Source: Vreelandella songnenensis (GTDB lineage Bacteria > Pseudomonadota > Gammaproteobacteria > Pseudomonadales > Halomonadaceae). From it: 64,000 nt of DNA. A program made the translations under genes and the position numbers. Shown in pieces: positions 1 through 64,000 of this stretch. A model generated the notes under the pieces. That model was given only the letters and a program-made list of their open reading frames with translations. It had not been told where the DNA came from and did not search any database. The DNA is taken from positions 1 through 64,000 of the forward strand of contig NZ_PVTK01000005.1 in NCBI RefSeq assembly GCF_003002925.1, read 5' to 3'. Numbering within the stretch: the first letter of the stretch is position 1; each line of letters starts with the position of its first letter.

Positions 1-84
1 AAGCTAGACCTGTTACCGCTCGACTTGCATGTGTTAAGCCTGCCGCCAGCGTTCAATCTGAGCCATGATCAAACTCTTCAGTTT
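1..84 (-). rRNA. rrs: 16S ribosomal RNA, 5' end only (partial)
   Basis: The reverse complement begins with the conserved 16S 5' end (AAACTGAAGAGTTTGATCAT), followed by the universal 27F region and the helix leading to the 'AACACATGCAAGTCGAGCGG' segment. Only the first 84 nucleotides lie in the window and the gene continues past position 1. The rRNA operon is transcribed away from tyrS in the same direction, as in Pseudomonas and related bacteria. The 5' end is placed by alignment with the E. coli mature end and could be off by a nucleotide or two. Confidence 0.95.
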
Positions 85-260
85 AAAATCATTGTAATCC
101 TTACGTGTTACCCGAAGGCAACAAAAGCGGATCAAACTTGGCTCAAGGTTCAAACGAATATACTGTGATACTCCGAAGAGTATCGCTGTGTTCGTCTGCC
201 TTGATATTTGGTGACTTGTCACCCTCATCGGCAAACGCCCACATGAATTACCTGATCAAA

Positions 261-272
261 TTGTTAAAGAGC
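261..272 (-). promoter_or_regulatory. rrn boxA antitermination element
   Basis: On the minus strand the leader reads GCTCTTTAACAA, matching the rRNA-operon boxA that binds NusB/NusE for antitermination. It lies about 180 nt upstream of the mature 16S end and downstream of both promoters, the expected place. The leader between about 85 and 330 otherwise holds no gene. Confidence 0.8.
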
Positions 273-335
273 GGTTTCGCTTGAAGAAAGCATCGACTCG
301 ATGACCGGAGCCGCTTGCCTCAGCGAGGAAAGCGT

Positions 336-363
336 ATTCTACGCATTTCCTGGTGTTTGTCAA
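336..363 (-). promoter_or_regulatory. rrn promoter P2 (sigma-70)
   Basis: Minus-strand -35 TTGACA (363-358) and -10 TAGAAT (341-336) are separated by 16 bp, giving a near-consensus promoter just upstream of the 16S leader. Transcription would start near 328. A perfect 7-bp inverted repeat (377-383 / 390-396, GATGTAG...CTACATC) sits just upstream of the -35 box and may be a protein-binding site. Confidence 0.8.
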
Positions 364-481
364 GGGCGTTGTTTTCGATGTAGAACCTGCTACATCCAAA
401 ACCGCTAACTACCTGACAAACCAAAGGTTTTCACCTTCATGCACCGCTGGTAACGCTTGGCGCCCCCGGCAGCGGATGCGT

Positions 482-510
482 ACTTTACGGATTCGCTGCC
501 GGTTGTGCAA
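482..510 (-). promoter_or_regulatory. rrn promoter P1 (sigma-70)
   Basis: Minus-strand -35 TTGCAC (510-505) and -10 TAAAGT (487-482) are separated by exactly 17 bp, about 30 nt beyond the tyrS stop codon. Tandem P1/P2 promoters are the usual arrangement for gammaproteobacterial rrn operons. The -10 box lies inside a perfect 9-bp inverted repeat (466-474 / 494-502). The hairpin has no following U-run, so it is not a good terminator for tyrS. Confidence 0.65.
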
Positions 511-538
511 GGCCTTTTTGCAAACAGGCTGAAAAAGT

Positions 539-1744
539 TCAGATAAGCGTTACGCGAGCGTAGCGCTTCTTGCCTGCCTGGATAACGTAGGCCTTGGCTG
601 TCGCCAGCATGGTGTCCTGAGCAACCACTTCACCATCGACCTTTACACTGCCGTTTTTCAGCATGTCCTTTGCCTGGGCGCTGTTCTTGGTCAGGCCCGA
701 ACGGTTGAGCACGGTAGCGATGGGCGCCTGCTCACTACCCTCGAAGTCCACCTCTACTTCCGGCAGGTCTTCCGGCAGTTCGCCATCGGCCAGCTGGTTG
801 CCCGCGGACTTGTGCGCATTGGCGGCCGCCTCATCGCCGTGGTAGCGGGCGATCAGCTCGCGGGCAAGCGCCATCTTCACGTCGCGCGGGTTCGCACCCT
901 GCTCGACACTCTGCTTGAGCGCATCGATTTCTTCATTGGATTTCAGCGAGAGCAGTTCAAAGTAGCGCCACATCAAACTGTCCGGCATGGAGACCAGCTT
1001 GTTGAACATCGAGCCCGGCGCTTCGTCGACGCCGACGTAGTTGCCGAGCGACTTCGACATCTTCTGCACGCCGTCCAGACCTTCCAGCAGCGGCATGGTG
1101 ATGACCACCTGAGGCTCCTGGCCGAAGTGCTTCTGAATCTCGCGCCCCATCAGCAGGTTGAACTTCTGGTCGGTGCCGCCGAGCTCGATATCCGCTTCAA
1201 GCGCGACGGAGTCGTAGCCCTGTACCAGCGGGTAGAGAAATTCGTGAATGGCGATCGGCTGGTTGGCCTTGTAGCGCTTCTCGAAGTCGTCACGCTCGAG
1301 CATACGCGCCACGGTGCTCTGCGCTGCCAGTTCGATCATCTTGGCCGCGGTCAGCTCGCCAAACCACTCGGCGTTGAAGCGCACCTCGGTCTTTTCAGGA
1401 TCCAGGATCTTGAATACCTGCTCTTTATAGGTCTCCGCGTTGGCCTTGACGTCCGCTTCGGTGAGGGGCTTGCGCGTCACGTTCTTGCCGGTCGGATCGC
1501 CAATGCGCCCGGTAAAATCACCGATAAGGAAAATCACGGTATGACCCAGGTCCTGAAACTGGCGCATCTTGGTGAGCAGCACGCTGTGACCCAGGTGCAG
1601 ATCGGGTGCAGTGGGGTCGAAGCCCGCCTTGATACGCAGCTTGCGCCCGGATTCGAGCTTCTTTCTCAGCTCGTCTTCCACCAGGATTTCATGCGTGCCG
1701 CGCGACAGCAGCGCTAGCGCCTGATCCACCTCATTCATTGCCAC
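539..1744 (-). CDS. tyrS: Tyrosine--tRNA ligase
   Basis: A 401-residue class I tyrosyl-tRNA synthetase, which activates tyrosine with ATP and charges tRNA-Tyr in the cytoplasm. The HIGH-type motif HLGH is at residues 50-53 and KMSKS at about 228-232. An S4-like RNA-binding domain forms the last 70 or so residues. The length fits the approximately 400-aa Pseudomonas type better than the 424-aa E. coli enzyme. Two ATGs are close together (1744 and 1738) and either could start translation. It is divergent from anmK and directly upstream of the rRNA operon, an order also found in Pseudomonas. Confidence 0.97.
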
Positions 1745-1853
1745 TCTCCACTATAAACTTTGCCCGACAGGGCCTACAGATGAACAATAGCCGACGATGT
1801 TACCATGCCTCATGGCCCTGGTTGAGCCTTCGCCCCGCTTTGGATGACGCTTT

Positions 1854-3002
1854 ATGAAAACGCCCCCTGCCGCCACTCCGCTTTACTATATTGGCCTGAT
1901 GTCCGGCACCAGTCTGGATGGCATCGATGCCGCCCTGATTGCCATCGAACCCGCCGCGCCACCTCGACTGCTCGCGACTCACGCCGAACCCATGCCCTAT
2001 GCATTGCACGCCGCGCTTTTAACCCTGTGCCACGCCGAGCAGGCCGGTTTTGCTCAGCTCGCGGCGGCAGAAGATGCCTTTTGCCGACTGCAGGCTTTGG
2101 CTGTGCAGGCACTGCTCGATCAGCAGCGCCTTACGCCCGGTAACATCGAAGCTATCGGCAGCCACGGCCAGACCATCGAGCACGCCCCCGGCGGCCATCA
2201 AGGCGGCCCGTCCTACACCCTGCAACTGGATAACCCGAGCCTCTTGGCGGAACTTACCGGCTGCCGGGTCGTGGCTGATTTCCGCCGCCGCGATCTGGCC
2301 GCCGGCGGTCAGGCGGCGCCGCTTGCGCCCGCCTTTCACCAGGCGCTGTTTGGTCGGCAGAGCGCCGAGCAGCTGATTCTCAACCTGGGCGGCTTTGCCA
2401 ACGTGACCTGGCTGCCCCGCGATGCTGAGCAGGCCGTACTGGGATTTGATACCGGCCCGGCCAATGTGCTGCTGGACGCCTGGTTTGCCAGGCACGCTAG
2501 CAAGTGCGAGCGGTTCGATGAAAACGGTGCCTGGGCCGCCAGTGGAGAGATCGATCAAGCGCTGCTTTCGCGAATGCTGGCCGAGCCGTTCTTCACCCAG
2601 CCGCCACCGCGCAGCACCGGGCGTGAGCTGTTTCATCTGGACTGGTTAGCGCAACACCTGACCGGCGAAGAGGCACCGGCCAACGTGCAGGCAACGCTTG
2701 CCGAACTGACCGCGATCAGCATCGCCCAGGCAATAGGGCAGCTATTGCCACCGGGCGAAAGCCTTACCTTGATCACCTGCGGCGGCGGCGCTCATAACGG
2801 CTACCTGATGGCGCGTCTGGCGCACCACCTGCCCGGCGCCACGCTGACCTCGCCTGCCGCTCATGGCTGGCCGGAGGACTGGATTGAAGCCGGCGCCTTT
2901 GCCTGGCTTGCGCACCAGCGCCTGCACCATCTGCCGGGCAATCTGCCCTCGGTGACGGGTGCCCGGGGGCCGCGCGTACTGGGCGGCATCTATGCACCAT
3001 GA
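1854..3002 (+). CDS. anmK: Anhydro-N-acetylmuramic acid kinase
   Basis: A 382-residue member of the AnmK family. It phosphorylates and opens 1,6-anhydro-MurNAc released during cell-wall turnover, giving MurNAc-6-phosphate for peptidoglycan recycling. The N-terminal nucleotide-binding motif GLMSGTSLDGIDAAL (residues about 14-28) is diagnostic, and a second ASKHA motif (LGFDTGPANVLLD) lies mid-protein. The length is full for the family. In pseudomonads an M23 peptidase gene often sits between anmK and tyrS. Here the two genes are directly divergent, with 109 bp between the start codons. Confidence 0.95.
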   Translation: MKTPPAATPLYYIGLMSGTSLDGIDAALIAIEPAAPPRLLATHAEPMPYALHAALLTLCHAEQAGFAQLAAAEDAFCRLQALAVQALLDQQRLTPGNIEAIGSHGQTIEHAPGGHQGGPSYTLQLDNPSLLAELTGCRVVADFRRRDLAAGGQAAPLAPAFHQALFGRQSAEQLILNLGGFANVTWLPRDAEQAVLGFDTGPANVLLDAWFARHASKCERFDENGAWAASGEIDQALLSRMLAEPFFTQPPPRSTGRELFHLDWLAQHLTGEEAPANVQATLAELTAISIAQAIGQLLPPGESLTLITCGGGAHNGYLMARLAHHLPGATLTSPAAHGWPEDWIEAGAFAWLAHQRLHHLPGNLPSVTGARGPRVLGGIYAP

Positions 3003-3140
3003 AAAGACACCGCACAGGCCGCACAACCCGTATCATGCTGGAAACCGACACGAAAACGGCGTCCGATGCATTCCGCTTTGCCGAGAATGCCGCCTGTTCG
3101 TTAATATCCCTATCTATTTTATGCGGTGAGGTGCTTGAGC

Positions 3141-3845
3141 ATGACCGATAGCGCACTTCCAGCGTCGCTTGCCAGGGCGCGCGAACGCCTGAGCCAGGCG
3201 CTAAAAGAGGCAGGCCGTGCTAAAGACAGCGCGCACCTGCTGGCGGTGAGCAAGACCAAGCCTCCCGCCATGATTCGTCAGGCCTGGGAGCATGGGCAGC
3301 GGGCGTTTGGCGAAAACTACCTGCAGGAAGCCCTGGAAAAACAGGCGGAACTGGCAGATCTAACTGACATCGAGTGGCATTTCATTGGTCCGCTCCAGTC
3401 GAACAAGACCCGCGCGGTCGCGGAACACTTCGACTGGATGCACAGCGTGGACCGCTTGAAGATCGCCGCGCGGTTAAGCGAGCAGCGCCCCGACCACCTG
3501 GCGCCGCTGAATCTCTGCCTGCAGGTCAATATCAGCCGCGAGGACTCCAAGTCCGGCGTGATGCCCGAAGAGGCCGAGGCGCTTGCCATGGAAATCGCCA
3601 AGCTGCCCAACGTTCGGCTACGCGGCTTGATGGCCATTCCGGCACCGGCCGCCACGCGTGAGGCCCAGCGCGAACCGCTGGCGGCGCTGCGCGAGCTTCT
3701 GGCAGCTTTGCAGCAAGCCCTGCCTCAGGCGCCACTGGATACGCTTTCCATGGGCATGAGCGATGATCTGGAGGCCGCCGTGCTGGAAGGCGCCACGCTG
3801 GTACGCCTGGGCACCGCCATTTTTGGGGCGCGGGATACGCGCTGA
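3141..3845 (+). CDS. yggS: YggS/PLPHP family pyridoxal-phosphate homeostasis protein
   Basis: A 234-residue single-domain PLP-binding protein with the fold of the alanine racemase N-terminal domain. The family buffers free PLP and affects amino-acid metabolism, with no known enzymatic turnover. The PLP-lysine context LAVSKTKPP is near the N terminus, and the phosphate-binding end SMGMSDDLEAAV is near the C terminus. I chose the ATG at 3141 because GAGGTG (3129-3134) is a suitable ribosome binding site; a GTG at 3126 is in frame but overlaps it. It heads the conserved cluster yggS-proC-yggT-metX-metW. Positions 3003-3140 hold no gene. Confidence 0.93.
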   Translation: MTDSALPASLARARERLSQALKEAGRAKDSAHLLAVSKTKPPAMIRQAWEHGQRAFGENYLQEALEKQAELADLTDIEWHFIGPLQSNKTRAVAEHFDWMHSVDRLKIAARLSEQRPDHLAPLNLCLQVNISREDSKSGVMPEEAEALAMEIAKLPNVRLRGLMAIPAPAATREAQREPLAALRELLAALQQALPQAPLDTLSMGMSDDLEAAVLEGATLVRLGTAIFGARDTR

Positions 3846-3918
3846 TTCATTCACGCTATCTTCATTCATATCATGAAAGGCTGCCGGCGCAGCCCATTCA
3901 AACGAACAGGACACGAAC

Positions 3919-4743
3919 ATGGCGAGCAGGATCACTTTCATTGGTGCGGGTAATATGGCGAGCGCCATTATCGGCGGGCTGATCGACAGCGGCGTAGCGC
4001 CCACCGACATCACCGCTACGGCACCCAACGCAAGCGAGCTTACCTCCATCAAGGAGCGCCTGGGGATCAATACCCAGACCGACAACGCCGCCGCCGTCAA
4101 CGAGGCCGATGTAGTAGTACTGGCCGTCAAGCCGCAGATCATGCGCGCCGTGTGCGAAGAGCTCGCCCCCAGCATTCAACAGGCACGCCCGCTGATGATC
4201 TCCATTGCTGCAGGGCTCGACGCCGCCACTATCGACCAGTGGCTGGGCGGCAGCAATGCGCTGGTGCGCTGCATGCCCAACACCCCCTCTCTGGTAGGCA
4301 TTGGCGCCAGCGGCCTGTATGCCAACGCCGAGGTAAGCGAAGAGCAGCGCGCCCTGGCCACCCAGTTGATGGAAGCAGTGGGTATTGTCGAATGGGTCGA
4401 TGACGAAGCGCTTCTGGAAGCCGTGACCGCGGTTTCCGGCAGCGCCCCGGCCTACTTCTTCTTGATGTTTGAAGCCATGGAAGAGGCTGCGGTCAAACTG
4501 GGCCTGCCCGCTGAGACCGCCCGCCGCCTGGCGATTCAAACCGGGCTTGGCGCGTCGGCCATGGCCCAGCAGAGCGACCGCGACCCGGCCACGCTCAAGC
4601 AGAACGTCATGTCGCCGGGCGGCACTACCGAGCGCGCCATTGCGCACATGGAAGAGGCGCAGATGCGCACGATTGTTGCCGATGCCATGCAGGCCTGCGC
4701 CAAGCGTGCCCAGGAAATGGCCCGAGAACTGAGCGGTCACTGA
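3919..4743 (+). CDS. proC: Pyrroline-5-carboxylate reductase
   Basis: A 274-residue enzyme catalysing the last step of proline synthesis, the NAD(P)H reduction of 1-pyrroline-5-carboxylate. The dinucleotide-binding start ITFIGAGNMASAIIGG is at residues about 5-20. The family signature near the C terminus (VMSPGGTTERAI) is intact. Full length, with a GGACACGAAC leader before the ATG. It is co-directional with yggS (73 bp gap) and yggT (30 bp gap), the usual order in Pseudomonas-like bacteria. Proline is a compatible solute in halophiles, but nothing here shows special regulation. Confidence 0.97.
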   Translation: MASRITFIGAGNMASAIIGGLIDSGVAPTDITATAPNASELTSIKERLGINTQTDNAAAVNEADVVVLAVKPQIMRAVCEELAPSIQQARPLMISIAAGLDAATIDQWLGGSNALVRCMPNTPSLVGIGASGLYANAEVSEEQRALATQLMEAVGIVEWVDDEALLEAVTAVSGSAPAYFFLMFEAMEEAAVKLGLPAETARRLAIQTGLGASAMAQQSDRDPATLKQNVMSPGGTTERAIAHMEEAQMRTIVADAMQACAKRAQEMARELSGH

Positions 4744-4773
4744 ACACTACTTTAACGAGACGGAGAATCATCC

Positions 4774-5367
4774 ATGGGCAACCAACTGGGCAGTGCCGGG
4801 TTAATGCTGGTCAACTCGCTGATCAACATTTACCTGTTCCTACTGATGCTGCGCTTTCTGCTGCAGGCATCCCGCGCCGACTACTACAACCCGCTGAGCC
4901 AGACGGTGGTCAAGATCACCCAGCCGGTGGTGGGGCCTTTTCAGAGTTTTCTGGGCCCGGTGGCCGGGCGCTTTGATCTGGCCACCCTCGCCGCGGGTTT
5001 CGTGTTGAAGGTAGCCAGCATGATCGCCATCTTCATGGTGATTGGTTACGGCATGCCACCGATTGCCGGGCTTTTGATCGCCGGTGTAGCCGCACTCGCC
5101 AATGCGATCCTCAAGATCTACTTCTTTGCCCTGATCGTGATGATCATTCTGAGCTGGGTGGCGCCCAATGCAAGTCATCCCGCAGCACTGCTGGTCATGC
5201 AACTGGTCGAACCCATCATGGCTCCTGTGCGCCGTGTGATTCCGCCGCTTGGCATGATTGACCTGTCGCCGATTGTGGTATTTATCACCATCAATCTTAT
5301 CGATGGATTCGTGATTGGCTCGCTGATTCGCGCAGCCGGCATTTCCGGTGCGCTGGTAGGCCTTTAA
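4774..5367 (+). CDS. yggT: YggT family integral membrane protein
   Basis: A 197-residue membrane protein with two tandem YggT repeats. Hydrophobic spans lie at roughly residues 8-28, 65-115 and 120-195. Each repeat includes the recurrent pattern '[15 protein letters not shown]' or its second-half equivalent '[18 protein letters not shown]'. The biochemical function is not established; family members have been linked to osmotic or turgor-related phenotypes. It is in the conserved yggS-proC-yggT run, 44 bp before metX. Confidence 0.9.
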
Positions 5368-5411
5368 GGCTCGTTTCAGCTACCCACACATCAGCAGGAC
5401 TAACGCTTTCG

Positions 5412-6593
5412 ATGCCCGACTCAGATACGCTTGCCTTTGCTGACCGACCAGCGGACTCCGTTGGTCTTGTCACGCCGCATATTGCGCAGTTCGACACGCC
5501 GCTCGCCCTTGCCTGCGGCAAGGTGCTGCCGGAATACGAGCTGATTTACGAGACTTACGGCACGCTCAACGCCGAGCGCAGCAACGCCGTACTGATCTGC
5601 CACGCGCTCTCCGGCCACCACCATGCAGCGGGCTACCACAGCCCGGCTGACCGCAAGCCCGGCTGGTGGGATGCGCACATCGGCCCTGGCAAACCGATCG
5701 ATACCAACCGCTTTTTTGTCGTATCGCTCAATAACCTCGGCGGCTGCCACGGCAGTACCGGACCGGTCAGCCATAATCCGGAAACTGGCCGCCAGTGGGG
5801 CCCGGACTTTCCCATGGTCACGGTGAGCGACTGGGTCGCAAGCCAGGCCCGCCTTGCCGACCACCTGGGTATCGAACGCTGGGCGGCGGCGGTGGGCGGC
5901 AGCCTCGGCGGCATGCAGGTGCTTCAGTGGACCATCACCTACCCCGAGCGGGTGGCCAATGCCGTGGTGATTGCAGCAACGCCCAGGCTATCGGCGCAGA
6001 ACATCGCGTTCAACGAAGTGGCTCGCCAGGCCATCCGCTCCGACCCGGAGTTCTTTGGCGGCTGGTACGCCGAACACGACACGGTACCCAAGCGCGGGCT
6101 GAAGCTGGCGCGCATGGTGGGGCATATCACTTACCTGTCAGAAGACGCCATGGGCAGCAAGTTTGGCCGCGACCTTCGAAGCGAAGACCTGAGCTTCGGC
6201 TTTGACGTCGAGTTCCAGGTGGAGTCCTACCTGCGCTATCAGGGCGACACCTTCTCGACCGCCTTCGATGCCAACACCTACCTGCTGATGACCAAGGCGC
6301 TGGATTACTTCGACCCGGCCGCCGCCGCTGACGGCGACCTGGCGCAGGCGCTGGCCCCGGCACAGTGCCCGTTTCTGATTGTCAGCTTCACCACCGACTG
6401 GCGGTTTCCACCGGCCCGCTCCCGCGAGCTGGTGGATGCACTGGTGCGGGCGGGCAAGGCCGTCAGCTACGCCAATATCGAATCACCCCACGGCCACGAT
6501 GCGTTCCTGTTGCCGGAGCCACGCTATGAGGCGCTGTTCAGCGCGTTCATGAACCGCACCGCCCGTGAGCTTGGCCTGGAGGAGACCCGTTGA
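5412..6593 (+). CDS. metX: Homoserine O-acyltransferase MetX (probably succinyltransferase)
   Basis: A 393-residue alpha/beta-hydrolase enzyme that acylates homoserine at the start of methionine synthesis. The nucleophile elbow GGSLGGMQ, the catalytic Asp in TTDWRFPP and the His in [10 protein letters not shown] are all present. The motif [14 protein letters not shown] resembles that of Pseudomonas MetX enzymes, which use succinyl-CoA, rather than acetyl-CoA enzymes with the CHALTG type; that substrate call is an inference. The TGA stop overlaps the metW ATG (TGATG), indicating translational coupling. Confidence 0.93.
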
Positions 6594-7192
6594 TGCGCGC
6601 CGACCTTGAACTGATCTACGACTGGGTGCCCCAGGGTGCCCATGTACTGGACCTCGCCTGCGGCGACGGGGCGCTGCTGGAAAGCCTGGCCCGCGACAAG
6701 AACGTAACCGGCTATGGGCTGGAGATCGACCCACAAGGCATCACCCAGTGCGTGGCACGCGGAGTCAGCGTGATCGAGCACAACCTGGATGACGGGCTGG
6801 GCAGCTTTGGCGACCGCAGCTACGATCAGGTGATCATGACCCAGGCGCTTCAGGCGCTGCGCCGCCCGGACAGAATGCTCGACGAGATGCTGCGCGTCGC
6901 CGACGAGGGCATCATCACCTTTCCCAACTTCGCCTACTGGCGCCACCGGGTTTATCTTGGCCTGCGCGGCTACATGCCGGTATCCAAGTCGCTGCCCCAC
7001 GCCTGGTACGACACACCCAACATCCACCTGTCGACCTTCAACGACTTCGAGCAGCTGTGCCGTGAAAAGGGCCTGGTGATCGTGGACCGCGCGGTGGGCG
7101 TGGGGGAGCGTCGCGGGCACTGGACCTCGAAGTGGTGGCCCAACCTGTTCGGCGAGATCGCCATCTTCCGCGTACGCCGTCGCGAGCGCTAA
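6593..7192 (+). CDS. metW: Methionine biosynthesis protein MetW
   Basis: A 199-residue SAM-dependent methyltransferase-fold protein. The motif I region VLDLACGDGALLESL is at residues about 18-32. MetW is always found beside MetX, and the two form a functional pair in homoserine acylation in pseudomonads. I take the ATG at 6593, which overlaps the metX stop; a TTG three bases earlier is less likely. The 3' end overlaps the convergent sfsA gene by 4 bp. Confidence 0.93.
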   Translation: MRADLELIYDWVPQGAHVLDLACGDGALLESLARDKNVTGYGLEIDPQGITQCVARGVSVIEHNLDDGLGSFGDRSYDQVIMTQALQALRRPDRMLDEMLRVADEGIITFPNFAYWRHRVYLGLRGYMPVSKSLPHAWYDTPNIHLSTFNDFEQLCREKGLVIVDRAVGVGERRGHWTSKWWPNLFGEIAIFRVRRRER

Positions 7193-7947
7193 AGACGTAC
7201 CGGCAAGGAGCGCTCGAGGGCAATGCCCGACGGCGCTCCATCTTTCCACTCGATGCCCACCCCATAGGCCAGCACCTCCACCCCCTGAGCCGCGGCGCTG
7301 TGAAGGCCCGCCGCGTAGGCGGGGTCGATATGCGTGGCCGGCCCCACGTCGGCAATACCCTCGTGAGCGACACAGAACACCAGCACTGCTCGCTCGCCTT
7401 CCCGCGCCAGCGCCTCCAGCGCCTGCAAATGCTTGAGTCCCCGCGTACTGACGGAGGCGGGAAAGTAGCCGTGTCCGTCGTCCTCCTTGAGCGTGACCTG
7501 CTTGACCTCGATAAAGGCACGCCGCCCGCTTGCCTCGTCCTCCAGCAGGAAATCCAGCCGCGATTCGCCCACTTTCACCTCGCGACGCAGGTGTGAATAG
7601 CCCGCCAGCGCGTCAAGCCTTCTCGCCTCCAGCGCCGTCTCGACGATGCGGTTGGCGCGTCCGGTATGAATCGAAGCCATCACCGTCTTGCCACTTTCGT
7701 CGGGCAGCTCGATCAGCTCCCAGGTCCAGGCAAGCCGGCGCTTGGGGTTATCGCTGGGCGACAGCCATACCCGGCAGCCGGGTACGTTGACGCTTTTCAT
7801 CGAGCCGGTATTGGGGCAGTGCGCGACCACTTCACGGCCGTCGTCCAGCAAGATATCGGCAAGAAAGCGCTTGTAACGACGCAGCAGAATGCCGGGCACC
7901 AGGGCTTTATAAGGTAACGCACAGCGTAACGGCGAGGTCAGGCTCAT
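7189..7947 (-). CDS. sfsA: DNA/RNA nuclease SfsA family protein
   Basis: A 252-residue SfsA family protein. E. coli SfsA was named 'sugar fermentation stimulation'; the C-terminal half has a PD-(D/E)XK-like nuclease core, here DFLLEDEASGRRAFIEVKQV. The N-terminal OB-like part (RYKRFLADILLDDG) and the motif HCPNTGSMKSV are typical. The start ATG overlaps the stop of the upstream aminotransferase gene (ATGA), so the two are translationally coupled. Physiological role unclear. Confidence 0.92.
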   Translation of the reverse strand: MSLTSPLRCALPYKALVPGILLRRYKRFLADILLDDGREVVAHCPNTGSMKSVNVPGCRVWLSPSDNPKRRLAWTWELIELPDESGKTVMASIHTGRANRIVETALEARRLDALAGYSHLRREVKVGESRLDFLLEDEASGRRAFIEVKQVTLKEDDGHGYFPASVSTRGLKHLQALEALAREGERAVLVFCVAHEGIADVGPATHIDPAYAAGLHSAAAQGVEVLAYGVGIEWKDGAPSGIALERSLPVRL

Positions 7948-9104
7948 AGCCGCCCCACGAAACGGGTAATCCGCGCCACGGCCTCTTCCAGGCGGGCGAC
8001 ATCATTGGTAAACGCAATGCGCACGTGGTGCTCACCGCCGCGTACGGCGAAATCGATACCCGGGGTAATCGCCACATTCTCCTCTTCCAGCAGCCGCTGG
8101 CAGAAAGCTTGGCTATCGCGGCTGTAGCGTGAAATATCCAGCCAGACGTAAAACGCGCCCTGGGGCGGCAAATCCGGCGCAAGCCCAAGCGTTGCCAGCC
8201 CGTCGAGCAGCACCTGGCGACGCTTCGCAAGTAGTTCACGGCGTTGCTCAAGGATTGCTCGGCACTCAGGGGTAAACGCGGCAAGCGCCGCGTGCTGGGA
8301 GGGCGTGGTCGCGGCCAGAAAGACATTCTGGGCAAGCCTTGTCAACGGCTCGACCGCGCGCTGCGGGGCCACCAGCCAGCCCAGGCGCCAGCCGGTCATG
8401 CCGAAGTATTTCGAAAAGCTGTTCACCACGAAGGCGTCGCTGGAAAGCGAGGTTGCCGACAGCGGCGCATCGTCGTAATTGAGCCCCTGGTAGATCTCAT
8501 CGACGATTACCTCCCCTGCGCGACGGGCCACGGCGTCGAGCACCTCCGTAAGCTGCCCGGCACTCAAGGTATGCCCGGTCGGGTTGGAGGGTGAGGCGAG
8601 CATCGCCAGGCGCGTAGTGTCGCGCCAGTGGCGTTCGATCAGCGCGGCATCCAACTGCCAGCCGCTTTCACGGCCCACCGGTACCGCGTCGATCTCGGCA
8701 CCGGCCAGGGCCATGAAGTGGCGGTTGCAGGGGTAGTTGGGGTCGGCCATCAGCGCCCGGTCGCCGCTCTCGACCAGCAGTTGGCTTGCCAGCAGCAGCG
8801 CGCCGGAAGCGCCGGGGGTTACCAGAATGCGCGAAGGGTCTACCTCGGCATTGAAGTGCTCGGCGTAGTGTTCGGCAATCGCTTCGCGCAGGGCCGAAAG
8901 ACCAGCGGCCGGCGTATAGCGGGTCTGGCCACGCGCCAGGGCCTGCTGGCCCGCCGCGATGACCGGCTCGGGGGTGGGAAAGTCCGGCTCGCCGACTTCA
9001 AGATGAATAACGTCATGCCCGGCCGCTTCACGCGCCTGGGCCATTTCCAGTAAGTGCATCACGCGAAAAGGCGCCACGCGGCTGACTCGTGAATTCCAGG
9101 CCAT
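7944..9104 (-). CDS. PLP-dependent class I/II aminotransferase
   Basis: A 386-residue fold-type I aminotransferase of the AspC/AlaA/MalY-like group. The PLP-binding lysine is in SFSKYFGMTGWRLGW, preceded by the conserved SPSNPTG motif and the Asp-containing VIVDEIYQGL. The substrate cannot be fixed from sequence. I chose the ATG at 9104 (protein starts MAWNSRV) because AAAGGAG lies 7 nt upstream; the longer version starting at 9134 lacks this. Orthologues sit beside sfsA and dksA in Pseudomonas too, so the neighbourhood is conserved. Confidence 0.9.
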   Translation of the reverse strand: MAWNSRVSRVAPFRVMHLLEMAQAREAAGHDVIHLEVGEPDFPTPEPVIAAGQQALARGQTRYTPAAGLSALREAIAEHYAEHFNAEVDPSRILVTPGASGALLLASQLLVESGDRALMADPNYPCNRHFMALAGAEIDAVPVGRESGWQLDAALIERHWRDTTRLAMLASPSNPTGHTLSAGQLTEVLDAVARRAGEVIVDEIYQGLNYDDAPLSATSLSSDAFVVNSFSKYFGMTGWRLGWLVAPQRAVEPLTRLAQNVFLAATTPSQHAALAAFTPECRAILEQRRELLAKRRQVLLDGLATLGLAPDLPPQGAFYVWLDISRYSRDSQAFCQRLLEEENVAITPGIDFAVRGGEHHVRIAFTNDVARLEEAVARITRFVGRL

Positions 9105-9289
9105 AACGGCTCCTTTGGCTTGCAGGATTAACACATGACCCAGGCCCTGAAAATGCTAGGACCATAGTCGAAAGCGCACTATTATGCTTGCAACGAGAAC
9201 GTTTTTCAGCTAAACAAGCATCCCTTTGGCGTGAGATCGTGGCACACGCTCATGGTCGATCAGCAGTCACACATGTAAGGGGCAATCCC

Positions 9290-9727
9290 ATGCCAGTAGC
9301 GGAAAAGAAACCGGAAGCGACCAAGTCCTTCACCCCGTATGAGCCGGCACCGGGTGAAGAGTACATGAACGATAAGCAGTTGGCGCACTTTCGCCAGCTG
9401 CTGTTGGACTGGAAGCAAGACCTCATGGAAGAGGTGGACCGCACCGTGCGCCACCTACAGGAAGACGCCAACAACTACGCCGACCCCGCCGACCGGGCAA
9501 CGCAGGAAGAAGGCTTCAGCCTTGAGCTGCGCACGCGTGACCGCGAACGCAAGCTGCTCAAGAAAATCAACGAGACCATCGAGAATATCGATGACGACGA
9601 TTACGGCTTCTGTGAAGCGTGTGGCGTTGAAATCGGCATTCGCCGTCTCGAAGCCAGGCCAACGGCGACGCTGTGCGTCGACTGCAAGACCCTGGCCGAG
9701 CTTAAAGAGAAGCAGCTGGGCGGCTAG
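9290..9727 (+). CDS. dksA: RNA polymerase-binding transcription factor DksA
   Basis: A 145-residue secondary-channel factor that works with ppGpp to control rRNA and amino-acid promoters. The coiled-coil tip residues of the DxxDxA motif are D65, D68 and A70. The four zinc cysteines are C108, C111, C129 and C132. I chose the ATG at 9290, which follows AAGGGG at a good distance; an upstream in-frame extension to 9188 reads through non-conserved residues. A strong terminator follows at once, so dksA is probably mainly monocistronic. Confidence 0.97.
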   Translation: MPVAEKKPEATKSFTPYEPAPGEEYMNDKQLAHFRQLLLDWKQDLMEEVDRTVRHLQEDANNYADPADRATQEEGFSLELRTRDRERKLLKKINETIENIDDDDYGFCEACGVEIGIRRLEARPTATLCVDCKTLAELKEKQLGG

Positions 9728-9765
9728 GCAGGCGGGTCAAACCACCTGAACGCTAGCGCTGAAGG

Positions 9766-9794
9766 CGGGCACCTTGGGGTGCCCGTTTTTGTTT
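9766..9794 (+). terminator. Rho-independent terminator of dksA
   Basis: An 8-bp perfect stem (CGGGCACC / GGTGCCCG, 9766-9773 and 9778-9785) with a TTGG loop is followed by TTTTTGTTTT. It lies 38 bp after the dksA stop and just before gluQ. Confidence 0.92.
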
Positions 9795-9809
9795 TGGCAA
9801 AAGGCTTTT

Positions 9810-10700
9810 ATGACTTCCTTGGCTGACTACCGTGGGCGCTTTGCCCCGACTCCCTCCGGGCCGCTGCACTTTGGCTCGCTCGTGGCCGCACTTGGCAGCT
9901 ATCTCGATGCCCGCGCCGCCGGCGGCCGGTGGCTGGTGCGCATTGAAGACATTGACCCGCCGCGCTGCCCTGAGGGCGCGGACACCACCATCCTGCGCCA
10001 GCTGGAAACCTTTGGCCTGGAGTGGGACGAGGCGGTGTGCTGGCAGCACGAACGTTACGCGGCCTACCAGCAGGCACTGGATCAGTTAATGCAGCAGAAA
10101 CTTGCCTACCCGTGCAGCTGTTCACGCAAGCAGTGGCAGGGCCACGACATCTACCCCGGCTGGTGCCGCAACGGCGTATGCGAGCCCGGCAAGCCCGTGG
10201 CCTGGCGGTTGCGCAGCGATCTGGCCCAGCGGCCAATCACCTGGCAGGACCGGCTGTTCGGCCACCAGCAGTTCGACCCTGCCGAACTGGGCGATGTGGT
10301 GCTCAAGCGCAAGGATCACCTGTGGGCGTATCAGCTCGCCGTGGTGGTCGATGACGCCGCCCAGGGCATCACCGATGTCGTCAGGGGGCTTGATCTGCTC
10401 GACAACACGCCCTGGCAGCGCCAGCTGCAAATTGCCCTGCGCCTTCCCGAGCCGCGCTATCTGCACCTGCCGCTGGTGGTCACGCCGGAGGGCCAGAAGC
10501 TCTCCAAGCAGAACCTTGCCCCGGCGCTTGCCGAAGATGATAAAGGCGTGCGCCGTCAGCTTTTCCAGGCCCTTCAGGCACTTGATCAGGCGCCGCCAGA
10601 GGCGCTTGCCACCGAGCCACCGGCAAGCCAGCTACACTGGGGCGTAGCCCACTGGTCGGTTGAGCGGCTATCGCCCGTTCGGCACCGCATGTCGCCCTGA
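9810..10700 (+). CDS. gluQ: Glutamyl-Q tRNA(Asp) synthetase
   Basis: A 296-residue truncated glutamyl-tRNA synthetase paralogue lacking the anticodon-binding domain. It attaches glutamate to queuosine in tRNA-Asp. The catalytic-domain motifs are [13 protein letters not shown] (HIGH-like) and KLSKQN (KMSKS-like). Zinc-ligand cysteines are in CSCSRKQW and WCRNGVC. The length fits the GluQ family (about 300 aa). The ATG at 9810 is 25 bp after the dksA terminator stem and starts at the conserved N terminus. Orthologues follow dksA in E. coli and Pseudomonas. Confidence 0.95.
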
Positions 10701-10725
10701 GGCCTGTCGTCCCAAGGAATCATCT

Positions 10726-10902
10726 ATGTACGTCTATCGCATCATGCTGTTTCTGGTGTTTGGCGGCTACCTGCTTTCACCGCTTTTAATGGATGGCTGG
10801 AGTGACCCCAGCGCCGCCTGGTATCGCCCGTTTGCCATCTGGGGCGTGCTGATTGCGCTGACCCTGTGGCTTGAGCAAAAAAGGAAGTTGGATGAGCGTT
10901 GA
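10726..10902 (+). CDS. cbrX: Small membrane protein CbrX-like, upstream of cbrA
   Basis: A 58-residue protein with two hydrophobic segments (about 3-21 and 31-48) and a charged end [15 protein letters not shown] lies 8 nt before the ATG. It occupies the place of the small cbrX gene known upstream of cbrA in pseudomonads, where its translation is coupled to cbrA. Here it overlaps the cbrA start by 11 bp, consistent with coupling. Identification rests on size, hydrophobicity and position rather than a sequence motif. No biochemical function can be deduced. Confidence 0.75.
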   Translation: MYVYRIMLFLVFGGYLLSPLLMDGWSDPSAAWYRPFAIWGVLIALTLWLEQKRKLDER

Positions 10903-13811
10903 GTTGACCGGCGTCTTGCTGCTGGGCCTTGGCTACCTGGCACTGCTGTTTGGCTGTGGCACCGCCGTGGAGCGCGGCTGGGTGCCCGCCCGCATTACCC
11001 GCCACCCGATGGTCTACACGCTGGCGCTCGGGGTCTATGCCAGCGCCTGGGCGATTTACGGCAGCATAGAGCTTGCAGCCAACGCCGGGTTCGGCTATCT
11101 GGCCTACTATCTGGGCGCGGCGGGCACTTTCCTGCTGGCCCCGGTGCTGCTGGTGCCCATTCAGCGCATTACCCGCACCTATCAGCTCGCCTCGCTGGCC
11201 GACCTGTTTGCGTTTCGCTTTCGCTCGCGCTGGGCCGGCACGCTGGTCACGCTGATCAGCCTGCTGGCAGTGCTGCCGCTTCTGGGCATTCAGGTACAAA
11301 CCCTGAGCGATGCGATTCGCTGGCTCACCGGCAGCCCCTACAGCTCGTGGGCAGCACTTGTGTTTTGCGCCTTGATTGCCAGCTTCGCGGTCATGTTCGG
11401 CGCGCGCCGCAGCCACTCGCATCAGGACGCGCTGATCAGCATCCTGGCGTTCGAGTCAGTGATCAAGCTGCTGGCCATGCTGGGCCTGGGGGCGGCGGCG
11501 CTGTGGCTCGTGTTTGACGGCCCGCAGGATCTTCAGCGCTGGCTGGAAGGCCCCGGCCTTCAGGCCCAGCAGGCGACTCAACAGTTGGAAGCCGCTCAGT
11601 GGCGCACCCTGCTGCTGCTGTTTTTCGCCTCGGCCTTCATGATGCCGCACCTGTTTCATATCACTTTTGCCGAAAACCTCTCACGCCATACGCTGCTGCA
11701 AGCCAGCTGGGCGCTGCCGCTCTTTCTGCTGCTGATGGCACTGCCCATCCCACTGATCTGGTGGGCTGCCCAGTCCGTCAATGACGAGATTCCGATCACG
11801 GCCTACGCGGTCTACATGATGAGCGAGCACGTGTGGGTCAAGGCGCTGGCGTTTGTTGCGGGGCTTGCCGCCGCCAGCGGCACCATGATCATGATTGCCC
11901 TGGCGCTTTCGGGCATGGTGCTGAACCATATCGTCCTGGTGGCCAGGCCCCCGGAGGCGCGCAGCGACCTCTACGGCTGGCTGCTCTGGCTGCGCCGGGG
12001 TCTGGTGGTCGGGGTGATCGTCAGCGGCTGGCTGTTTTATGAGGGAGTGGGCCGCCACCACGACCTGGCCAATCTGGGTCTGGCCTCCTTTGTGGGTATC
12101 GCCCAGTGCCTGCCCGGCATGCTGGCACTGCTCTACTGGCCGGGGGCCAATCGCAAGGGCATGGTGGTCGGGCTGATCGTCGGGGTCGGAATATGGCTCT
12201 GGGGACTATGGCTGCCGCTGGTTCTCTCGCTGCCCACCCCGCCGCTGCCGTTCACTCACCTGATACCGAGCGATGCGCCGCCCTGGTACACCGTCACCCT
12301 GCTGTCGCTGGCCACCAATATCGTGCTGCTGATCGTGATCTCGCTTTTCACGCGTATCTCCGAAGGCGAAAAGTCGGCGGCCGAGGCGTGCTCGGTAGAT
12401 GCGGTGATTCGTTCGAAGCGCCTGCCACTCGAGGCCGCCACGGCGGCCGACTTCACCCCGCATCTGGCCCGGGCGATTGGCGATGAAGCCGCTCAGCGTG
12501 AAGTATCCCGCGCACTGGCAGCGCTCAAGCTTGCCCCTCAGGAGCGTCGCCCCTATGCACTGCGCCGCCTGCGCGACCGTATTCAGGCCAACCTTTCGGG
12601 GCTGATGGGGCCGTCCGTTGCGCGCGATATCGTCGACCGCTACCTGCCCTACCGGCACGACGATGCGCCGGTGACCGACGATATCCACTTTGTCGAGAGC
12701 CGCCTGGAAGCCTACCGCTCGCGCTTGACCGGCCTTGCCCGCGAGCTCGACGGACTGCGCCGCCATCACCGCCAGACGCTGGCCCACCTGCCGGTCGGGC
12801 TGTGCGTGTTTGGCGACGACAAGGAGCTTTTGATGTGGAACCAGGCGCTTTCCCAGCTCTCCGGCATCAGCGGTGAAAGCATCATCGGCTCACGCTGTGA
12901 CAGCCTGCCCGCGCCCTGGCCGGCGCTATTGGGCAACGTGCTGCTCGCCCCTCACGCGCCGCTTTACAAGCAGGCGGTCACGCTGCATGGCAAGGACTAC
13001 TTCCTGACCCTGCACAAGGCCGAGCTGAGCGGCCACGACAGCCGGGGCGGCAGCGTTATCCTGGTCGAGGACCACACCGAGATGAAGTGGCTGGAGGACG
13101 AGCTGGTACACGCCGCTCGGCTGGCCTCGATTGGCCAGCTGGCAGCAGGCGTCGCCCACGAAATCGGCAATCCGATCACCGGTATTTCATCGCTGGCCCA
13201 GAACCTGCGCTACGATACCCAGGACCCCGCCCTGCTGGAAACCGCCGACCAGATTCAGGAACTGACCCAGCGCGTGACCCGGATCGTCAACTCGCTGGTT
13301 GGCTTCGCTCACGGCGGCCGCCATGCGGGCCTGCCGCCGGCTTCACCAGTGGCACTTACCACCATCAGCGAAGACGCATTACACTTGATTCATCTGGCGC
13401 GCTCGGGCGAGGATGTAACGCTCACCAACGCCTGCCCGGATGACGTCGTGGTACGCGGCGATGCGCAGCGCCTGACCCAGGTCATGGTCAACCTGCTCAG
13501 CAACGCCCGGGATGCCTGCATGCCCGATGGCCAGGTAACCATTACCGGCGGTTACGAGGCAGGCAGCGCCTGGTGGCGGGTCAGCGATAACGGCCAGGGA
13601 ATCGATCCGCGCGTGCGCGATCATCTGTTCGAGCCCTTTACCACCACCAAACCGGCCGGTGAAGGCACGGGGCTTGGGCTATCGCTTGCGTATCAGATCA
13701 TCAACGAACATCAAGGCAGGATAGAGGTGGCATCGCCACCGCCTGGAGAGCCCCGCGGCACGGCCATTACCCTTTGGCTGCCGCTCTACCAACAGGATGA
13801 CCAGCGACCTC

Positions 13812-13834
<23 letters not shown>
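10892..13834 (+). CDS. cbrA: Sensor histidine kinase CbrA with SLC5 transporter domain
   Basis: A 980-residue hybrid of a transporter and a kinase. The first 500 or so residues form a sodium/solute symporter-like (SLC5) membrane domain with about 13 spans. Then come a linker, a PAS-like region (about 625-730), a HisKA box with the phospho-acceptor His in [14 protein letters not shown], and an HATPase domain with DNGQGID and [10 protein letters not shown]. CbrA with CbrB controls carbon/nitrogen balance and use of amino acids such as histidine in pseudomonads. The ATG at 10892 follows AAGGAAG and overlaps cbrX. The 3' end overlaps cbrB by 23 bp, so the three genes form one operon. Confidence 0.95.
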
Positions 13835-15182
<1,348 letters not shown>

Positions 15183-15302
15183 TGCCCCACAAAGAGGCCT
15201 TTCGCAGAATATTTGCACCGCTACTGCCGATCTGGGCCTCTCATGCCCACGGCTTACGACCAACGTCTAATATACTGATTTAAATAAAAAATAATCAAAT
15301 TC

Positions 15303-15388
15303 CGTTACCCGCTCATTGTTACCTACCCACACAACCGGCCCGAAAAATCAGCCCAAATGCGGTAACACTTAAACCCCACAAACGTTAC
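15303..15388. promoter_or_regulatory. Cluster of GTTAC/GTAAC half-sites (putative CbrB enhancer)
   Basis: Four half-sites lie between the cbrB stop and the sigma-54 promoter: GTTAC at 15304, TGTTAC at 15317, GTAACA at 15362 and GTTAC at 15384. CbrB of Pseudomonas is known to bind repeats of the TGTTAC/GTAACA type upstream of crcZ. The cluster is 55-140 bp upstream of the sigma-54 promoter, a normal enhancer distance. Binding by this CbrB is an inference. Confidence 0.6.
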
Positions 15389-15441
15389 CTGGCACGCTCT
15401 TCAACATCCAACTTACTGAAATACATAAACTCCTCAACAAG

Positions 15442-15457
15442 TGGCACAGCGAGTGCA
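15442..15457 (+). promoter_or_regulatory. Sigma-54 (RpoN) promoter of the CrcZ-like RNA
   Basis: The sequence TGGCAC-AGCGA-GTGCA matches the consensus TGGCAC-N5-TTGCA at all but one of the fixed positions. The essential GG and GC are 10 bp apart. Transcription would start near 15468. It sits between the GTTAC cluster and the A-rich repeats. Confidence 0.75.
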
Positions 15458-15467
15458 ATATATCCAG

Positions 15468-15920
15468 GTAAGAAAAACAAACTGGGCCAAGCGGTGGGTC
15501 TCAAACAAGAACAACACGACACCACCCAGACCTGAGCCAAAACAAGAACAACACGGCCAGGCGAGATAACGGTACGAATAAAAATAACAGGCTTGAATCT
15601 CATTACTTGCTGGCGCTAAGAAGAATAAGCGCAGCTAACAAGAACAATAGATAGCAAGTGCCCAAAAAGGACGCGACGTACACCAGGTGATCTGCGCACC
15701 AACAAGAATAACAGCAGTGAGTGTGTACACCCCGGAACCAATAACAACACGCCGGGGAAGAGAAGTTCGCGGTTGGATTATTGTTTTGAATACGAGGCGG
15801 TCGTGAAACGCCTTCCGACTGCGGTGCGTATTCAGGGCGATGTGCCATCATGAAGAAAAACAGCAGCATGGACGCTGATTGAATACTTTACAGGGGAGGC
15901 TCTCTTAGCCTCCCCTTTCC
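15468..15920 (+). ncRNA. crcZ: CrcZ-like Hfq/Crc-sequestering small RNA
   Basis: The cbrB-pcnB gap holds no credible gene but carries repeated A-rich motifs of the AANAANAA type. The clearest are at 15504-15516, 15541-15553, 15577-15589, 15618-15628, 15637-15649, 15701-15713 and 15740-15749, with looser copies near 15470 and 15853. The first two are identical (AACAAGAACAACA). In Pseudomonas, CrcZ lies at this same position, is transcribed from a CbrB/RpoN promoter and uses such motifs to bind Hfq with Crc, relieving catabolite repression. Here a sigma-54 promoter precedes the motifs and a strong terminator follows, giving a transcript of about 450 nt (Pseudomonas CrcZ is about 400 nt). Ends are estimated. 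Whether a Crc protein exists in this organism cannot be seen from the window. Confidence 0.8.
15892..15920 (+). terminator. Terminator of the CrcZ-like RNA
   Basis: A 10-bp perfect stem (AGGGGAGGCT / AGCCTCCCCT, 15892-15901 and 15907-15916) with loop CTCTT is followed by TTTCC. It separates the small RNA from pcnB. Confidence 0.85.
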
Positions 15921-16054
15921 GCGTTTATAGAATGAAGCGTTTGCAAACCCGTGAGCGAGACTTTGCAAGTGTTAAGGGGTCGGCTACACTCTCAGCCACT
16001 TACTATTTTTTTAATGGCCACTTTTTTAGCCACCCTGCGAGTCGATATCGCCGC

Positions 16055-17443
16055 ATGTTCAAAGGATTTACCCGTTTCTTATCTAATCAGGGAGAGCAAG
16101 TGAAAACGCTGCTCGATCCCCAGGAGAGTGAAGCCACTCTCAGCCCCCGTGTTATCCCCCGGTCCGAGCACCCCGTTTCTCGCCAGCACATCAGCGACGC
16201 CGCGTTAAAGGTGCTTTATCGCCTTAACGGCGCAGGCTTTGACGCTTATCTGGTAGGTGGCTGCATCCGCGATGCACTGCTTGGCAAGATGCCCAAGGAT
16301 TTCGACGTGGCCACCAACGCCACGCCCGAGCAGGTGCGTGACCTGTTTCGCAATTCGCGGCTGATTGGCCGACGTTTTCGCATTGTTCACGTCCGCTTTG
16401 GCCGCGAAGTCATCGAAGTCACCACGTTCCGCGGCAAGCCTCAGGACGAGCACGGCGAGAATATCGCTCACCAGTCGGACGCCGGCCTGCTGCTGCGCGA
16501 CAACGTGTGGGGCAACATTGAAGAGGACGCCGTGCGGCGTGACTTCACCGTCAATGCGCTTTACTACAACATTGCCGACTTCAGCCTGCACGACTTTGCC
16601 AACGGTGCAAAGGATATCGAGTCGCGCACCCTGCGCCTGATTGGCGACCCGGCCACGCGCTACCGCGAAGACCCGGTGCGTATGCTGCGCGCCGTACGCT
16701 TTGCCGCCAAGCTCGACTTCACCATCGAGCCTGCCACCGAAGCGCCAATGCATGACCTGGCACCGCTGCTGCTGCAGATTCCGCCAGCGCGGCTGTTCGA
16801 TGAAGTGCTCAAGATGTTCATGTCCGGCCACGGGCTTGCCACTTTCCGGCTGCTCAGCCACTACGGCCTGTTTGGCATGCTTTTCCCCGAAGCGGAAGAA
16901 GCCATGGCAGACGCGGCGTGGGCCGAAAAGCTGATCGAATTTGCTCTGGCCAACACCGACAAGCGCATCGCCGAAGATCGTCCGGTCACCCCGGCGTTTC
17001 TGCTGGCTGCATTCTTGTGGGCGCCGGTGGCTCACCGTCAGGCGGAGCTTGAAAGCGAAGGCATGCCGGCCATTCCGGCGCTACAGACCGCCTCTCAGGA
17101 GGTGGTATCGCGCCAGCTGGAGCATACCTCGATTCCCAAACGCTTTGGCATGCCCATGCGCGATATCTGGGAGCTGCAGACTCGCCTGCCCCTGCGACGC
17201 GGCAAGCGCGCCTTCCAGACCCGCGAGCATCCGCGCTTTCGCGCCGCCTATGACCTGCTGCTTCTGCGCGAGCAGGCCGGTGAAATACCGCGTGGCCTGG
17301 GTGACTGGTGGACCGCCTTCCAGCAGGGCGATGAGCACGAGCAGCGCCGTCTGCTGCAGAAAGTAGGCGGCGACCCGGCAAGCCAGGGCGACCGTCGGCG
17401 CAAACGGCGCCGCAAGGCACCACGCAACGGCGGCGAACAGTAA
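16055..17443 (+). CDS. pcnB: Poly(A) polymerase I
   Basis: A class II nucleotidyltransferase of the tRNA-CCA/PcnB family, 462 residues from this start. It adds poly(A) tails that promote RNA decay. The catalytic head has LVGGCIRDALLG and the metal-binding DFDVATNATPEQV; the arginine-rich tail (RRRKRRRK) is typical of PcnB rather than of CCA-adding enzymes. The start is uncertain. The ATG at 16055 gives an N terminus like Pseudomonas PcnB but has no clear ribosome binding site. A GTG at 16100 is in frame and follows GGGAG at a good distance. The reading frame also stays open back to 15932. Confidence 0.93.
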   Translation: MFKGFTRFLSNQGEQVKTLLDPQESEATLSPRVIPRSEHPVSRQHISDAALKVLYRLNGAGFDAYLVGGCIRDALLGKMPKDFDVATNATPEQVRDLFRNSRLIGRRFRIVHVRFGREVIEVTTFRGKPQDEHGENIAHQSDAGLLLRDNVWGNIEEDAVRRDFTVNALYYNIADFSLHDFANGAKDIESRTLRLIGDPATRYREDPVRMLRAVRFAAKLDFTIEPATEAPMHDLAPLLLQIPPARLFDEVLKMFMSGHGLATFRLLSHYGLFGMLFPEAEEAMADAAWAEKLIEFALANTDKRIAEDRPVTPAFLLAAFLWAPVAHRQAELESEGMPAIPALQTASQEVVSRQLEHTSIPKRFGMPMRDIWELQTRLPLRRGKRAFQTREHPRFRAAYDLLLLREQAGEIPRGLGDWWTAFQQGDEHEQRRLLQKVGGDPASQGDRRRKRRRKAPRNGGEQ

Positions 17444-17472
17444 ATCAGCCTCGACCCAACAGAGAGCAACGC

Positions 17473-17973
17473 ATGACAACGGTATCGCTTGCGTACATTG
17501 GCCTGGGCAGCAATCTGGAAAATCCGATCACCCAGGTGCGTCAGGCTATCTCGGAGCTTGCTGCTCTGCCGCTTAGCCAGCTTCACCGCGCCTCCTCGCT
17601 TTACGCGAGCCGTCCGGTGGGCCCGCAGGACCAGCCGGACTTCATCAACGCCGTGGTAGCACTCAAGACGCGGCTCTCCCCCCTTGCCCTGCTCGACCAG
17701 TTGCAGGGGCTGGAGCAACGCCACCGGCGCCAGCGCGAGCGCCACTGGGGCCCGCGCACGCTGGATCTCGACCTGCTGCTGTATGGCCAGGAAACGCTTG
17801 CCCATCCGCGCCTGAGCGTCCCCCACCCGCATATGCAGGCCCGCGCCTTTGTGCTCGCCCCACTTGCCGAGCTCGACGCATCGCTCACTCTCGACCAGCA
17901 GCCTCTGCGCTACTGGCTTGACCAGATCGGTGAGCCCGGCATTCAACGCCTGGTCGAAGACGGCCCCGGCTAG
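17473..17973 (+). CDS. folK: 2-amino-4-hydroxy-6-hydroxymethyldihydropteridine pyrophosphokinase
   Basis: A 166-residue HPPK that transfers pyrophosphate from ATP to 6-hydroxymethyl-dihydropterin in folate synthesis. The N-terminal [12 protein letters not shown] and the signature [16 protein letters not shown] (metal-binding DLD) are intact. It follows pcnB after 29 bp, as in E. coli and Pseudomonas. The next gene should be panB, but only a remnant of it remains. Confidence 0.96.
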
Positions 17974-17989
17974 ACCGCCTTACGCCCAT

Positions 17990-18056
17990 GAAGTGCCTGT
18001 CATCGGCATTGGTGTCAGGCCGGATGCTGCGCTGTGTCAAAAACTTCATGCCACAA
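17990..18056 (+). pseudogene. panB: Remnant of panB (ketopantoate hydroxymethyltransferase)
   Basis: In the folK-panC gap two short peptides match conserved parts of the PanB C-terminal region. VPVIGIG is encoded at 17993-18013, and CVKNFM at 18033-18050 in another frame. In intact PanB (E. coli has IPVIGIGAG and later KFAKNFL) these motifs are about 30 residues apart. Here only about 6 codons separate them, consistent with an internal deletion plus loss of the rest. panB normally sits exactly here, before panC. The match is from memory of the family; an alignment would settle it. Confidence 0.6.
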
Positions 18057-18068
18057 GACAAAATGACC

Positions 18069-18926
18069 ATGCACACTCTGCAAGACATTACCGACTTGCG
18101 TCGCACCCTGGATGAGTACCGGACGCGCGGTCTGCGTATCGCGCTGGTGCCTACCATGGGCAATCTGCATGCGGGGCATCTGGCGCTGGTCGCCACGGCT
18201 CACGAACACGCCGATATCGTGGTCACCAGCCTGTTCGTCAATCCCATGCAGTTTGGGCCCAACGAGGACCTTGACGCCTACCCGCGCACTTTTGCCGATG
18301 ACCAGGCCAAGCTTCGCGAGGCGGGCTGTCATGTGCTGTTCGCGCCCTCCAACACGGCGCTCTACCCAAACGGGCTTGACGGGCAGACCCGCGTGCATGT
18401 GCCCAGGGTCAGTGAAGGGCTGTGTGGCGGCTCGCGCCCCGGCCACTTCGATGGTGTGTCCACGGTCGTCACCATGCTGTTCAATCTGGTGCAGCCAGAT
18501 GTGGCCTGCTTTGGCGAAAAGGATTATCAGCAGTTAGCGGTAATCCGCAAGTTCGTCCTCGATCTGCATATGCCTATCGACATCATTGGCGTGCCGATCG
18601 AGCGCGCCGAGGACGGTCTGGCGCTCTCCTCACGCAACGGTTACCTGAATGCTGAAGAGCGTGCCGCCGCACCGGCCCTGTACCGTACGCTGTGCTTGCT
18701 GCGTGACACACTGGAACAAGGCGAGCCCGCGGAAGCCGTGCTGAAAATGGGTCAGCAACAGTTGGCCGCGGCGGGCTTTATTCCGGACTACCTGGAGCTT
18801 CGCGATACGCACCTGAACCCGGTGGATGGCACCACCCGCCGCGCCGTTTTGCTCGCCGCTGCCCGGCTTGGCCCGGCGCGGCTGCTTGATAACCTGAGTG
18901 TACAGCTACCGGCTCCTTCAGCCTGA
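18069..18926 (+). CDS. panC: Pantothenate synthetase
   Basis: A 285-residue ligase joining pantoate and beta-alanine with ATP to make pantothenate, the precursor of CoA. The nucleotidyltransferase motif [15 protein letters not shown] (HxGH) is near residues 28-42, and GEKDYQQL and LSSRNGYL are present. I chose the ATG at 18069 (MHTLQDI), which matches the family N terminus; an ATG two codons earlier is also possible, and no strong ribosome binding site helps decide. Upstream sequence in the same frame is panB remnant. Pantoate supply depends on a panB elsewhere. Confidence 0.95.
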
Positions 18927-18959
18927 TAACCGAACCGCCAGGGGGATATTCTCTACAAA

Positions 18960-18979
18960 GCGCCGCCATGGCGCGTTTT
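18960..18979 (+). terminator. Possible weak terminator after panC
   Basis: A short stem GCGCC/GGCGC with loop GCCAT is followed by GTTTTGGTTT, 31 bp after the panC stop. The stem is only 5 bp, so termination may be partial. No other feature was seen in 18927-19120 apart from the thiolase ribosome binding site. Confidence 0.45.
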
Positions 18980-19120
18980 GGTTTGCACCGAAAAGCGTAT
19001 TGCCGCAATGCACAACCATCCCCTATGCTGAATGACACGGCTGACATAAAAAGTAGATAGCGCTCGTTTATCCTCTTCCAATAACAGGCTGTCTCGCTTA
19101 CTCACTCCAGGAGTCATCTC

Positions 19121-20299
19121 ATGCAAGAAGTGGTCATTGTTGCAGCACGCCGCACCGCGGTTGGCGCGTTTGGTGGTTCACTTGCAGATATTCCGGCAAG
19201 CGATCTGGGTGCCTTGGTCATCAAGGACATTCTCGCTTCAACCGGCGTTTCCCCAGACCAGGTCGATGAAGTGCTGCTCGGCCAGGTGCTCACCGCGGGC
19301 GTAGGTCAGAACCCGGCACGCCAGGCAGCAATCAAGGCGGGTCTGCCGGACAGCGTACCGGCCATGACGATCAACAAGGTGTGCGGTTCAGGCCTTAAAG
19401 CCGTGCACCTGGCAACGCAAGCCATCCGCTGCGGCGATGCCCAGCTGATTCTGGCCGGCGGCCAGGAGAACATGTCCGCCTCGCCCCACATCCTGCCCCA
19501 CTCGCGCAAGGGCCAGCGCATGGGCGACTGGAAAGCCCTCGACACTATGGTGCACGACGGCCTGTGGGATGCGTTCAACGACTACCACATGGGCATTACT
19601 GCCGAGAATCTGGCCGAGAAGTACGGCATTACCCGCGAACAGATGGACGAGTTCTCTGCCCAGTCGCAGCACAATGCAGCCAAGGCGATCAAGGAGGGCA
19701 AGTTCAAGAGCCAGATCGTGCCGGTCGAGATTCCTCAGCGCAAGGGCGACCCCGTCGTGTTTGATACCGATGAGAACCCGCGCGAGGTCACCGCCGAGAA
19801 ACTGTCTGCCATGAAGCCCGCGTTCAAGAAAGACGGCACCGTTACCGCCGGTAACGCCTCATCGCTCAACGATGGCGCCGCGGTGGTAATGATCTGCTCG
19901 GCAGAGAAAGCCCGTGAGCTGGGCCTTGAACCACTGGCACGCATTGCCGGCTACGCCAACGCAGGCGTTGACCCGGCGATCATGGGTATTGGCCCGGCAC
20001 CGGCCACCCGCCGCTGTCTGGAGAAGGCGGGCTGGAGCCTGGAGGATCTGGATCTGGCTGAAGCCAATGAAGCCTTTGCCGCCCAGGCGCTGTCGGTCAA
20101 CAAGGAGCTTGGCTGGGACACCTCCAAGGTCAACGTCAACGGCGGTGCCATTGCGCTAGGCCATCCGATTGGCGCTTCAGGTTGTCGCGTGCTGGTATCG
20201 CTGCTGCACGAAATGATCGCCCGCGACGTCAAGAAGGGTTTGGCCACGCTGTGCATCGGCGGCGGTCAGGGGGTCGCGCTTGCCATCGAGCGCACCTGA
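19121..20299 (+). CDS. Acetyl-CoA C-acetyltransferase (thiolase)
   Basis: A 392-residue type II thiolase that condenses or cleaves acetoacetyl-CoA. The nucleophilic cysteine is in [12 protein letters not shown] (about residue 88), the histidine in [12 protein letters not shown], and the second cysteine in [10 protein letters not shown]. The closest functional types are PhaA/AtoB. Many halomonads make polyhydroxybutyrate, so a PhaA role is plausible, but no phaB or phaC is adjacent and the role is not settled. Ribosome binding site CCAGGAG precedes the ATG. A bidirectional terminator follows. Confidence 0.94.
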
Positions 20300-20315
20300 T
20301 CAGGTTAATCAACCA

Positions 20316-20346
20316 AAAACGCCCCTGTCAGCGACAGGGGCGTTTT
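20316..20346. terminator. Bidirectional terminator between thiolase and MFS genes
   Basis: A 10-bp perfect stem (CGCCCCTGTC / GACAGGGGCG) with loop AGC is flanked by AAAA upstream and TTTT downstream. It can therefore end transcription of the thiolase gene (+) and the convergent MFS gene (-). Confidence 0.92.
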
Positions 20347-20369
20347 GCTATCGGCAGCTTTCACTGCGC

Positions 20370-21548
20370 CTAGCGGTACTTCATACCCACGATGCGTGAC
20401 GGCGTACGCCATACCAGCAGCGCACCCAGCAGGAAGAGCACCGCCGCGGCCCACATGGTAACCGGCAAGCTGGTGGCATCCACGACGCGCCCCCCGACCA
20501 TGGCACCCAGGCCGATGGAGAAGTTGAACACGAACGCCATCAGTGCAGTGGCGGCTTCCGTATTGGGCGCCGTGCGCAGAATCCAGGTCTGGATACTCAC
20601 CGACACACTGCCAAATACCGCGCCCCACATCATCAGCATCAGCACACCGCTTGTCGGCTGCACACCCAGGAAGGGGAACGCCGCAACCACCACCAGCATC
20701 AGGCTGGGAATCGCCAGTACCGCCCGGTAAGGGTGGCGCGCGGCAAACATGCCGGCGGCGATGTTACCCAGAATACCCGCCGCCCCGTAGAGCAGCAGCA
20801 GGCTGCCGACATGACGCTGGGCAACGCCGCTTATCTCCTGCAGAATCGGGCTGATAAAGGTATAGGCAACAAAGTGGCCGACCACCACAAAGCCGGTGAC
20901 CAGCACCGCTACCCGTACACCGCGATTGCTAAACTGCTGCGCCAGTACCTTGAGGCGCACCGGCTCCCGGGGCGGCAGCGGCGGTAACCAGCACCACAGC
21001 GCAAGCGCAGTAAGCAGGCTAAAGCCTCCCAGTGCCGCAAAGGCGACCCGCCAGTTGCTGAAATCACCCAGCAGCGTGCCTAACGGAACGCCCAGTACCG
21101 AGGCCGCCGCCACGCCGCCAAAGATGATCGTCATGGCCTTGGCGACCTTGTCAGCCGGTACCAGACGGGGGGCGATACTGCCCGCCACGGCCCAGTAACC
21201 GCCAATACTGATCCCCACCAGCACCCGTGCGGCCAGCAGCAGTACAAAACTGCTCGCCAGAGCGGTAAGCGCGCTGCCGATGACCATGACGCCCATCAGC
21301 AGCGTGAGCATGACACGCCTGTCCATACGCCCTACTGCCACGGGTAACAGCGGCGCCGAAAAGGCCGCCACCACGCCGGGCACTGTGACCATCAGCCCGG
21401 CAACCCCAGGCGTTACATCCATCGAGGCAGCCACCTGGGAGAGCAGCCCGATAGGCAACTGCTCGGCGGTCACCAATAAAAAGATGCCGATCATCACGGC
21501 CACCACCGCCCACCAGCGGGGTGCCTGCTCCGTTTCCATGCTACTCAC
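20370..21548 (-). CDS. MFS transporter, DHA1 (AraJ/YdhP/NepI-like) family
   Basis: A 392-residue, 12-span major facilitator protein of the drug:H+ antiporter 1 group. The first span (residues about 12-32), the motif-A-like loop GRMDRRVML and the motif-C-like GGVAAASVLGVPLGTLLGD in span 5 are visible. Close families export sugars, nucleosides or drugs; the substrate cannot be told here. It stands alone on the minus strand between pnp and the thiolase, with no linked regulator. Confidence 0.85.
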   Translation of the reverse strand: MSSMETEQAPRWWAVVAVMIGIFLLVTAEQLPIGLLSQVAASMDVTPGVAGLMVTVPGVVAAFSAPLLPVAVGRMDRRVMLTLLMGVMVIGSALTALASSFVLLLAARVLVGISIGGYWAVAGSIAPRLVPADKVAKAMTIIFGGVAAASVLGVPLGTLLGDFSNWRVAFAALGGFSLLTALALWCWLPPLPPREPVRLKVLAQQFSNRGVRVAVLVTGFVVVGHFVAYTFISPILQEISGVAQRHVGSLLLLYGAAGILGNIAAGMFAARHPYRAVLAIPSLMLVVVAAFPFLGVQPTSGVLMLMMWGAVFGSVSVSIQTWILRTAPNTEAATALMAFVFNFSIGLGAMVGGRVVDATSLPVTMWAAAVLFLLGALLVWRTPSRIVGMKYR

Positions 21549-21595
21549 TCCCTTTTCAACCCGATGTTACTCAACGTATAACTTCCTTCCTGCCA

Positions 21596-21635
21596 AACAA
21601 CTCCGCCCCCGTAGCCGGGGGCTACGGGGGCGGAG
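21596..21635 (-). terminator. Terminator of pnp
   Basis: A 15-bp perfect stem (21601-21615 / 21621-21635) with a 5-nt loop is followed on the minus strand by TTGTTTGG. It lies 19 bp past the pnp stop and ends the long minus-strand translation/RNA-decay cluster. Confidence 0.85.
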
Positions 21636-21653
21636 TAGAGAACACGCGGCGGT

Positions 21654-23798
21654 TTATTCCGCGGCGTTCTCACTTTCAGCGGCAAACGCCGCTTTCTCTT
21701 CTTCGGTGATTTCCTTGATCGAGAGCTTCACGCGGTTGCGGTTGTCGATGTCGAGCACCTTCACAATCACGTCGTCACCCTCGTTGAGGAAATCGCGCAC
21801 GTTGTTGACGCGCTCGGCAACGATCTGCGAAATATGCACCAGGCCGTCGGTACCCGGCATGATGTTCACAAAGGCACCGAAGTCGGCGATGCGCACGACC
21901 TTACCCTGGTAAAGCTTGCCGATTTCCGCTTCGGCAGTAATCGCCAGTACGGTATCGATGGCTTTCTTGGCAGCCGCCTTGTCTTCGGCGTAGATGCGCA
22001 CGGTGCCGTCGTCGTCGAGATCGATGGAGGCGCCGGTATCTTCACAGATCTTGCGGATGGTGGCGCCACCCTTGCCGATGACATCACGGATCTTGTCCGG
22101 ATCGATCTTGATAGTGGCCATGGAAGGCGCATTATCGGAGACGTCGGTACGGCTCTGGCTGATGACCACGTTCATCTGCTCAAGAATACCCAGGCGGGCC
22201 TTGTGAGCCTGCTGAAGCGCGGTTTCCATGATCTCTTCGTTGATGCCTTCGATCTTGATGTCCATCTGCAGGGCAGTGACGCCCTCTTCTGAACCGGCAA
22301 CCTTGAAGTCCATATCGCCGAGGTGATCTTCATCACCCAGAATATCGGTCAGTACCGCGTAGCCGTCCTCATCCTTCACCAGACCCATGGCGATACCTGC
22401 CACCGGCGCTTTCAGCGGCACGCCCGCATCCATCAGTGCAAGCGATGAACCACATACGGAGGCCATGGAGCTTGAACCGTTGGATTCGGTGATTTCCGAC
22501 ACCACGCGAATGGTGTAGGGGAACTCTTCTTCGGACGGCAGCATGGCCTGAACACCGCGGCGCGCCAGGCGGCCATGGCCGATCTCACGACGCTTCGGGC
22601 CACCCATGAAGCCAGCTTCACCCACCGAGTAGGGAGGGAAGTTGTAGTGCAGCATGAAACGGTCTTTACGCTCGCCTTCCAGCGACTCGATCAGCTGCGA
22701 ATCGCGCAGCGTACCCAGAGTTGCAACGGCAATCGCCTGCGTCTCACCACGGGTGAACACCGCAGAACCGTGCGTCTTGGGCAGCACGCCAACTTCGATG
22801 GCCAGCGGGCGCACGGTGAAGTTGTCGCGGCCGTCGATGCGCGGCTCGCCCTTCACCACGCGTGAACGTACAACGCGCTTTTCAAGGCCAGCAAAGGCAC
22901 CTTTGACTTCATCCTTGCTGAACTTGTCGTTCACCGGCTCGCCATCAACGGCTGCCAGCTGCTCAACCGCCTGATCCTTCAGGGCTGCCAGAGCATCCTG
23001 ACGCTGCATCTTGTCGGTGATGCGGTAGGCATCGCCTACCTTGGCTTCAAACGCATCGGCCATAGCGGTTTTCAGCGCCACGTTTTCAGCCGCCGGCTGC
23101 CAGTCCCAACGCGGTTTGCCGGCCTCTTGAACCAGCTCGTTGATGGCGCTGACGGCAACCTGCATTTCCTGGTGACCGAACAGTACCGCACCCAGCATTT
23201 CGTCTTCCAGAAGCTCTTTAGCTTCGGATTCAACCATCAACACGGCGTTTTCAGTACCGGCGACGACCATGTCCAGCTCGGAAGTTGCAAGCTCTTCAAC
23301 GGTGGGGTTAAGGAAATACCCCTGCTCTTCGTTGAAGCCAACGCGGGCAGCGCCGATCGGGCCCTTGAACGGCACGCCGGAAATGCTGAGCGCCGCCGAG
23401 GTACCCAGCATTGCGGCAATATCCGGATCATGGTTACGGTCGGTAGACAGAACGGTACAGATGACCTGCACTTCGTTCATGAAACCTTTGGGGAACAGCG
23501 GGCGGATCGGGCGATCGATCAGACGCGAGGTCAGGGTTTCTTTCTCGGTAGGACGGCCTTCACGCTTGAAGAAGCCGCCAGGAATCTTGCCGACCGCGTA
23601 GGTCTTTTCCTGGTAGTGAACCGAGAGCGGGAAAAAGGGCTGGCTGGGGTTGGCCTCTTTACGGGCAACAACTGTACACAGCACAACGGTGTCGTCCATG
23701 GTGACCATGACGGCACCGGTGGCCTGGCGGGCAATACGCCCGGTTTCTAGGGTGACGGTGCTACGACCGTACTGAAACGTTTTTTTTACCGGATTCAC
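21654..23798 (-). CDS. pnp: Polyribonucleotide nucleotidyltransferase (PNPase)
   Basis: A 714-residue 3'-5' phosphorolytic exonuclease, a core part of the RNA degradosome. It has two RNase PH domains (about 1-220 and 310-550) joined by a helical linker, then a KH domain with [15 protein letters not shown] and an S1 domain with [16 protein letters not shown] chose a GTG start at 23798 (protein starts VNPVKKTF) because AAGGAAG lies 5 nt upstream and homologues begin at this point; the frame is open to 23816. rpsO is upstream behind a strong terminator, the universal rpsO-pnp pair. Confidence 0.96.
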
Positions 23799-23952
23799 GG
23801 CGACTTCCTTTAACATTAATAAGTACTTGAATAAGTACTTGTCTATTCGCTTGGGTCGTTTTGACTCGCCACTATTCTAGGCGCTGTGGCGCCCAAGGGC
23901 TACCAGAAACCCGAAATCCCCCCGTCGAGGCCGCTCTGACACAAGATACGGC

Positions 23953-23984
23953 CAAAAAAAACGGGCAGCCCAGAGGGCTGCCCG
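23953..23984 (-). terminator. Terminator between rpsO and pnp
   Basis: A 10-bp stem (23962-23971 / 23975-23984) with a 3-nt loop is followed on the minus strand by a run of eight T. As in E. coli it probably lets only part of rpsO transcription reach pnp. Confidence 0.93.
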
Positions 23985-24008
23985 TTTTGCTTGCATCGCC
24001 GGTAGTGC

Positions 24009-24278
24009 TTAGCGACGCAGGCCCAGACGCTGGATCAGAGACTGGTAGCGTTCGAAATCCTTGCGCTTCAGGTAGTCCAGCAGTTTACGACGCTGGTTTA
24101 CCATGCGGATCAGACCACGACGAGAGTGGTGATCCTGCTTGTTGGTCTTGAAGTGGTCCTGCAGGCCATTGATGTTGGCGCTCAGCAGTGCAACCTGTAC
24201 TTCAGGGGAACCGGTATCGTTGTCGCCGCGGCCGTATTCGTTGACGATCTCGGCCTTCTTCTCAGCGGTTAAAGCCAT
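24009..24278 (-). CDS. rpsO: 30S ribosomal protein S15
   Basis: An 89-residue primary 16S-binding protein, full length for the family. The conserved [34 protein letters not shown]-type core (split here for brevity) and the C-terminal [13 protein letters not shown] are all present. AGAGACAG precedes the ATG. It follows truB after a 104-bp gap. Confidence 0.98.
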
Positions 24279-24382
24279 CTGTCTCTCCAGTAAGCAATAT
24301 GCCTAAAAATGAATGGGTGAGACCACGCATATTTGCAGTCTCAGGCGCTATTTTCGCGTAAAACGCCACGTCCTTGCAACGT

Positions 24383-25303
24383 CTACGAGATAGCGACCGT
24401 ACTTAACAGCCGCTTGGGCGCTACTTCCTGAACGCCTTTTACTATCCCCAAGCCGATAAACGACTCGGCGTAATAAAGCCTTGCGATATCGTCAGGTCCA
24501 AGTTCACCGGTCGCAAGGACCGCTGACTGGCCGTGAGACAAGCGCGTGTGGGCCGTGTCATCGACTGAAAGCGACGGCAGATGATCGACCAGCACGTCCA
24601 CGGGCATAAGTTCCGCTTCACGCGTTGGCTGATCTGCCAGGGCTTCCAGCGCCTCCAACGTCCACATTGCATCACCGGTAAAGGGCCCGGTCTTGAGCCT
24701 GCGCAGCTGGCTGATATGCGCACCGCAACCGAGCGCCAGGCCAATATCCTCGGCCAGCGTACGGATATAGGTGCCCTTGCTACAGCTGACTTCAAGCTCG
24801 AAGGCCTGACCGTCAAAGGCAAGCAGGCGCGCATCATACACGCTAACCCTGCGCGCCGCACGCTCTACCTGCTTGCCCTCACGGGCCAGCTCGTAAAGCT
24901 TTTTACCTTGGTGCTTGAGTGCCGAATACATCGGCGGCACCTGGTCGATCTCGCCACGAAAGCGCGCGATGGCGGCTTCGACGTCTTCCTCCGTCAAGGA
25001 GGGGACCTCACGGGTTTCGATCACCGTGCCTTCAGCATCACCGGTGTCGGTGATCACACCCAGTTCAACGCGGGTGCGATACATCTTGTCGGCTTCCAGC
25101 AGGTGCGCGGAGAACTTGGTAGCTTCCCCCAGGCAGATCGGCAGCAGGCCGGTTGCCATGGGGTCCAGCGTGCCGGTATGCCCTGCCTTTTGTGCTTCGA
25201 ACAGACGACGCACGCGCTGCAGGGCATGGTTGCTGGAAACGCCCTTGGGCTTATCCAGCAGCAGCACACCGTTAACCGGTAAACCGCGGCGGCGACGAGC
25301 CAT
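24383..25303 (-). CDS. truB: tRNA pseudouridine(55) synthase
   Basis: A 306-residue pseudouridine synthase modifying U55 in the T-loop of tRNAs. Motif I LLLDKPKGVSS and the catalytic aspartate in GHTGTLDPMATGLLP are near the N terminus. The C-terminal PUA-like domain (about 230-306) is present. Its ATG overlaps the rbfA stop (TAATG), showing tight coupling. Confidence 0.97.
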   Translation of the reverse strand: MARRRRGLPVNGVLLLDKPKGVSSNHALQRVRRLFEAQKAGHTGTLDPMATGLLPICLGEATKFSAHLLEADKMYRTRVELGVITDTGDAEGTVIETREVPSLTEEDVEAAIARFRGEIDQVPPMYSALKHQGKKLYELAREGKQVERAARRVSVYDARLLAFDGQAFELEVSCSKGTYIRTLAEDIGLALGCGAHISQLRRLKTGPFTGDAMWTLEALEALADQPTREAELMPVDVLVDHLPSLSVDDTAHTRLSHGQSAVLATGELGPDDIARLYYAESFIGLGIVKGVQEVAPKRLLSTVAIS

Positions 25304-25713
25304 TAGCGCGTCTCCTCACCTTGACCAGACTCATCCTCTTCATCCGCCTGACGGGCGCGGTCGGTGGAAACCGCCTCGTCAATCAGGGACGAAAGGTGCT
25401 GACCGCGCACCACGCTTTCATCGTAATGAAAGCGCAGTTCAGGCACGTGGCGCAGCTTGATACGTTTGGCAATCTGGCTTCTCAGAAAACCGGCAGCGCG
25501 CTTCAACACCTGCAGGTTCTCCTTGATACGCTCGGGCTCCTGTTCACCCAGCAGGGTGACATAGATATCGGCGTAGCCAAGATCACGGCTGACGGTCGCG
25601 CCGCTTACCGTAATCATGCCCAGACGCGGGTCCTTGACCTCGCGCTGGATGAGTACCGCCAGCTCCTTCTGGAGCTGGTCGGCTACCCGGTCGGTACGCT
25701 TGAATTCGCGCAT
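25303..25713 (-). CDS. rbfA: Ribosome-binding factor A
   Basis: A 136-residue KH-type 30S maturation factor, also needed in cold shock in E. coli. Conserved features are VADQLQKELAVLIQREVKDPR at the start (given in part) and the core YADIYVTLLG and LRHVPELRFHYDES. The acidic tail is longer than in E. coli. It lies 18 bp after infB and is coupled to truB. Confidence 0.97.
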   Translation of the reverse strand: MREFKRTDRVADQLQKELAVLIQREVKDPRLGMITVSGATVSRDLGYADIYVTLLGEQEPERIKENLQVLKRAAGFLRSQIAKRIKLRHVPELRFHYDESVVRGQHLSSLIDEAVSTDRARQADEEDESGQGEETR

Positions 25714-25731
25714 GATTGCTCCTCGCGGCCC

Positions 25732-28266
25732 TTACAGGGTGCGCTCGACCTTGACCTGGTCGAAGACTTCGATCTTGTCGCCGACCTGGACGTCGTTGTA
25801 GTTCTTCACGCCAATACCACACTCGACGCCGTTGCGAACTTCCTGCACGTCGTCCTTGTAGCGGCGCAGCGACTCAAGCTCACCTTCGTAGATGACCACG
25901 TTGTCACGCAGAACGCGGATGCGCTTGCTGCGCGATACGGTACCTTCGACGACCATACAGCCGGCCACGGCACCGATCTTCGGCGCACGGAACACGTCGC
26001 GAACTTCGGCAACGCCAACGATCTCTTCTTTCCACTCCGGCGCGAGCATACCGCTCATCGCCTGCTTGACCTCGTCGATCAGGTGGTAGATGACGCTGTA
26101 GTAGCGCAGATCCAGGCCTTCACGCTCGATGATCTCGCGGGCAGCGGCGTCGGCACGTACGTTGAAGCCGACCACGATGGCTTCACTTGCCAGCGCCAGG
26201 TTGGCGTCGGTACCGGTGATACCGCCCACACCCGAGGAGACCACCGCCACCTGTACTTCGTCGGTGGAGAGCTCTTCAAGGGCACCCTTGATGGCTTCCA
26301 GCGAGCCTTGCACGTCGGCTTTCAGTACGATGTTGACCTTGGCCACTTCGTCCTGACCCATCTGGCTGAACATGTTCTCGAGCTTGGCTTTCTGCTGACG
26401 CGCCAGGCGCACTTCGCGGTACTTGCCTTGACGGAAGTTGGCCACTTCGCGGGCTTTCTTCTCGTCCGCCACGACCATGAAGTCGTCACCGGCGTCCGGC
26501 GTGCCGTCCAGGCCCTGAATCTCTACCGGCATGGCCGGGCCAACGTTCTCGACCTGCTGGCCTAGCTCGTTGGTCAGTGCCCGTACGCGGCCGTAGTGCA
26601 GGCCTGCCAGTACGATGTCGCCTTTCTTCAGCGTGCCGTTCTGTACCAGTACGGTAGCTACGGGGCCACGGCCTTTGTCCAGGCGCGACTCGACCACTAC
26701 ACCTTTACCCGGTGCTGACGGTACCGCTTTAAGCTCGAGCACTTCAGACACCAGCTGGATCGCTTCCAGCAGTTCTTCGATGCCTTCACCGGTCTTGGCG
26801 GACACGTGAACGAACTGGGTATCGCCGCCCCAATCTTCAGAAATCACGCCATGCTGCGAGAGTTCGTTACGAATGCGGTCAAAATCGGCGCCCTGTTTAT
26901 CAATCTTGTTCACTGCCACGACCATGGGTACTTCGGCCGCCTTGGAGTGCTCGATTGCTTCAATGGTCTGCGGCATCACGCCGTCGTCCGCCGCCACTAC
27001 CAGGATAACCACGTCGGTGGCCTTGGCACCGCGGGCACGCATGGCGGTAAACGCCGCGTGGCCGGGGGTATCCAGGAAGGTAACGCCACCGTGGTCATCT
27101 TCGACGTGGTAGGCACCGATGTGCTGGGTAATACCGCCGGCTTCACCGGTGGCTACCTTGGCACGACGAATGTAATCCAGAAGCGATGTCTTACCGTGGT
27201 CAACGTGACCCATGACGGTCACGACCGGTGAACGGGTGATCTCTTCGCCTTCGTAGGAGATGCCTTCGAGCATTTCCGTTTCCAGCGCATCATCCTTCAC
27301 CAGCTTGACGCGGTGACCCATCTCTTCCACCACGATCGCGGCGGTATCCTGATCGATGGTCTGGTTGATGGTCACGGCCGCGCCCATGTTGAACATGGCC
27401 TTGATCACTTCGTTGGCCTTGATCGACATCTTGTCGGCAAGCTCGGCGACGCTGATCGACTCAGGGATCGAGACTTCGCGCACGATCGGCTGGGTCGGCT
27501 TCTGGAAGCCATGCTTGCCGTTGCCGCTCTGGCTTGCGCCACCGCGACGGCCGCCACGACGTTCAGCACGCTTGACCTTCTTGGCGCCACCGCCACGCTT
27601 ACGCTCTTCGCGATCGCCACGGTCATCGTCGTCGTCACGGCCTTTCTTCTTGGCCGCGGTTTTCTTGGGCGGCGCAGTGCGACGGTCGGTACGACCTTCT
27701 TTCGGCGGTGCCGGCGGCATATCTTCGCCAGTCGGCGCTTCCTCGTCGATCTGCAGCTCAGGCACGTCGAGCTTGGGTTCGGCAGCCGCCTTGGCTTCCG
27801 TCTCCTTACGCGCGGCGTCTTCTGCAGCCTTGGCCTTGGCCGCCGCCGCTTTTTCTTCCGCGTCGCGCGCATCACGTGCTTTACGCTCGGCTTCGGCTTC
27901 CGCCATATCGCCTACCAGCTGACGCGGGCCGGTGTGCTTGGGCTCGGCCGCTTTCGGCTTCTCGTCTTCTTCACGCTTGACGTAGGTCTTCTTCTTGCGG
28001 ACCTGAACCTCAATGGTCTTGCCACGCTCGCCGGTCTTGATGCGGCTGCGCGTCTTGCGCGTCAGCGTAATGCGGTTCTTGCCTGCATCCGCTTCAGCGC
28101 CGCCGTGGCTCTTCTTCAGAAAGCTGAGCAGCTTCTGCTTGTCTTCTTCAGAAACGGCATCGCCTTCCGAGGCGTGCTTCAAACCGGCTTCTTTCATCTG
28201 TTCCAATAGGCGGGGCACATCACGGCCCACCTTTACTGCAAAATCTTTAACTGTCATATCTGACAT
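25732..28266 (-). CDS. infB: Translation initiation factor IF-2
   Basis: An 844-residue GTPase that places initiator fMet-tRNA on the ribosome. It has a short N-terminal IF2N domain ([14 protein letters not shown]), a long charged linker rich in Lys, Glu and Ala (about 60-250) with poly-Asp/Arg stretches, and a second IF2N-like element. The G domain follows with G1 [12 protein letters not shown]3 DTPGHAAF and G4 NKID. Domains II to IV end at the conserved QVKVERTL. Lies 27 bp after nusA. Confidence 0.98.
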
Positions 28267-28293
28267 AGTGACCCTCCTCAGCCCGTGACCTGT

Positions 28294-29805
28294 TTACTGT
28301 GTGTTCGAATCTGATGCGTCATCTTCGAACCAGGGCGCACGGGCAGTCATGATCAGTGCCGCTGCGCGCGCTTCGTCCAACTCCTCGATATCGACCAGAT
28401 CGTCGACAGACTGTTCGGCGAGATCTTCCATAGTGACAATGCCGCGGCTGGCCAGAATGAAGGCCAGGTGGCGCTCCATACCGTCCATTTCCAGCAGATC
28501 AGCTGCTGGCTGGGCACCGTCCAGTGCTTCTTCCGAGGCAATGGCCATCGTCAGCAGCTCGTCTTTCGCACGCGCGCGTAGCTCTTCAACCAGCTCTTCA
28601 TCGAACTCTTCGATTTCGAGCATTTCTTCAAGCGGCACGTAGGCGACTTCTTCAAGCGTGGTAAACCCTTCTTCCACCAGCAGGCGGGCGACATCGTCGT
28701 CCACGCCCAGATGCTGAACGAAGGAGTCCACCAGGCTATCGATTTCCTGCTCGCGCTTGGACTCGGCTTCCTCTTCGGTCATGACGTTGATACGCCAGCC
28801 GGTAAGTTCCGAGGCCAGGCGCACGTTCTGACCGCTACGACCAATCGCCTGGGCCAGGTTGTCCTGAGCGACGGCGACGTCCATGGCGTGGGCGTCTTCG
28901 TCCACAAGGATAGACCCAACGTCGGCGGGCGCCATGGCATTGATCACCAGCTGGGCGGGATTGTCATCCCACAGCACGATATCCACACGCTCGTTCTGCA
29001 GCTCGGATGAGACCGCCTGAACGCGTGAACCGCGCATACCGACACACGCACCGACCGGGTCGATGCGACGGTCGTTGGTCTTGACCGCAATCTTGGCCCG
29101 TGAGCCCGGGTCGCGGGCAGCACCCTTGATTTCGATAAGCTGTTCCGCGATTTCAGGTACTTCAATCTTGAACAGCTCAATGATCAGCGCCGGATTGGTA
29201 CGCGACAGCTGAAGCTGGGCGCCACGCGCATCCGGATCAACTTTGACCAGCAGCGCACGTACGCGTTCGTTCATGCGGTAGCGCTCACCGTGAATCATCT
29301 CGTTGCGCGGCAGGAACGCTTCGGCGTTCTCGCCCAGATCGATGATCAGGCCGTCACGGGTCGTCTTCTTGACGATACCGGCAACCAGCTCGCCTTCGCG
29401 GTCGGCGTATTGGCGAACCACTTCGGCACGCTCGGCTTCACGCACTTTCTGGACGATGACCTGCTTGGCGGTTTGCGCCGCAATACGGCCAAACATCGCG
29501 TTCTCGATCTGCTTTTCGACCACGTCGCCCAGTTTCAAAGGCGGGTCGCGCTGCTCGGCGATGCTTTCCTTGATTTCGTAATCCGGCGTCTCGAATTCGT
29601 CATCTTCGACGACCGTCCAGTAGCGGAAGGTGTCGTATTCACCCGTGCGGCGGTCGATATGCACGCGCACATTGGCTTCTTCATTTTCAAAACGCTTGCG
29701 TGACGCGCTCGCCAGAGCGGCTTCTACCGCTTCGAAGATGACATCACGGGGAACGCCTTTCTCGTTGGAGATGGCGTCAACGACCATTAAAATTTCTTTA
29801 CTCAT
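28294..29805 (-). CDS. nusA: Transcription termination/antitermination factor NusA
   Basis: A 503-residue RNA polymerase-binding factor. It has an N-terminal polymerase-binding domain (about 1-125), an S1 domain, two KH domains with [17 protein letters not shown] and [12 protein letters not shown], and two acidic C-terminal repeats (about 370-420 and 445-495). The repeats mark the gammaproteobacterial form. It sits in the conserved rimP-nusA-infB order. Confidence 0.98.
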
Positions 29806-29877
29806 GCGTTTGCCTCGCCAGAAAACCTGTCCTTTTGTGCATCACCCCGGCAGCCTGCCGGCAGCGTCGCCACCCGG

Positions 29878-30339
29878 TTAATCGTCGAACTGCGGTACGA
29901 TGTGCGCTGAATCGATGCTTTCAATGGGGAAGCAATACTCTTCGCCATCCATCTGCAGCAGTACTTCATCGCCCTCGATACCCGCCAAAAGCCCCTGGTA
30001 CTTGCGCCGACCGTCAAACGCTACGCGCAGTTTCAGCGCGACGTGATGGCCTTGGTAGCGAGTAAATTGGTCCAGGGTATACAGGGGGCGCGCCATACCG
30101 GGCGAAGAGACTTCCAGCCGATACTCACCGGGGATGGGATCTTCAACGTCCATGACGGCACTGACTTGGCGACTGATATCCGCGCAGTCTTCCACGCTGA
30201 CGCCACTTTCGCGTTCGATGTAGATCACCAAGCGCGAATGCTTGCCCTGGGAAAGATGGTCGATGCCCCACAGTTCAAAGCCCATGGCGGCTACGACAGG
30301 TTCAATAAGCGCATGAAGCGCCGCGTGTTTTGTGGCCAC
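29878..30339 (-). CDS. rimP: Ribosome maturation factor RimP
   Basis: A 153-residue protein needed for 30S subunit assembly. The conserved core is LVIYIERESGVSVEDCADIS and the signature EVSSPGMARPL. I chose the GTG at 30339 because AGGAG lies about 8 nt upstream and the length then fits the family (E. coli 150 aa); an in-frame start at 30372 adds an unconserved 11 residues. It is the first protein gene of the rimP-nusA-infB operon, downstream of tRNA-fMet. Confidence 0.94.
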   Translation of the reverse strand: MATKHAALHALIEPVVAAMGFELWGIDHLSQGKHSRLVIYIERESGVSVEDCADISRQVSAVMDVEDPIPGEYRLEVSSPGMARPLYTLDQFTRYQGHHVALKLRVAFDGRRKYQGLLAGIEGDEVLLQMDGEEYCFPIESIDSAHIVPQFDD

Positions 30340-30642
30340 AGACAAAGCTCCTATAGCCGTTGCATCAGGCACCTGGCCAGGAGTCGAGAGAAAAGCTAGG
30401 TGGCTGATTGGCGTTACCCGGAATGTGTCTCCGGCAACTCGGACGATATCCGCTCTGAGACACTCTTGTTAACAAAAAGCTTGCTAACAAAAAGCCCCTT
30501 CACAGGAAGGGGCTTTTCATAAGAAACCTGTAATACCATCTTAGCAACATGAAACAGGTTTTACCTGCCAGCGCTTTTCCTTGTTGGCGTATCACCAGGT
30601 GATACTGCCGGAAAAACCGCTTTACAACATGTTACCAGGAAA
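30340..30642 (-). other. Non-coding leader between tRNA-fMet and rimP
   Basis: No gene is visible here. On the minus strand the stretch contains an intrinsic terminator (30487-30517) and several inverted repeats: AAACCTG/CAGGTTT (30524-30530, 30555-30561), GTGTCTC/GAGACAC (30425-30431, 30457-30463) and a short palindrome at about 30589-30601. It also has the direct repeat AACAAAAAGC either side of 30475. This is probably the processed leader of the nusA operon. Confidence 0.6.
30487..30517 (-). terminator. Terminator/attenuator between tRNA-fMet and rimP
   Basis: The minus strand carries a stem of about 12 bp with a 4-nt loop (GAAGGGGCTTTTT arm) followed by TTTTTGTTAG. It lies about 125 nt past the tRNA-fMet and 150 nt before rimP. 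It probably ends most tRNA transcripts and sets the read-through into rimP-nusA-infB. Confidence 0.85.
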
Positions 30643-30719
<77 letters not shown>

Positions 30720-30859
30720 TCAATCTAGATCGACAATACTAGACACTTGAACCACTTACGTCAAGCTATCTTTTTTGTCGCAGGTGCCAAACCTGGTTCT
30801 CCTTGTCTTGGCATTGCCTTGACAAAGATTCTGGGAAGCTGGCGAGCCAGCAAAACAGA

Positions 30860-30946
30860 TGGTGCCGAAGGCGGGACTTGAACCCGCACGACCATACGGT
30901 CACTACCCCCTCAAGATAGCGTGTCTACCAATTCCACCACTTCGGC
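30860..30946 (-). tRNA. leuU: tRNA-Leu (anticodon GAG)
   Basis: An 87-nt type II tRNA with a long variable arm, acceptor stem GCCGAAG/CTTCGGC and encoded CCA. The anticodon stem-loop CTATC-TTGAGGG-GGTAG gives GAG, reading CTC/CTT leucine codons. It follows secG, the same secG-leuU order as in E. coli. Confidence 0.96.
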
Positions 30947-30978
30947 ATCAGGGGAGGCTAGAAAAACATGCTCGACGA

Positions 30979-31338
30979 TTACTCGCCGCTTTCCTCTAGC
31001 ACTGGCGCGGTATTATCCACACTTGCAGGGCTGTCGTCAAGCGTCGGTACGTTTTGCTGCTGTTCAATCAGACGTGAATCGGGAATACCCGCTTCCGGTG
31101 CCTGACCTGCCTGCGTTGCAAAGTACGCCAGCGCCATGGACGTCACGAAAAAACCGGCCGCCAGAATACCCGTGGTACGTGACAGGAAACTGCCGCTACC
31201 GCGCGAGCCAAAGACGGTTTGCGAAGCACCGCCACCGAAGGCAGCACCGGCTTCGGCACCTTTACCCTGCTGAAGCAGGATCAATACCACCAGGGCGACC
31301 GCAATCACCACATGGACCATAAGAATTGCAACTTGCAT
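30979..31338 (-). CDS. secG: Preprotein translocase subunit SecG
   Basis: A 119-residue inner-membrane protein of the SecYEG channel. It has two transmembrane segments (about 2-22 and 52-72) around the conserved loop [20 protein letters not shown]. The C-terminal tail is acidic. I chose the ATG at 31338 ([10 protein letters not shown]), preceded by AGGATAA; the longer open frame to 31446 lies inside tpiA. The start is 4 bp from the tpiA stop. Confidence 0.96.
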
Positions 31339-31342
31339 GGCG

Positions 31343-32092
31343 TTATCCTGCTGACTGACAAATGGCGTAGAAATCGTCGGTTTTGAGCGAAGCACCACCC
31401 ACCAAACCGCCGTCGATATCCGGCTGGGCAAGTAGCTCAGCCGCATTTTTTGCGTTCATGCTGCCGCCGTAAAGCAGCGTAAGCTGCTCGGCAAGCGCGG
31501 CATTGAATCCTGCCTGATAGGCGCGGATTCCGGCCATCACTTCCTGAGCCTGTTCCGGCGTGGCCGTGCGGCCGGTACCGATGGCCCAGACGGGCTCATA
31601 GGCAATGACCACCTGCTGGCGCTGCTCGGGGTCGAGCCTTGCCATGGCGTAACCTACCTGGCGCAGCACCACGTCCATGGTCTGCCCCGCATCACGCTCG
31701 GCAAGCGACTCGCCCACACACAGAATCGGCACAAGCCCGTTATGCAGCGCGGCCAGCAAACGGTCAAACACCTGCTCGTCGCTTTCCCGATAAAGCTCGC
31801 GACGCTCGGAGTGACCTACCAGCACGTACGTGACCTCAAGCTCCTTGAGCATACGGCCACTGACTTCGCCGGTATGTGCCCCTGAGTCGATCGGATTGAG
31901 CGTTTGCGCGCCTAACTGCAGCGGCGTATCGCGAAACGCCTGACGTGCCGCATCCAGGTAGGGAAAAGGCGGAATCACCACGACATCGACCGCCTCGGGC
32001 AGCGCTGCGTCGGCAAACGCGCGACCGAAGTCGTCAATCAGTGATGTGGAGCCGTTCATCTTCCAGTTACCGGCAATTAATCGCGTACGCAT
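31343..32092 (-). CDS. tpiA: Triose-phosphate isomerase
   Basis: A 249-residue glycolytic enzyme interconverting dihydroxyacetone phosphate and glyceraldehyde-3-phosphate. The catalytic lysine is in [10 protein letters not shown], the histidine in LVGHSERR and the glutamate in [12 protein letters not shown] chose the ATG at 32092, which follows GAGGAG by 5 nt; a GTG two codons earlier overlaps the ribosome binding site. Its neighbours secG and glmM are also conserved in gammaproteobacteria. Confidence 0.97.
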
Positions 32093-32170
32093 CGACACTC
32101 CTCACTCAAGGTGGAGCGAAATGGTATAGGAGCGGCCTTGTCAAGACAACCGCTGACAAGCACAGCCGCG

Positions 32171-33520
32171 TTATTTGAGCAAGGCCTGCACACGCTCAGC
32201 CAGCGTGTTGGCCAGTTGATCGACGTTCAGATGCTCGCGCCCTTCCACCATGACGCGAATCAAGGGTTCGGTTCCCGAGGGGCGCAGCAGCACCCGCCCC
32301 TGATCGCCAAGCTCTTGTTCCAGCGTGGCGACAGCCTCATCGAGCGCGCTCGAGGCCATTACATCGCTTGCCTTTGTACCGGCGGGCAAACGCACGTTGA
32401 CCAGCGCCTGGGGCACTTTCTCGAGCCCCTGAAGCAAGGCAGGCAGTGATTTCTGCTCGCGCATCATCAGCGCCAGCACCTGCAGCGCCGAGACGATACC
32501 ATCGCCGGTAGTCTGCACATGCCCACAAACGATATGCCCCGAAGCCTCGCCACCCAACTCCCAGCCGTTGTCCGCCATCATTTCCATGACGAAGCGGTCA
32601 CCCACCTTGGCACGCTTGAACGGGATACCCAGCTTCTCAAGCGCCATGGCAAGACCGAAGTTGCTCATCAGGGTGCCCACCACACCACCTTCCAGCAGGC
32701 CGCGCTCAAAGCGGTCGCGCGCGATCAGATAGAGAATATCGTCGCCATCGACCTCACGACCATCGCCATCCACCAGCAGAACCCGGTCGCCGTCGCCGTC
32801 AAATGCTATCCCCAGGTCAGCGCCTTGATGAATGACCGAGGCACGCAGAGCAGCCGGATGCGTCGAGCCCACCTGATGGTTGATGTTCAGACCATCCGGT
32901 GACGCGCCAATGACGCTGACCTCCGCGCCAAGCTCGCGAAATACGCTGGGTGCGATGTGGTAGGTCGCCCCATGGGCACAGTCCAGCACCACTTTCAGAC
33001 CGTGCAGGCTCAAGCGGTCCGGCAAAGTGGATTTGCAGAATTCGATATAGCGCCCGGCAGCATCGTTGATGCGCGTGGCCTTGCCCAGCTGTACCGCCTC
33101 GGCGGTCGTCAGCGGCGCCTCCAGCATGGCCTCGATACAGTGCTCGATATCATCGGGAAGTTTCTTGCCCTCCGCCGAGAAGAACTTGATGCCGTTGTCA
33201 TCGAACGGGTTATGCGAGGCGGAAATGACGATACCGGCATCGGCCCGGAAGGTGCGGGTCAGGTAGGCGATTCCCGGCGTGGGCATGGGCCCCAATAGCG
33301 AAACATCCACACCCGCCGCCGAAAGCCCGGCTTCAAGAGCGGACTCGAACATGTAGCCTGAAATACGCGTATCCTTGCCGATCAGCACGCGCGTGCGCCC
33401 CTTCTCACGGCGCAGCACCTGTCCCGCCGCCCAGCCAAGCTTGAGCATGAAGTCAGCGGTGATGGGAGCCTGCCCGACCGTGCCGCGAATACCGTCGGTA
33501 CCAAAATAGCGTCGTGTCAT
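32171..33520 (-). CDS. glmM: Phosphoglucosamine mutase
   Basis: A 449-residue phosphohexomutase converting glucosamine-6-phosphate to glucosamine-1-phosphate for UDP-GlcNAc, and so for peptidoglycan and LPS. The phospho-serine loop [12 protein letters not shown], the metal loop [12 protein letters not shown] and the sugar-binding GEASGHI are intact. Its start overlaps the folP stop (ATGA), the usual folP-glmM coupling. Confidence 0.97.
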
Positions 33521-34431
33521 AGCTGACCTTCCTCGTTCATGGGCATTTCACACCCCTCCTGTAGCACCGCCCAGGCCATATTGACGGCATCCACCGTTGG
33601 CCCTACATCGTGTACGCGCAGAATCCGCGCACCGCGCTCGACGGCCATCGCCGACAGGGCCAGCCCGCCGGCCAGACGCTCCTCCACCGGGCGACCCAGC
33701 ACCTTGCCGATCATGCTCTTGCGTGACATGCCGACCAGCAGCGGCAGCTTCAGTGCTTCCAGCGCGCGCATATATTTCAGCAGACGCAGGTTATGCTCGA
33801 CGGTCTTGCCAAACCCGAATCCCGGGTCCAGCAGCATCCGGCTGCGCTCAAGCCCCGCAGCTTCGCATTCGGCCACCCGCTGTGCCAGGTACTCGGTCAC
33901 CGCCTGCTCCACCGGCTGGTCATAGGCCGGTGACTGCTGCATATCCTGCGGCTCGCCCTGACGATGCATCAGGCAGACGGGAAGCCCGCTGCCAATTGCC
34001 GCCATCAAGGCGCCTTCACGCTCGAGAGCGCGCACATCGTTGAGCATGCCAGCGCCCAGTGCGCTCGCTTCACGCATCACCAGAGGGCTGCTGGTATCCA
34101 CGGACACCAGCGCATCCAGCTCGCGCACCAGCGCTTCCACTACCGGCGCTACGCGGTCGAGCTCCTGCTGCTCGCTCAAGGGCGCCGCCCCCGGGCGTGT
34201 GGACTCGCCCCCTACATCGATGATGGCCGCTCCTTCGGCCAGCATCTGCTCGGCGTGGCGCAACGCATCCTCCGGGGCGATATGCCGGCCGCCGTCGGAA
34301 AACGAGTCCGGCGTGACGTTCAAGATGCCCATCACGCGGGGAAAGGAGAGATCGAGCCGGTGGCGCCCGCAGCGCATGTTCACATTATCATTCATTACTT
34401 GAGACTTAGGAGGGTCGATTATTGATTTCAT
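33517..34431 (-). CDS. folP: Dihydropteroate synthase
   Basis: A 304-residue TIM-barrel enzyme joining p-aminobenzoate to the pterin pyrophosphate in folate synthesis; it is the sulfonamide target. The signatures [15 protein letters not shown] and [11 protein letters not shown] are present, as is [10 protein letters not shown] for phosphate binding. Starts at 34431, 34395 or 34377 are possible and no ribosome binding site decides clearly; the first 20 or so residues are not part of the conserved fold. It follows ftsH after a terminator. Confidence 0.95.
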
Positions 34432-34480
34432 GCTGACGCCTATAAAAAAGAAGCAGCGCTAGGGTTGACCACAGGATAAC

Positions 34481-34508
34481 AAAAAGGCGCCCCATGATGG
34501 GGCGCCTT
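34481..34508 (-). terminator. Terminator of ftsH
   Basis: A 10-bp stem (34484-34493 / 34499-34508) with a 5-nt loop is followed on the minus strand by TTTTT-type sequence (TTTGTTATCC). It separates ftsH from folP-glmM. Confidence 0.8.
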
Positions 34509-34527
34509 GATGAGCTGCCAGAAGTGC

Positions 34528-36537
34528 TTAGGGGCCGGTCGAGCCACCCAGCGGGTCCGAGGGGCGACGGCGCGGGCCATCGTCATCCTCTTCTTCGCCG
34601 TCATCGCCAGAGGCACTGCTATCCGGCGGCGTCGAGGTACCGCCCTGCGCCTTGGGTGCATCGTCGCTGACGCGCGTGCCGCCGCCTGATGAGTCGCCGT
34701 CGTTCCAGCCTTCCGGCGGACGCGGCTCACGGCCTTCCATGATGTCCTTCAACTGATTGGCATCGATGGTCTCGTACTTCATCAGCGCTTCGGTCATGGC
34801 ATCCAGCTTGTCACGATTATCGTGCAGAATCTGGCGCGCCTGCTCGTAGCACTCATCGATGATCTTGCGCACTTCCTTGTCCAGACGCGTAGTGGTATCG
34901 CCGGACTTCAGCTTGCTGCCACCCTGACCCGGGCCGCCGAGGAACTGATGCGACTCGTCTTCGTCGTACATGATCGGGCCCATCTCATCGGAAAGACCCC
35001 ACTTCGCGACCATGTTGTGGGCAAGCTCGGTGGCGCGCTTGATATCGTTGGAAGCACCGGTGGTGACCCCGTTCGGCCCCAGCGTCATCTCTTCGGCGAT
35101 ACGTCCGCCAAACAGCGAGCAGATCTGACTGAGAATCTGCTGACGCGACAGGCTATAGCGATCTTCCTCGGGCAGGAACATGGTCACACCCAGAGCACGT
35201 CCGCGCGGGATGATCGTGACCTTGTAGACCGGGTCGTGCTCGGGCATTACCAGGCCAATGATCGCGTGGCCGGATTCGTGATAGGCCGTATTGAGCTTCT
35301 CTTTATCGGTCATGACCATGGATTTTCGCTCGGCGCCCATCATGATCTTGTCCTTGGCAAGCTCAAGCTCCTCCATGCCGACCAGACGCTTGTTACGGCG
35401 CGCGGCAAACAGCGCCGACTCGTTGACCAGGTTGGCCAGGTCCGCGCCCGAGAAGCCCGGCGTACCGCGCGCAATCAGCGACGGCTTGACGTCTTCGGCC
35501 AGCGGCACCTTGCGCAGGTGAACGCCCAGGATGTGCTCACGGCCGCGGATATCCGGCAGACCTACGGTGACCTGACGGTCAAAGCGGCCTGGACGCAGCA
35601 GCGCCGGGTCGAGTACGTCGGGGCGGTTGGTCGCGGCAATCACGATGATGCCTTCGTTGGCCTCGAAACCATCCATCTCGACCAGCAGCTGGTTCAACGT
35701 CTGCTCGCGTTCGTCGTTACCGCCGCCCATGCCGGCACCGCGTGAACGGCCCACAGCGTCGATCTCGTCGATGAAAATGATGCAGGGTGCCTGCTTCTTG
35801 GCCTGCTCGAACATGTCACGCACACGCGAGGCACCGACACCTACGAACATTTCAACGAAGTCGGAACCTGAAATCGAGAAAAACGGTACTTTCGCTTCGC
35901 CGGCAATGGATTTCGCCAGCAGCGTCTTACCCGTACCCGGAGGACCCACCATCAATACACCGCGCGGAATGGTGCCGCCCAGACGCTGGAACTTGGTGGG
36001 CTCGCGCAGGAAGTCGACCAGCTCTTCCACTTCTTCCTTGGCTTCATCACAGCCGGCGACGTCGGCAAAGGTCGTCTTGATCTGATCCTGAGATAGGAGC
36101 TTGGCCTTGGATTTACCAAAGCTCATGGGGCCGCCCTTGCCGCCGCCGGCACCGCCCTGCATCTGGCGCATGAAGAACATGAAGATGGCCAGGATCAATA
36201 GAATCGGGAAGCTTGCAATCAGCAGACGCGTCCAGATGCTCTGCTGCTCTGGCTCCTTGCCTACGACGGTCACGTTGTTGCTGAGCAGGTCGTCCATCAG
36301 CTTGGGATCTTCCGCCGCCGGACGAATGGTCTGGAACTGCGACCCATCCGTACGCTCACCGGCAATGGTATAGCCATCGATGGTGACACTGCGGATCTGC
36401 TGGTTTTGCACCTGCTGCACGAACTGAGAGTAGTTCGTGTTTTGCGGAGCACTTTCCGTACTAAAATTGTTGAACACTGTCAGTAGCACAGCCGCAATGA
36501 CCAGCCACAGAATCAGGTTCTTCGCCATATCGTTCAA
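34528..36537 (-). CDS. ftsH: ATP-dependent zinc metalloprotease FtsH
   Basis: A 669-residue membrane-bound AAA+ protease that degrades misfolded membrane proteins and regulators such as RpoH and LpxC in E. coli. Two membrane spans are near residues 5-22 and 105-125. The AAA domain has Walker [12 protein letters not shown], Walker [12 protein letters not shown] and the SRH region. The zinc site is HESGH. The C-terminal tail is rich in Asp, Glu and Pro. Upstream sequence at 36645-36680 has an 8-bp inverted repeat, and rlmE precedes it, the conserved rlmE-ftsH order. Confidence 0.98.
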
Positions 36538-36741
36538 GGGGCTACCCTCATTACAAGAATCCGTCAGTTAACCGCCGATACTAAGACCCTGCCGCAGTAC
36601 CAGACGTTCAACCCTTGCCAAAGCGCCGTTGGCTTTGGGCCATCTGTGTCACGCTTATCTCATGCGCATAATGTGACACACCTTGCGCCTGCCTGTCTGG
36701 CAATCGCTGTGATAAATCTTTGCTATACACACTTCACTAGT

Positions 36742-37389
36742 TTAGCCGCGAAACCCCTCGGCTAAAAAGTAGACTTCCCGCGAACGTGCTCGCGAGGCGT
36801 CCGGCTTGCGAGTCACGACCCGATCAAAACTGCTGCGAAGCTCCTTGAGGTAAGCGTCAAACCCCTCCCCCTGAAATACCTTGGCCAGAAACCGCCCACC
36901 CGGGGGCAGCGTTTCGCGGGCCAGTTCAAGCGCAAGTTCTACCAGATACATGGCCTGGGGCTGGTCGATCGCGGCCATACCACTCATATTGGGGGCCATG
37001 TCGGACATCACAAGGTCCACGGGGCGATTTCCCAACCGCTCGAGGATCGCGTTCAGCACGCTCTCCTCGGTAAAATCGCCCTGAATGAAGTCCACGCCAG
37101 CAAGGGCATCCATTTCCAGTATGTCCGAGGCAATCACCACGCCTTCCGGGCCCACCTTCTCGGCGGCAATCTGGCTCCAGCCGCCCGGCGCCGCTCCCAG
37201 GTCGATTACCGTCATGCCCGAACGAAACAGCTTATCCTTCTCATCGAGTTCCAGCAGCTTGTAGCTTGCGCGGGAACGGTAGCCATCCTGCCAGCTCTGC
37301 TTCACGTACTGGTCGTCGAAATGTTCCTTCTTCCAGTTATTGCTGGTCTTGCTGACGGCGTGTTTGGGCTTTGGGGGCTTTTGCTGCAT
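36742..37389 (-). CDS. rlmE: 23S rRNA (uridine2552-2'-O)-methyltransferase RlmE (FtsJ)
   Basis: A 215-residue Rossmann methyltransferase that methylates U2552 in the 23S A-loop, a late 50S assembly step. The SAM motif [16 protein letters not shown], the catalytic lysines of the K-D-K-E set ([23 protein letters not shown]) and the C-terminal [11 protein letters not shown] are visible. I chose the ATG at 37389 ([10 protein letters not shown]), which gives the family length; no strong ribosome binding site decides, and the frame is open to 37458. Confidence 0.94.
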
Positions 37390-37503
37390 ATGAGAATCTG
37401 ACACTGGAATAAGAGATGGGCGCATTGACGCGATTGCTTTCACTCGGTGGCATTTCACCGTAAGATGGAGCGTTAAGCGCTAACCGGGATACCGCAAGAT
37501 ACC

Positions 37504-37830
37504 ATGAGCTTGTCACAGGCACAAAAGAAAGCATTTCGCAGCATTGGCCACCATTTGAACCCCGTGGTCACCGTTTCTGAGAACGGCGTCTCCGAAAATC
37601 TGCTCGCAGAACTCAACCGCGCGCTCAACGATCACGAACTGATCAAGGTGAAACTTGCCCTGCCTGAACGTGACGACCGTGCGGCCATGCTCAATGAACT
37701 GGTGGCTGACAGCCGCGCCGAAGTGGTTCAGACGATTGGCAAGATGGCGCTACTCTATCGCCGCAACCCCAAGGCCAATCCGAAGCTTTCCAACGTGACG
37801 CGCTTCGAGGACCATCACGGCCGCCACTAA
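37504..37830 (+). CDS. yhbY: Ribosome assembly RNA-binding protein YhbY
   Basis: A 108-residue CRS1-YhbY (CRM) domain protein that associates with pre-50S particles. It has the conserved KKAFRSIGHHLNPVVTVSENG start and the basic IGKMALLYRRNP motif (each given in part). It is divergent from rlmE, as in E. coli, with 114 bp between the starts. A terminator follows. Confidence 0.94.
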   Translation: MSLSQAQKKAFRSIGHHLNPVVTVSENGVSENLLAELNRALNDHELIKVKLALPERDDRAAMLNELVADSRAEVVQTIGKMALLYRRNPKANPKLSNVTRFEDHHGRH

Positions 37831-37850
37831 GCGCCGTTGACCGAACGTCA

Positions 37851-37889
37851 AAAAGCCCGCCAGCAGATGTTGAACTGGCGGGCTTTTTT
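37851..37889. terminator. Bidirectional terminator between yhbY and greA
   Basis: A 9-bp GC stem (GCCCGCCAG / CTGGCGGGC) extended by AAAA/TTTT, with an 11-nt loop, lies between the convergent genes. The T-run on the plus side is six long; the minus side also has TTTT-type sequence, so it may serve both. Confidence 0.85.
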
Positions 37890-37939
37890 GTGGGCGCCCG
37901 GTTGATCGGGCGCCTCTACGCGGCTATGAGCGCGCGTGC

Positions 37940-38412
37940 TTACAGATGCTCGACGCTTTCGACTTCATACTCGACGTCGCCGCCCGGCGTTTTCACCACG
38001 GCCACATCGCCCTCTTCCTTGCCGATCAGCGCGCGGGCAATGGGTGATGTCACCGAGATGCGGCCGGATTTGATATCCGCCTCGTCCTCACCCACGATGC
38101 GGTAAGTGACGCTGGCATCGGTATCCAGGTTAAGCAGCGACACCGTGACACCAAAGATCACCTTGCCGGTCTTGGGCAGCTTGGTGACATCGATCACCTG
38201 GGCCACGGAAAGCTTGCTCTCGATCTCCTGAATGCGCCCTTCGATAAATCCTTGCTGCTCGCGAGCGGCGTGATACTCGGCGTTCTCCTTGAGATCGCCA
38301 TGCTCACGCGCTTCGGCGATCGAGGCAATCACTCGGGGGCGCTCCTCACCCTTGAGATGATTGAGTTCTTCGCGAAGGCTCTTTTCTCCCGCGACCGTCA
38401 TCGGGACCTTGT

Positions 38413-38416
<4 letters not shown>
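37940..38416 (-). CDS. greA: Transcription elongation factor GreA
   Basis: A 158-residue cleavage factor that rescues backtracked RNA polymerase. The N-terminal coiled coil (about 1-75) includes the tip region [20 protein letters not shown]; the C-terminal FKBP-like domain ends [15 protein letters not shown] chose the ATG at 38416, preceded by AGGAG; the longer frame to 38488 runs into carB. Start and carB stop overlap (ATGA), as is usual for carAB-greA in gammaproteobacteria. Confidence 0.97.
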
Positions 38417-41643
<3,227 letters not shown>

Positions 41644-41709
41644 AACGGTTCCCGCAAAAAATGGTGACGATGAGCGACAAGAGACGGCAATACGGTGATG
41701 CTGGGCGCC

Positions 41710-42870
41710 TTAGCGGCGCGCCTGCATCATCTCGATGAAGCGGTCGAAAAGCGGCGACACGTCTTTCGGGCCGGGGCTCGCTTCCGGGTGGCCTTGAAAG
41801 CTGAACGCCGGGCGGTCGGTGCGCTCGATGCCCTGAAGCGTGCCGTCGAACAGCGAACGGTGCGTGGCGCGCAGATTCGCGGGAAGCGTCGCTTCATCGG
41901 CCGCAAAGCCGTGGTTCTGACTCGTGATCATGACCGTGCCGGTGTCCAGATCCTGCACCGGGTGGTTGGCACCGTGGTGACCGTGGCTCATCTTGACAGT
42001 CTTGGCGCCGGAGGCGAGCGCCAGCAGCTGGTGGCCCAGGCAGATACCGAATACCGGGGTGTCGGTTTCGAGCACTTCCTGAATGGCCTTGATGGCGTAG
42101 TCGCAAGGCTCCGGGTCGCCTGGGCCGTTGGCCAGGAACACACCGTCCGGATTCATCGCCAGTACGTCCGCAGCGCTGGTCTGCGCCGGCACCACCGTCA
42201 GGCGGCAGCCGCGGGCGGCCAACATGCGCAGAATATTGAATTTCACGCCGTAGTCATACGCCACCACATGGTAAGGGCGCTCGCCCTGGGTGGTATCGGC
42301 ATAGCCTTCGCCCAGCGTCCACTCGCCTTCTGTCCACTCGTAAGCCTCCTGGCAGGAGACCTCCTTGGCCAGATCCATGCCTTTCAAGCCAGGAAAGGCC
42401 TTGGCCGCCGCCAGCGCGCGCTCGACCGCGTCATCGCCTTCGGCATCGGCACCTGCCAGAATCGCACCGTTCTGGGCGCCCTTGTCGCGCAGAATGCGCG
42501 TCAGGCGGCGAGTGTCGATATCGGCAATGCCGAGCACGTTCTGGCTTTCCAGGTAGTCAGACAGCGTCTGCTCGGAGCGGAAGCTGCTGGCCAGTAGCGG
42601 GAGGTCGCGAATCACCAGGCCCGCTGCGGCAATCGAGGCGGACTCGATGTCTTCAGCATTGATACCGGTGTTGCCGATGTGGGGATAGGTAAGGGTAACG
42701 ATCTGGCGGGAATAAGAGAGGTCAGTGAGAATTTCTTGATAGCCGGTCATGGCCGTATTGAACACCACCTCACCGCTCGTTACTCCCTCCGCGCCAATGG
42801 CTACTCCATGAAACACACTGCCATCTTCCAGGGCCAATATTGCGGGTTTGCTCAATGCGGGGTTATTCAA
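41710..42870 (-). CDS. carA: Carbamoyl-phosphate synthase small subunit
   Basis: A 386-residue glutamine amidotransferase subunit that supplies ammonia to CarB. The class I GATase nucleophile is in [12 protein letters not shown] and the His-Glu pair in [12 protein letters not shown]. The start is a TTG at 42870: GGGAGGA lies 7 nt upstream and no in-frame ATG is near. A UUG start is also known for Pseudomonas carA. The TTG overlaps the stop of a leader frame (TTGA) and the ribosome binding site lies in a 6-bp hairpin, so expression is probably controlled after initiation of transcription. Confidence 0.96.
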
Positions 42871-43052
42871 GTCAAGATCCTCCCATGCTGGTGGGAGCCT
42901 GTGGGCGCAGGCTCGGCGATCCGGTGTCGGCGTTTGTCGGTAAACGTCGGGTCGTAAAAAAGCGGGACGAAGCCGATAAAGAAAAAATCGGTTTCATCCC
43001 GCTTGTTGTTCTCTTCCGTGGCAGGTGGCCATGGTTTCGCGTACGGCATCAT
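42867..43052 (-). CDS. Putative carAB leader peptide ORF
   Basis: A 61-codon frame starting [10 protein letters not shown] runs through the T-rich terminator hairpin (encoding [12 protein letters not shown]) and stops at TGA 42869-42867, overlapping the carA TTG by 2 nt in a TTGA arrangement. The position and Phe-rich content recall the E. coli pyrBI leader peptide. Against it, the ribosome binding site is weak (AAGA) and a possible -10 box (TATGAT, 43048-43053) overlaps its first codons, in which case translation would begin further in. Treat as hypothetical. Confidence 0.35.
42880..42914 (-). promoter_or_regulatory. Alternative hairpins at the carA ribosome binding site
   Basis: On the minus strand CTCCCA/TGGGAG (42897-42892 and 42885-42880, 6-nt loop) covers the GGGAGG of carA. 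A second stem GAGCCTG/CAGGCTC (42914-42908 and 42901-42895) shares three bases with it, so both cannot form. Their balance could set carA translation. Structure is seen in the sequence; function is inferred. Confidence 0.5.
42955..43004 (-). terminator. Intrinsic terminator/attenuator in the carAB leader
   Basis: The minus strand has a stem of about 17 pairs with one mismatch and one G-T pair (AAGCGGGA...TCCCGCTT), with TTTTTTCTTTAT in and beside the loop and TTTTTT after it. It lies 85 nt before carA and 210 nt after dapB. It may terminate dapB read-through or act as a carAB attenuator. Confidence 0.8.
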
Positions 43053-43213
43053 ACAATCTTAATGTAGAGCTGGTGCAACAAGCGCAGCGCTTCGCCGTCT
43101 ATTTCTTGCTCACATGCCACCGCCCGGCCAAAATTTTTGGAATGTTACAGGATTTAATCGCCTTCGGCCAGCCCTTTATTTTATCACTGGGCTTAACAGA
43201 GTTTTTCTGACCG

Positions 43214-44047
<834 letters not shown>

Positions 44048-44097
44048 TTAGCCGCCGATTATAACAGACGCACCGAGGGTTTCAGCGCCGGACGCGT

Positions 44098-44388
44098 TCA
44101 AGCCTGGCTTTTCCAGATGACCGTCAACGCTTCATCCTTGGCCATACGCACCAGATGGCTTTCCACCACGCCCTCGAGCTTGTCCAGATGCTCTTTTTCC
44201 TGGGTTTCAATCGATACTGAAAGCACCGCAGGCTCGGCGTGCATCACGCAGGTACCCATATCAGGGAACAGGATCTTGGCATCCTGCTGGGTGTGCTCGA
44301 CCTCCAGCTTGTGCGCCCAATGCTTGCAAAGGCGGTTGATAATCCGCTCACCGGAAGCGGTGGCGATCTCGGCACGGGATAAAGGCAT
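44098..44388 (-). CDS. DUF2218 domain-containing protein
   Basis: A 96-residue protein that fits the DUF2218 family. Typical elements are INRLCKHWAHKLEVEH, the central turn with a conserved Cys, and LDKLEGVVESHLVRMA near the C terminus. GGAGA precedes the ATG at 44388. The family has no established function; members often lie beside iron or siderophore genes, and this one is divergent from an iron-type ABC importer across a Fur-like box. A longer open frame upstream is the antisense of the binding-protein gene and is not real. Confidence 0.8.
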   Translation of the reverse strand: MPLSRAEIATASGERIINRLCKHWAHKLEVEHTQQDAKILFPDMGTCVMHAEPAVLSVSIETQEKEHLDKLEGVVESHLVRMAKDEALTVIWKSQA

Positions 44389-44481
44389 GCGTAACTCTCC
44401 ACAGATAGGAATGGCCGCTAGACAAGCCATGAAGACACTGTCTCGACAGCTCTGGCGGTTTCCATGATAATGGTCCGCTAT

Positions 44482-44500
44482 GCGAATGGGAATTATATTC
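44482..44500. promoter_or_regulatory. Putative Fur box
   Basis: GCGAATGGGAATTATATTC matches 12 of 19 positions of the classical GATAATGATAATCATTATC Fur box. It lies between the DUF2218 gene and the ABC importer, where it could repress both when iron is plentiful. A fur gene is in the window at 58543. Confidence 0.5.
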
Positions 44501-44589
44501 AAACACATACTCGAAACGGTGTGTTCGACGTAACGCACTGACGCAGGGCCATGAGACAACGGCCAACGGTTAACCCTCTTGAGCAAGTG

Positions 44590-45729
44590 ATGAGCAGGCC
44601 TATGAGATCCTACATGTTGAATATCCTGGCAAGCACCGTGGCCGCCCTGAGCTGCACGGCGGCGCTTGCCAACGAGATAACGGTTACCGACGTCACCGGA
44701 CGCGAGATCACGCTGGATGGCCCCGCCGAACGGGTCATTCTCGGTGAAGGCCGGCAGATCTACCTGCTGGGCCTGCTCGAACCCGATGCACCTTTTACCC
44801 ACGTAGTGGGCTGGCGTGAAGACTTCTCCCAGGCCGACCCGGACAACTACGCCCGCTACGCCGAGCGTTTTCCTGAAATCGCCGACATCCCCACCTTCGG
44901 CGGTTTCAAGGATGGCACCTTCGATGTCGAGCAGGCCGCCTCCCTCGAGCCGGATGTGGTGTTCATGAACCTGGAAGCCAAGGCGGCCACCGAAGACGCG
45001 GCTTACGACGCCAAGCTTGCCCAGCTGGGCATTCCGATCATCTACGTCGATTTTCGCGAAGATCCCATTGCGCACACCATTCCCTCGATGCGCATCATGG
45101 GACAGGTAATGGGCGATGAAGAGGCCGCCGAAGCGTTCATCACGTTTGCCGAAGAGCAGATGGCCCGCGTGACCGACGTCATCGATGAAGCCGACCCCGA
45201 GCGCCCAAGCGTGTTCATTGACCGCGCCGGTGGCTACTCCGACGAGTGCTGCATGAGCTTTGGCCCGGGCAACTTCGGCGAGTACGTTACCCTTGCCGGT
45301 GGCACCAACATTGCCGATGGCATCATCCCCGGCAGTTTCGGCACGCTGAACCCCGAGCAGATCATTGCCGCCAACCCGGAGCACGTGGTGGTGACCGGCG
45401 GCAACTGGGATGCCTACGTGCCCGGCGGTGACTGGGTGGGTGTTGGGCCGGGCTCGGACATGCAGGCGGCCCGTGCCAAGCTTGAAGCGCTGACGACGCG
45501 TACCGCCATGACCGGCATTCAGGCGGTGGAAGACGACAATTTCCACGCCATTTGGCACCAGTTCTACAACAGCCCCTACTACTTCGTTGCCGTGCAGCAG
45601 CTCGCCAAATGGCTGCACCCGGAGCTGTTCGAGGACCTGGACCCGGAAGCCACCATGCAGGAACTCCACAACCGCTTCCTGCCCATCGATTACGCGCCGG
45701 GCTACTGGGTATCGCTCCATGACGACTGA
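44590..45729 (+). CDS. Iron(III)/siderophore-type ABC transporter substrate-binding protein
   Basis: A periplasmic binding protein of the FecB/BtuF class, 379 residues from this start. It has a signal peptide (hydrophobic stretch LNILASTVAALSCTAALA, cleavage before NEITV) and the typical opening ITVTDVTGREITLDGPAERVI. The late element NSPYYFVAVQQLAKWLHPELF is characteristic. The start could be 44590 or 44602; neither has a strong ribosome binding site. The last codons overlap the permease start, so three genes form a unit. Substrate is probably a ferric siderophore or related complex; no TonB receptor is next to it. Confidence 0.88.
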   Translation: MSRPMRSYMLNILASTVAALSCTAALANEITVTDVTGREITLDGPAERVILGEGRQIYLLGLLEPDAPFTHVVGWREDFSQADPDNYARYAERFPEIADIPTFGGFKDGTFDVEQAASLEPDVVFMNLEAKAATEDAAYDAKLAQLGIPIIYVDFREDPIAHTIPSMRIMGQVMGDEEAAEAFITFAEEQMARVTDVIDEADPERPSVFIDRAGGYSDECCMSFGPGNFGEYVTLAGGTNIADGIIPGSFGTLNPEQIIAANPEHVVVTGGNWDAYVPGGDWVGVGPGSDMQAARAKLEALTTRTAMTGIQAVEDDNFHAIWHQFYNSPYYFVAVQQLAKWLHPELFEDLDPEATMQELHNRFLPIDYAPGYWVSLHDD

Positions 45730-46789
45730 CACCCTTGCCACCGTGACCTATACCAAAGGGCGCGCCTTCTACCGCAGCCAGGTCTTCCGGCGCCAGATGA
45801 TTCTACTGGCGCTGGTCGTCGCCCTGTTCTTCAGTCTCTGCGTGGACCTGGCTCTCGGCCCTGCCCGCTACAGCCTGGGTGAAGTAATCGCGGCGCTGCT
45901 GACGCCGCAGAACGTCAGCCAGCAGGCGCGGGTCATCCTGTGGGAAATCCGCATGCCGGTGGCGCTGATGGCACTGGTGGTGGGCGCCAGCCTGTCGGTG
46001 GCCGGCGCGCAGATGCAGACGATTCTAAGCAACCCCCTGGCCAGCCCCTTTACGCTGGGCATTTCCGCCGGGGCCAGCTTCGGCGCCGCGCTCGGGCTTG
46101 CCTTTGGCGTGGCAATCATTCCTGCCGCCATCGAGTTCGTGGTGCCCCTCAACGCCTTTATCATGGCCATGTTCACCGCGTTTCTGATCCACGCGCTGAG
46201 CCTCAAGCGCGGCGTCACGGTGGAAACCATCGTGCTGCTGGGCATCGCCATGGTGTTCATCTTCAACTCCTTGATGGCGCTGATTCAGTTCTTCGCAAGT
46301 CAGGAAGCCGTCTCGGCGGTGGTGTTCTGGACCATGGGCAGCCTGACCAAGGCTACCTGGCCCAAGTTCTGGGTCGCGCTGGGCATTCTCGTCGCAGTCA
46401 TGCCGCTGCTTGCCCGCCACGGCTGGGCGCTGACCGCCATGCGCCTGGGCGATGCCAAGGCCGAGAGCATGGGCGTCAAGCCCCGGGCGCTGCGTCTAGA
46501 AGTGCTGATTCTGGTGTCGCTGCTAGCCGCCGTGGCGGTGGCGTTCGTGGGCACCATCGGGTTTATCGGTCTGGTGGGGCCACATATCGCGCGTATCCTG
46601 CTGGGCGAAGATCAGCGCTTCTTCCTGCCGGGCTCGGCGCTGTGCGGCGCGCTGATTCTCTCGGTGGGCTCGGTGATCTCCAAGATCATCATTCCCGGCA
46701 CCATCATCCCCATCGGTATCATCACCTCCCTGGTGGGCATCCCCTTCTTCCTGTTTCTCGTGCTCAACCACAAGAAGGCCTCATGGTAA
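45719..46789 (+). CDS. FecCD-family iron ABC transporter permease
   Basis: A 356-residue permease of the FecCD/BtuC family with about ten membrane spans. The family features LWEIRMPVALMALVVGASLS, NPLASPFTLGISAGASFGAA and the coupling region FIGLVGPHIARILLGEDQR (each a short excerpt) are present. The ATG at 45719 overlaps the binding-protein gene by 11 bp, and the 3' end overlaps the ATPase gene by 7 bp. A single permease gene implies a homodimer. Confidence 0.92.
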   Translation: MTTDTLATVTYTKGRAFYRSQVFRRQMILLALVVALFFSLCVDLALGPARYSLGEVIAALLTPQNVSQQARVILWEIRMPVALMALVVGASLSVAGAQMQTILSNPLASPFTLGISAGASFGAALGLAFGVAIIPAAIEFVVPLNAFIMAMFTAFLIHALSLKRGVTVETIVLLGIAMVFIFNSLMALIQFFASQEAVSAVVFWTMGSLTKATWPKFWVALGILVAVMPLLARHGWALTAMRLGDAKAESMGVKPRALRLEVLILVSLLAAVAVAFVGTIGFIGLVGPHIARILLGEDQRFFLPGSALCGALILSVGSVISKIIIPGTIIPIGIITSLVGIPFFLFLVLNHKKASW

Positions 46790-47532
46790 CTTTACAGCTC
46801 ACCCGCGTATCCGCGCGCTACGGGCGCCGCACCATTCTGGAAGATATCACCACGCCGTGTTTCCAGGGTGGCCAGGTCGTCGCACTTCTAGGCCCTAACG
46901 CTGCAGGCAAATCGACGCTGTTCCGGCGTATCCTGGGGCTGTTGAAAGGCGAAGGCCAGGTGGCCATCAGCAACACCAGCGCCGAGCGCCCGGTGGCCTA
47001 CATGCCCCAGGATACCGGCGCAAGAGCGGTGCTGACGGTGTATGAGTCAGTACTTCTGGCGCGCATGCAGGGGCGCAGCCTGAAGGTACAGCCCGAGGAT
47101 CTCGCCCAGGTGGACAGGGCGCTTGAAGAGCTCAACATCACCGCCCTTGGCGAGCGCGATATCGGCGATTTGAGCGGCGGGCAGCGCCAGCTGGTGAGCG
47201 CGGCCCAGGCGCTGGTGCAGGAACCCGAGATTCTGATGCTGGATGAACCCACCTCGGCGCTGGATCTCAACCGCCAGATCAACCTTCTGACGGTGCTGCG
47301 CCGTCTGGCCGACGAGCGCGGCATGCTGATTCTGGTGGCGCTTCACGATCTGGGCCACGCGCTGCGCTTTACCGACGCGTCCATGGTGCTCGAAAACGGC
47401 CGCCTGATTGCCTGCGGCCCCACTGAAGACGTGATCACCCCGGCGCTCTTACGCCAGGTGTACAAGGTGGCGGCACGTATCGAGCCCTGCTCGAAAGGCC
47501 GCCCTCAGCTGATCGTCGAAGAAGCCGTCTAG
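46783..47532 (+). CDS. Iron-type ABC transporter ATP-binding protein
   Basis: A 249-residue ATPase of the FecE/FepC group. Walker A is GPNAAGKST (with Ala in place of the common Gly), the signature is LSGGQRQ, Walker B is ILMLDEP and the switch His is in VALHDLGHALR. The ATG at 46783 overlaps the permease stop. An open frame extends far upstream inside the permease gene but has no support. It completes the importer. Confidence 0.93.
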   Translation: MVTLQLTRVSARYGRRTILEDITTPCFQGGQVVALLGPNAAGKSTLFRRILGLLKGEGQVAISNTSAERPVAYMPQDTGARAVLTVYESVLLARMQGRSLKVQPEDLAQVDRALEELNITALGERDIGDLSGGQRQLVSAAQALVQEPEILMLDEPTSALDLNRQINLLTVLRRLADERGMLILVALHDLGHALRFTDASMVLENGRLIACGPTEDVITPALLRQVYKVAARIEPCSKGRPQLIVEEAV

Positions 47533-47557
47533 CGCTTCTGGCCTGAAACTCTCGAAA

Positions 47558-47584
47558 CCGGCAGGCGATCCCTTCGCCTGCCGG
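47558..47584. terminator. Hairpin between ABC ATPase and cytochrome c genes
   Basis: A 10-bp perfect stem CCGGCAGGCG/CGCCTGCCGG with a 7-nt loop lies between two convergent genes. Only short T-runs flank it (TTT on the minus side), so it is a likely but not ideal terminator. Confidence 0.55.
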
Positions 47585-47592
47585 GATCACGA

Positions 47593-48819
47593 TCAATCGC
47601 CTCGCAGCTCCTCCCGCATATCCGCCACTTCTCCCGCTGACACCGCCGGCGCCGCATTCCCCCAGCTGTTGCGCACGAACGTCAGCACGCTGGCGATCTC
47701 TTCATCGTTCAAATTCCAGGCAAACGACGGCATGGCGGGAGCCGTGGGCTTGGCATCGGTGGCCACCGGGCGACTGCCGGCCAGCACGACCCGAATCAGC
47801 GAGGTGGTGTTATCACCGTTCACCAAGGGGTTGCTTGCCAACTGCGGGAAGATGCCCTCCTCGCCGCCGCCGTTGGGCGTATGACACCCGGAGCAGCGAT
47901 CAAAGTAGATATGGCTGCCGGCAGTGACCTGCGGATTGTCTTCAGGCAGCGGCTCTGGCGGCGCGTGGTCCCAGTCGCTCGACTCAAGACCTGCACCGCT
48001 GAGCAGGTAGCGCGCCACGGCGTAAAGGTCATCCTCGGTCCAGTGCTGGGAAGAGTGATGCACTTCATCGGCCATCGGGCCGGAAGCGAAGCCATAACGG
48101 TTGCCGCCGGTTTGCAGGTACTCGACCAGCTCATCCTCGCTCCAGCCCCCGATACCTACATGGGCGTTCGGCGTGATGTCGGGCGCGTACCAGCCCTCGA
48201 TGGTGGCCCCGGCAAACTTGTCGCCACCCGCGCCGCCCATGAAGTTGCGTGGCGTATGGCAGGTACCGCAGTGTCCCAGGCCCTCGACCAGGTAGGCCCC
48301 CCGGTTGATCTCGTCGGACTGCTCCGGGTCGGGCTCGAAGCTACGCTCGTCGAAGTTCAGCCAGTTCCAGCCCATCATCACCGAACGAATACTGAACGGG
48401 AACGGCAGCTGGTTGGCCTCAATGGCGTTCTCGACCGGCGTCACCGTCTGCAGAAACGACCAGAGGTCGTGGATATCCTCCTCGTTCATCAGCGTATAGG
48501 AAGGGTACGGCATGGCCGGATAGAGATGATAGCCGCCCTTGCCGACCCCTTCGGTCATCGCGGCCTTGAAGTCCTCATAGTCCCAGCGCCCCAGCCCGGT
48601 GGTCGCATCCGGGGTGATATTGGGCGCGACCAGCGTGCCGAAAGGCGTCTCCAGCGGAACGCCGCCGGCAAACGGCTGGTCATCGTTGACGGTATGACAG
48701 GCCGCGCAATCCCCCAGCACGCTGATGTAGCGACCGCGCTCGATGTCCTGATATTCGGTGCTGGCCGCCCAGCCCGCCAAAGGCACCAGCGCCAGGGTAA
48801 CCCCCATGAGCGTTTTCAT
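47593..48819 (-). CDS. Triheme cytochrome c subunit of membrane GMC dehydrogenase
   Basis: A 408-residue exported protein with three heme-c motifs: CAACH (C38-H42), CGTCH and CSGCH, the layout of gluconate/alcohol dehydrogenase cytochrome subunits. A signal peptide (MKTLMGVTLALVPLAGWAAS) precedes the first domain. It should take electrons from the flavoprotein and pass them to quinone or oxidase. The ATG at 48819 overlaps the stop of the GMC gene (ATGA), so I reject the longer frame reaching 48972. Confidence 0.93.
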   Translation of the reverse strand: MKTLMGVTLALVPLAGWAASTEYQDIERGRYISVLGDCAACHTVNDDQPFAGGVPLETPFGTLVAPNITPDATTGLGRWDYEDFKAAMTEGVGKGGYHLYPAMPYPSYTLMNEEDIHDLWSFLQTVTPVENAIEANQLPFPFSIRSVMMGWNWLNFDERSFEPDPEQSDEINRGAYLVEGLGHCGTCHTPRNFMGGAGGDKFAGATIEGWYAPDITPNAHVGIGGWSEDELVEYLQTGGNRYGFASGPMADEVHHSSQHWTEDDLYAVARYLLSGAGLESSDWDHAPPEPLPEDNPQVTAGSHIYFDRCSGCHTPNGGGEEGIFPQLASNPLVNGDNTTSLIRVVLAGSRPVATDAKPTAPAMPSFAWNLNDEEIASVLTFVRNSWGNAAPAVSAGEVADMREELRGD

Positions 48820-50582
48820 GTGCTGATCATCTCCCCGGGGTTGCGCAGATAATGGTTGACGATGCCGTCGGCGGCCTTGAAGGCCAGCGCCCCCACCGTA
48901 CCGGTGGGGTTGTAACCCGGGTTCTGCGGAAACGCGGAGGCCCCGACCACGAAAAGATTGGGCACACCCCACACCTGCAGATGCTTGTTGACCGAGCTGT
49001 TGCTCGGATCGGCGCCCATGACGAAGCCGCCCACCACATGAGAAGACTGATAAGGGCGGCCATCCCAGGGCCCGGTGCGCGGATTGGCGACGATCTGGCG
49101 CGGATTCATGCGCCGGGCGATTTCCGCGGTCTTCTCGGTCACGTACTGCGCCATGCGCAGGTCGTTTTGCGTAAAATCAAAGGTGATGCGCAAAAGCGGC
49201 CTGCCCAGCCGGTCGCGGTAGGTCGGGTCCAGCGAGAGGTAGTTGTTGGGCGAGGAGTAGTTGCTCGCCTCGCAGCCAATCGACATGGTGCTGGCGTAGT
49301 TATCCACCGTGGCACGCTTCCAGTTCGAGCCCCAGCGCGGCGTACCGGGCGGCGTGGGCCTTGCGTTGATCGGCGTAGCGCCGATGGGCGTGACCCGAGT
49401 GCTGCCGCCGCCGAAAAAGCCAAGCCCCGAATGGTCGAAGTTATCGTTGTTGAACTCGTCGATGCCCATGCCCACGGCGCCCGCGCCGATGTACGGGTTG
49501 AAGTTCTTGTCATCGAAGAAGAGCTGCACGTTGTTGGCGGTCTGGTAGGCGTAGTTACGCCCGGTGGTGCCGCGGCGCGTGGCCGGGTCGTAGGCCTCGC
49601 CGATGTTGGAGGTAAGCATCAGACGCACGTTCTCGAAGGTGAACGCGGCGATGATCACGATCTCGGCGGGCTGCTCCCAGCGGCGCCCGGCGGAGTCAAC
49701 GTAAACGATGCCGGTCGCGCGGCGCCCATCCGAATCGGTCGTCACCTTCAGCACCTCGCAGTGGGTGCGCGCCTCGAAATTCTCCTTGCGGATCAGCGTC
49801 GGCAGCACCGTGGTGATGGCGCTGGCCTTGGAGTAGTTGGCGCAGCCGTAATTGGTACAGAAGCCGCAGAAGGTGCACGGCCCCATGGTGACGCCGAGCG
49901 GATTGGTGTAGGTCTCGGAGACCAGCGACGACGGCACCGGAAACGGCTGATAGCCCATTTCCCGGGCCGTCTCGGCAAACAGCGTCGGCGAGTAGGGTTG
50001 CTTCAGCGGCGGCGTGGGGTAGTCGCTCGAGCGCGTGCCCTCAAAAGGGTTACCGCCCTCCTGCCGGCCGCTTGCCAGCTGCCCCGCCCGGCCGGAGGTA
50101 CCGGCGATCTTCTCGAAAGCGTCGTAGTGCGGCTCCATCTCTTCCCAGTCCGTGCCCCAATCCTGCAGGGAGAGCTCGTCGGGAATCGAGTCCGCGCCGT
50201 AGCGCTCTTCCAGGTGGCTCTTCAGCCGGAACTCTTCGGGCTGAAAGCGAAACGTGATGCCCGCCCAGTGATTGCCCGCGCCGCCGGTGCCGTTGCCGGG
50301 GTGGAACGACCCCCACTTACGCATCGGCAGTGCCGTTTGCGTGGGGTTGTTGCGCAGGGTGATGGTGTTCTGGGCGGTGCGCAGCATCAGTTCCTGGCGC
50401 TGGGCGTAGCGCAGCTCATCGGTGACCGAGGCGATATTGAAATCCTTGGCGGTATCGCGCCATGGGCCGCGCTCGACCCCCACCACTTTAAGGCCCGCAT
50501 CGACGAGCTGATTGGCGATGATCGCGCCGGCCCAGCCGAGCCCGACCACCACGGCGTCGGTAGGAGGTAGTTTGGTTGCCAT
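48816..50582 (-). CDS. GMC family flavoprotein, catalytic subunit of membrane dehydrogenase
   Basis: A 588-residue FAD enzyme of the GMC family, of the type in gluconate 2-dehydrogenase and related sugar-acid or sorbitol dehydrogenases. The FAD-binding fold starts VVVGLGWAGAIIANQL. The C-terminal active-site region holds SSHVVGGFVMG and NPGYNPTGTVGALAF. A cluster CTFCGFCTNYGCANYS mid-protein is cysteine-rich, as expected for related enzymes carrying a 3Fe-4S cluster. It has no signal peptide and probably rides out of the cell with its Tat partner. The substrate is not determined. Confidence 0.9.
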   Translation of the reverse strand: MATKLPPTDAVVVGLGWAGAIIANQLVDAGLKVVGVERGPWRDTAKDFNIASVTDELRYAQRQELMLRTAQNTITLRNNPTQTALPMRKWGSFHPGNGTGGAGNHWAGITFRFQPEEFRLKSHLEERYGADSIPDELSLQDWGTDWEEMEPHYDAFEKIAGTSGRAGQLASGRQEGGNPFEGTRSSDYPTPPLKQPYSPTLFAETAREMGYQPFPVPSSLVSETYTNPLGVTMGPCTFCGFCTNYGCANYSKASAITTVLPTLIRKENFEARTHCEVLKVTTDSDGRRATGIVYVDSAGRRWEQPAEIVIIAAFTFENVRLMLTSNIGEAYDPATRRGTTGRNYAYQTANNVQLFFDDKNFNPYIGAGAVGMGIDEFNNDNFDHSGLGFFGGGSTRVTPIGATPINARPTPPGTPRWGSNWKRATVDNYASTMSIGCEASNYSSPNNYLSLDPTYRDRLGRPLLRITFDFTQNDLRMAQYVTEKTAEIARRMNPRQIVANPRTGPWDGRPYQSSHVVGGFVMGADPSNSSVNKHLQVWGVPNLFVVGASAFPQNPGYNPTGTVGALAFKAADGIVNHYLRNPGEMIST

Positions 50583-50590
50583 ATGCTCTG

Positions 50591-51355
50591 CTATCCCTGC
50601 GTTTGCCAGTCAGGACGCCCGCCGATACTTACCGGCTCGAATCCCAGGTCTTCATTGTGTCGTTCGACGTAGTTGCGGTAGTCGTAGCGGGCGCCGGGGA
50701 ACCCCAGCATCTTCCAGGAGACCATATCGCGGTTGCCGCCATAGATAGGATCGGCGAAGAAGCCCTCCATGGTGTTCGTGAGCACCAGCTCGAAGAACAG
50801 CTGCGTATCGATATCGTCGAGCTGAATCTCCTCTTGCTCCAGCTGGGCCAACAGCTGATCTCGCTGCTCCTCGCTCAGCTCGGCGAAAACAGCGCCATGC
50901 TCGTTGCGGCAGTGATCATTGAGCGCCCCCAGCCCCAGGCGGTAGCGCTGCTTGGGTGTCAGGGCGGACTGGTCGCCCTGCTCCGGGGTACCGTCCTGAA
51001 AGGGGCCATGCATGTAGAGGCGCTCATAACCGCCGTAGGCACCGGCCAGCTGGCGGTCGATAAATACCGCACAGCCCGCCTCCTTGCCGCTCATGCTCAG
51101 ATCATCGGCGGGAATCAGGCGCTCGACGATGGCCTCGACCGTCGCCGCTTCCTCATCGGTAAAGAATTGCCAGGCGGTATCGGTATCAACGGGTTCGACA
51201 GCCACGTTGTCGAAGGGCTTCCACTCCGGCGTTCCCTGAAATGTCAGCCCCTTGGCGGCACCTGAAGCGCCCACCAGCAAGGCCGCCGAAGAGCCCAGCA
51301 GCTGCCTTCGCGTCAGGCCACCGGGCGCGGCGTCATCGTCTTTTTCTTTCATCAC
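50591..51355 (-). CDS. Gluconate 2-dehydrogenase subunit 3 family protein (Tat-exported)
   Basis: A 254-residue small subunit with a twin-arginine signal (LTRRQLLGSSAALLVG, residues about 14-29). The body matches the gluconate dehydrogenase subunit 3 family, including LTPKQRYRLGLGALN and a late DPIYGGNRDMVSWKMLGFPG-type segment. In such complexes it escorts the flavoprotein through Tat. Starts at 51355 or 51352 are equally possible. It is first in the three-gene operon, 8 bp from the GMC gene. Confidence 0.9.
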   Translation of the reverse strand: MMKEKDDDAAPGGLTRRQLLGSSAALLVGASGAAKGLTFQGTPEWKPFDNVAVEPVDTDTAWQFFTDEEAATVEAIVERLIPADDLSMSGKEAGCAVFIDRQLAGAYGGYERLYMHGPFQDGTPEQGDQSALTPKQRYRLGLGALNDHCRNEHGAVFAELSEEQRDQLLAQLEQEEIQLDDIDTQLFFELVLTNTMEGFFADPIYGGNRDMVSWKMLGFPGARYDYRNYVERHNEDLGFEPVSIGGRPDWQTQG

Positions 51356-51571
51356 GGTTCCCTTGATTATTTTGGCCCGCTGGCGCGTACAGAGCGTCCA
51401 GAACGGGTCATTACAGTCAGCGCGTCCAGACCGCCAAACTATGTAACCTGCTAACTATTATGTAAAACATAGGAGACGTGACAACTTGCCGCAACATTAA
51501 AGCGCAATTTGGCGGGAAAAATGAGGTGAGGGGCTGCCCCGAGGCGGCGCTGAAGAAGCGCCGCCATCGGC

Positions 51572-52471
51572 TTATCGTTGAAAAAGGTGCCTGAACCGGC
51601 GGCCTTCCATAGCTGCCAGTGCCACGCCGGACAGCATCAGCGGCAGGGCCAGCACAAAACCGCCGGATACGGGAATACCGAAAAGCACCCAATCGGCCAT
51701 CACCGGCCAGACCAGCGCAATATACTCAAACGGCGCCAGGCGCGAGGCCTCGGCGTAGCGCAGCGCCAGTGTCATGGCGATATGCGCCGCCCCGCCAAAT
51801 AGCCCTGAGAGCACCAAGAGTCCGAACGCTTTCGGATCAAGCGCCGCCCACCCCAGGGGCAGTGTGGCCAGCCCCGCGAGCGCAGACACCAGAATAAAGT
51901 AAAAGGCGATAGAGGCAGCCGTCTCGGTGCGCGAAATCCGCCTGACGGTAAGCAGCGCTCCCGCCGTTAGCAGCGCACTTAGCGCACCCAGCGCATATCC
52001 GGTCATCTGGCCACTTTCAGCACTGGCATCAAGACCGGGCAGCACCAGCACGGCCATGCCCGCAAGCGCCAGCACAATGGCACCCGCCCGATAAAACGAG
52101 AACTTCTCGCCCAGCAGCAGCACGCCGCCCACGGCCATGAACACCGGGGTCAGCTGAGCAAGCAGCGTCGCCTCGGCCACCGGCAGCAGTGCCACCGCAG
52201 CAAAGGAGGCAAACATCGCCGCCGCCCCCAGCCCCGAGCGCAACGCATGCCCCAGCGGCCGCCGCGTAGCCAACCCGCGCGGAAACTCTCGGCGAATCAT
52301 CAGAAACACCACAATCGGCAGCAACGCAAACAGCGAACGGAAGAACACCGACTGCCCTACCGGCACCGCATCGCTCACCGCCTTGATACACACCAGCATG
52401 CCGGTAAACAGCACGCCGGACAGAATGCGCAGCAAGATGCCAAGCCCAGGCCGGTCTTGAAGGTTATCCAT
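51572..52471 (-). CDS. EamA/DMT family transporter
   Basis: A 299-residue protein with ten predicted membrane spans in two EamA repeats (about 10-140 and 150-290), the drug/metabolite transporter pattern. Elements such as LPVAEATLLAQLTPVFMA and ALRYAEASRLAPFEYIALVW are typical of the RhaT/S-adenosylmethionine-carrier-like branch. The substrate is unknown. It is separated by 216 bp from the dehydrogenase operon, in which a 9-bp hairpin (51543-51565) without T-run lies. Confidence 0.87.
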   Translation of the reverse strand: MDNLQDRPGLGILLRILSGVLFTGMLVCIKAVSDAVPVGQSVFFRSLFALLPIVVFLMIRREFPRGLATRRPLGHALRSGLGAAAMFASFAAVALLPVAEATLLAQLTPVFMAVGGVLLLGEKFSFYRAGAIVLALAGMAVLVLPGLDASAESGQMTGYALGALSALLTAGALLTVRRISRTETAASIAFYFILVSALAGLATLPLGWAALDPKAFGLLVLSGLFGGAAHIAMTLALRYAEASRLAPFEYIALVWPVMADWVLFGIPVSGGFVLALPLMLSGVALAAMEGRRFRHLFQR

Positions 52472-52491
52472 TACTCTTGTTCCTTAAACGT

Positions 52492-52518
52492 CAAAAACCC
52501 CCGGCCAGGGCCGAGGGT
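52492..52518 (-). terminator. Terminator of dnaJ
   Basis: The minus strand has a 9-bp stem (ACCCTCGGC / GCCGGGGGT with one U-G pair) and a 4-nt loop, followed by TTTTTG. It lies 33 bp past the dnaJ stop and overlaps the region just upstream of the EamA gene. Confidence 0.8.
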
Positions 52519-52551
52519 CTAGAGAACCTAACGTTTACCACGGCGTCAGGA

Positions 52552-53709
52552 TCAGGGCTTCATCTCTTCAAAGAACTTCTTCACGCTGTCGAAAAAGCCG
52601 GTTTTCTTGGGCGAGTGGCTGTGGCTGTTGCTGCCTTCCAGGCTTTCCTGGAACTTGCGCAGCAGGTCGCGCTGTTCGTCGCCCAGGTTGACCGGGGTTT
52701 CGATCACGACCTTGCAGAGCAGGTCGCCCGGGGCGCCGCCGCGAACCGGTTTCACGCCCTTGCCGCGCAGGCGGAAGAGCTTGCCGGTCTGGGTTTCCGG
52801 CGGGATCTTGAGCTTCACGCGACCATCGAGCGTGGGCACTTCAAGCTCGCCACCGAGGGCGGCATCCACGAAGTTGATCGGCACGTCGCAGTGCAGGTTC
52901 TTGCCGTCACGCTGGAAGATGTGGTGCGCCTTGATGGCGACCTGTACGTACAGATCCCCCGCCGGGCCGCCGTTGACGCCGCTTTCACCTTCGCCGTTAA
53001 GACGAATGCGATCACCGGTATCCACACCGGGCGGAATCTTCACCGACAGCGTACGGGTTTCGCGCACGCGGCCTTCGCCGTTACATTTATGGCACGGTAC
53101 CTTGATGTGCTGGCCGCTGCCGTGGCAGGTCGGGCAGGTCTGCTGAACCGCAAAGAAGCCCTGCTGCATGCGCACCTGGCCATGGCCATGACACGTTGGG
53201 CAGGTCTCCTTGGTCGAACCGGGCTCGGCACCGTCGCCTTCGCAGCGGTCACAGTTGATATGCCGCGGTACGCGGATATCCACCGTGGTACCCGCCACTG
53301 CGCTTTCCAGATCAAGCTCGAGGTTGTAGCGCAGGTCAGAGCCACGCGCCGGTGCGTTGGGACCGCGCCGCCGGCCACCACCGCCGCCACCGAAAATATC
53401 GCCAAACACATCGCCGAAGATGTCGCTAAAGTCGCCAGCGCCACCCCCACCAAAACCGCCGCCGCCGAAGCCGCCGCCCTGGCCGTCCACACCGGCATGA
53501 CCAAACTGGTCATACGCCGCGCGCTTCTCGCCGTCGCTCAGCACTTCATAGGCTTCTGACACTTCGCGGAATTTTTCCGCCGAGGTGTTATCGTCCGGGT
53601 TTCGATCAGGGTGAAATTTCTGCGCCAGGCGGCGGTAGGCCTTTTTGATCTCTTTCTGATCGGCCCCTTTATCGACACCCAGGACTTCGTAATAATCGCG
53701 TTTGGACAT
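52552..53709 (-). CDS. dnaJ: Molecular chaperone DnaJ
   Basis: A 385-residue type I Hsp40. The J domain has HPDRN, followed by a Gly-rich linker (about 75-110). Four CxxCxGxG zinc repeats follow: [24 protein letters not shown] and CHKCNGEG. The C-terminal substrate-binding domains are complete. It stimulates DnaK ATPase and delivers clients. It lies downstream of dnaK with a hairpin between them. Confidence 0.98.
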
Positions 53710-53783
53710 GGGTCCTACGCCTCCTGGTTAATTATGCACTCGATGACCATGCATCTGATTAGGGTCTCAACCGCGGAAACAGC

Positions 53784-53807
53784 AACGCGGGAGGAGTCTC
53801 CCGCGTT
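53784..53807 (-). terminator. Hairpin between dnaK and dnaJ
   Basis: A 10-bp perfect stem (AACGCGGGAG / CTCCCGCGTT) with a 4-nt loop lies 27 bp after the dnaK stop. The following minus-strand sequence (GCTGTTTCC) is only weakly T-rich, so it probably lowers rather than blocks read-through into dnaJ, giving more DnaK than DnaJ. Confidence 0.6.
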
Positions 53808-53834
53808 ACCTTCTTCCTTGGCAGAAAGAGGATC

Positions 53835-55766
53835 TTACTGCTGTTTCTTGTCGTCGTTGACTTCTTCGTACTCGGCGTCAACCACGTCATCGTCCTGCTT
53901 GGTGTTGGCTTCTTCAGCGCCTTCAGCACCCTGCTGGCCGGCTTCTGCCTGTTCAGCGTACATCTTCTGGGCCAGCTGGCCGGACGCTTCGGTCAGGGCA
54001 TCGAGTTTCTTCTGGATGTTGTCCTGATCGTCGGTCTTGACCGCTTCTTCCAGCTCGCTGATCGCGGTTTCGATGTTCTGCTTCTCTTCATCAGTCGCTT
54101 TGTCGCCCGCTTCCTGCACGGTCTTGCGCGTGGCGTGAATCATGCCGTCGGCCTGGTTACGCAGCTGCACCAGCGCTTCGAACTTCTTGTCCTCGTCCGC
54201 GTGGGCTTCCGCGTCGCGCACCATCTGATCGATCTCTTCATCGGACAGACCGCTGGACGCCTTGATGACAATCGACTGCTCTTTGCCAGTCGCCTTGTCC
54301 TTGGCGGACACGTTCAGGATACCGTTGGCATCGAGATCGAAAGCAACTTCGATCTGCGGAACACCGCGCGGTGCCGGCGGAATGTCGCTGAGGTCGAAAC
54401 GACCCAGTGACTTGTTCTGCGCAACCTGTTTACGCTCACCTTGGGCGACGTGAATGGTCACGGCCGTCTGGTTGTCATCCGCGGTCGAGAAGGTTTGCGT
54501 CTTCTTGGTCGGGATGGTGGTGTTCTTCTCGATCAGCGGCGTCATCACGCCACCCAGGGTTTCGATACCCAGGGTCAGCGGGGTCACGTCGAGCAGCAGC
54601 ACGTCTTTCACGTCGCCGCCGAGTACGCCACCCTGGATCGCAGCACCTACGGCCACCGCTTCGTCGGGGTTGACGTCTTTACGCGCTTCCTTGCCGAAGA
54701 AGTCAGCCGCTTTCTTCTGCACCATCGGCATGCGGGTCTGACCACCGACCAGGATCACTTCGTCGATTTCAGAGGCAGAAAGACCTGCGTCTTTCAGCGC
54801 CATCTTGCAAGGCTCGAGCGAGCGCTGAACCAGCTCTTCGACCAGCGACTCAAGCTTGGCACGCGTCACCTTTACGTTAAGGTGTTTCGGGCCGGTGTTG
54901 TCGGCGGTGATGTAAGGCAGGTTCACATCGGTCTGCTGGGCGCTGGAAAGCTCGATCTTGGCTTTCTCGGCCGCTTCTTTCAGACGCTGCATGGCCAGGT
55001 TGTCGCCAGACAGGTTGATGCCGCTGTCCGCCTTGAACTGGTCGACCAGGTAGTTGATCAGCGCCAGGTCGAAATCTTCGCCGCCCAGGAAGGTGTCGCC
55101 GTTGGTGGCGAGCACTTCAAACTGAGTTTCGCCTTCAACGTCGGCCACTTCGATGATGGAGATATCGAACGTACCACCACCCAGGTCATAAACCGCGATG
55201 GTCTTGTCGCCGCGCGACTTGTCCATGCCGTAGGCTAGGGCCGCTGCAGTCGGCTCGTTGATGATGCGCTTGACGTCGAGCCCTGCGATACGGCCGGCGT
55301 CCTTGGTCGCCTGGCGCTGGCTGTCGTTGAAGTAGGCCGGTACGGTGATGACCGCTTCGGTTACGGTCTCGCCGAGGTAGTCTTCGGCGGTCTTCTTCAT
55401 TTTCTTCAGCACTTCCGCGCTTACCTGCGGCGGTGCCATCTTCTTGCCTTTGACTTCTACCCACGCATCGCCGTTGTCGGCTTCAGCGATCTTGTACGGC
55501 ACCATCTTGATGTCTTTTTGAACGACGTCGTCCTTGAAGCGACGGCCGATCAGACGCTTGATGGCGTACAGGGTGTTTTCCGGGTTGGTAACCGCCTGGC
55601 GCTTGGCCGCCTGGCCTACCAGGGTTTCGCCATCGTCGGTGTAAGCGATAATGGAAGGCGTAGTACGGCCACCTTCGGCATTTTCGATAACCTTAGCACT
55701 GTCACCATCGAGTACCGCCACACAAGAGTTGGTGGTACCCAGGTCAATACCAATAATACGTCCCAT
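53835..55766 (-). CDS. dnaK: Molecular chaperone DnaK (Hsp70)
   Basis: A 643-residue Hsp70. The ATPase domain opens [18 protein letters not shown] and has the second phosphate loop [12 protein letters not shown]; the substrate domain follows residue about 390. The C-terminal acidic end [11 protein letters not shown] is characteristic. A sigma-32-type promoter lies just upstream, besides the one before grpE. Confidence 0.99.
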
Positions 55767-55836
55767 AGCAAAAACCTCGAATTCAGTTGTTTCAATACTT
55801 GTAACGTTTGCGGGCTTCCCCGCAGGGTTGCCCCTT

Positions 55837-55865
55837 ATCTGGGGGGCCGCCGGTGACTTTTCAAG
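55837..55865 (-). promoter_or_regulatory. Sigma-32 (heat-shock) promoter upstream of dnaK
   Basis: On the minus strand CTTGAAA (55865-55859) and CCCCAGAT (55844-55837) are 14 bp apart. They match the RpoH consensus CTTGAAA / CCCCATNT with one mismatch. It lies in the grpE-dnaK gap, about 70 nt before the dnaK ATG. Confidence 0.7.
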
Positions 55866-55898
55866 GGCTTTTTTGCGCTTTACGTCACTAAAATCGGC

Positions 55899-56528
55899 TT
55901 AATTTGCCTTCTGGCTGACCACGACCATTGCCGGGCGAACCAAACGGCCGTTCAGCAGGTAACCTTTCTGCATCACGTCCATCACCGTATTGGGTTCAAG
56001 CTCGGGGTTGGGCACCATGGCCATGGCTTCGTGCACCTGCGGGTCGAAGGGCTCGCCGTGAGGTTCGATGCTTTCGACGCCGAAACGGTTGAGAACGTCG
56101 AGCTGCATCTTCAGCGTCATGGAAACGCCTTCACGGTGTACGTCCGAGGCGCCGTCCTGCATGGATTCCAAGGCCTTCTCCAGGCTATCCACCACGGGCA
56201 GCAGGTCCTTGACGAACTTTTCCAGGGCAAACTTGCGAGCCTTGTCAGCTTCCTGCTCGGCGCGGCGGCGCACGTTCTGGGCTTCGGCAGCGGCGCGCAG
56301 GGCCTGGTCCTTGGCTTCCGAAAGGCTCTGCTCAAGCTCTTCCACCTGGGCGGCCAGCATGTCAGCTTCCGGGTTGCCAAGACTTCCTTCAAGCGGCATT
56401 TCGTCGTTCACCAAGCCTTCAAGCTCGCCATCGACAAGGCGCTCCTGGGCGTCTTGATCGGTAATTTCAGCTTCCTGTTCCTGACGGGCCAACTCATTAT
56501 CCAGCGGCGTTTGCGGTTCTTTTGCCAT
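55899..56528 (-). CDS. grpE: Nucleotide exchange factor GrpE
   Basis: A 209-residue co-chaperone that releases ADP from DnaK. It has a long acidic N-terminal coiled coil (about 50-115) and the beta domain with [20 protein letters not shown] and the C-terminal signature [17 protein letters not shown] (excerpts). It is the first gene of grpE-dnaK-dnaJ, divergent from recN, as in many gammaproteobacteria. Confidence 0.97.
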
Positions 56529-56632
56529 GCCATGCTCCTGAAAAGTGAAGGCGGGCCTTGGCAGGCCCGGCGTTATCTGTAAAACGTCGTCTATAAAAGC
56601 TCACCGAAGAGCATTAGATGCCTATGCACGCT

Positions 56633-56660
56633 ATATGGGGGCCATAAAAGCCATCTCAAG
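56633..56660 (-). promoter_or_regulatory. Sigma-32 (heat-shock) promoter of grpE
   Basis: On the minus strand CTTGAGA (56660-56654) and CCCCATAT (56640-56633) are 13 bp apart, a near-perfect RpoH promoter. The start would be about 100 nt before the grpE ATG. Confidence 0.8.
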
Positions 56661-56752
56661 AGGGGCATTGAAGTGAGTTATCGACTACTGTATAAAACAC
56701 CAATTATTGGATAAGTATCCAGCTTCTGTGTCGCACCGCCTCAGGAGGCATC

Positions 56753-58426
56753 ATGCTTACTCAGCTAGCGATTCAAGATTACGCCATTGTCGACCGCCTT
56801 GAGCTTGACCTGACCCACGGCATGACCGCCATTACCGGGGAAACAGGCGCGGGCAAATCCATTTTGCTCGGCGCCCTGGGCCTGTGCCTGGGTGAGCGCG
56901 CCGATGCGGGCAGCGTCCGCCACGGCTGCGAGCGCACCGATCTCTCCGCACGCTTTGATATTCAGCATCTGCCCGCCGCCATCGAGTGGCTGCAGTCGCG
57001 CGAGCTGCCGTTTGATGAGTGCCTGCTGCGCCGCGTGGTGACCGCAAGCGGTCGCTCGAAAGCGTGGATCAACGGTCATCCGGCCACCATCAGCGACCTG
57101 AAATCCCTGGGTGAGCAGCTCATTCAGATACACGGCCAGCATGCCCATCAGGCGCTGATGCGTGAAGAGATGCATCTTGCCCTTTTGGATGATTACGCCG
57201 GCCTGCATGCGGCCCGCACCGAACTGGCAGACACCTTTCGCGAATGGCGCCACGCCCGGCGGCGACTCAAGAAGCTCAGCGAGGAAGGCAGCGAGGTTGA
57301 AGCCAAGCGCCAGCTGCTGCGCTACCAGGTAGAAGAGCTTGATCAGTTGGGTCTTGGCGAAGGCGAGCTGAAGACCCTGGAGGAAGAGCAGCACACCCTG
57401 GCCCACGCTGAAGAGACGCTGCGCGAAACCCAGTTTGCTGCCGACTGCTGCGAAAGCGATGAAGGTGGCGCCCTCTCTCTGCTCAATCAGGCTTACGCCC
57501 ACCTGAGCGCCCTGCCGGGCAGCGACAAGGGCACTCTGGCCAATACGCTGGCCATGCTGCGCGATGCGCGCATTCAGGTGGAAGAGGCTTCCGGCGAACT
57601 GCACCGCCTTGCCAGCACCACCGAACTCGACCCGGAGCGGCTGGCGTGGGTGGAAGACCGCCTGGCGGATGTACACCGCGTGGCGCGCAAGCATCACGTG
57701 GCACCGGAAGAGATTTACGCCCTGCATGAATCTCTGCAGCGTGAAGTGGCCCAGCTGGAGGCCAGCGACGATGACCTTGAATCGCTGAGCAATCAGGTGG
57801 CCGAATATCGCGAGCGCTACCGCCAGGATGCCAAGCGCATCAGCGAAGCCCGCCAGAAGGCTGCCGTACGCCTGGGCAAGGAAGTACAGCAGCAGCTGGC
57901 GTTTCTGGCCATGGGCAAGGCGCGCTTTGAAGTGGCGCTCTCCCCACGCGAAACGCCCTCTCCTGAGGGGCTCGATCATGCCCAGTTTTTGATCAGCGCC
58001 AACCCGGGTCAGCCGGCGCGCCCGCTTACCAAAGTGGCTTCCGGCGGCGAGCTTTCGCGCATCAGCCTGGCCATTCAGGTGGTAGCCGCCTCCCACTCCA
58101 CCATTCCGAGCCTGGTGTTTGACGAAGTGGATGTGGGTATCTCAGGCGCCACCGCTGAAATTGTCGGCCAGCTGCTGCGCAAGCTGGGTGAAAACGGCCA
58201 GGTGATGACGGTCACCCACCTGCCCCAGGTGGCCGCACAGGCCCACCAGCATCTGCATATCGAAAAGCGCGCCAAGCGCGATACCACCCTCACCCATATG
58301 GCATTACTGGATGAGCGCGGCCGGATCAGCGAGCTTGCCCGCATGCTGGGCGGCGTGACACTGTCCGACCAGACGCTGGCCCACGCCCGCGAAATGCTCC
58401 ACGCCAGCCAGCGCCCGCCCCACTGA
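56753..58426 (+). CDS. recN: DNA repair protein RecN
   Basis: A 557-residue SMC-like ATPase for double-strand break repair. Walker A is GETGAGKSIL (about residues 27-36). Two coiled-coil arms (about 150-210 and 320-365) flank a central region. The ABC signature is ASGGELSRISLA and Walker B is LVFDEVDVGISG. AGGAGG precedes the ATG. A degenerate LexA-like site (CTGT at 56688 without a good second half) is upstream. Confidence 0.97.
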   Translation: MLTQLAIQDYAIVDRLELDLTHGMTAITGETGAGKSILLGALGLCLGERADAGSVRHGCERTDLSARFDIQHLPAAIEWLQSRELPFDECLLRRVVTASGRSKAWINGHPATISDLKSLGEQLIQIHGQHAHQALMREEMHLALLDDYAGLHAARTELADTFREWRHARRRLKKLSEEGSEVEAKRQLLRYQVEELDQLGLGEGELKTLEEEQHTLAHAEETLRETQFAADCCESDEGGALSLLNQAYAHLSALPGSDKGTLANTLAMLRDARIQVEEASGELHRLASTTELDPERLAWVEDRLADVHRVARKHHVAPEEIYALHESLQREVAQLEASDDDLESLSNQVAEYRERYRQDAKRISEARQKAAVRLGKEVQQQLAFLAMGKARFEVALSPRETPSPEGLDHAQFLISANPGQPARPLTKVASGGELSRISLAIQVVAASHSTIPSLVFDEVDVGISGATAEIVGQLLRKLGENGQVMTVTHLPQVAAQAHQHLHIEKRAKRDTTLTHMALLDERGRISELARMLGGVTLSDQTLAHAREMLHASQRPPH

Positions 58427-58456
58427 CGCTACCGCCCACTTAATCACCGCCACGCA

Positions 58457-58508
58457 AAATACCCCCATGCCGCTTCCTGTTGATAACAGGGGCGGCATGG
58501 GGGTTTTA
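58457..58508. terminator. Bidirectional terminator between recN and fur
   Basis: A long stem (ACCCCCATGCCGC / GCGGCATGGGGGT, topped by CCTGT/ACAGG) spans 58461-58504, with TTTT on the plus side and TTTTGCG on the minus side. It lies between the convergent recN and fur genes. Confidence 0.88.
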
Positions 58509-58542
58509 GGCAGCGACTAAAACAGGCGGGCTGGCTGAGCGC

Positions 58543-58995
58543 CTATTTCTTGCTGGTGCTCACGTTGATCTGGCGTGTTACGTCCGACCCGCTGGGGCGC
58601 ACGTAAAGAACCAGAGCGTGATCGACAAGCTCATAGCCGTGCTCTTCGGCGATCTCTTGCTGGCGCCGCTCGATGATGTCATCAAGAAACTCGATGATTT
58701 CACCGCTTTCCAGACACACCATATGGTCGTGGTGGTCTTCTTGGGTCATCTCAAAGACTGCGTGGCCACCGTCAAAATTGTGACGAATCACAAGCCCCGC
58801 TGACTCGAATTGAGTCAGTACGCGGTAAACGGTTGCCAGGCCAACATCTTCGCCCGCATCAATCAGTGTTTTATACACTTCTTCTGCGCTAAGGTGATGC
58901 TGACCCGAAGCATTTTCGAGAATCTGCAGGATCTTGACGCGCGGCAGGGTCACTTTCAGCCCGGCTTTGCGCAGTTCATGGTTCTGATCGGCCAT
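58543..58995 (-). CDS. fur: Ferric uptake regulator Fur
   Basis: A 150-residue iron-responsive repressor. The winged-helix domain starts NHELRKAGLKVTLPRVKIL. The metal-binding HHDHMVCLESGEIIEF and H-rich segment FEMTQEDHHDH follow. I chose the ATG at 58995, the family N terminus, rather than the open frame to 59277, which runs into bamE. Divergent from bamE, a pairing also found in Pseudomonas. Probable target in this window: the Fur-like box at 44482. Confidence 0.98.
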   Translation of the reverse strand: MADQNHELRKAGLKVTLPRVKILQILENASGQHHLSAEEVYKTLIDAGEDVGLATVYRVLTQFESAGLVIRHNFDGGHAVFEMTQEDHHDHMVCLESGEIIEFLDDIIERRQQEIAEEHGYELVDHALVLYVRPSGSDVTRQINVSTSKK

Positions 58996-59067
58996 GGTTG
59001 CTCTTCGCAGTAACAGGTTAGGTCGGGTATGATCGACCGAAACCACGATAGTGAAGAACAGGCTCAA

Positions 59068-59538
59068 ATGCAAAAATTGACTCGCATCATCACCCTTTCC
59101 GTTGCCCTTACTGTAGTAAGTGGCTGTAGTTACGTTGGTGTTTACAAGCGTGACATCCCCCAGGGCAACCTGGTCACCGAGCAGATGGTCAGCAAGCTGC
59201 AGCCGGGCATGACCCAGGATCAGGTCGTTTATGTCATGGGCCGCCCGCTGATGGAAGCACCGTTTGATTCCAACCAATGGGATTACGTCTACCGTCTGGA
59301 CGAAGCTTATGGTGACGTTGAGCAGCGGCGCGTAACACTCACCTTCGACCCCTCAGGGCGGCTGAGCAACGTGCAGCAGCAGGGAAATTTCTCGCGCGAT
59401 ATACCAGTCAGCAGCGATAGCGGCCTGGGTCCTGCCCTGGAAGGCGCCGATCCGATGGACGCGCTACCTGCCGAGCGCGTCCAGACCCAAGCGCCGGAAA
59501 CGGCGCCGGCACCGCAGCCGGTCATTCGCGCCGAGTAA
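59068..59538 (+). CDS. bamE: Outer membrane assembly lipoprotein BamE (OmlA/SmpA)
   Basis: A 156-residue lipoprotein of the BAM complex. The signal ends in the lipobox VSGC. The SmpA/OmlA domain has GMTQDQVVYVMGRPL and the later DYVYRLDE and VTLTFDPSGRLS. The C-terminal Pro/Ala-rich tail is longer than in E. coli BamE. I chose the ATG at 59068 (MQKLTRI) as it gives a proper lipoprotein signal. Confidence 0.95.
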   Translation: MQKLTRIITLSVALTVVSGCSYVGVYKRDIPQGNLVTEQMVSKLQPGMTQDQVVYVMGRPLMEAPFDSNQWDYVYRLDEAYGDVEQRRVTLTFDPSGRLSNVQQQGNFSRDIPVSSDSGLGPALEGADPMDALPAERVQTQAPETAPAPQPVIRAE

Positions 59539-59540
59539 CC

Positions 59541-59852
59541 TTACTGGCCGCTTGCCTGGCGCTTGGCACGCTCCAGGCGGGCGGCCTTGGGGTCGATCTC
59601 CAGCGGGCGATAGACTTCCACGCGGTCTCCGACGCGCAGCGTATGCGCATCGGGGTCGCGTAGCGCCTTGCCAAAAATCCCCAGTGCCGCCTGGCTGAAC
59701 GCCGATTCCGGCAGTTCAGGAAAAAGCTCGGGCAGGCCGGCAAGGGCGACGGCCTGCCGGGCCGTTGTGCCTGATGGCACCTCCAGCGCCACGATGCGCT
59801 GCTTGTGGGGCAAAGCGAAGGCCACCTCTACCCGAAGAGTGCTAAGGGCCAT
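59541..59852 (-). CDS. rnfH: RnfH family protein
   Basis: A 103-residue ubiquitin-like-fold protein of the RnfH family. The typical parts are LRVEVAFALPHKQRIVALEV and the end motif LRVGDRVEVYRPLEIDPK. The ATG at 59852 overlaps the ratA stop by 11 bp. ratA-rnfH is a conserved pair next to smpB. The function is not known in detail. Confidence 0.93.
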   Translation of the reverse strand: MALSTLRVEVAFALPHKQRIVALEVPSGTTARQAVALAGLPELFPELPESAFSQAALGIFGKALRDPDAHTLRVGDRVEVYRPLEIDPKAARLERAKRQASGQ

Positions 59853-60276
59853 ACAGCTCGTCAGCGCGCTTGGTGAAGGCGTCCACGAGCTGCCCGGCAA
59901 TCTGCTGGAACAGCTTGCCAAACGCCATGCCTAACAGGCGGCTGGCAAACTCAAAGTCCATCTCCAGGCTCACCTTGCAGGCGTTATCCCCCATCGGAGT
60001 AAACAGCCAGCGCCCTTTCAGACGCTTGAACGGCCCTTTCACCAGGGAAAGTTCGATCCGCTCCGGGGCAAACAGGTCGTTACGCGTGGTGATGGTCTGC
60101 TCCACCCCCGCACGACCCAGCGTCATTTCACCAATCAGGTGGTCGGCGTCATGCTCAAGCAGGCGCGCACGACGACAGCCCGGTAAAAATTCGGGGTAGT
60201 GTTCGAAATCGTTGACTAGATCGAACATTTGCTGGGGGGTGTGCCGCACCAAGGCGGAACGATTGACGGTTGGCAT
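59842..60276 (-). CDS. ratA: RatA/START-like domain protein (ribosome association toxin family)
   Basis: A 144-residue START/polyketide-cyclase-like protein. The family signature FDLVNDFEHYPEFLPGC and the C-terminal LLGMAFGKLFQQIAGQLVDAF (excerpt) are present. E. coli RatA blocks 70S association when overproduced, while homologues (COQ10-like) bind ubiquinone; which applies here is open. GGAGAGG precedes the ATG at 60276. Divergent from smpB. Confidence 0.92.
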   Translation of the reverse strand: MPTVNRSALVRHTPQQMFDLVNDFEHYPEFLPGCRRARLLEHDADHLIGEMTLGRAGVEQTITTRNDLFAPERIELSLVKGPFKRLKGRWLFTPMGDNACKVSLEMDFEFASRLLGMAFGKLFQQIAGQLVDAFTKRADELYGP

Positions 60277-60334
60277 TGACCTCTCCGCTGACTTCACAGT
60301 GCCCAAAGCGTATCATGGGAAACATTTTTCAGAC

Positions 60335-60361
60335 CTTGAATGGTATCACGCCTCCCCATAT
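60335..60361 (+). promoter_or_regulatory. Sigma-32-type promoter upstream of smpB
   Basis: CTTGAAT (60335-60341) and CCCCATAT (60354-60361) are 12 bp apart, matching the RpoH consensus with one mismatch in the -35. The start would be about 35 nt before the smpB ATG. Confidence 0.6.
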
Positions 60362-60401
60362 AACGAAGGGGGTGCCACCGACAGATTATAGATGAGGTTC
60401 C

Positions 60402-60893
60402 ATGGCCACTAAGAAAGGTAACAGCAAGGGCCCTAGCAGCAGCGTTATTGCCCAGAACAAGAAGGCAAAGTTCGAATACCATATCAACGAGGTCTTCGAG
60501 GCCGGCCTGGCGCTTGCCGGCTGGGAAGTCAAAAGCCTGCGCGCGGGCAAGGCCCAGCTTACCGATACCTACATTCTGGTGCGCAACGGCGAAGCGTTTC
60601 TGCTGGGTAGCCACATCATGCCGCTCAATACGGCCAGCACCCACGAGATTGCCGACCCAACGCGTACGCGCAAGCTGCTGCTGCACCGCAAGGAGATTGC
60701 CAAGATCTTCTCGATCACCCAGGACAAGGGCCACACCTGCGTGCCGCTCAAGCTCTACTGGAAGCGCAACAAGGTGAAGTGCGAGCTTGCCCTGGTCACG
60801 GGTAAACAGCTACACGACAAGCGCGCCACGGAGAAGGATCGCGACTGGAGCCGTCAAAAAGGTAGAATTATGCGGGAACACAACAAGGCATAA
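60402..60893 (+). CDS. smpB: SsrA-binding protein SmpB
   Basis: A 163-residue partner of tmRNA in trans-translation. The OB-fold core has [20 protein letters not shown] and LLLHRKEI, and the basic C-terminal tail ends [16 protein letters not shown], which enters the decoding centre. It is followed at once by ssrA, so both parts of the ribosome rescue system lie together. Confidence 0.98.
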
Positions 60894-60894
60894 C

Positions 60895-60923
60895 TGGTCA
60901 ATTTGCTGTGAGCACGTTAGAAT
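60895..60923 (+). promoter_or_regulatory. Promoter of ssrA (sigma-70)
   Basis: A -35 TGGTCA (60895-60900) and a -10 TAGAAT (60918-60923) are 17 bp apart, starting just past the smpB stop codon. The start would be about 10 nt before the mature tmRNA. Confidence 0.6.
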
Positions 60924-60939
60924 GCTCGCCTGTAGTTAA

Positions 60940-61319
60940 GGGGGCGACATGGTTTCGACGCCGGTGACAACCCTTGCGGTGCATGCCGAGAGCGTGATGT
61001 ATCTCGTAAATCCCACATCACGAAAAATAGTCGCAAATGACGAAAACTACGCTCAAGGCGCGCTGGCAGCTTAAACCCTGCTAGCTTCTTGTCTGGCCCC
61101 AAGGTGATGTGCCTATTCATCACTGAGGGGATATGAGCTAAAGCTGATAGGACCGCGGTTGGTGGTGTCTTCTCGTCAACCGTTAAACTTTAGAAGGCTC
61201 GCGTTGCTGAATCCTGATCGTCGGAGTCAGTGACGTTAAAGCAAATGACGAAATCTAAGCATGTAGAGCCAATAGGCGCGTGCTGGCGGACGCGGGTTCA
61301 ATTCCCGCCGCCTCCACCA
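60940..61319 (+). ncRNA. ssrA: Transfer-messenger RNA (tmRNA)
   Basis: The 5' end GGGGGCGACATGGTTTCGAC pairs with the 3' end CGCCTCCA to form the tRNA-like acceptor stem (one G-U pair), ending in encoded CCA at 61319. The T-arm GCGGGTTCAATTCCCGC is present. The tag frame starts at GCA 61033 and encodes ANDENYAQGALAA, ending TAA at 61072-61074. At 380 nt it is of normal length. The tmRNA 3' end is a frequent integration site, but no integrase follows here. Confidence 0.97.
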
Positions 61320-61335
61320 GACACCCCTACAAATC

Positions 61336-61359
61336 AAGCACCTAGCGGTGCTTTTTTTG
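61336..61359 (+). terminator. Terminator of ssrA
   Basis: A 7-bp stem AAGCACC/GGTGCTT with loop TAGC is followed by a run of T (CTTTTTTTGTTTC), 17 nt after the mature tmRNA end. Confidence 0.88.
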
Positions 61360-61420
61360 TTTCTGAAATATGAAACTACCGCGAACAATAAAATCAGCCG
61401 GTATCGAACGACGTTCTATA

Positions 61421-61454
61421 TGCCCTTGGCCGCTTCGCAGCGCGGCCAAGGGCA
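61421..61454 (-). terminator. Hairpin after the GntP gene
   Basis: A 13-bp perfect stem (61421-61433 / 61442-61454) with an 8-nt loop lies 17 bp past the gntP-type stop on the minus strand. There is no T-run after it, so it may stabilise the 3' end rather than terminate by itself. Confidence 0.5.
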
Positions 61455-61471
61455 TTAAAGCAAACAGCGCC

Positions 61472-62833
61472 TTACAACAGCACCAGCGACAGCCCATACA
61501 CCAGCAGCATTGCGGTGACGCCCTGAACCAGGGTTGCCATCGTCTGCGCCCGGTAGGCAAGCCCTACGCTCATGCGGCTGAAGCGCGAGACGACCCAGAA
61601 GAAGCTGTCATTGGCATGCGAGACCGTCATGGCGCCGGCGCCAATGGCCATTACCGTGAGCGTGCGCCCGATATCGCTGCCCAGCCCTAACGAATCCAGC
61701 ATGGGGGCAACGAGTGCGGAGGTTGTCACCAGCGCCACTGTGGACGAGCCTTGAGCTGACTTCAGCCCCGCCGAAACGATAAACGGCATCAGGATACCGA
61801 TACCCAGCGTGGAGAGCGTACTGCCCAGGTAATCGCCCAGTGGCGAGGCGCTGAGCACAGCACCAAAAGCGCCCCCGGCACCGGTAATCAGCAAGATGGG
61901 CGCCGCCGCCAGAATGCCTTCACTGATACGCTCGCTGAACTCGGCGACCTTGTCATCGCTTTTCAGCAACGTGCAGGAAAGCAGCAGGCCGATCAACAGA
62001 GCCGTCAGCGGCTGTCCGAGCAGGCTGAGGATGTCCATGACCGCCCCGTCGCCGAAAGGCGCGGCCGGAAGGCGGGCAATGGTGCCGATACAGATCAGCA
62101 GGATGGGCACGATGATAGGCGCAAACGCTGCCATCGGCCCAGGCAGGCGCCCATAGCTTGCCTTGAGCGCCTCCCAATCCTGCCACTGATCATCAGCGTG
62201 CTGGGGCGTATCGTGTACGTCCGGGGAAGTATGGGCAAAGCGCTTCGCCCAGAGCATACCGGCGATGGCCGCGACCGCAGCAATGGGAATACCCGCTGCA
62301 ATCACCAGCCCAAGGTTCGACTCAAGCCCCAGGTTGCCAGCCGCAGCAATGGGCCCAGGCGTGGGGGGCACAAAGGTATGCGTGGCATAAAGGCCGGTGG
62401 CGAGCGCCACGCTCATGGTGATCGACGAGGTATGCAGCTTCTTGGCCAGCGACTCCTTGAGCGAATTGAGAATGATGAAGCCGGAATCGCAGAACACGGG
62501 AATCGAGACGATATAGCCAATCATCGACATCGTCAGCGTGGGGAAGCGGTCTCCCAGCCGGGCAATGATGGCATCGGCCATGGTAATAGCCGCCCCGCTT
62601 TTCTCCAGAATTACCCCGATGATGGTGCCCAGCACGATTACCAGACCGATATAGCCGAGAATACCCCCAAACCCGGAGGTAATCGTGCTGACCACCGAAT
62701 CAATGGGCAGCCGATACGCAAAGGCAGCAATGAAGGCCGCGCCAAGCAGTGCCAGAAAGGGATGTACTTTCCACTTGCTGGTGGCCAGTACGATAAATGC
62801 CACCACAATCAACAGTATTAACACCAACCCCAT
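61472..62833 (-). CDS. GntP family gluconate/organic acid permease
   Basis: A 453-residue permease with about 12-14 membrane spans, of the GntP family (gluconate:H+ symporters and relatives for other sugar acids). Conserved elements include GFGGILGYIGLVIVLGTIIG, IPVFCDSGFIIL and HTFVPPTPGPIAAA. The substrate could be gluconate, glycerate, fructuronate or another hydroxy acid. No kinase or dehydrogenase gene is adjacent, though a membrane GMC dehydrogenase lies 10 kb away. Confidence 0.92.
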   Translation of the reverse strand: MGLVLILLIVVAFIVLATSKWKVHPFLALLGAAFIAAFAYRLPIDSVVSTITSGFGGILGYIGLVIVLGTIIGVILEKSGAAITMADAIIARLGDRFPTLTMSMIGYIVSIPVFCDSGFIILNSLKESLAKKLHTSSITMSVALATGLYATHTFVPPTPGPIAAAGNLGLESNLGLVIAAGIPIAAVAAIAGMLWAKRFAHTSPDVHDTPQHADDQWQDWEALKASYGRLPGPMAAFAPIIVPILLICIGTIARLPAAPFGDGAVMDILSLLGQPLTALLIGLLLSCTLLKSDDKVAEFSERISEGILAAAPILLITGAGGAFGAVLSASPLGDYLGSTLSTLGIGILMPFIVSAGLKSAQGSSTVALVTTSALVAPMLDSLGLGSDIGRTLTVMAIGAGAMTVSHANDSFFWVVSRFSRMSVGLAYRAQTMATLVQGVTAMLLVYGLSLVLL

Positions 62834-63173
62834 GCCTTTCCCCTAAATGGTTGCTTATTCAACGTGATGCGTATCACCCTCCGCTCAGCGCCTTGATCGC
62901 TCAAGCGGCCGGCATAACCTACCCGAAGTGGCTAGGGGGCGTACACTACAAGATGAAAAACCATTCAGGGCTTGCGACTTGAAGTCACTTAACCCGGGCA
63001 GCTCATATCCCCTTCTTCACAGCTGGCGTGCTCCTTCAGCCGTTCGGTACGCGCTCGAGTCCGCGTTTCAAGGCAGCCGTTGCGAACCATGGGCTGGGCG
63101 CCGGCATTTCTGCCAGCGCCCTGTTGATTGCCGGAACACTTGACGGCGTGAAAGCACGCCGATACGCGTCGGT
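62834..63173. other. 340-bp stretch without a recognised gene
   Basis: No convincing coding region is visible. A 7-bp hairpin CGGCGTG/CACGCCG (63144-63161) lies about 12 bp past the zinT stop and may be its 3' end; it lacks a T-run. A plus-strand frame ending at TAG 63177 encodes a slightly hydrophobic peptide (GAGISASALLIAGTL) but has no clear start and no family I know. The remainder presumably holds the promoter of the GntP gene. Confidence 0.5.
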
Positions 63174-63881
63174 TTAGTGAGCGAGCATCTCGTCAACGAT
63201 TCCATCACCATCAAGCTCGGACGGATAGTAAGTCGGCCAGTGGGTAACTTCTTCGAGAAGAGCGGCACGATCATCGCCCCAGTAAAGGTGGAAGTGATGC
63301 GCGTCCGTCGGGTAAATATCGTGGTCGCTGAACTGGATATATTGGGGCATATTGTCAGCGTCATCTTCGAGTTCGAAGATAAACCGTACGCCGCGATTGC
63401 CTGCTGCGTAAGTCAGAATCTCGTAACCGTCGGCACGATACTCGCCGGTCGTCTCTTCACCGTTTTCGTAGAACGTAACGCTGTTGCCTTCTATCACGAT
63501 GCGGTCTACGTCGGTTTCATAACCGGTGGTGTAGTACTGCTTGTACTCTTCGGCAGTTTTGTCGCCCTGCTCTGCCTTGTGCTCGAATACCTCGTCCAGC
63601 GTGCCATCTTCCAGGTATGGATAGACGGACTGCCAGTCACCTTCCCAGTCGGAAAGCGGGCGGTCAGCGATCTGATCATCGTCGAAATGACCCGCGTAGA
63701 TATCGCTGTCGTGGGAGTGACTGTGCGCGTGGTCGTGGTCGTGGTCGTGGGCATGATCGTGCGAGTGGCCGTGTTCATGATCGTGGTGTTCGTGGTCATC
63801 GGCAATGGCAGTGCTGGCGCCTGCCAGTACCAGCGAACTGATGGCAAATGCACTGAGATGCTTGCTTGAGAAAAGCGCCAT
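63174..63881 (-). CDS. zinT: ZinT-like periplasmic zinc-binding protein with His-rich N terminus
   Basis: A 235-residue exported protein with signal peptide (about 1-27). A His/Asp-rich stretch (about 28-60) of DHEH, HGHSHDH and similar units follows. The C-terminal YodA/ZinT lipocalin-like domain includes IYAGHFDDDQIADRPLSDWEG and the metal-ligand motif DAHHFHLYWG. ZinT delivers zinc to the ZnuABC importer under zinc limitation. I chose the ATG at 63881, after AAAGGAACC; a TTG at 63905 is less likely. A Zur-like half-site lies upstream. Confidence 0.93.
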   Translation of the reverse strand: MALFSSKHLSAFAISSLVLAGASTAIADDHEHHDHEHGHSHDHAHDHDHDHAHSHSHDSDIYAGHFDDDQIADRPLSDWEGDWQSVYPYLEDGTLDEVFEHKAEQGDKTAEEYKQYYTTGYETDVDRIVIEGNSVTFYENGEETTGEYRADGYEILTYAAGNRGVRFIFELEDDADNMPQYIQFSDHDIYPTDAHHFHLYWGDDRAALLEEVTHWPTYYPSELDGDGIVDEMLAH

Positions 63882-63935
63882 GGTGTCAGGTTCCTTTTTT
63901 GACAAGTAAAGTGGGCAAGTGCTTCCCGGCCCTTA

Positions 63936-63954
63936 AAATTACGATATAACATTG
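63936..63954 (-). promoter_or_regulatory. Possible Zur box upstream of zinT
   Basis: On the minus strand AATGTTATATCGTAATTT carries one perfect half (TGTTATA) of the gammaproteobacterial Zur consensus TGTTATANTATAACA; the other half is poor. It is about 55 nt before the zinT ATG, in promoter range. Confidence 0.4.
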
Positions 63955-64000
63955 CATTAAGCAAACATGATTTTAATCGATATTTCACTGGGCACGTGTT

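Follow-up and report, generated by a model that had tools for sequence, protein, structure and literature searches.

A candidate CrcZ-like decoy RNA with an extra 3' domain between cbrB and pcnB in Vreelandella songnenensis and other Halomonadaceae

The gap between cbrB and pcnB in the window, by which we mean the whole 64,000-nucleotide stretch of Vreelandella songnenensis DNA that was analyzed, most probably encodes (we put the probability at roughly 0.87) a stand-alone, sigma54-dependent small RNA at positions 15468 to 15919 that works like CrcZ of Pseudomonas and carries an extra domain at its 3' end. The support, which is at the level of sequence, comes from the promoter, the CbrB sites, an array of A-rich sites, conservation, the partner genes, and covariation in helix P2 and the GGA hairpin of the 3' region (Table 1). 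A preliminary description of this DNA had proposed a CrcZ-like Hfq/Crc decoy, and that reading is supported by the place of the RNA, its promoter, two of the three CbrB subsites, the array, and the partner genes. We infer that the RNA would be transcribed once good carbon sources are exhausted, when CbrA/CbrB would activate its promoter, and that it would then bind and soak up Hfq and Crc, thereby lifting the repression that governs food choice, as with Pseudomonas CrcZ.

Table 1. Features at and around the predicted decoy RNA (positions in the window)
Feature	Positions	Strand	Remarks
CbrA-type sensor kinase	10871-13834	+	listed length 987 aa, start codon uncertain
CbrB-type sigma54 activator	13797-15182	+	Response_reg, Sigma54_activat
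CbrB subsite F1 (TGTTAC)	15317-15322	+	published consensus
CbrB subsite R2 (GTAACA)	15362-15367	+	middle subsite R1 missing
sigma54 -24/-12 element, TGGCACAGCGAGTGCA	15442-15457	+	directly before the array
CrcZ-like decoy RNA, predicted transcript	15468-15919	+	from array, promoter, and predicted pairing
Eight A-rich (AAN)n sites	15470-15747	+	starts 15470, 15504, 15541, 15577, 15618, 15637, 15701, 15740
3' domain	15780-15841	+	P1, 15780-15794 with 15827-15841; P2, 15797-15802 with 15817-15822; model R1
Ninth A-rich site	15853-15860	+	between P1 and the GGA hairpin
Hairpin P3, CAGC-AUGGAC-GCUG	15864-15877	+	ANGGAN hexaloop, presumed CsrA/RsmA-type site
Terminator-like hairpin	15893-15918	+	stem-loop 15893-15915, -18.7 kcal/mol, then three U
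pcnB, poly(A) polymerase	15932-17443	+	start perhaps 16055

The A-rich array, its promoter, and the downstream hairpin

Nine nonoverlapping matches to AANAANAA were found on the + strand of positions 15468 to 15925, and one was found on the - strand. When this region was shuffled 5,000 times with its dinucleotides preserved, the shuffles contained a mean of 0.76 and a maximum of 4 matches, and none of the 5,000 reached nine. Slices of 458 bases from the + strand of the window had a mean of 0.13 matches, and positions 15468 to 15925 are the maximum of the window on either strand. The block AACAAGAACAACA is present exactly at 15504 and 15541, with the variants AACAAGAACAATA at 15637 and AACAAGAATAACA at 15701. 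The earlier statements that the gap holds at least seven A-rich motifs, that some are repeated almost exactly, and that they run along one strand therefore all hold. Several of these (AAN)n sites, which are of the type bound by Hfq, are predicted to be unpaired, with a mean unpaired probability of 0.93 at motif positions versus 0.61 for the other A residues of the locus. A coding explanation, based on a short frame that would open at the ATG at 15850, was rejected, as most rows from other genera have ACG at that position.

The position of the sigma54 element immediately upstream of the array places the expected (predicted) transcription start near 15468. The published CbrB site is TGTTAC-N12-14-GTAACA-N15-19-GTAACA (PMC8871633; PMC6296734). 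In five loci from Pseudomonas, Serpens, Gilvimarinus, and Cellvibrionaceae, F1 was present in 5/5, R1 was exact in 4/5, and R2 was present with one mismatch in 5/5, at approximate positions -123, -102, and -81 relative to the -24 element. The corresponding set of CbrB-containing loci from the family consisted of 25 loci from the window's own genus and 28 others, Halomonas maura (L010) included. F1 was exact in 20 of the 25 and 25 of the 28 (45/53), and R2 was exact in every locus of both groups (25/25 and 28/28, or 53/53), and R1 with at most one mismatch was found in 0/25 and 2/28, respectively. The reversed-pattern control for F1 was high in the own genus (15/25 at one mismatch or fewer), so the weight of the own-genus comparison rests on the exact F1 and R2 counts. 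At least two copies of GTTAC/GTAAC within 250 nt were present in all 58 CbrB-containing loci tested, outgroups included, with a mean of 2.66 versus 0.43 in shuffled sequences. The window's own promoter has CbrB sites only and lacks the NtrC-like pair described below for some relatives. In two Pseudomonadaceae-type loci, Rfam matches to the P36 sRNA were observed just before CrcZ, where the CbrB sites lie (L006, 4977 to 5037; L207, 389 to 449).

The preliminary description had also claimed a strong terminator at the end of the array. The strong hairpin stands; the terminator is less clear, since the hairpin is followed by a short U run and the stem-loop at 15893 to 15915 is absent from the output of a consensus terminator scan. 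Downstream, the pcnB start at 15932 is the first start codon in the open reading frame list, and 16055 is the position of the next ATG in frame; the PcnB alignment of most relatives in the family begins at residue 26 or later, so the noncoding gap may be longer than listed. Boxes of the form TTGCAA-N16-TACACT were seen by eye within 15950 to 16060, before the possible start at 16055, and also in another locus of the family (L111). They are absent from the output of the consensus scan mentioned above and suggest that pcnB may have its own promoter, distinct from that of the RNA. The window also holds a tmRNA gene (60940 to 61319) and a ribosomal S15 leader (24222 to 24346), both identified with Rfam.

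An array that lies between cbrB and pcnB and ends in so short a U run might instead be the 3' end of the cbrB message or the leader of the pcnB message, either of which would regulate itself via Hfq, and in Pseudomonas, transcription from the cbrB promoter is reported to read through into crcZ (PMC8871633). We regard this as improbable, because a sigma54-like promoter precedes the array and a strong hairpin follows it, and because the array and the sigma54-like site persist in relatives in which cbrB is absent from this place.

Partner proteins and relation to known decoy RNAs

The gene order is cbrA-cbrB-RNA-pcnB, and the flanks are a CbrB-type activator and PcnB, in agreement with the placement given in the preliminary description. 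The best PDB match of the CbrA-type kinase is 10ed, named a histidine kinase (E 1.2e-177, residues 8 to 596). Its Pfam domains are HisKA and HATPase_c only, with no symporter family detected at E 0.001. CbrB is 61 to 64% identical to its counterparts in Pseudomonas, Serpens, Gilvimarinus, and Cellvibrionaceae and 79% identical to that of Halomonas maura. Hfq, CsrA, and NtrC are each encoded in the window's genome.

The search of the genome for a crc gene that had been proposed at the outset yielded a Crc without the nuclease residues. Four proteins in the genome match Exo_endo_phos, one of which is Crc-like and is encoded between pyrE and rph. At E 1e-73, this protein matches two PDB entries that bear the name catabolite repression control protein, 4jg3 and 4f1r. 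Its best match, 2myi (E 5e-76), carries the name exodeoxyribonuclease III in the PDB, and we take it to be a Pseudomonas Crc. Active nucleases of the same family also match the protein well. In a check of the catalytic positions, which covered the protein of the window's genome plus 20 proteins from the order, N was found in place of E34, T and Q in place of D151 and N153, and F in place of H259 (presumably ExoIII numbering) in the window's protein, and the nuclease residues were kept in 4 of the 20 others (L244, L245, L248, and L250). Best matches to Crc were present in all 151 genomes of the family at E 5e-114 or better, including genomes with no CbrB match. Crc alone was rejected as a marker of the system, both for this persistence without CbrB and for the nuclease-type residues of those 4 of 20 proteins.

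One study reports that CrcZ of Pseudomonas aeruginosa also disturbs Hfq-mediated riboregulation (PMC8266614), and the RNA could by analogy be a sponge for Hfq only, with no role for Crc, whose main effect would be to release Hfq for, or withhold it from, base-pairing small RNAs. The retention of Crc across the family and the replacement of its nuclease residues in the window's genome speak against this, and we think it quite unlikely.

The Rfam covariance model for CrcZ (RF01675), a search that the preliminary description had suggested, gave 14.2 bits at 15538 to 15557, versus a gathering cutoff of 95. Positive controls from three Pseudomonadaceae-type loci (L006, L011, and L163) scored 272 to 350 bits in the same place. 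Six of the 27 loci scanned exceeded the cutoff (L006, L011, L163, L207, L208, and L191), L191, from one near family, doing so with 102.5 bits, and 0/7 loci of the Halomonadaceae did. By these matches, family f21 is of the Pseudomonadaceae type and family f2 is just over the cutoff. Since the model picks out loci of the Pseudomonadaceae type plus a single near family, it says little about Halomonas and was set aside as a deciding test. The evidence of place, promoter, and sites supports the view that the window's RNA is an equivalent of CrcZ and not a member of RF01675. The low score nevertheless counts against the CrcZ-like reading, as do the missing R1 subsite, the short U run, the filing of 2myi as a nuclease, the good matches of active nucleases to the Crc-like protein, the occurrence of Crc in genomes where CbrB was not found, and two CbrB loci described below (L005 and L007) that have neither pcnB nor an array downstream.

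The RNA resembles Pseudomonas CrcZ in lying between cbrB and pcnB, in its sigma54 promoter, in having F1 and R2 at nearly equal distances, and in its unpaired A-rich sites. Its length is similar as well: in PAO1, CrcZ is described as 407 nt long, with six A-rich stretches (PMC4063720). It differs in having nine sites, no R1, an extra 3' domain, and an Rfam score below the cutoff, and some of its relatives in the family have NtrC-like instead of CbrB sites. CrcY and CrcX of Pseudomonas and Azotobacter are described as belonging to the same class of Hfq/Crc decoys under CbrB and sigma54; unlike these, the 3' element of the window's RNA is present in a single copy in its genome (core matched with at most 2 mismatches, a search that covers arrays carrying that element only). 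The ANGGAN hexaloop hairpin and the presence of a CsrA gene recall the CsrA sponges RsmY, RsmZ, and CsrB, but here there is a single hairpin of this kind, close to the 3' end, and the rest is mostly an Hfq-type array.

The conserved 3' domain and GGA hairpin

The 3' domain is found before the terminator in 62 of 65 loci of the family (L010 and L085 to L148), and it was not found in L139, L140, and L148. RNAalifold applied to 38 loci gave a nearly invariant 15-bp helix that is extended by up to 8 bp; the strands of the 15-bp helix are AUUGUUUUGAAUACG and CGUAUUCARGGCGAU, U.G pairs included. In the structure given in Table 1, 95.8% of cells pair, versus 26 to 41% in slid controls. Two-sided changes were counted at 7 pairs, in 28 cells, whereas shuffles gave 4.8 and none of 500 reached the observed value. 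The eight inner pairs of P1 hardly vary and hence have no support from covariation. Covariation at the sequence level does support helix P2 and the hairpin.

A hexaloop of the form ANGGAN closed by a stem of 3 bp or more, a motif that we take to be a CsrA/RsmA-type site, was present in 42 of the 62 loci, the window's own (L085) included, compared with 1.2 expected from shuffles and 0/62 for a control loop. Some of the other 20 have GGA in a slightly different loop, and there was no GGA at the last hairpin in L127, L128, L130, and L143. Under stricter filters, model R1 of the domain matched 10/10 genomes of the family versus 0/234 genomes sampled from other families of the order. No Rfam family matched the domain at the cutoff. 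The domain was also considered as a part of Pseudomonas CrcZ or as an order-wide element, and this was rejected, as it was not found in L006, L011, or the 234 other-family genomes. The 3' end of the RNA would thus consist of a long helix, usually followed by the GGA hairpin. The extra domain probably binds a protein, and as a first guess CsrA would be the leading candidate for the hairpin.

Conservation, spread, and activator sites in relatives

PcnB was identified in all but one of the family's 151 genomes, which represent 24 genera, and 64 loci with at least one per genus (L085 to L148, L085 being the window's own) were examined. In 63 of these, 5 to 10 copies of AANAANAA lie within 484 nt behind a sigma54-like site that was chosen to maximize the count behind it. 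The sigma54 consensus is matched at all scored positions in 50 of the 63 loci and departed from in 13, and the site in L140 was reassigned by hand with no change in the count. The single locus without an array (L148, genus g24) has its cbrB elsewhere, with no array in the stretch fetched. Family-wide, the predicted unpaired probability was 0.92 at motif positions versus 0.61 for other A residues and was higher at the motifs in 63/63 loci. The preliminary description had called for this comparison of the gap across Halomonadaceae and would have yielded had the A-rich motifs been lost in relatives; they recur in 63 of the 64 loci.

The order comprises 46 further families, and 40 stretches upstream of pcnB were collected from 30 of these (among the matches listed); 38 of the stretches, from 28 families, could be scored. 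An excess of sites at p<0.01 was found in 28 of the 38, a sigma54-like site in 33, and both in 25. Ten loci missed the excess, with one or two sites only in L198, L202, and L222, and five had no sigma54-like site. The end of cbrB was present in 30/38, and in 11/38 the F, R, and R subsites are placed near -121, -102, and -80, with deviations of a few bases at most. At the level of the class, CbrB was matched in 37/369 genomes. From the 35 matches outside the family, 28 loci were fetched (L163 to L190), whose CbrB-like proteins are 53 to 62% identical and come from many gammaproteobacterial families. There was no pcnB and no array in up to 1,500 nt downstream in 27 of the 28 (two of them ended by the contig), and the one locus with both is from f21. 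CbrB alone was accordingly rejected as a marker of the system. Eight loci (L005 to L012) from 80 CbrB-relative loci were examined in detail; two of them had neither pcnB nor an array downstream of CbrB, namely L005, from a MAG of the Pseudomonadaceae, and L007, from a gammaproteobacterium and situated at the end of its contig. The two Gilvimarinus loci, L008 and L009, have 14 copies of AANAANAA behind the promoter, the largest arrays among the loci examined. In this sampling, the unit is widespread at the level of the order but not at that of the class.

Since the gap is poorer in G+C than the window (49% versus 61%), A-rich motifs might be common there and the array a spacer without function. 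This has next to no probability in our judgment and, as far as these tests go, is refuted at the sequence level: nine sites were not equaled in any dinucleotide shuffle, the sites of the 38 other-family loci number 214 forward versus 31 reverse, and nearly all family loci keep the array.

A review states that the cbrA-cbrB-crcZ organization has been described only in Pseudomonas and Azotobacter and that it is unique to Pseudomonadaceae (PMC8871633), and another paper calls CbrAB exclusive of Pseudomonads (PMC6296734). Open-access literature covering Halomonas, the Halomonadaceae, Marinobacter, Alcanivorax, and Oceanospirillales yielded no report of CrcZ outside Pseudomonadaceae. New with respect to what is in print are the arrays with sigma54-like promoters before pcnB, which occur in 20 of the 28 other families scored.

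CbrB was matched at E 1e-125 in 114 of the 151 family genomes, and 37 had no match. Eleven loci from the latter were examined (L119, L120, L127, L128, L130, L136 to L140, and L111); eight of the genomes are among those listed without a match, and three (G090, G105, and G120) are absent from the list of matches. The array and a sigma54-like site are retained in every one of the 11. F1 and exact R2 were each found in 0/11, and R2 with one mismatch was found in 3/11. Paired NtrC-like operators 31 to 32 bp apart were present at p<0.05 in 10/11, compared with 17/28 CbrB-containing loci from other genera, 1/25 from the own genus, and 1/5 from outside the family. The glnA promoters used as controls had such pairs at p<0.05 and with like spacing in 5/5, one control being confirmed by a family model and the other four being 84 to 91% identical to it. 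NtrC exceeded the cutoff in 12/12 genomes tested. The operator consensus used for scoring is assumed to be correct, and the spacing was chosen after inspection, so these pairs are a strong lead and not proof. Single NtrC-like sites (p<0.05 in 7/11 CbrB-less loci and in 2/23 CbrB-containing loci given) were a weaker test than pairs and were set aside. On a poorly resolved tree built from 41 PcnB fragments, the CbrB losses require 4 changes (bootstrap, 3 to 6). There are signs of an exchange of activator inside the family, and we infer that NtrC may control the RNA in relatives that lack CbrB.

A wider and distinctly more tentative possibility is that the decoy RNA joins three circuits: titration of Hfq and Crc for carbon, a conserved GGA hairpin for CsrA next to the near-invariant, folded 3' domain, and a promoter that in many genera takes both carbon and nitrogen input through interleaved NtrC-like and CbrB sites, with lineages lacking CbrAB running the RNA from NtrC alone. 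If this is true, a carbon-starvation decoy would have turned into a nitrogen-starvation decoy in the lineages that lost CbrAB. The presence of so conserved a 3' domain points to a further task for a CrcZ-type RNA. Relatives that lack CbrB, for their part, amount to a natural experiment on the exchange of activator at a global decoy RNA. Halomonas-type bacteria are industrial hosts, and the occurrence of the promoter, CbrB sites, array, and pcnB linkage in many other families makes catabolite repression in those families directly testable.
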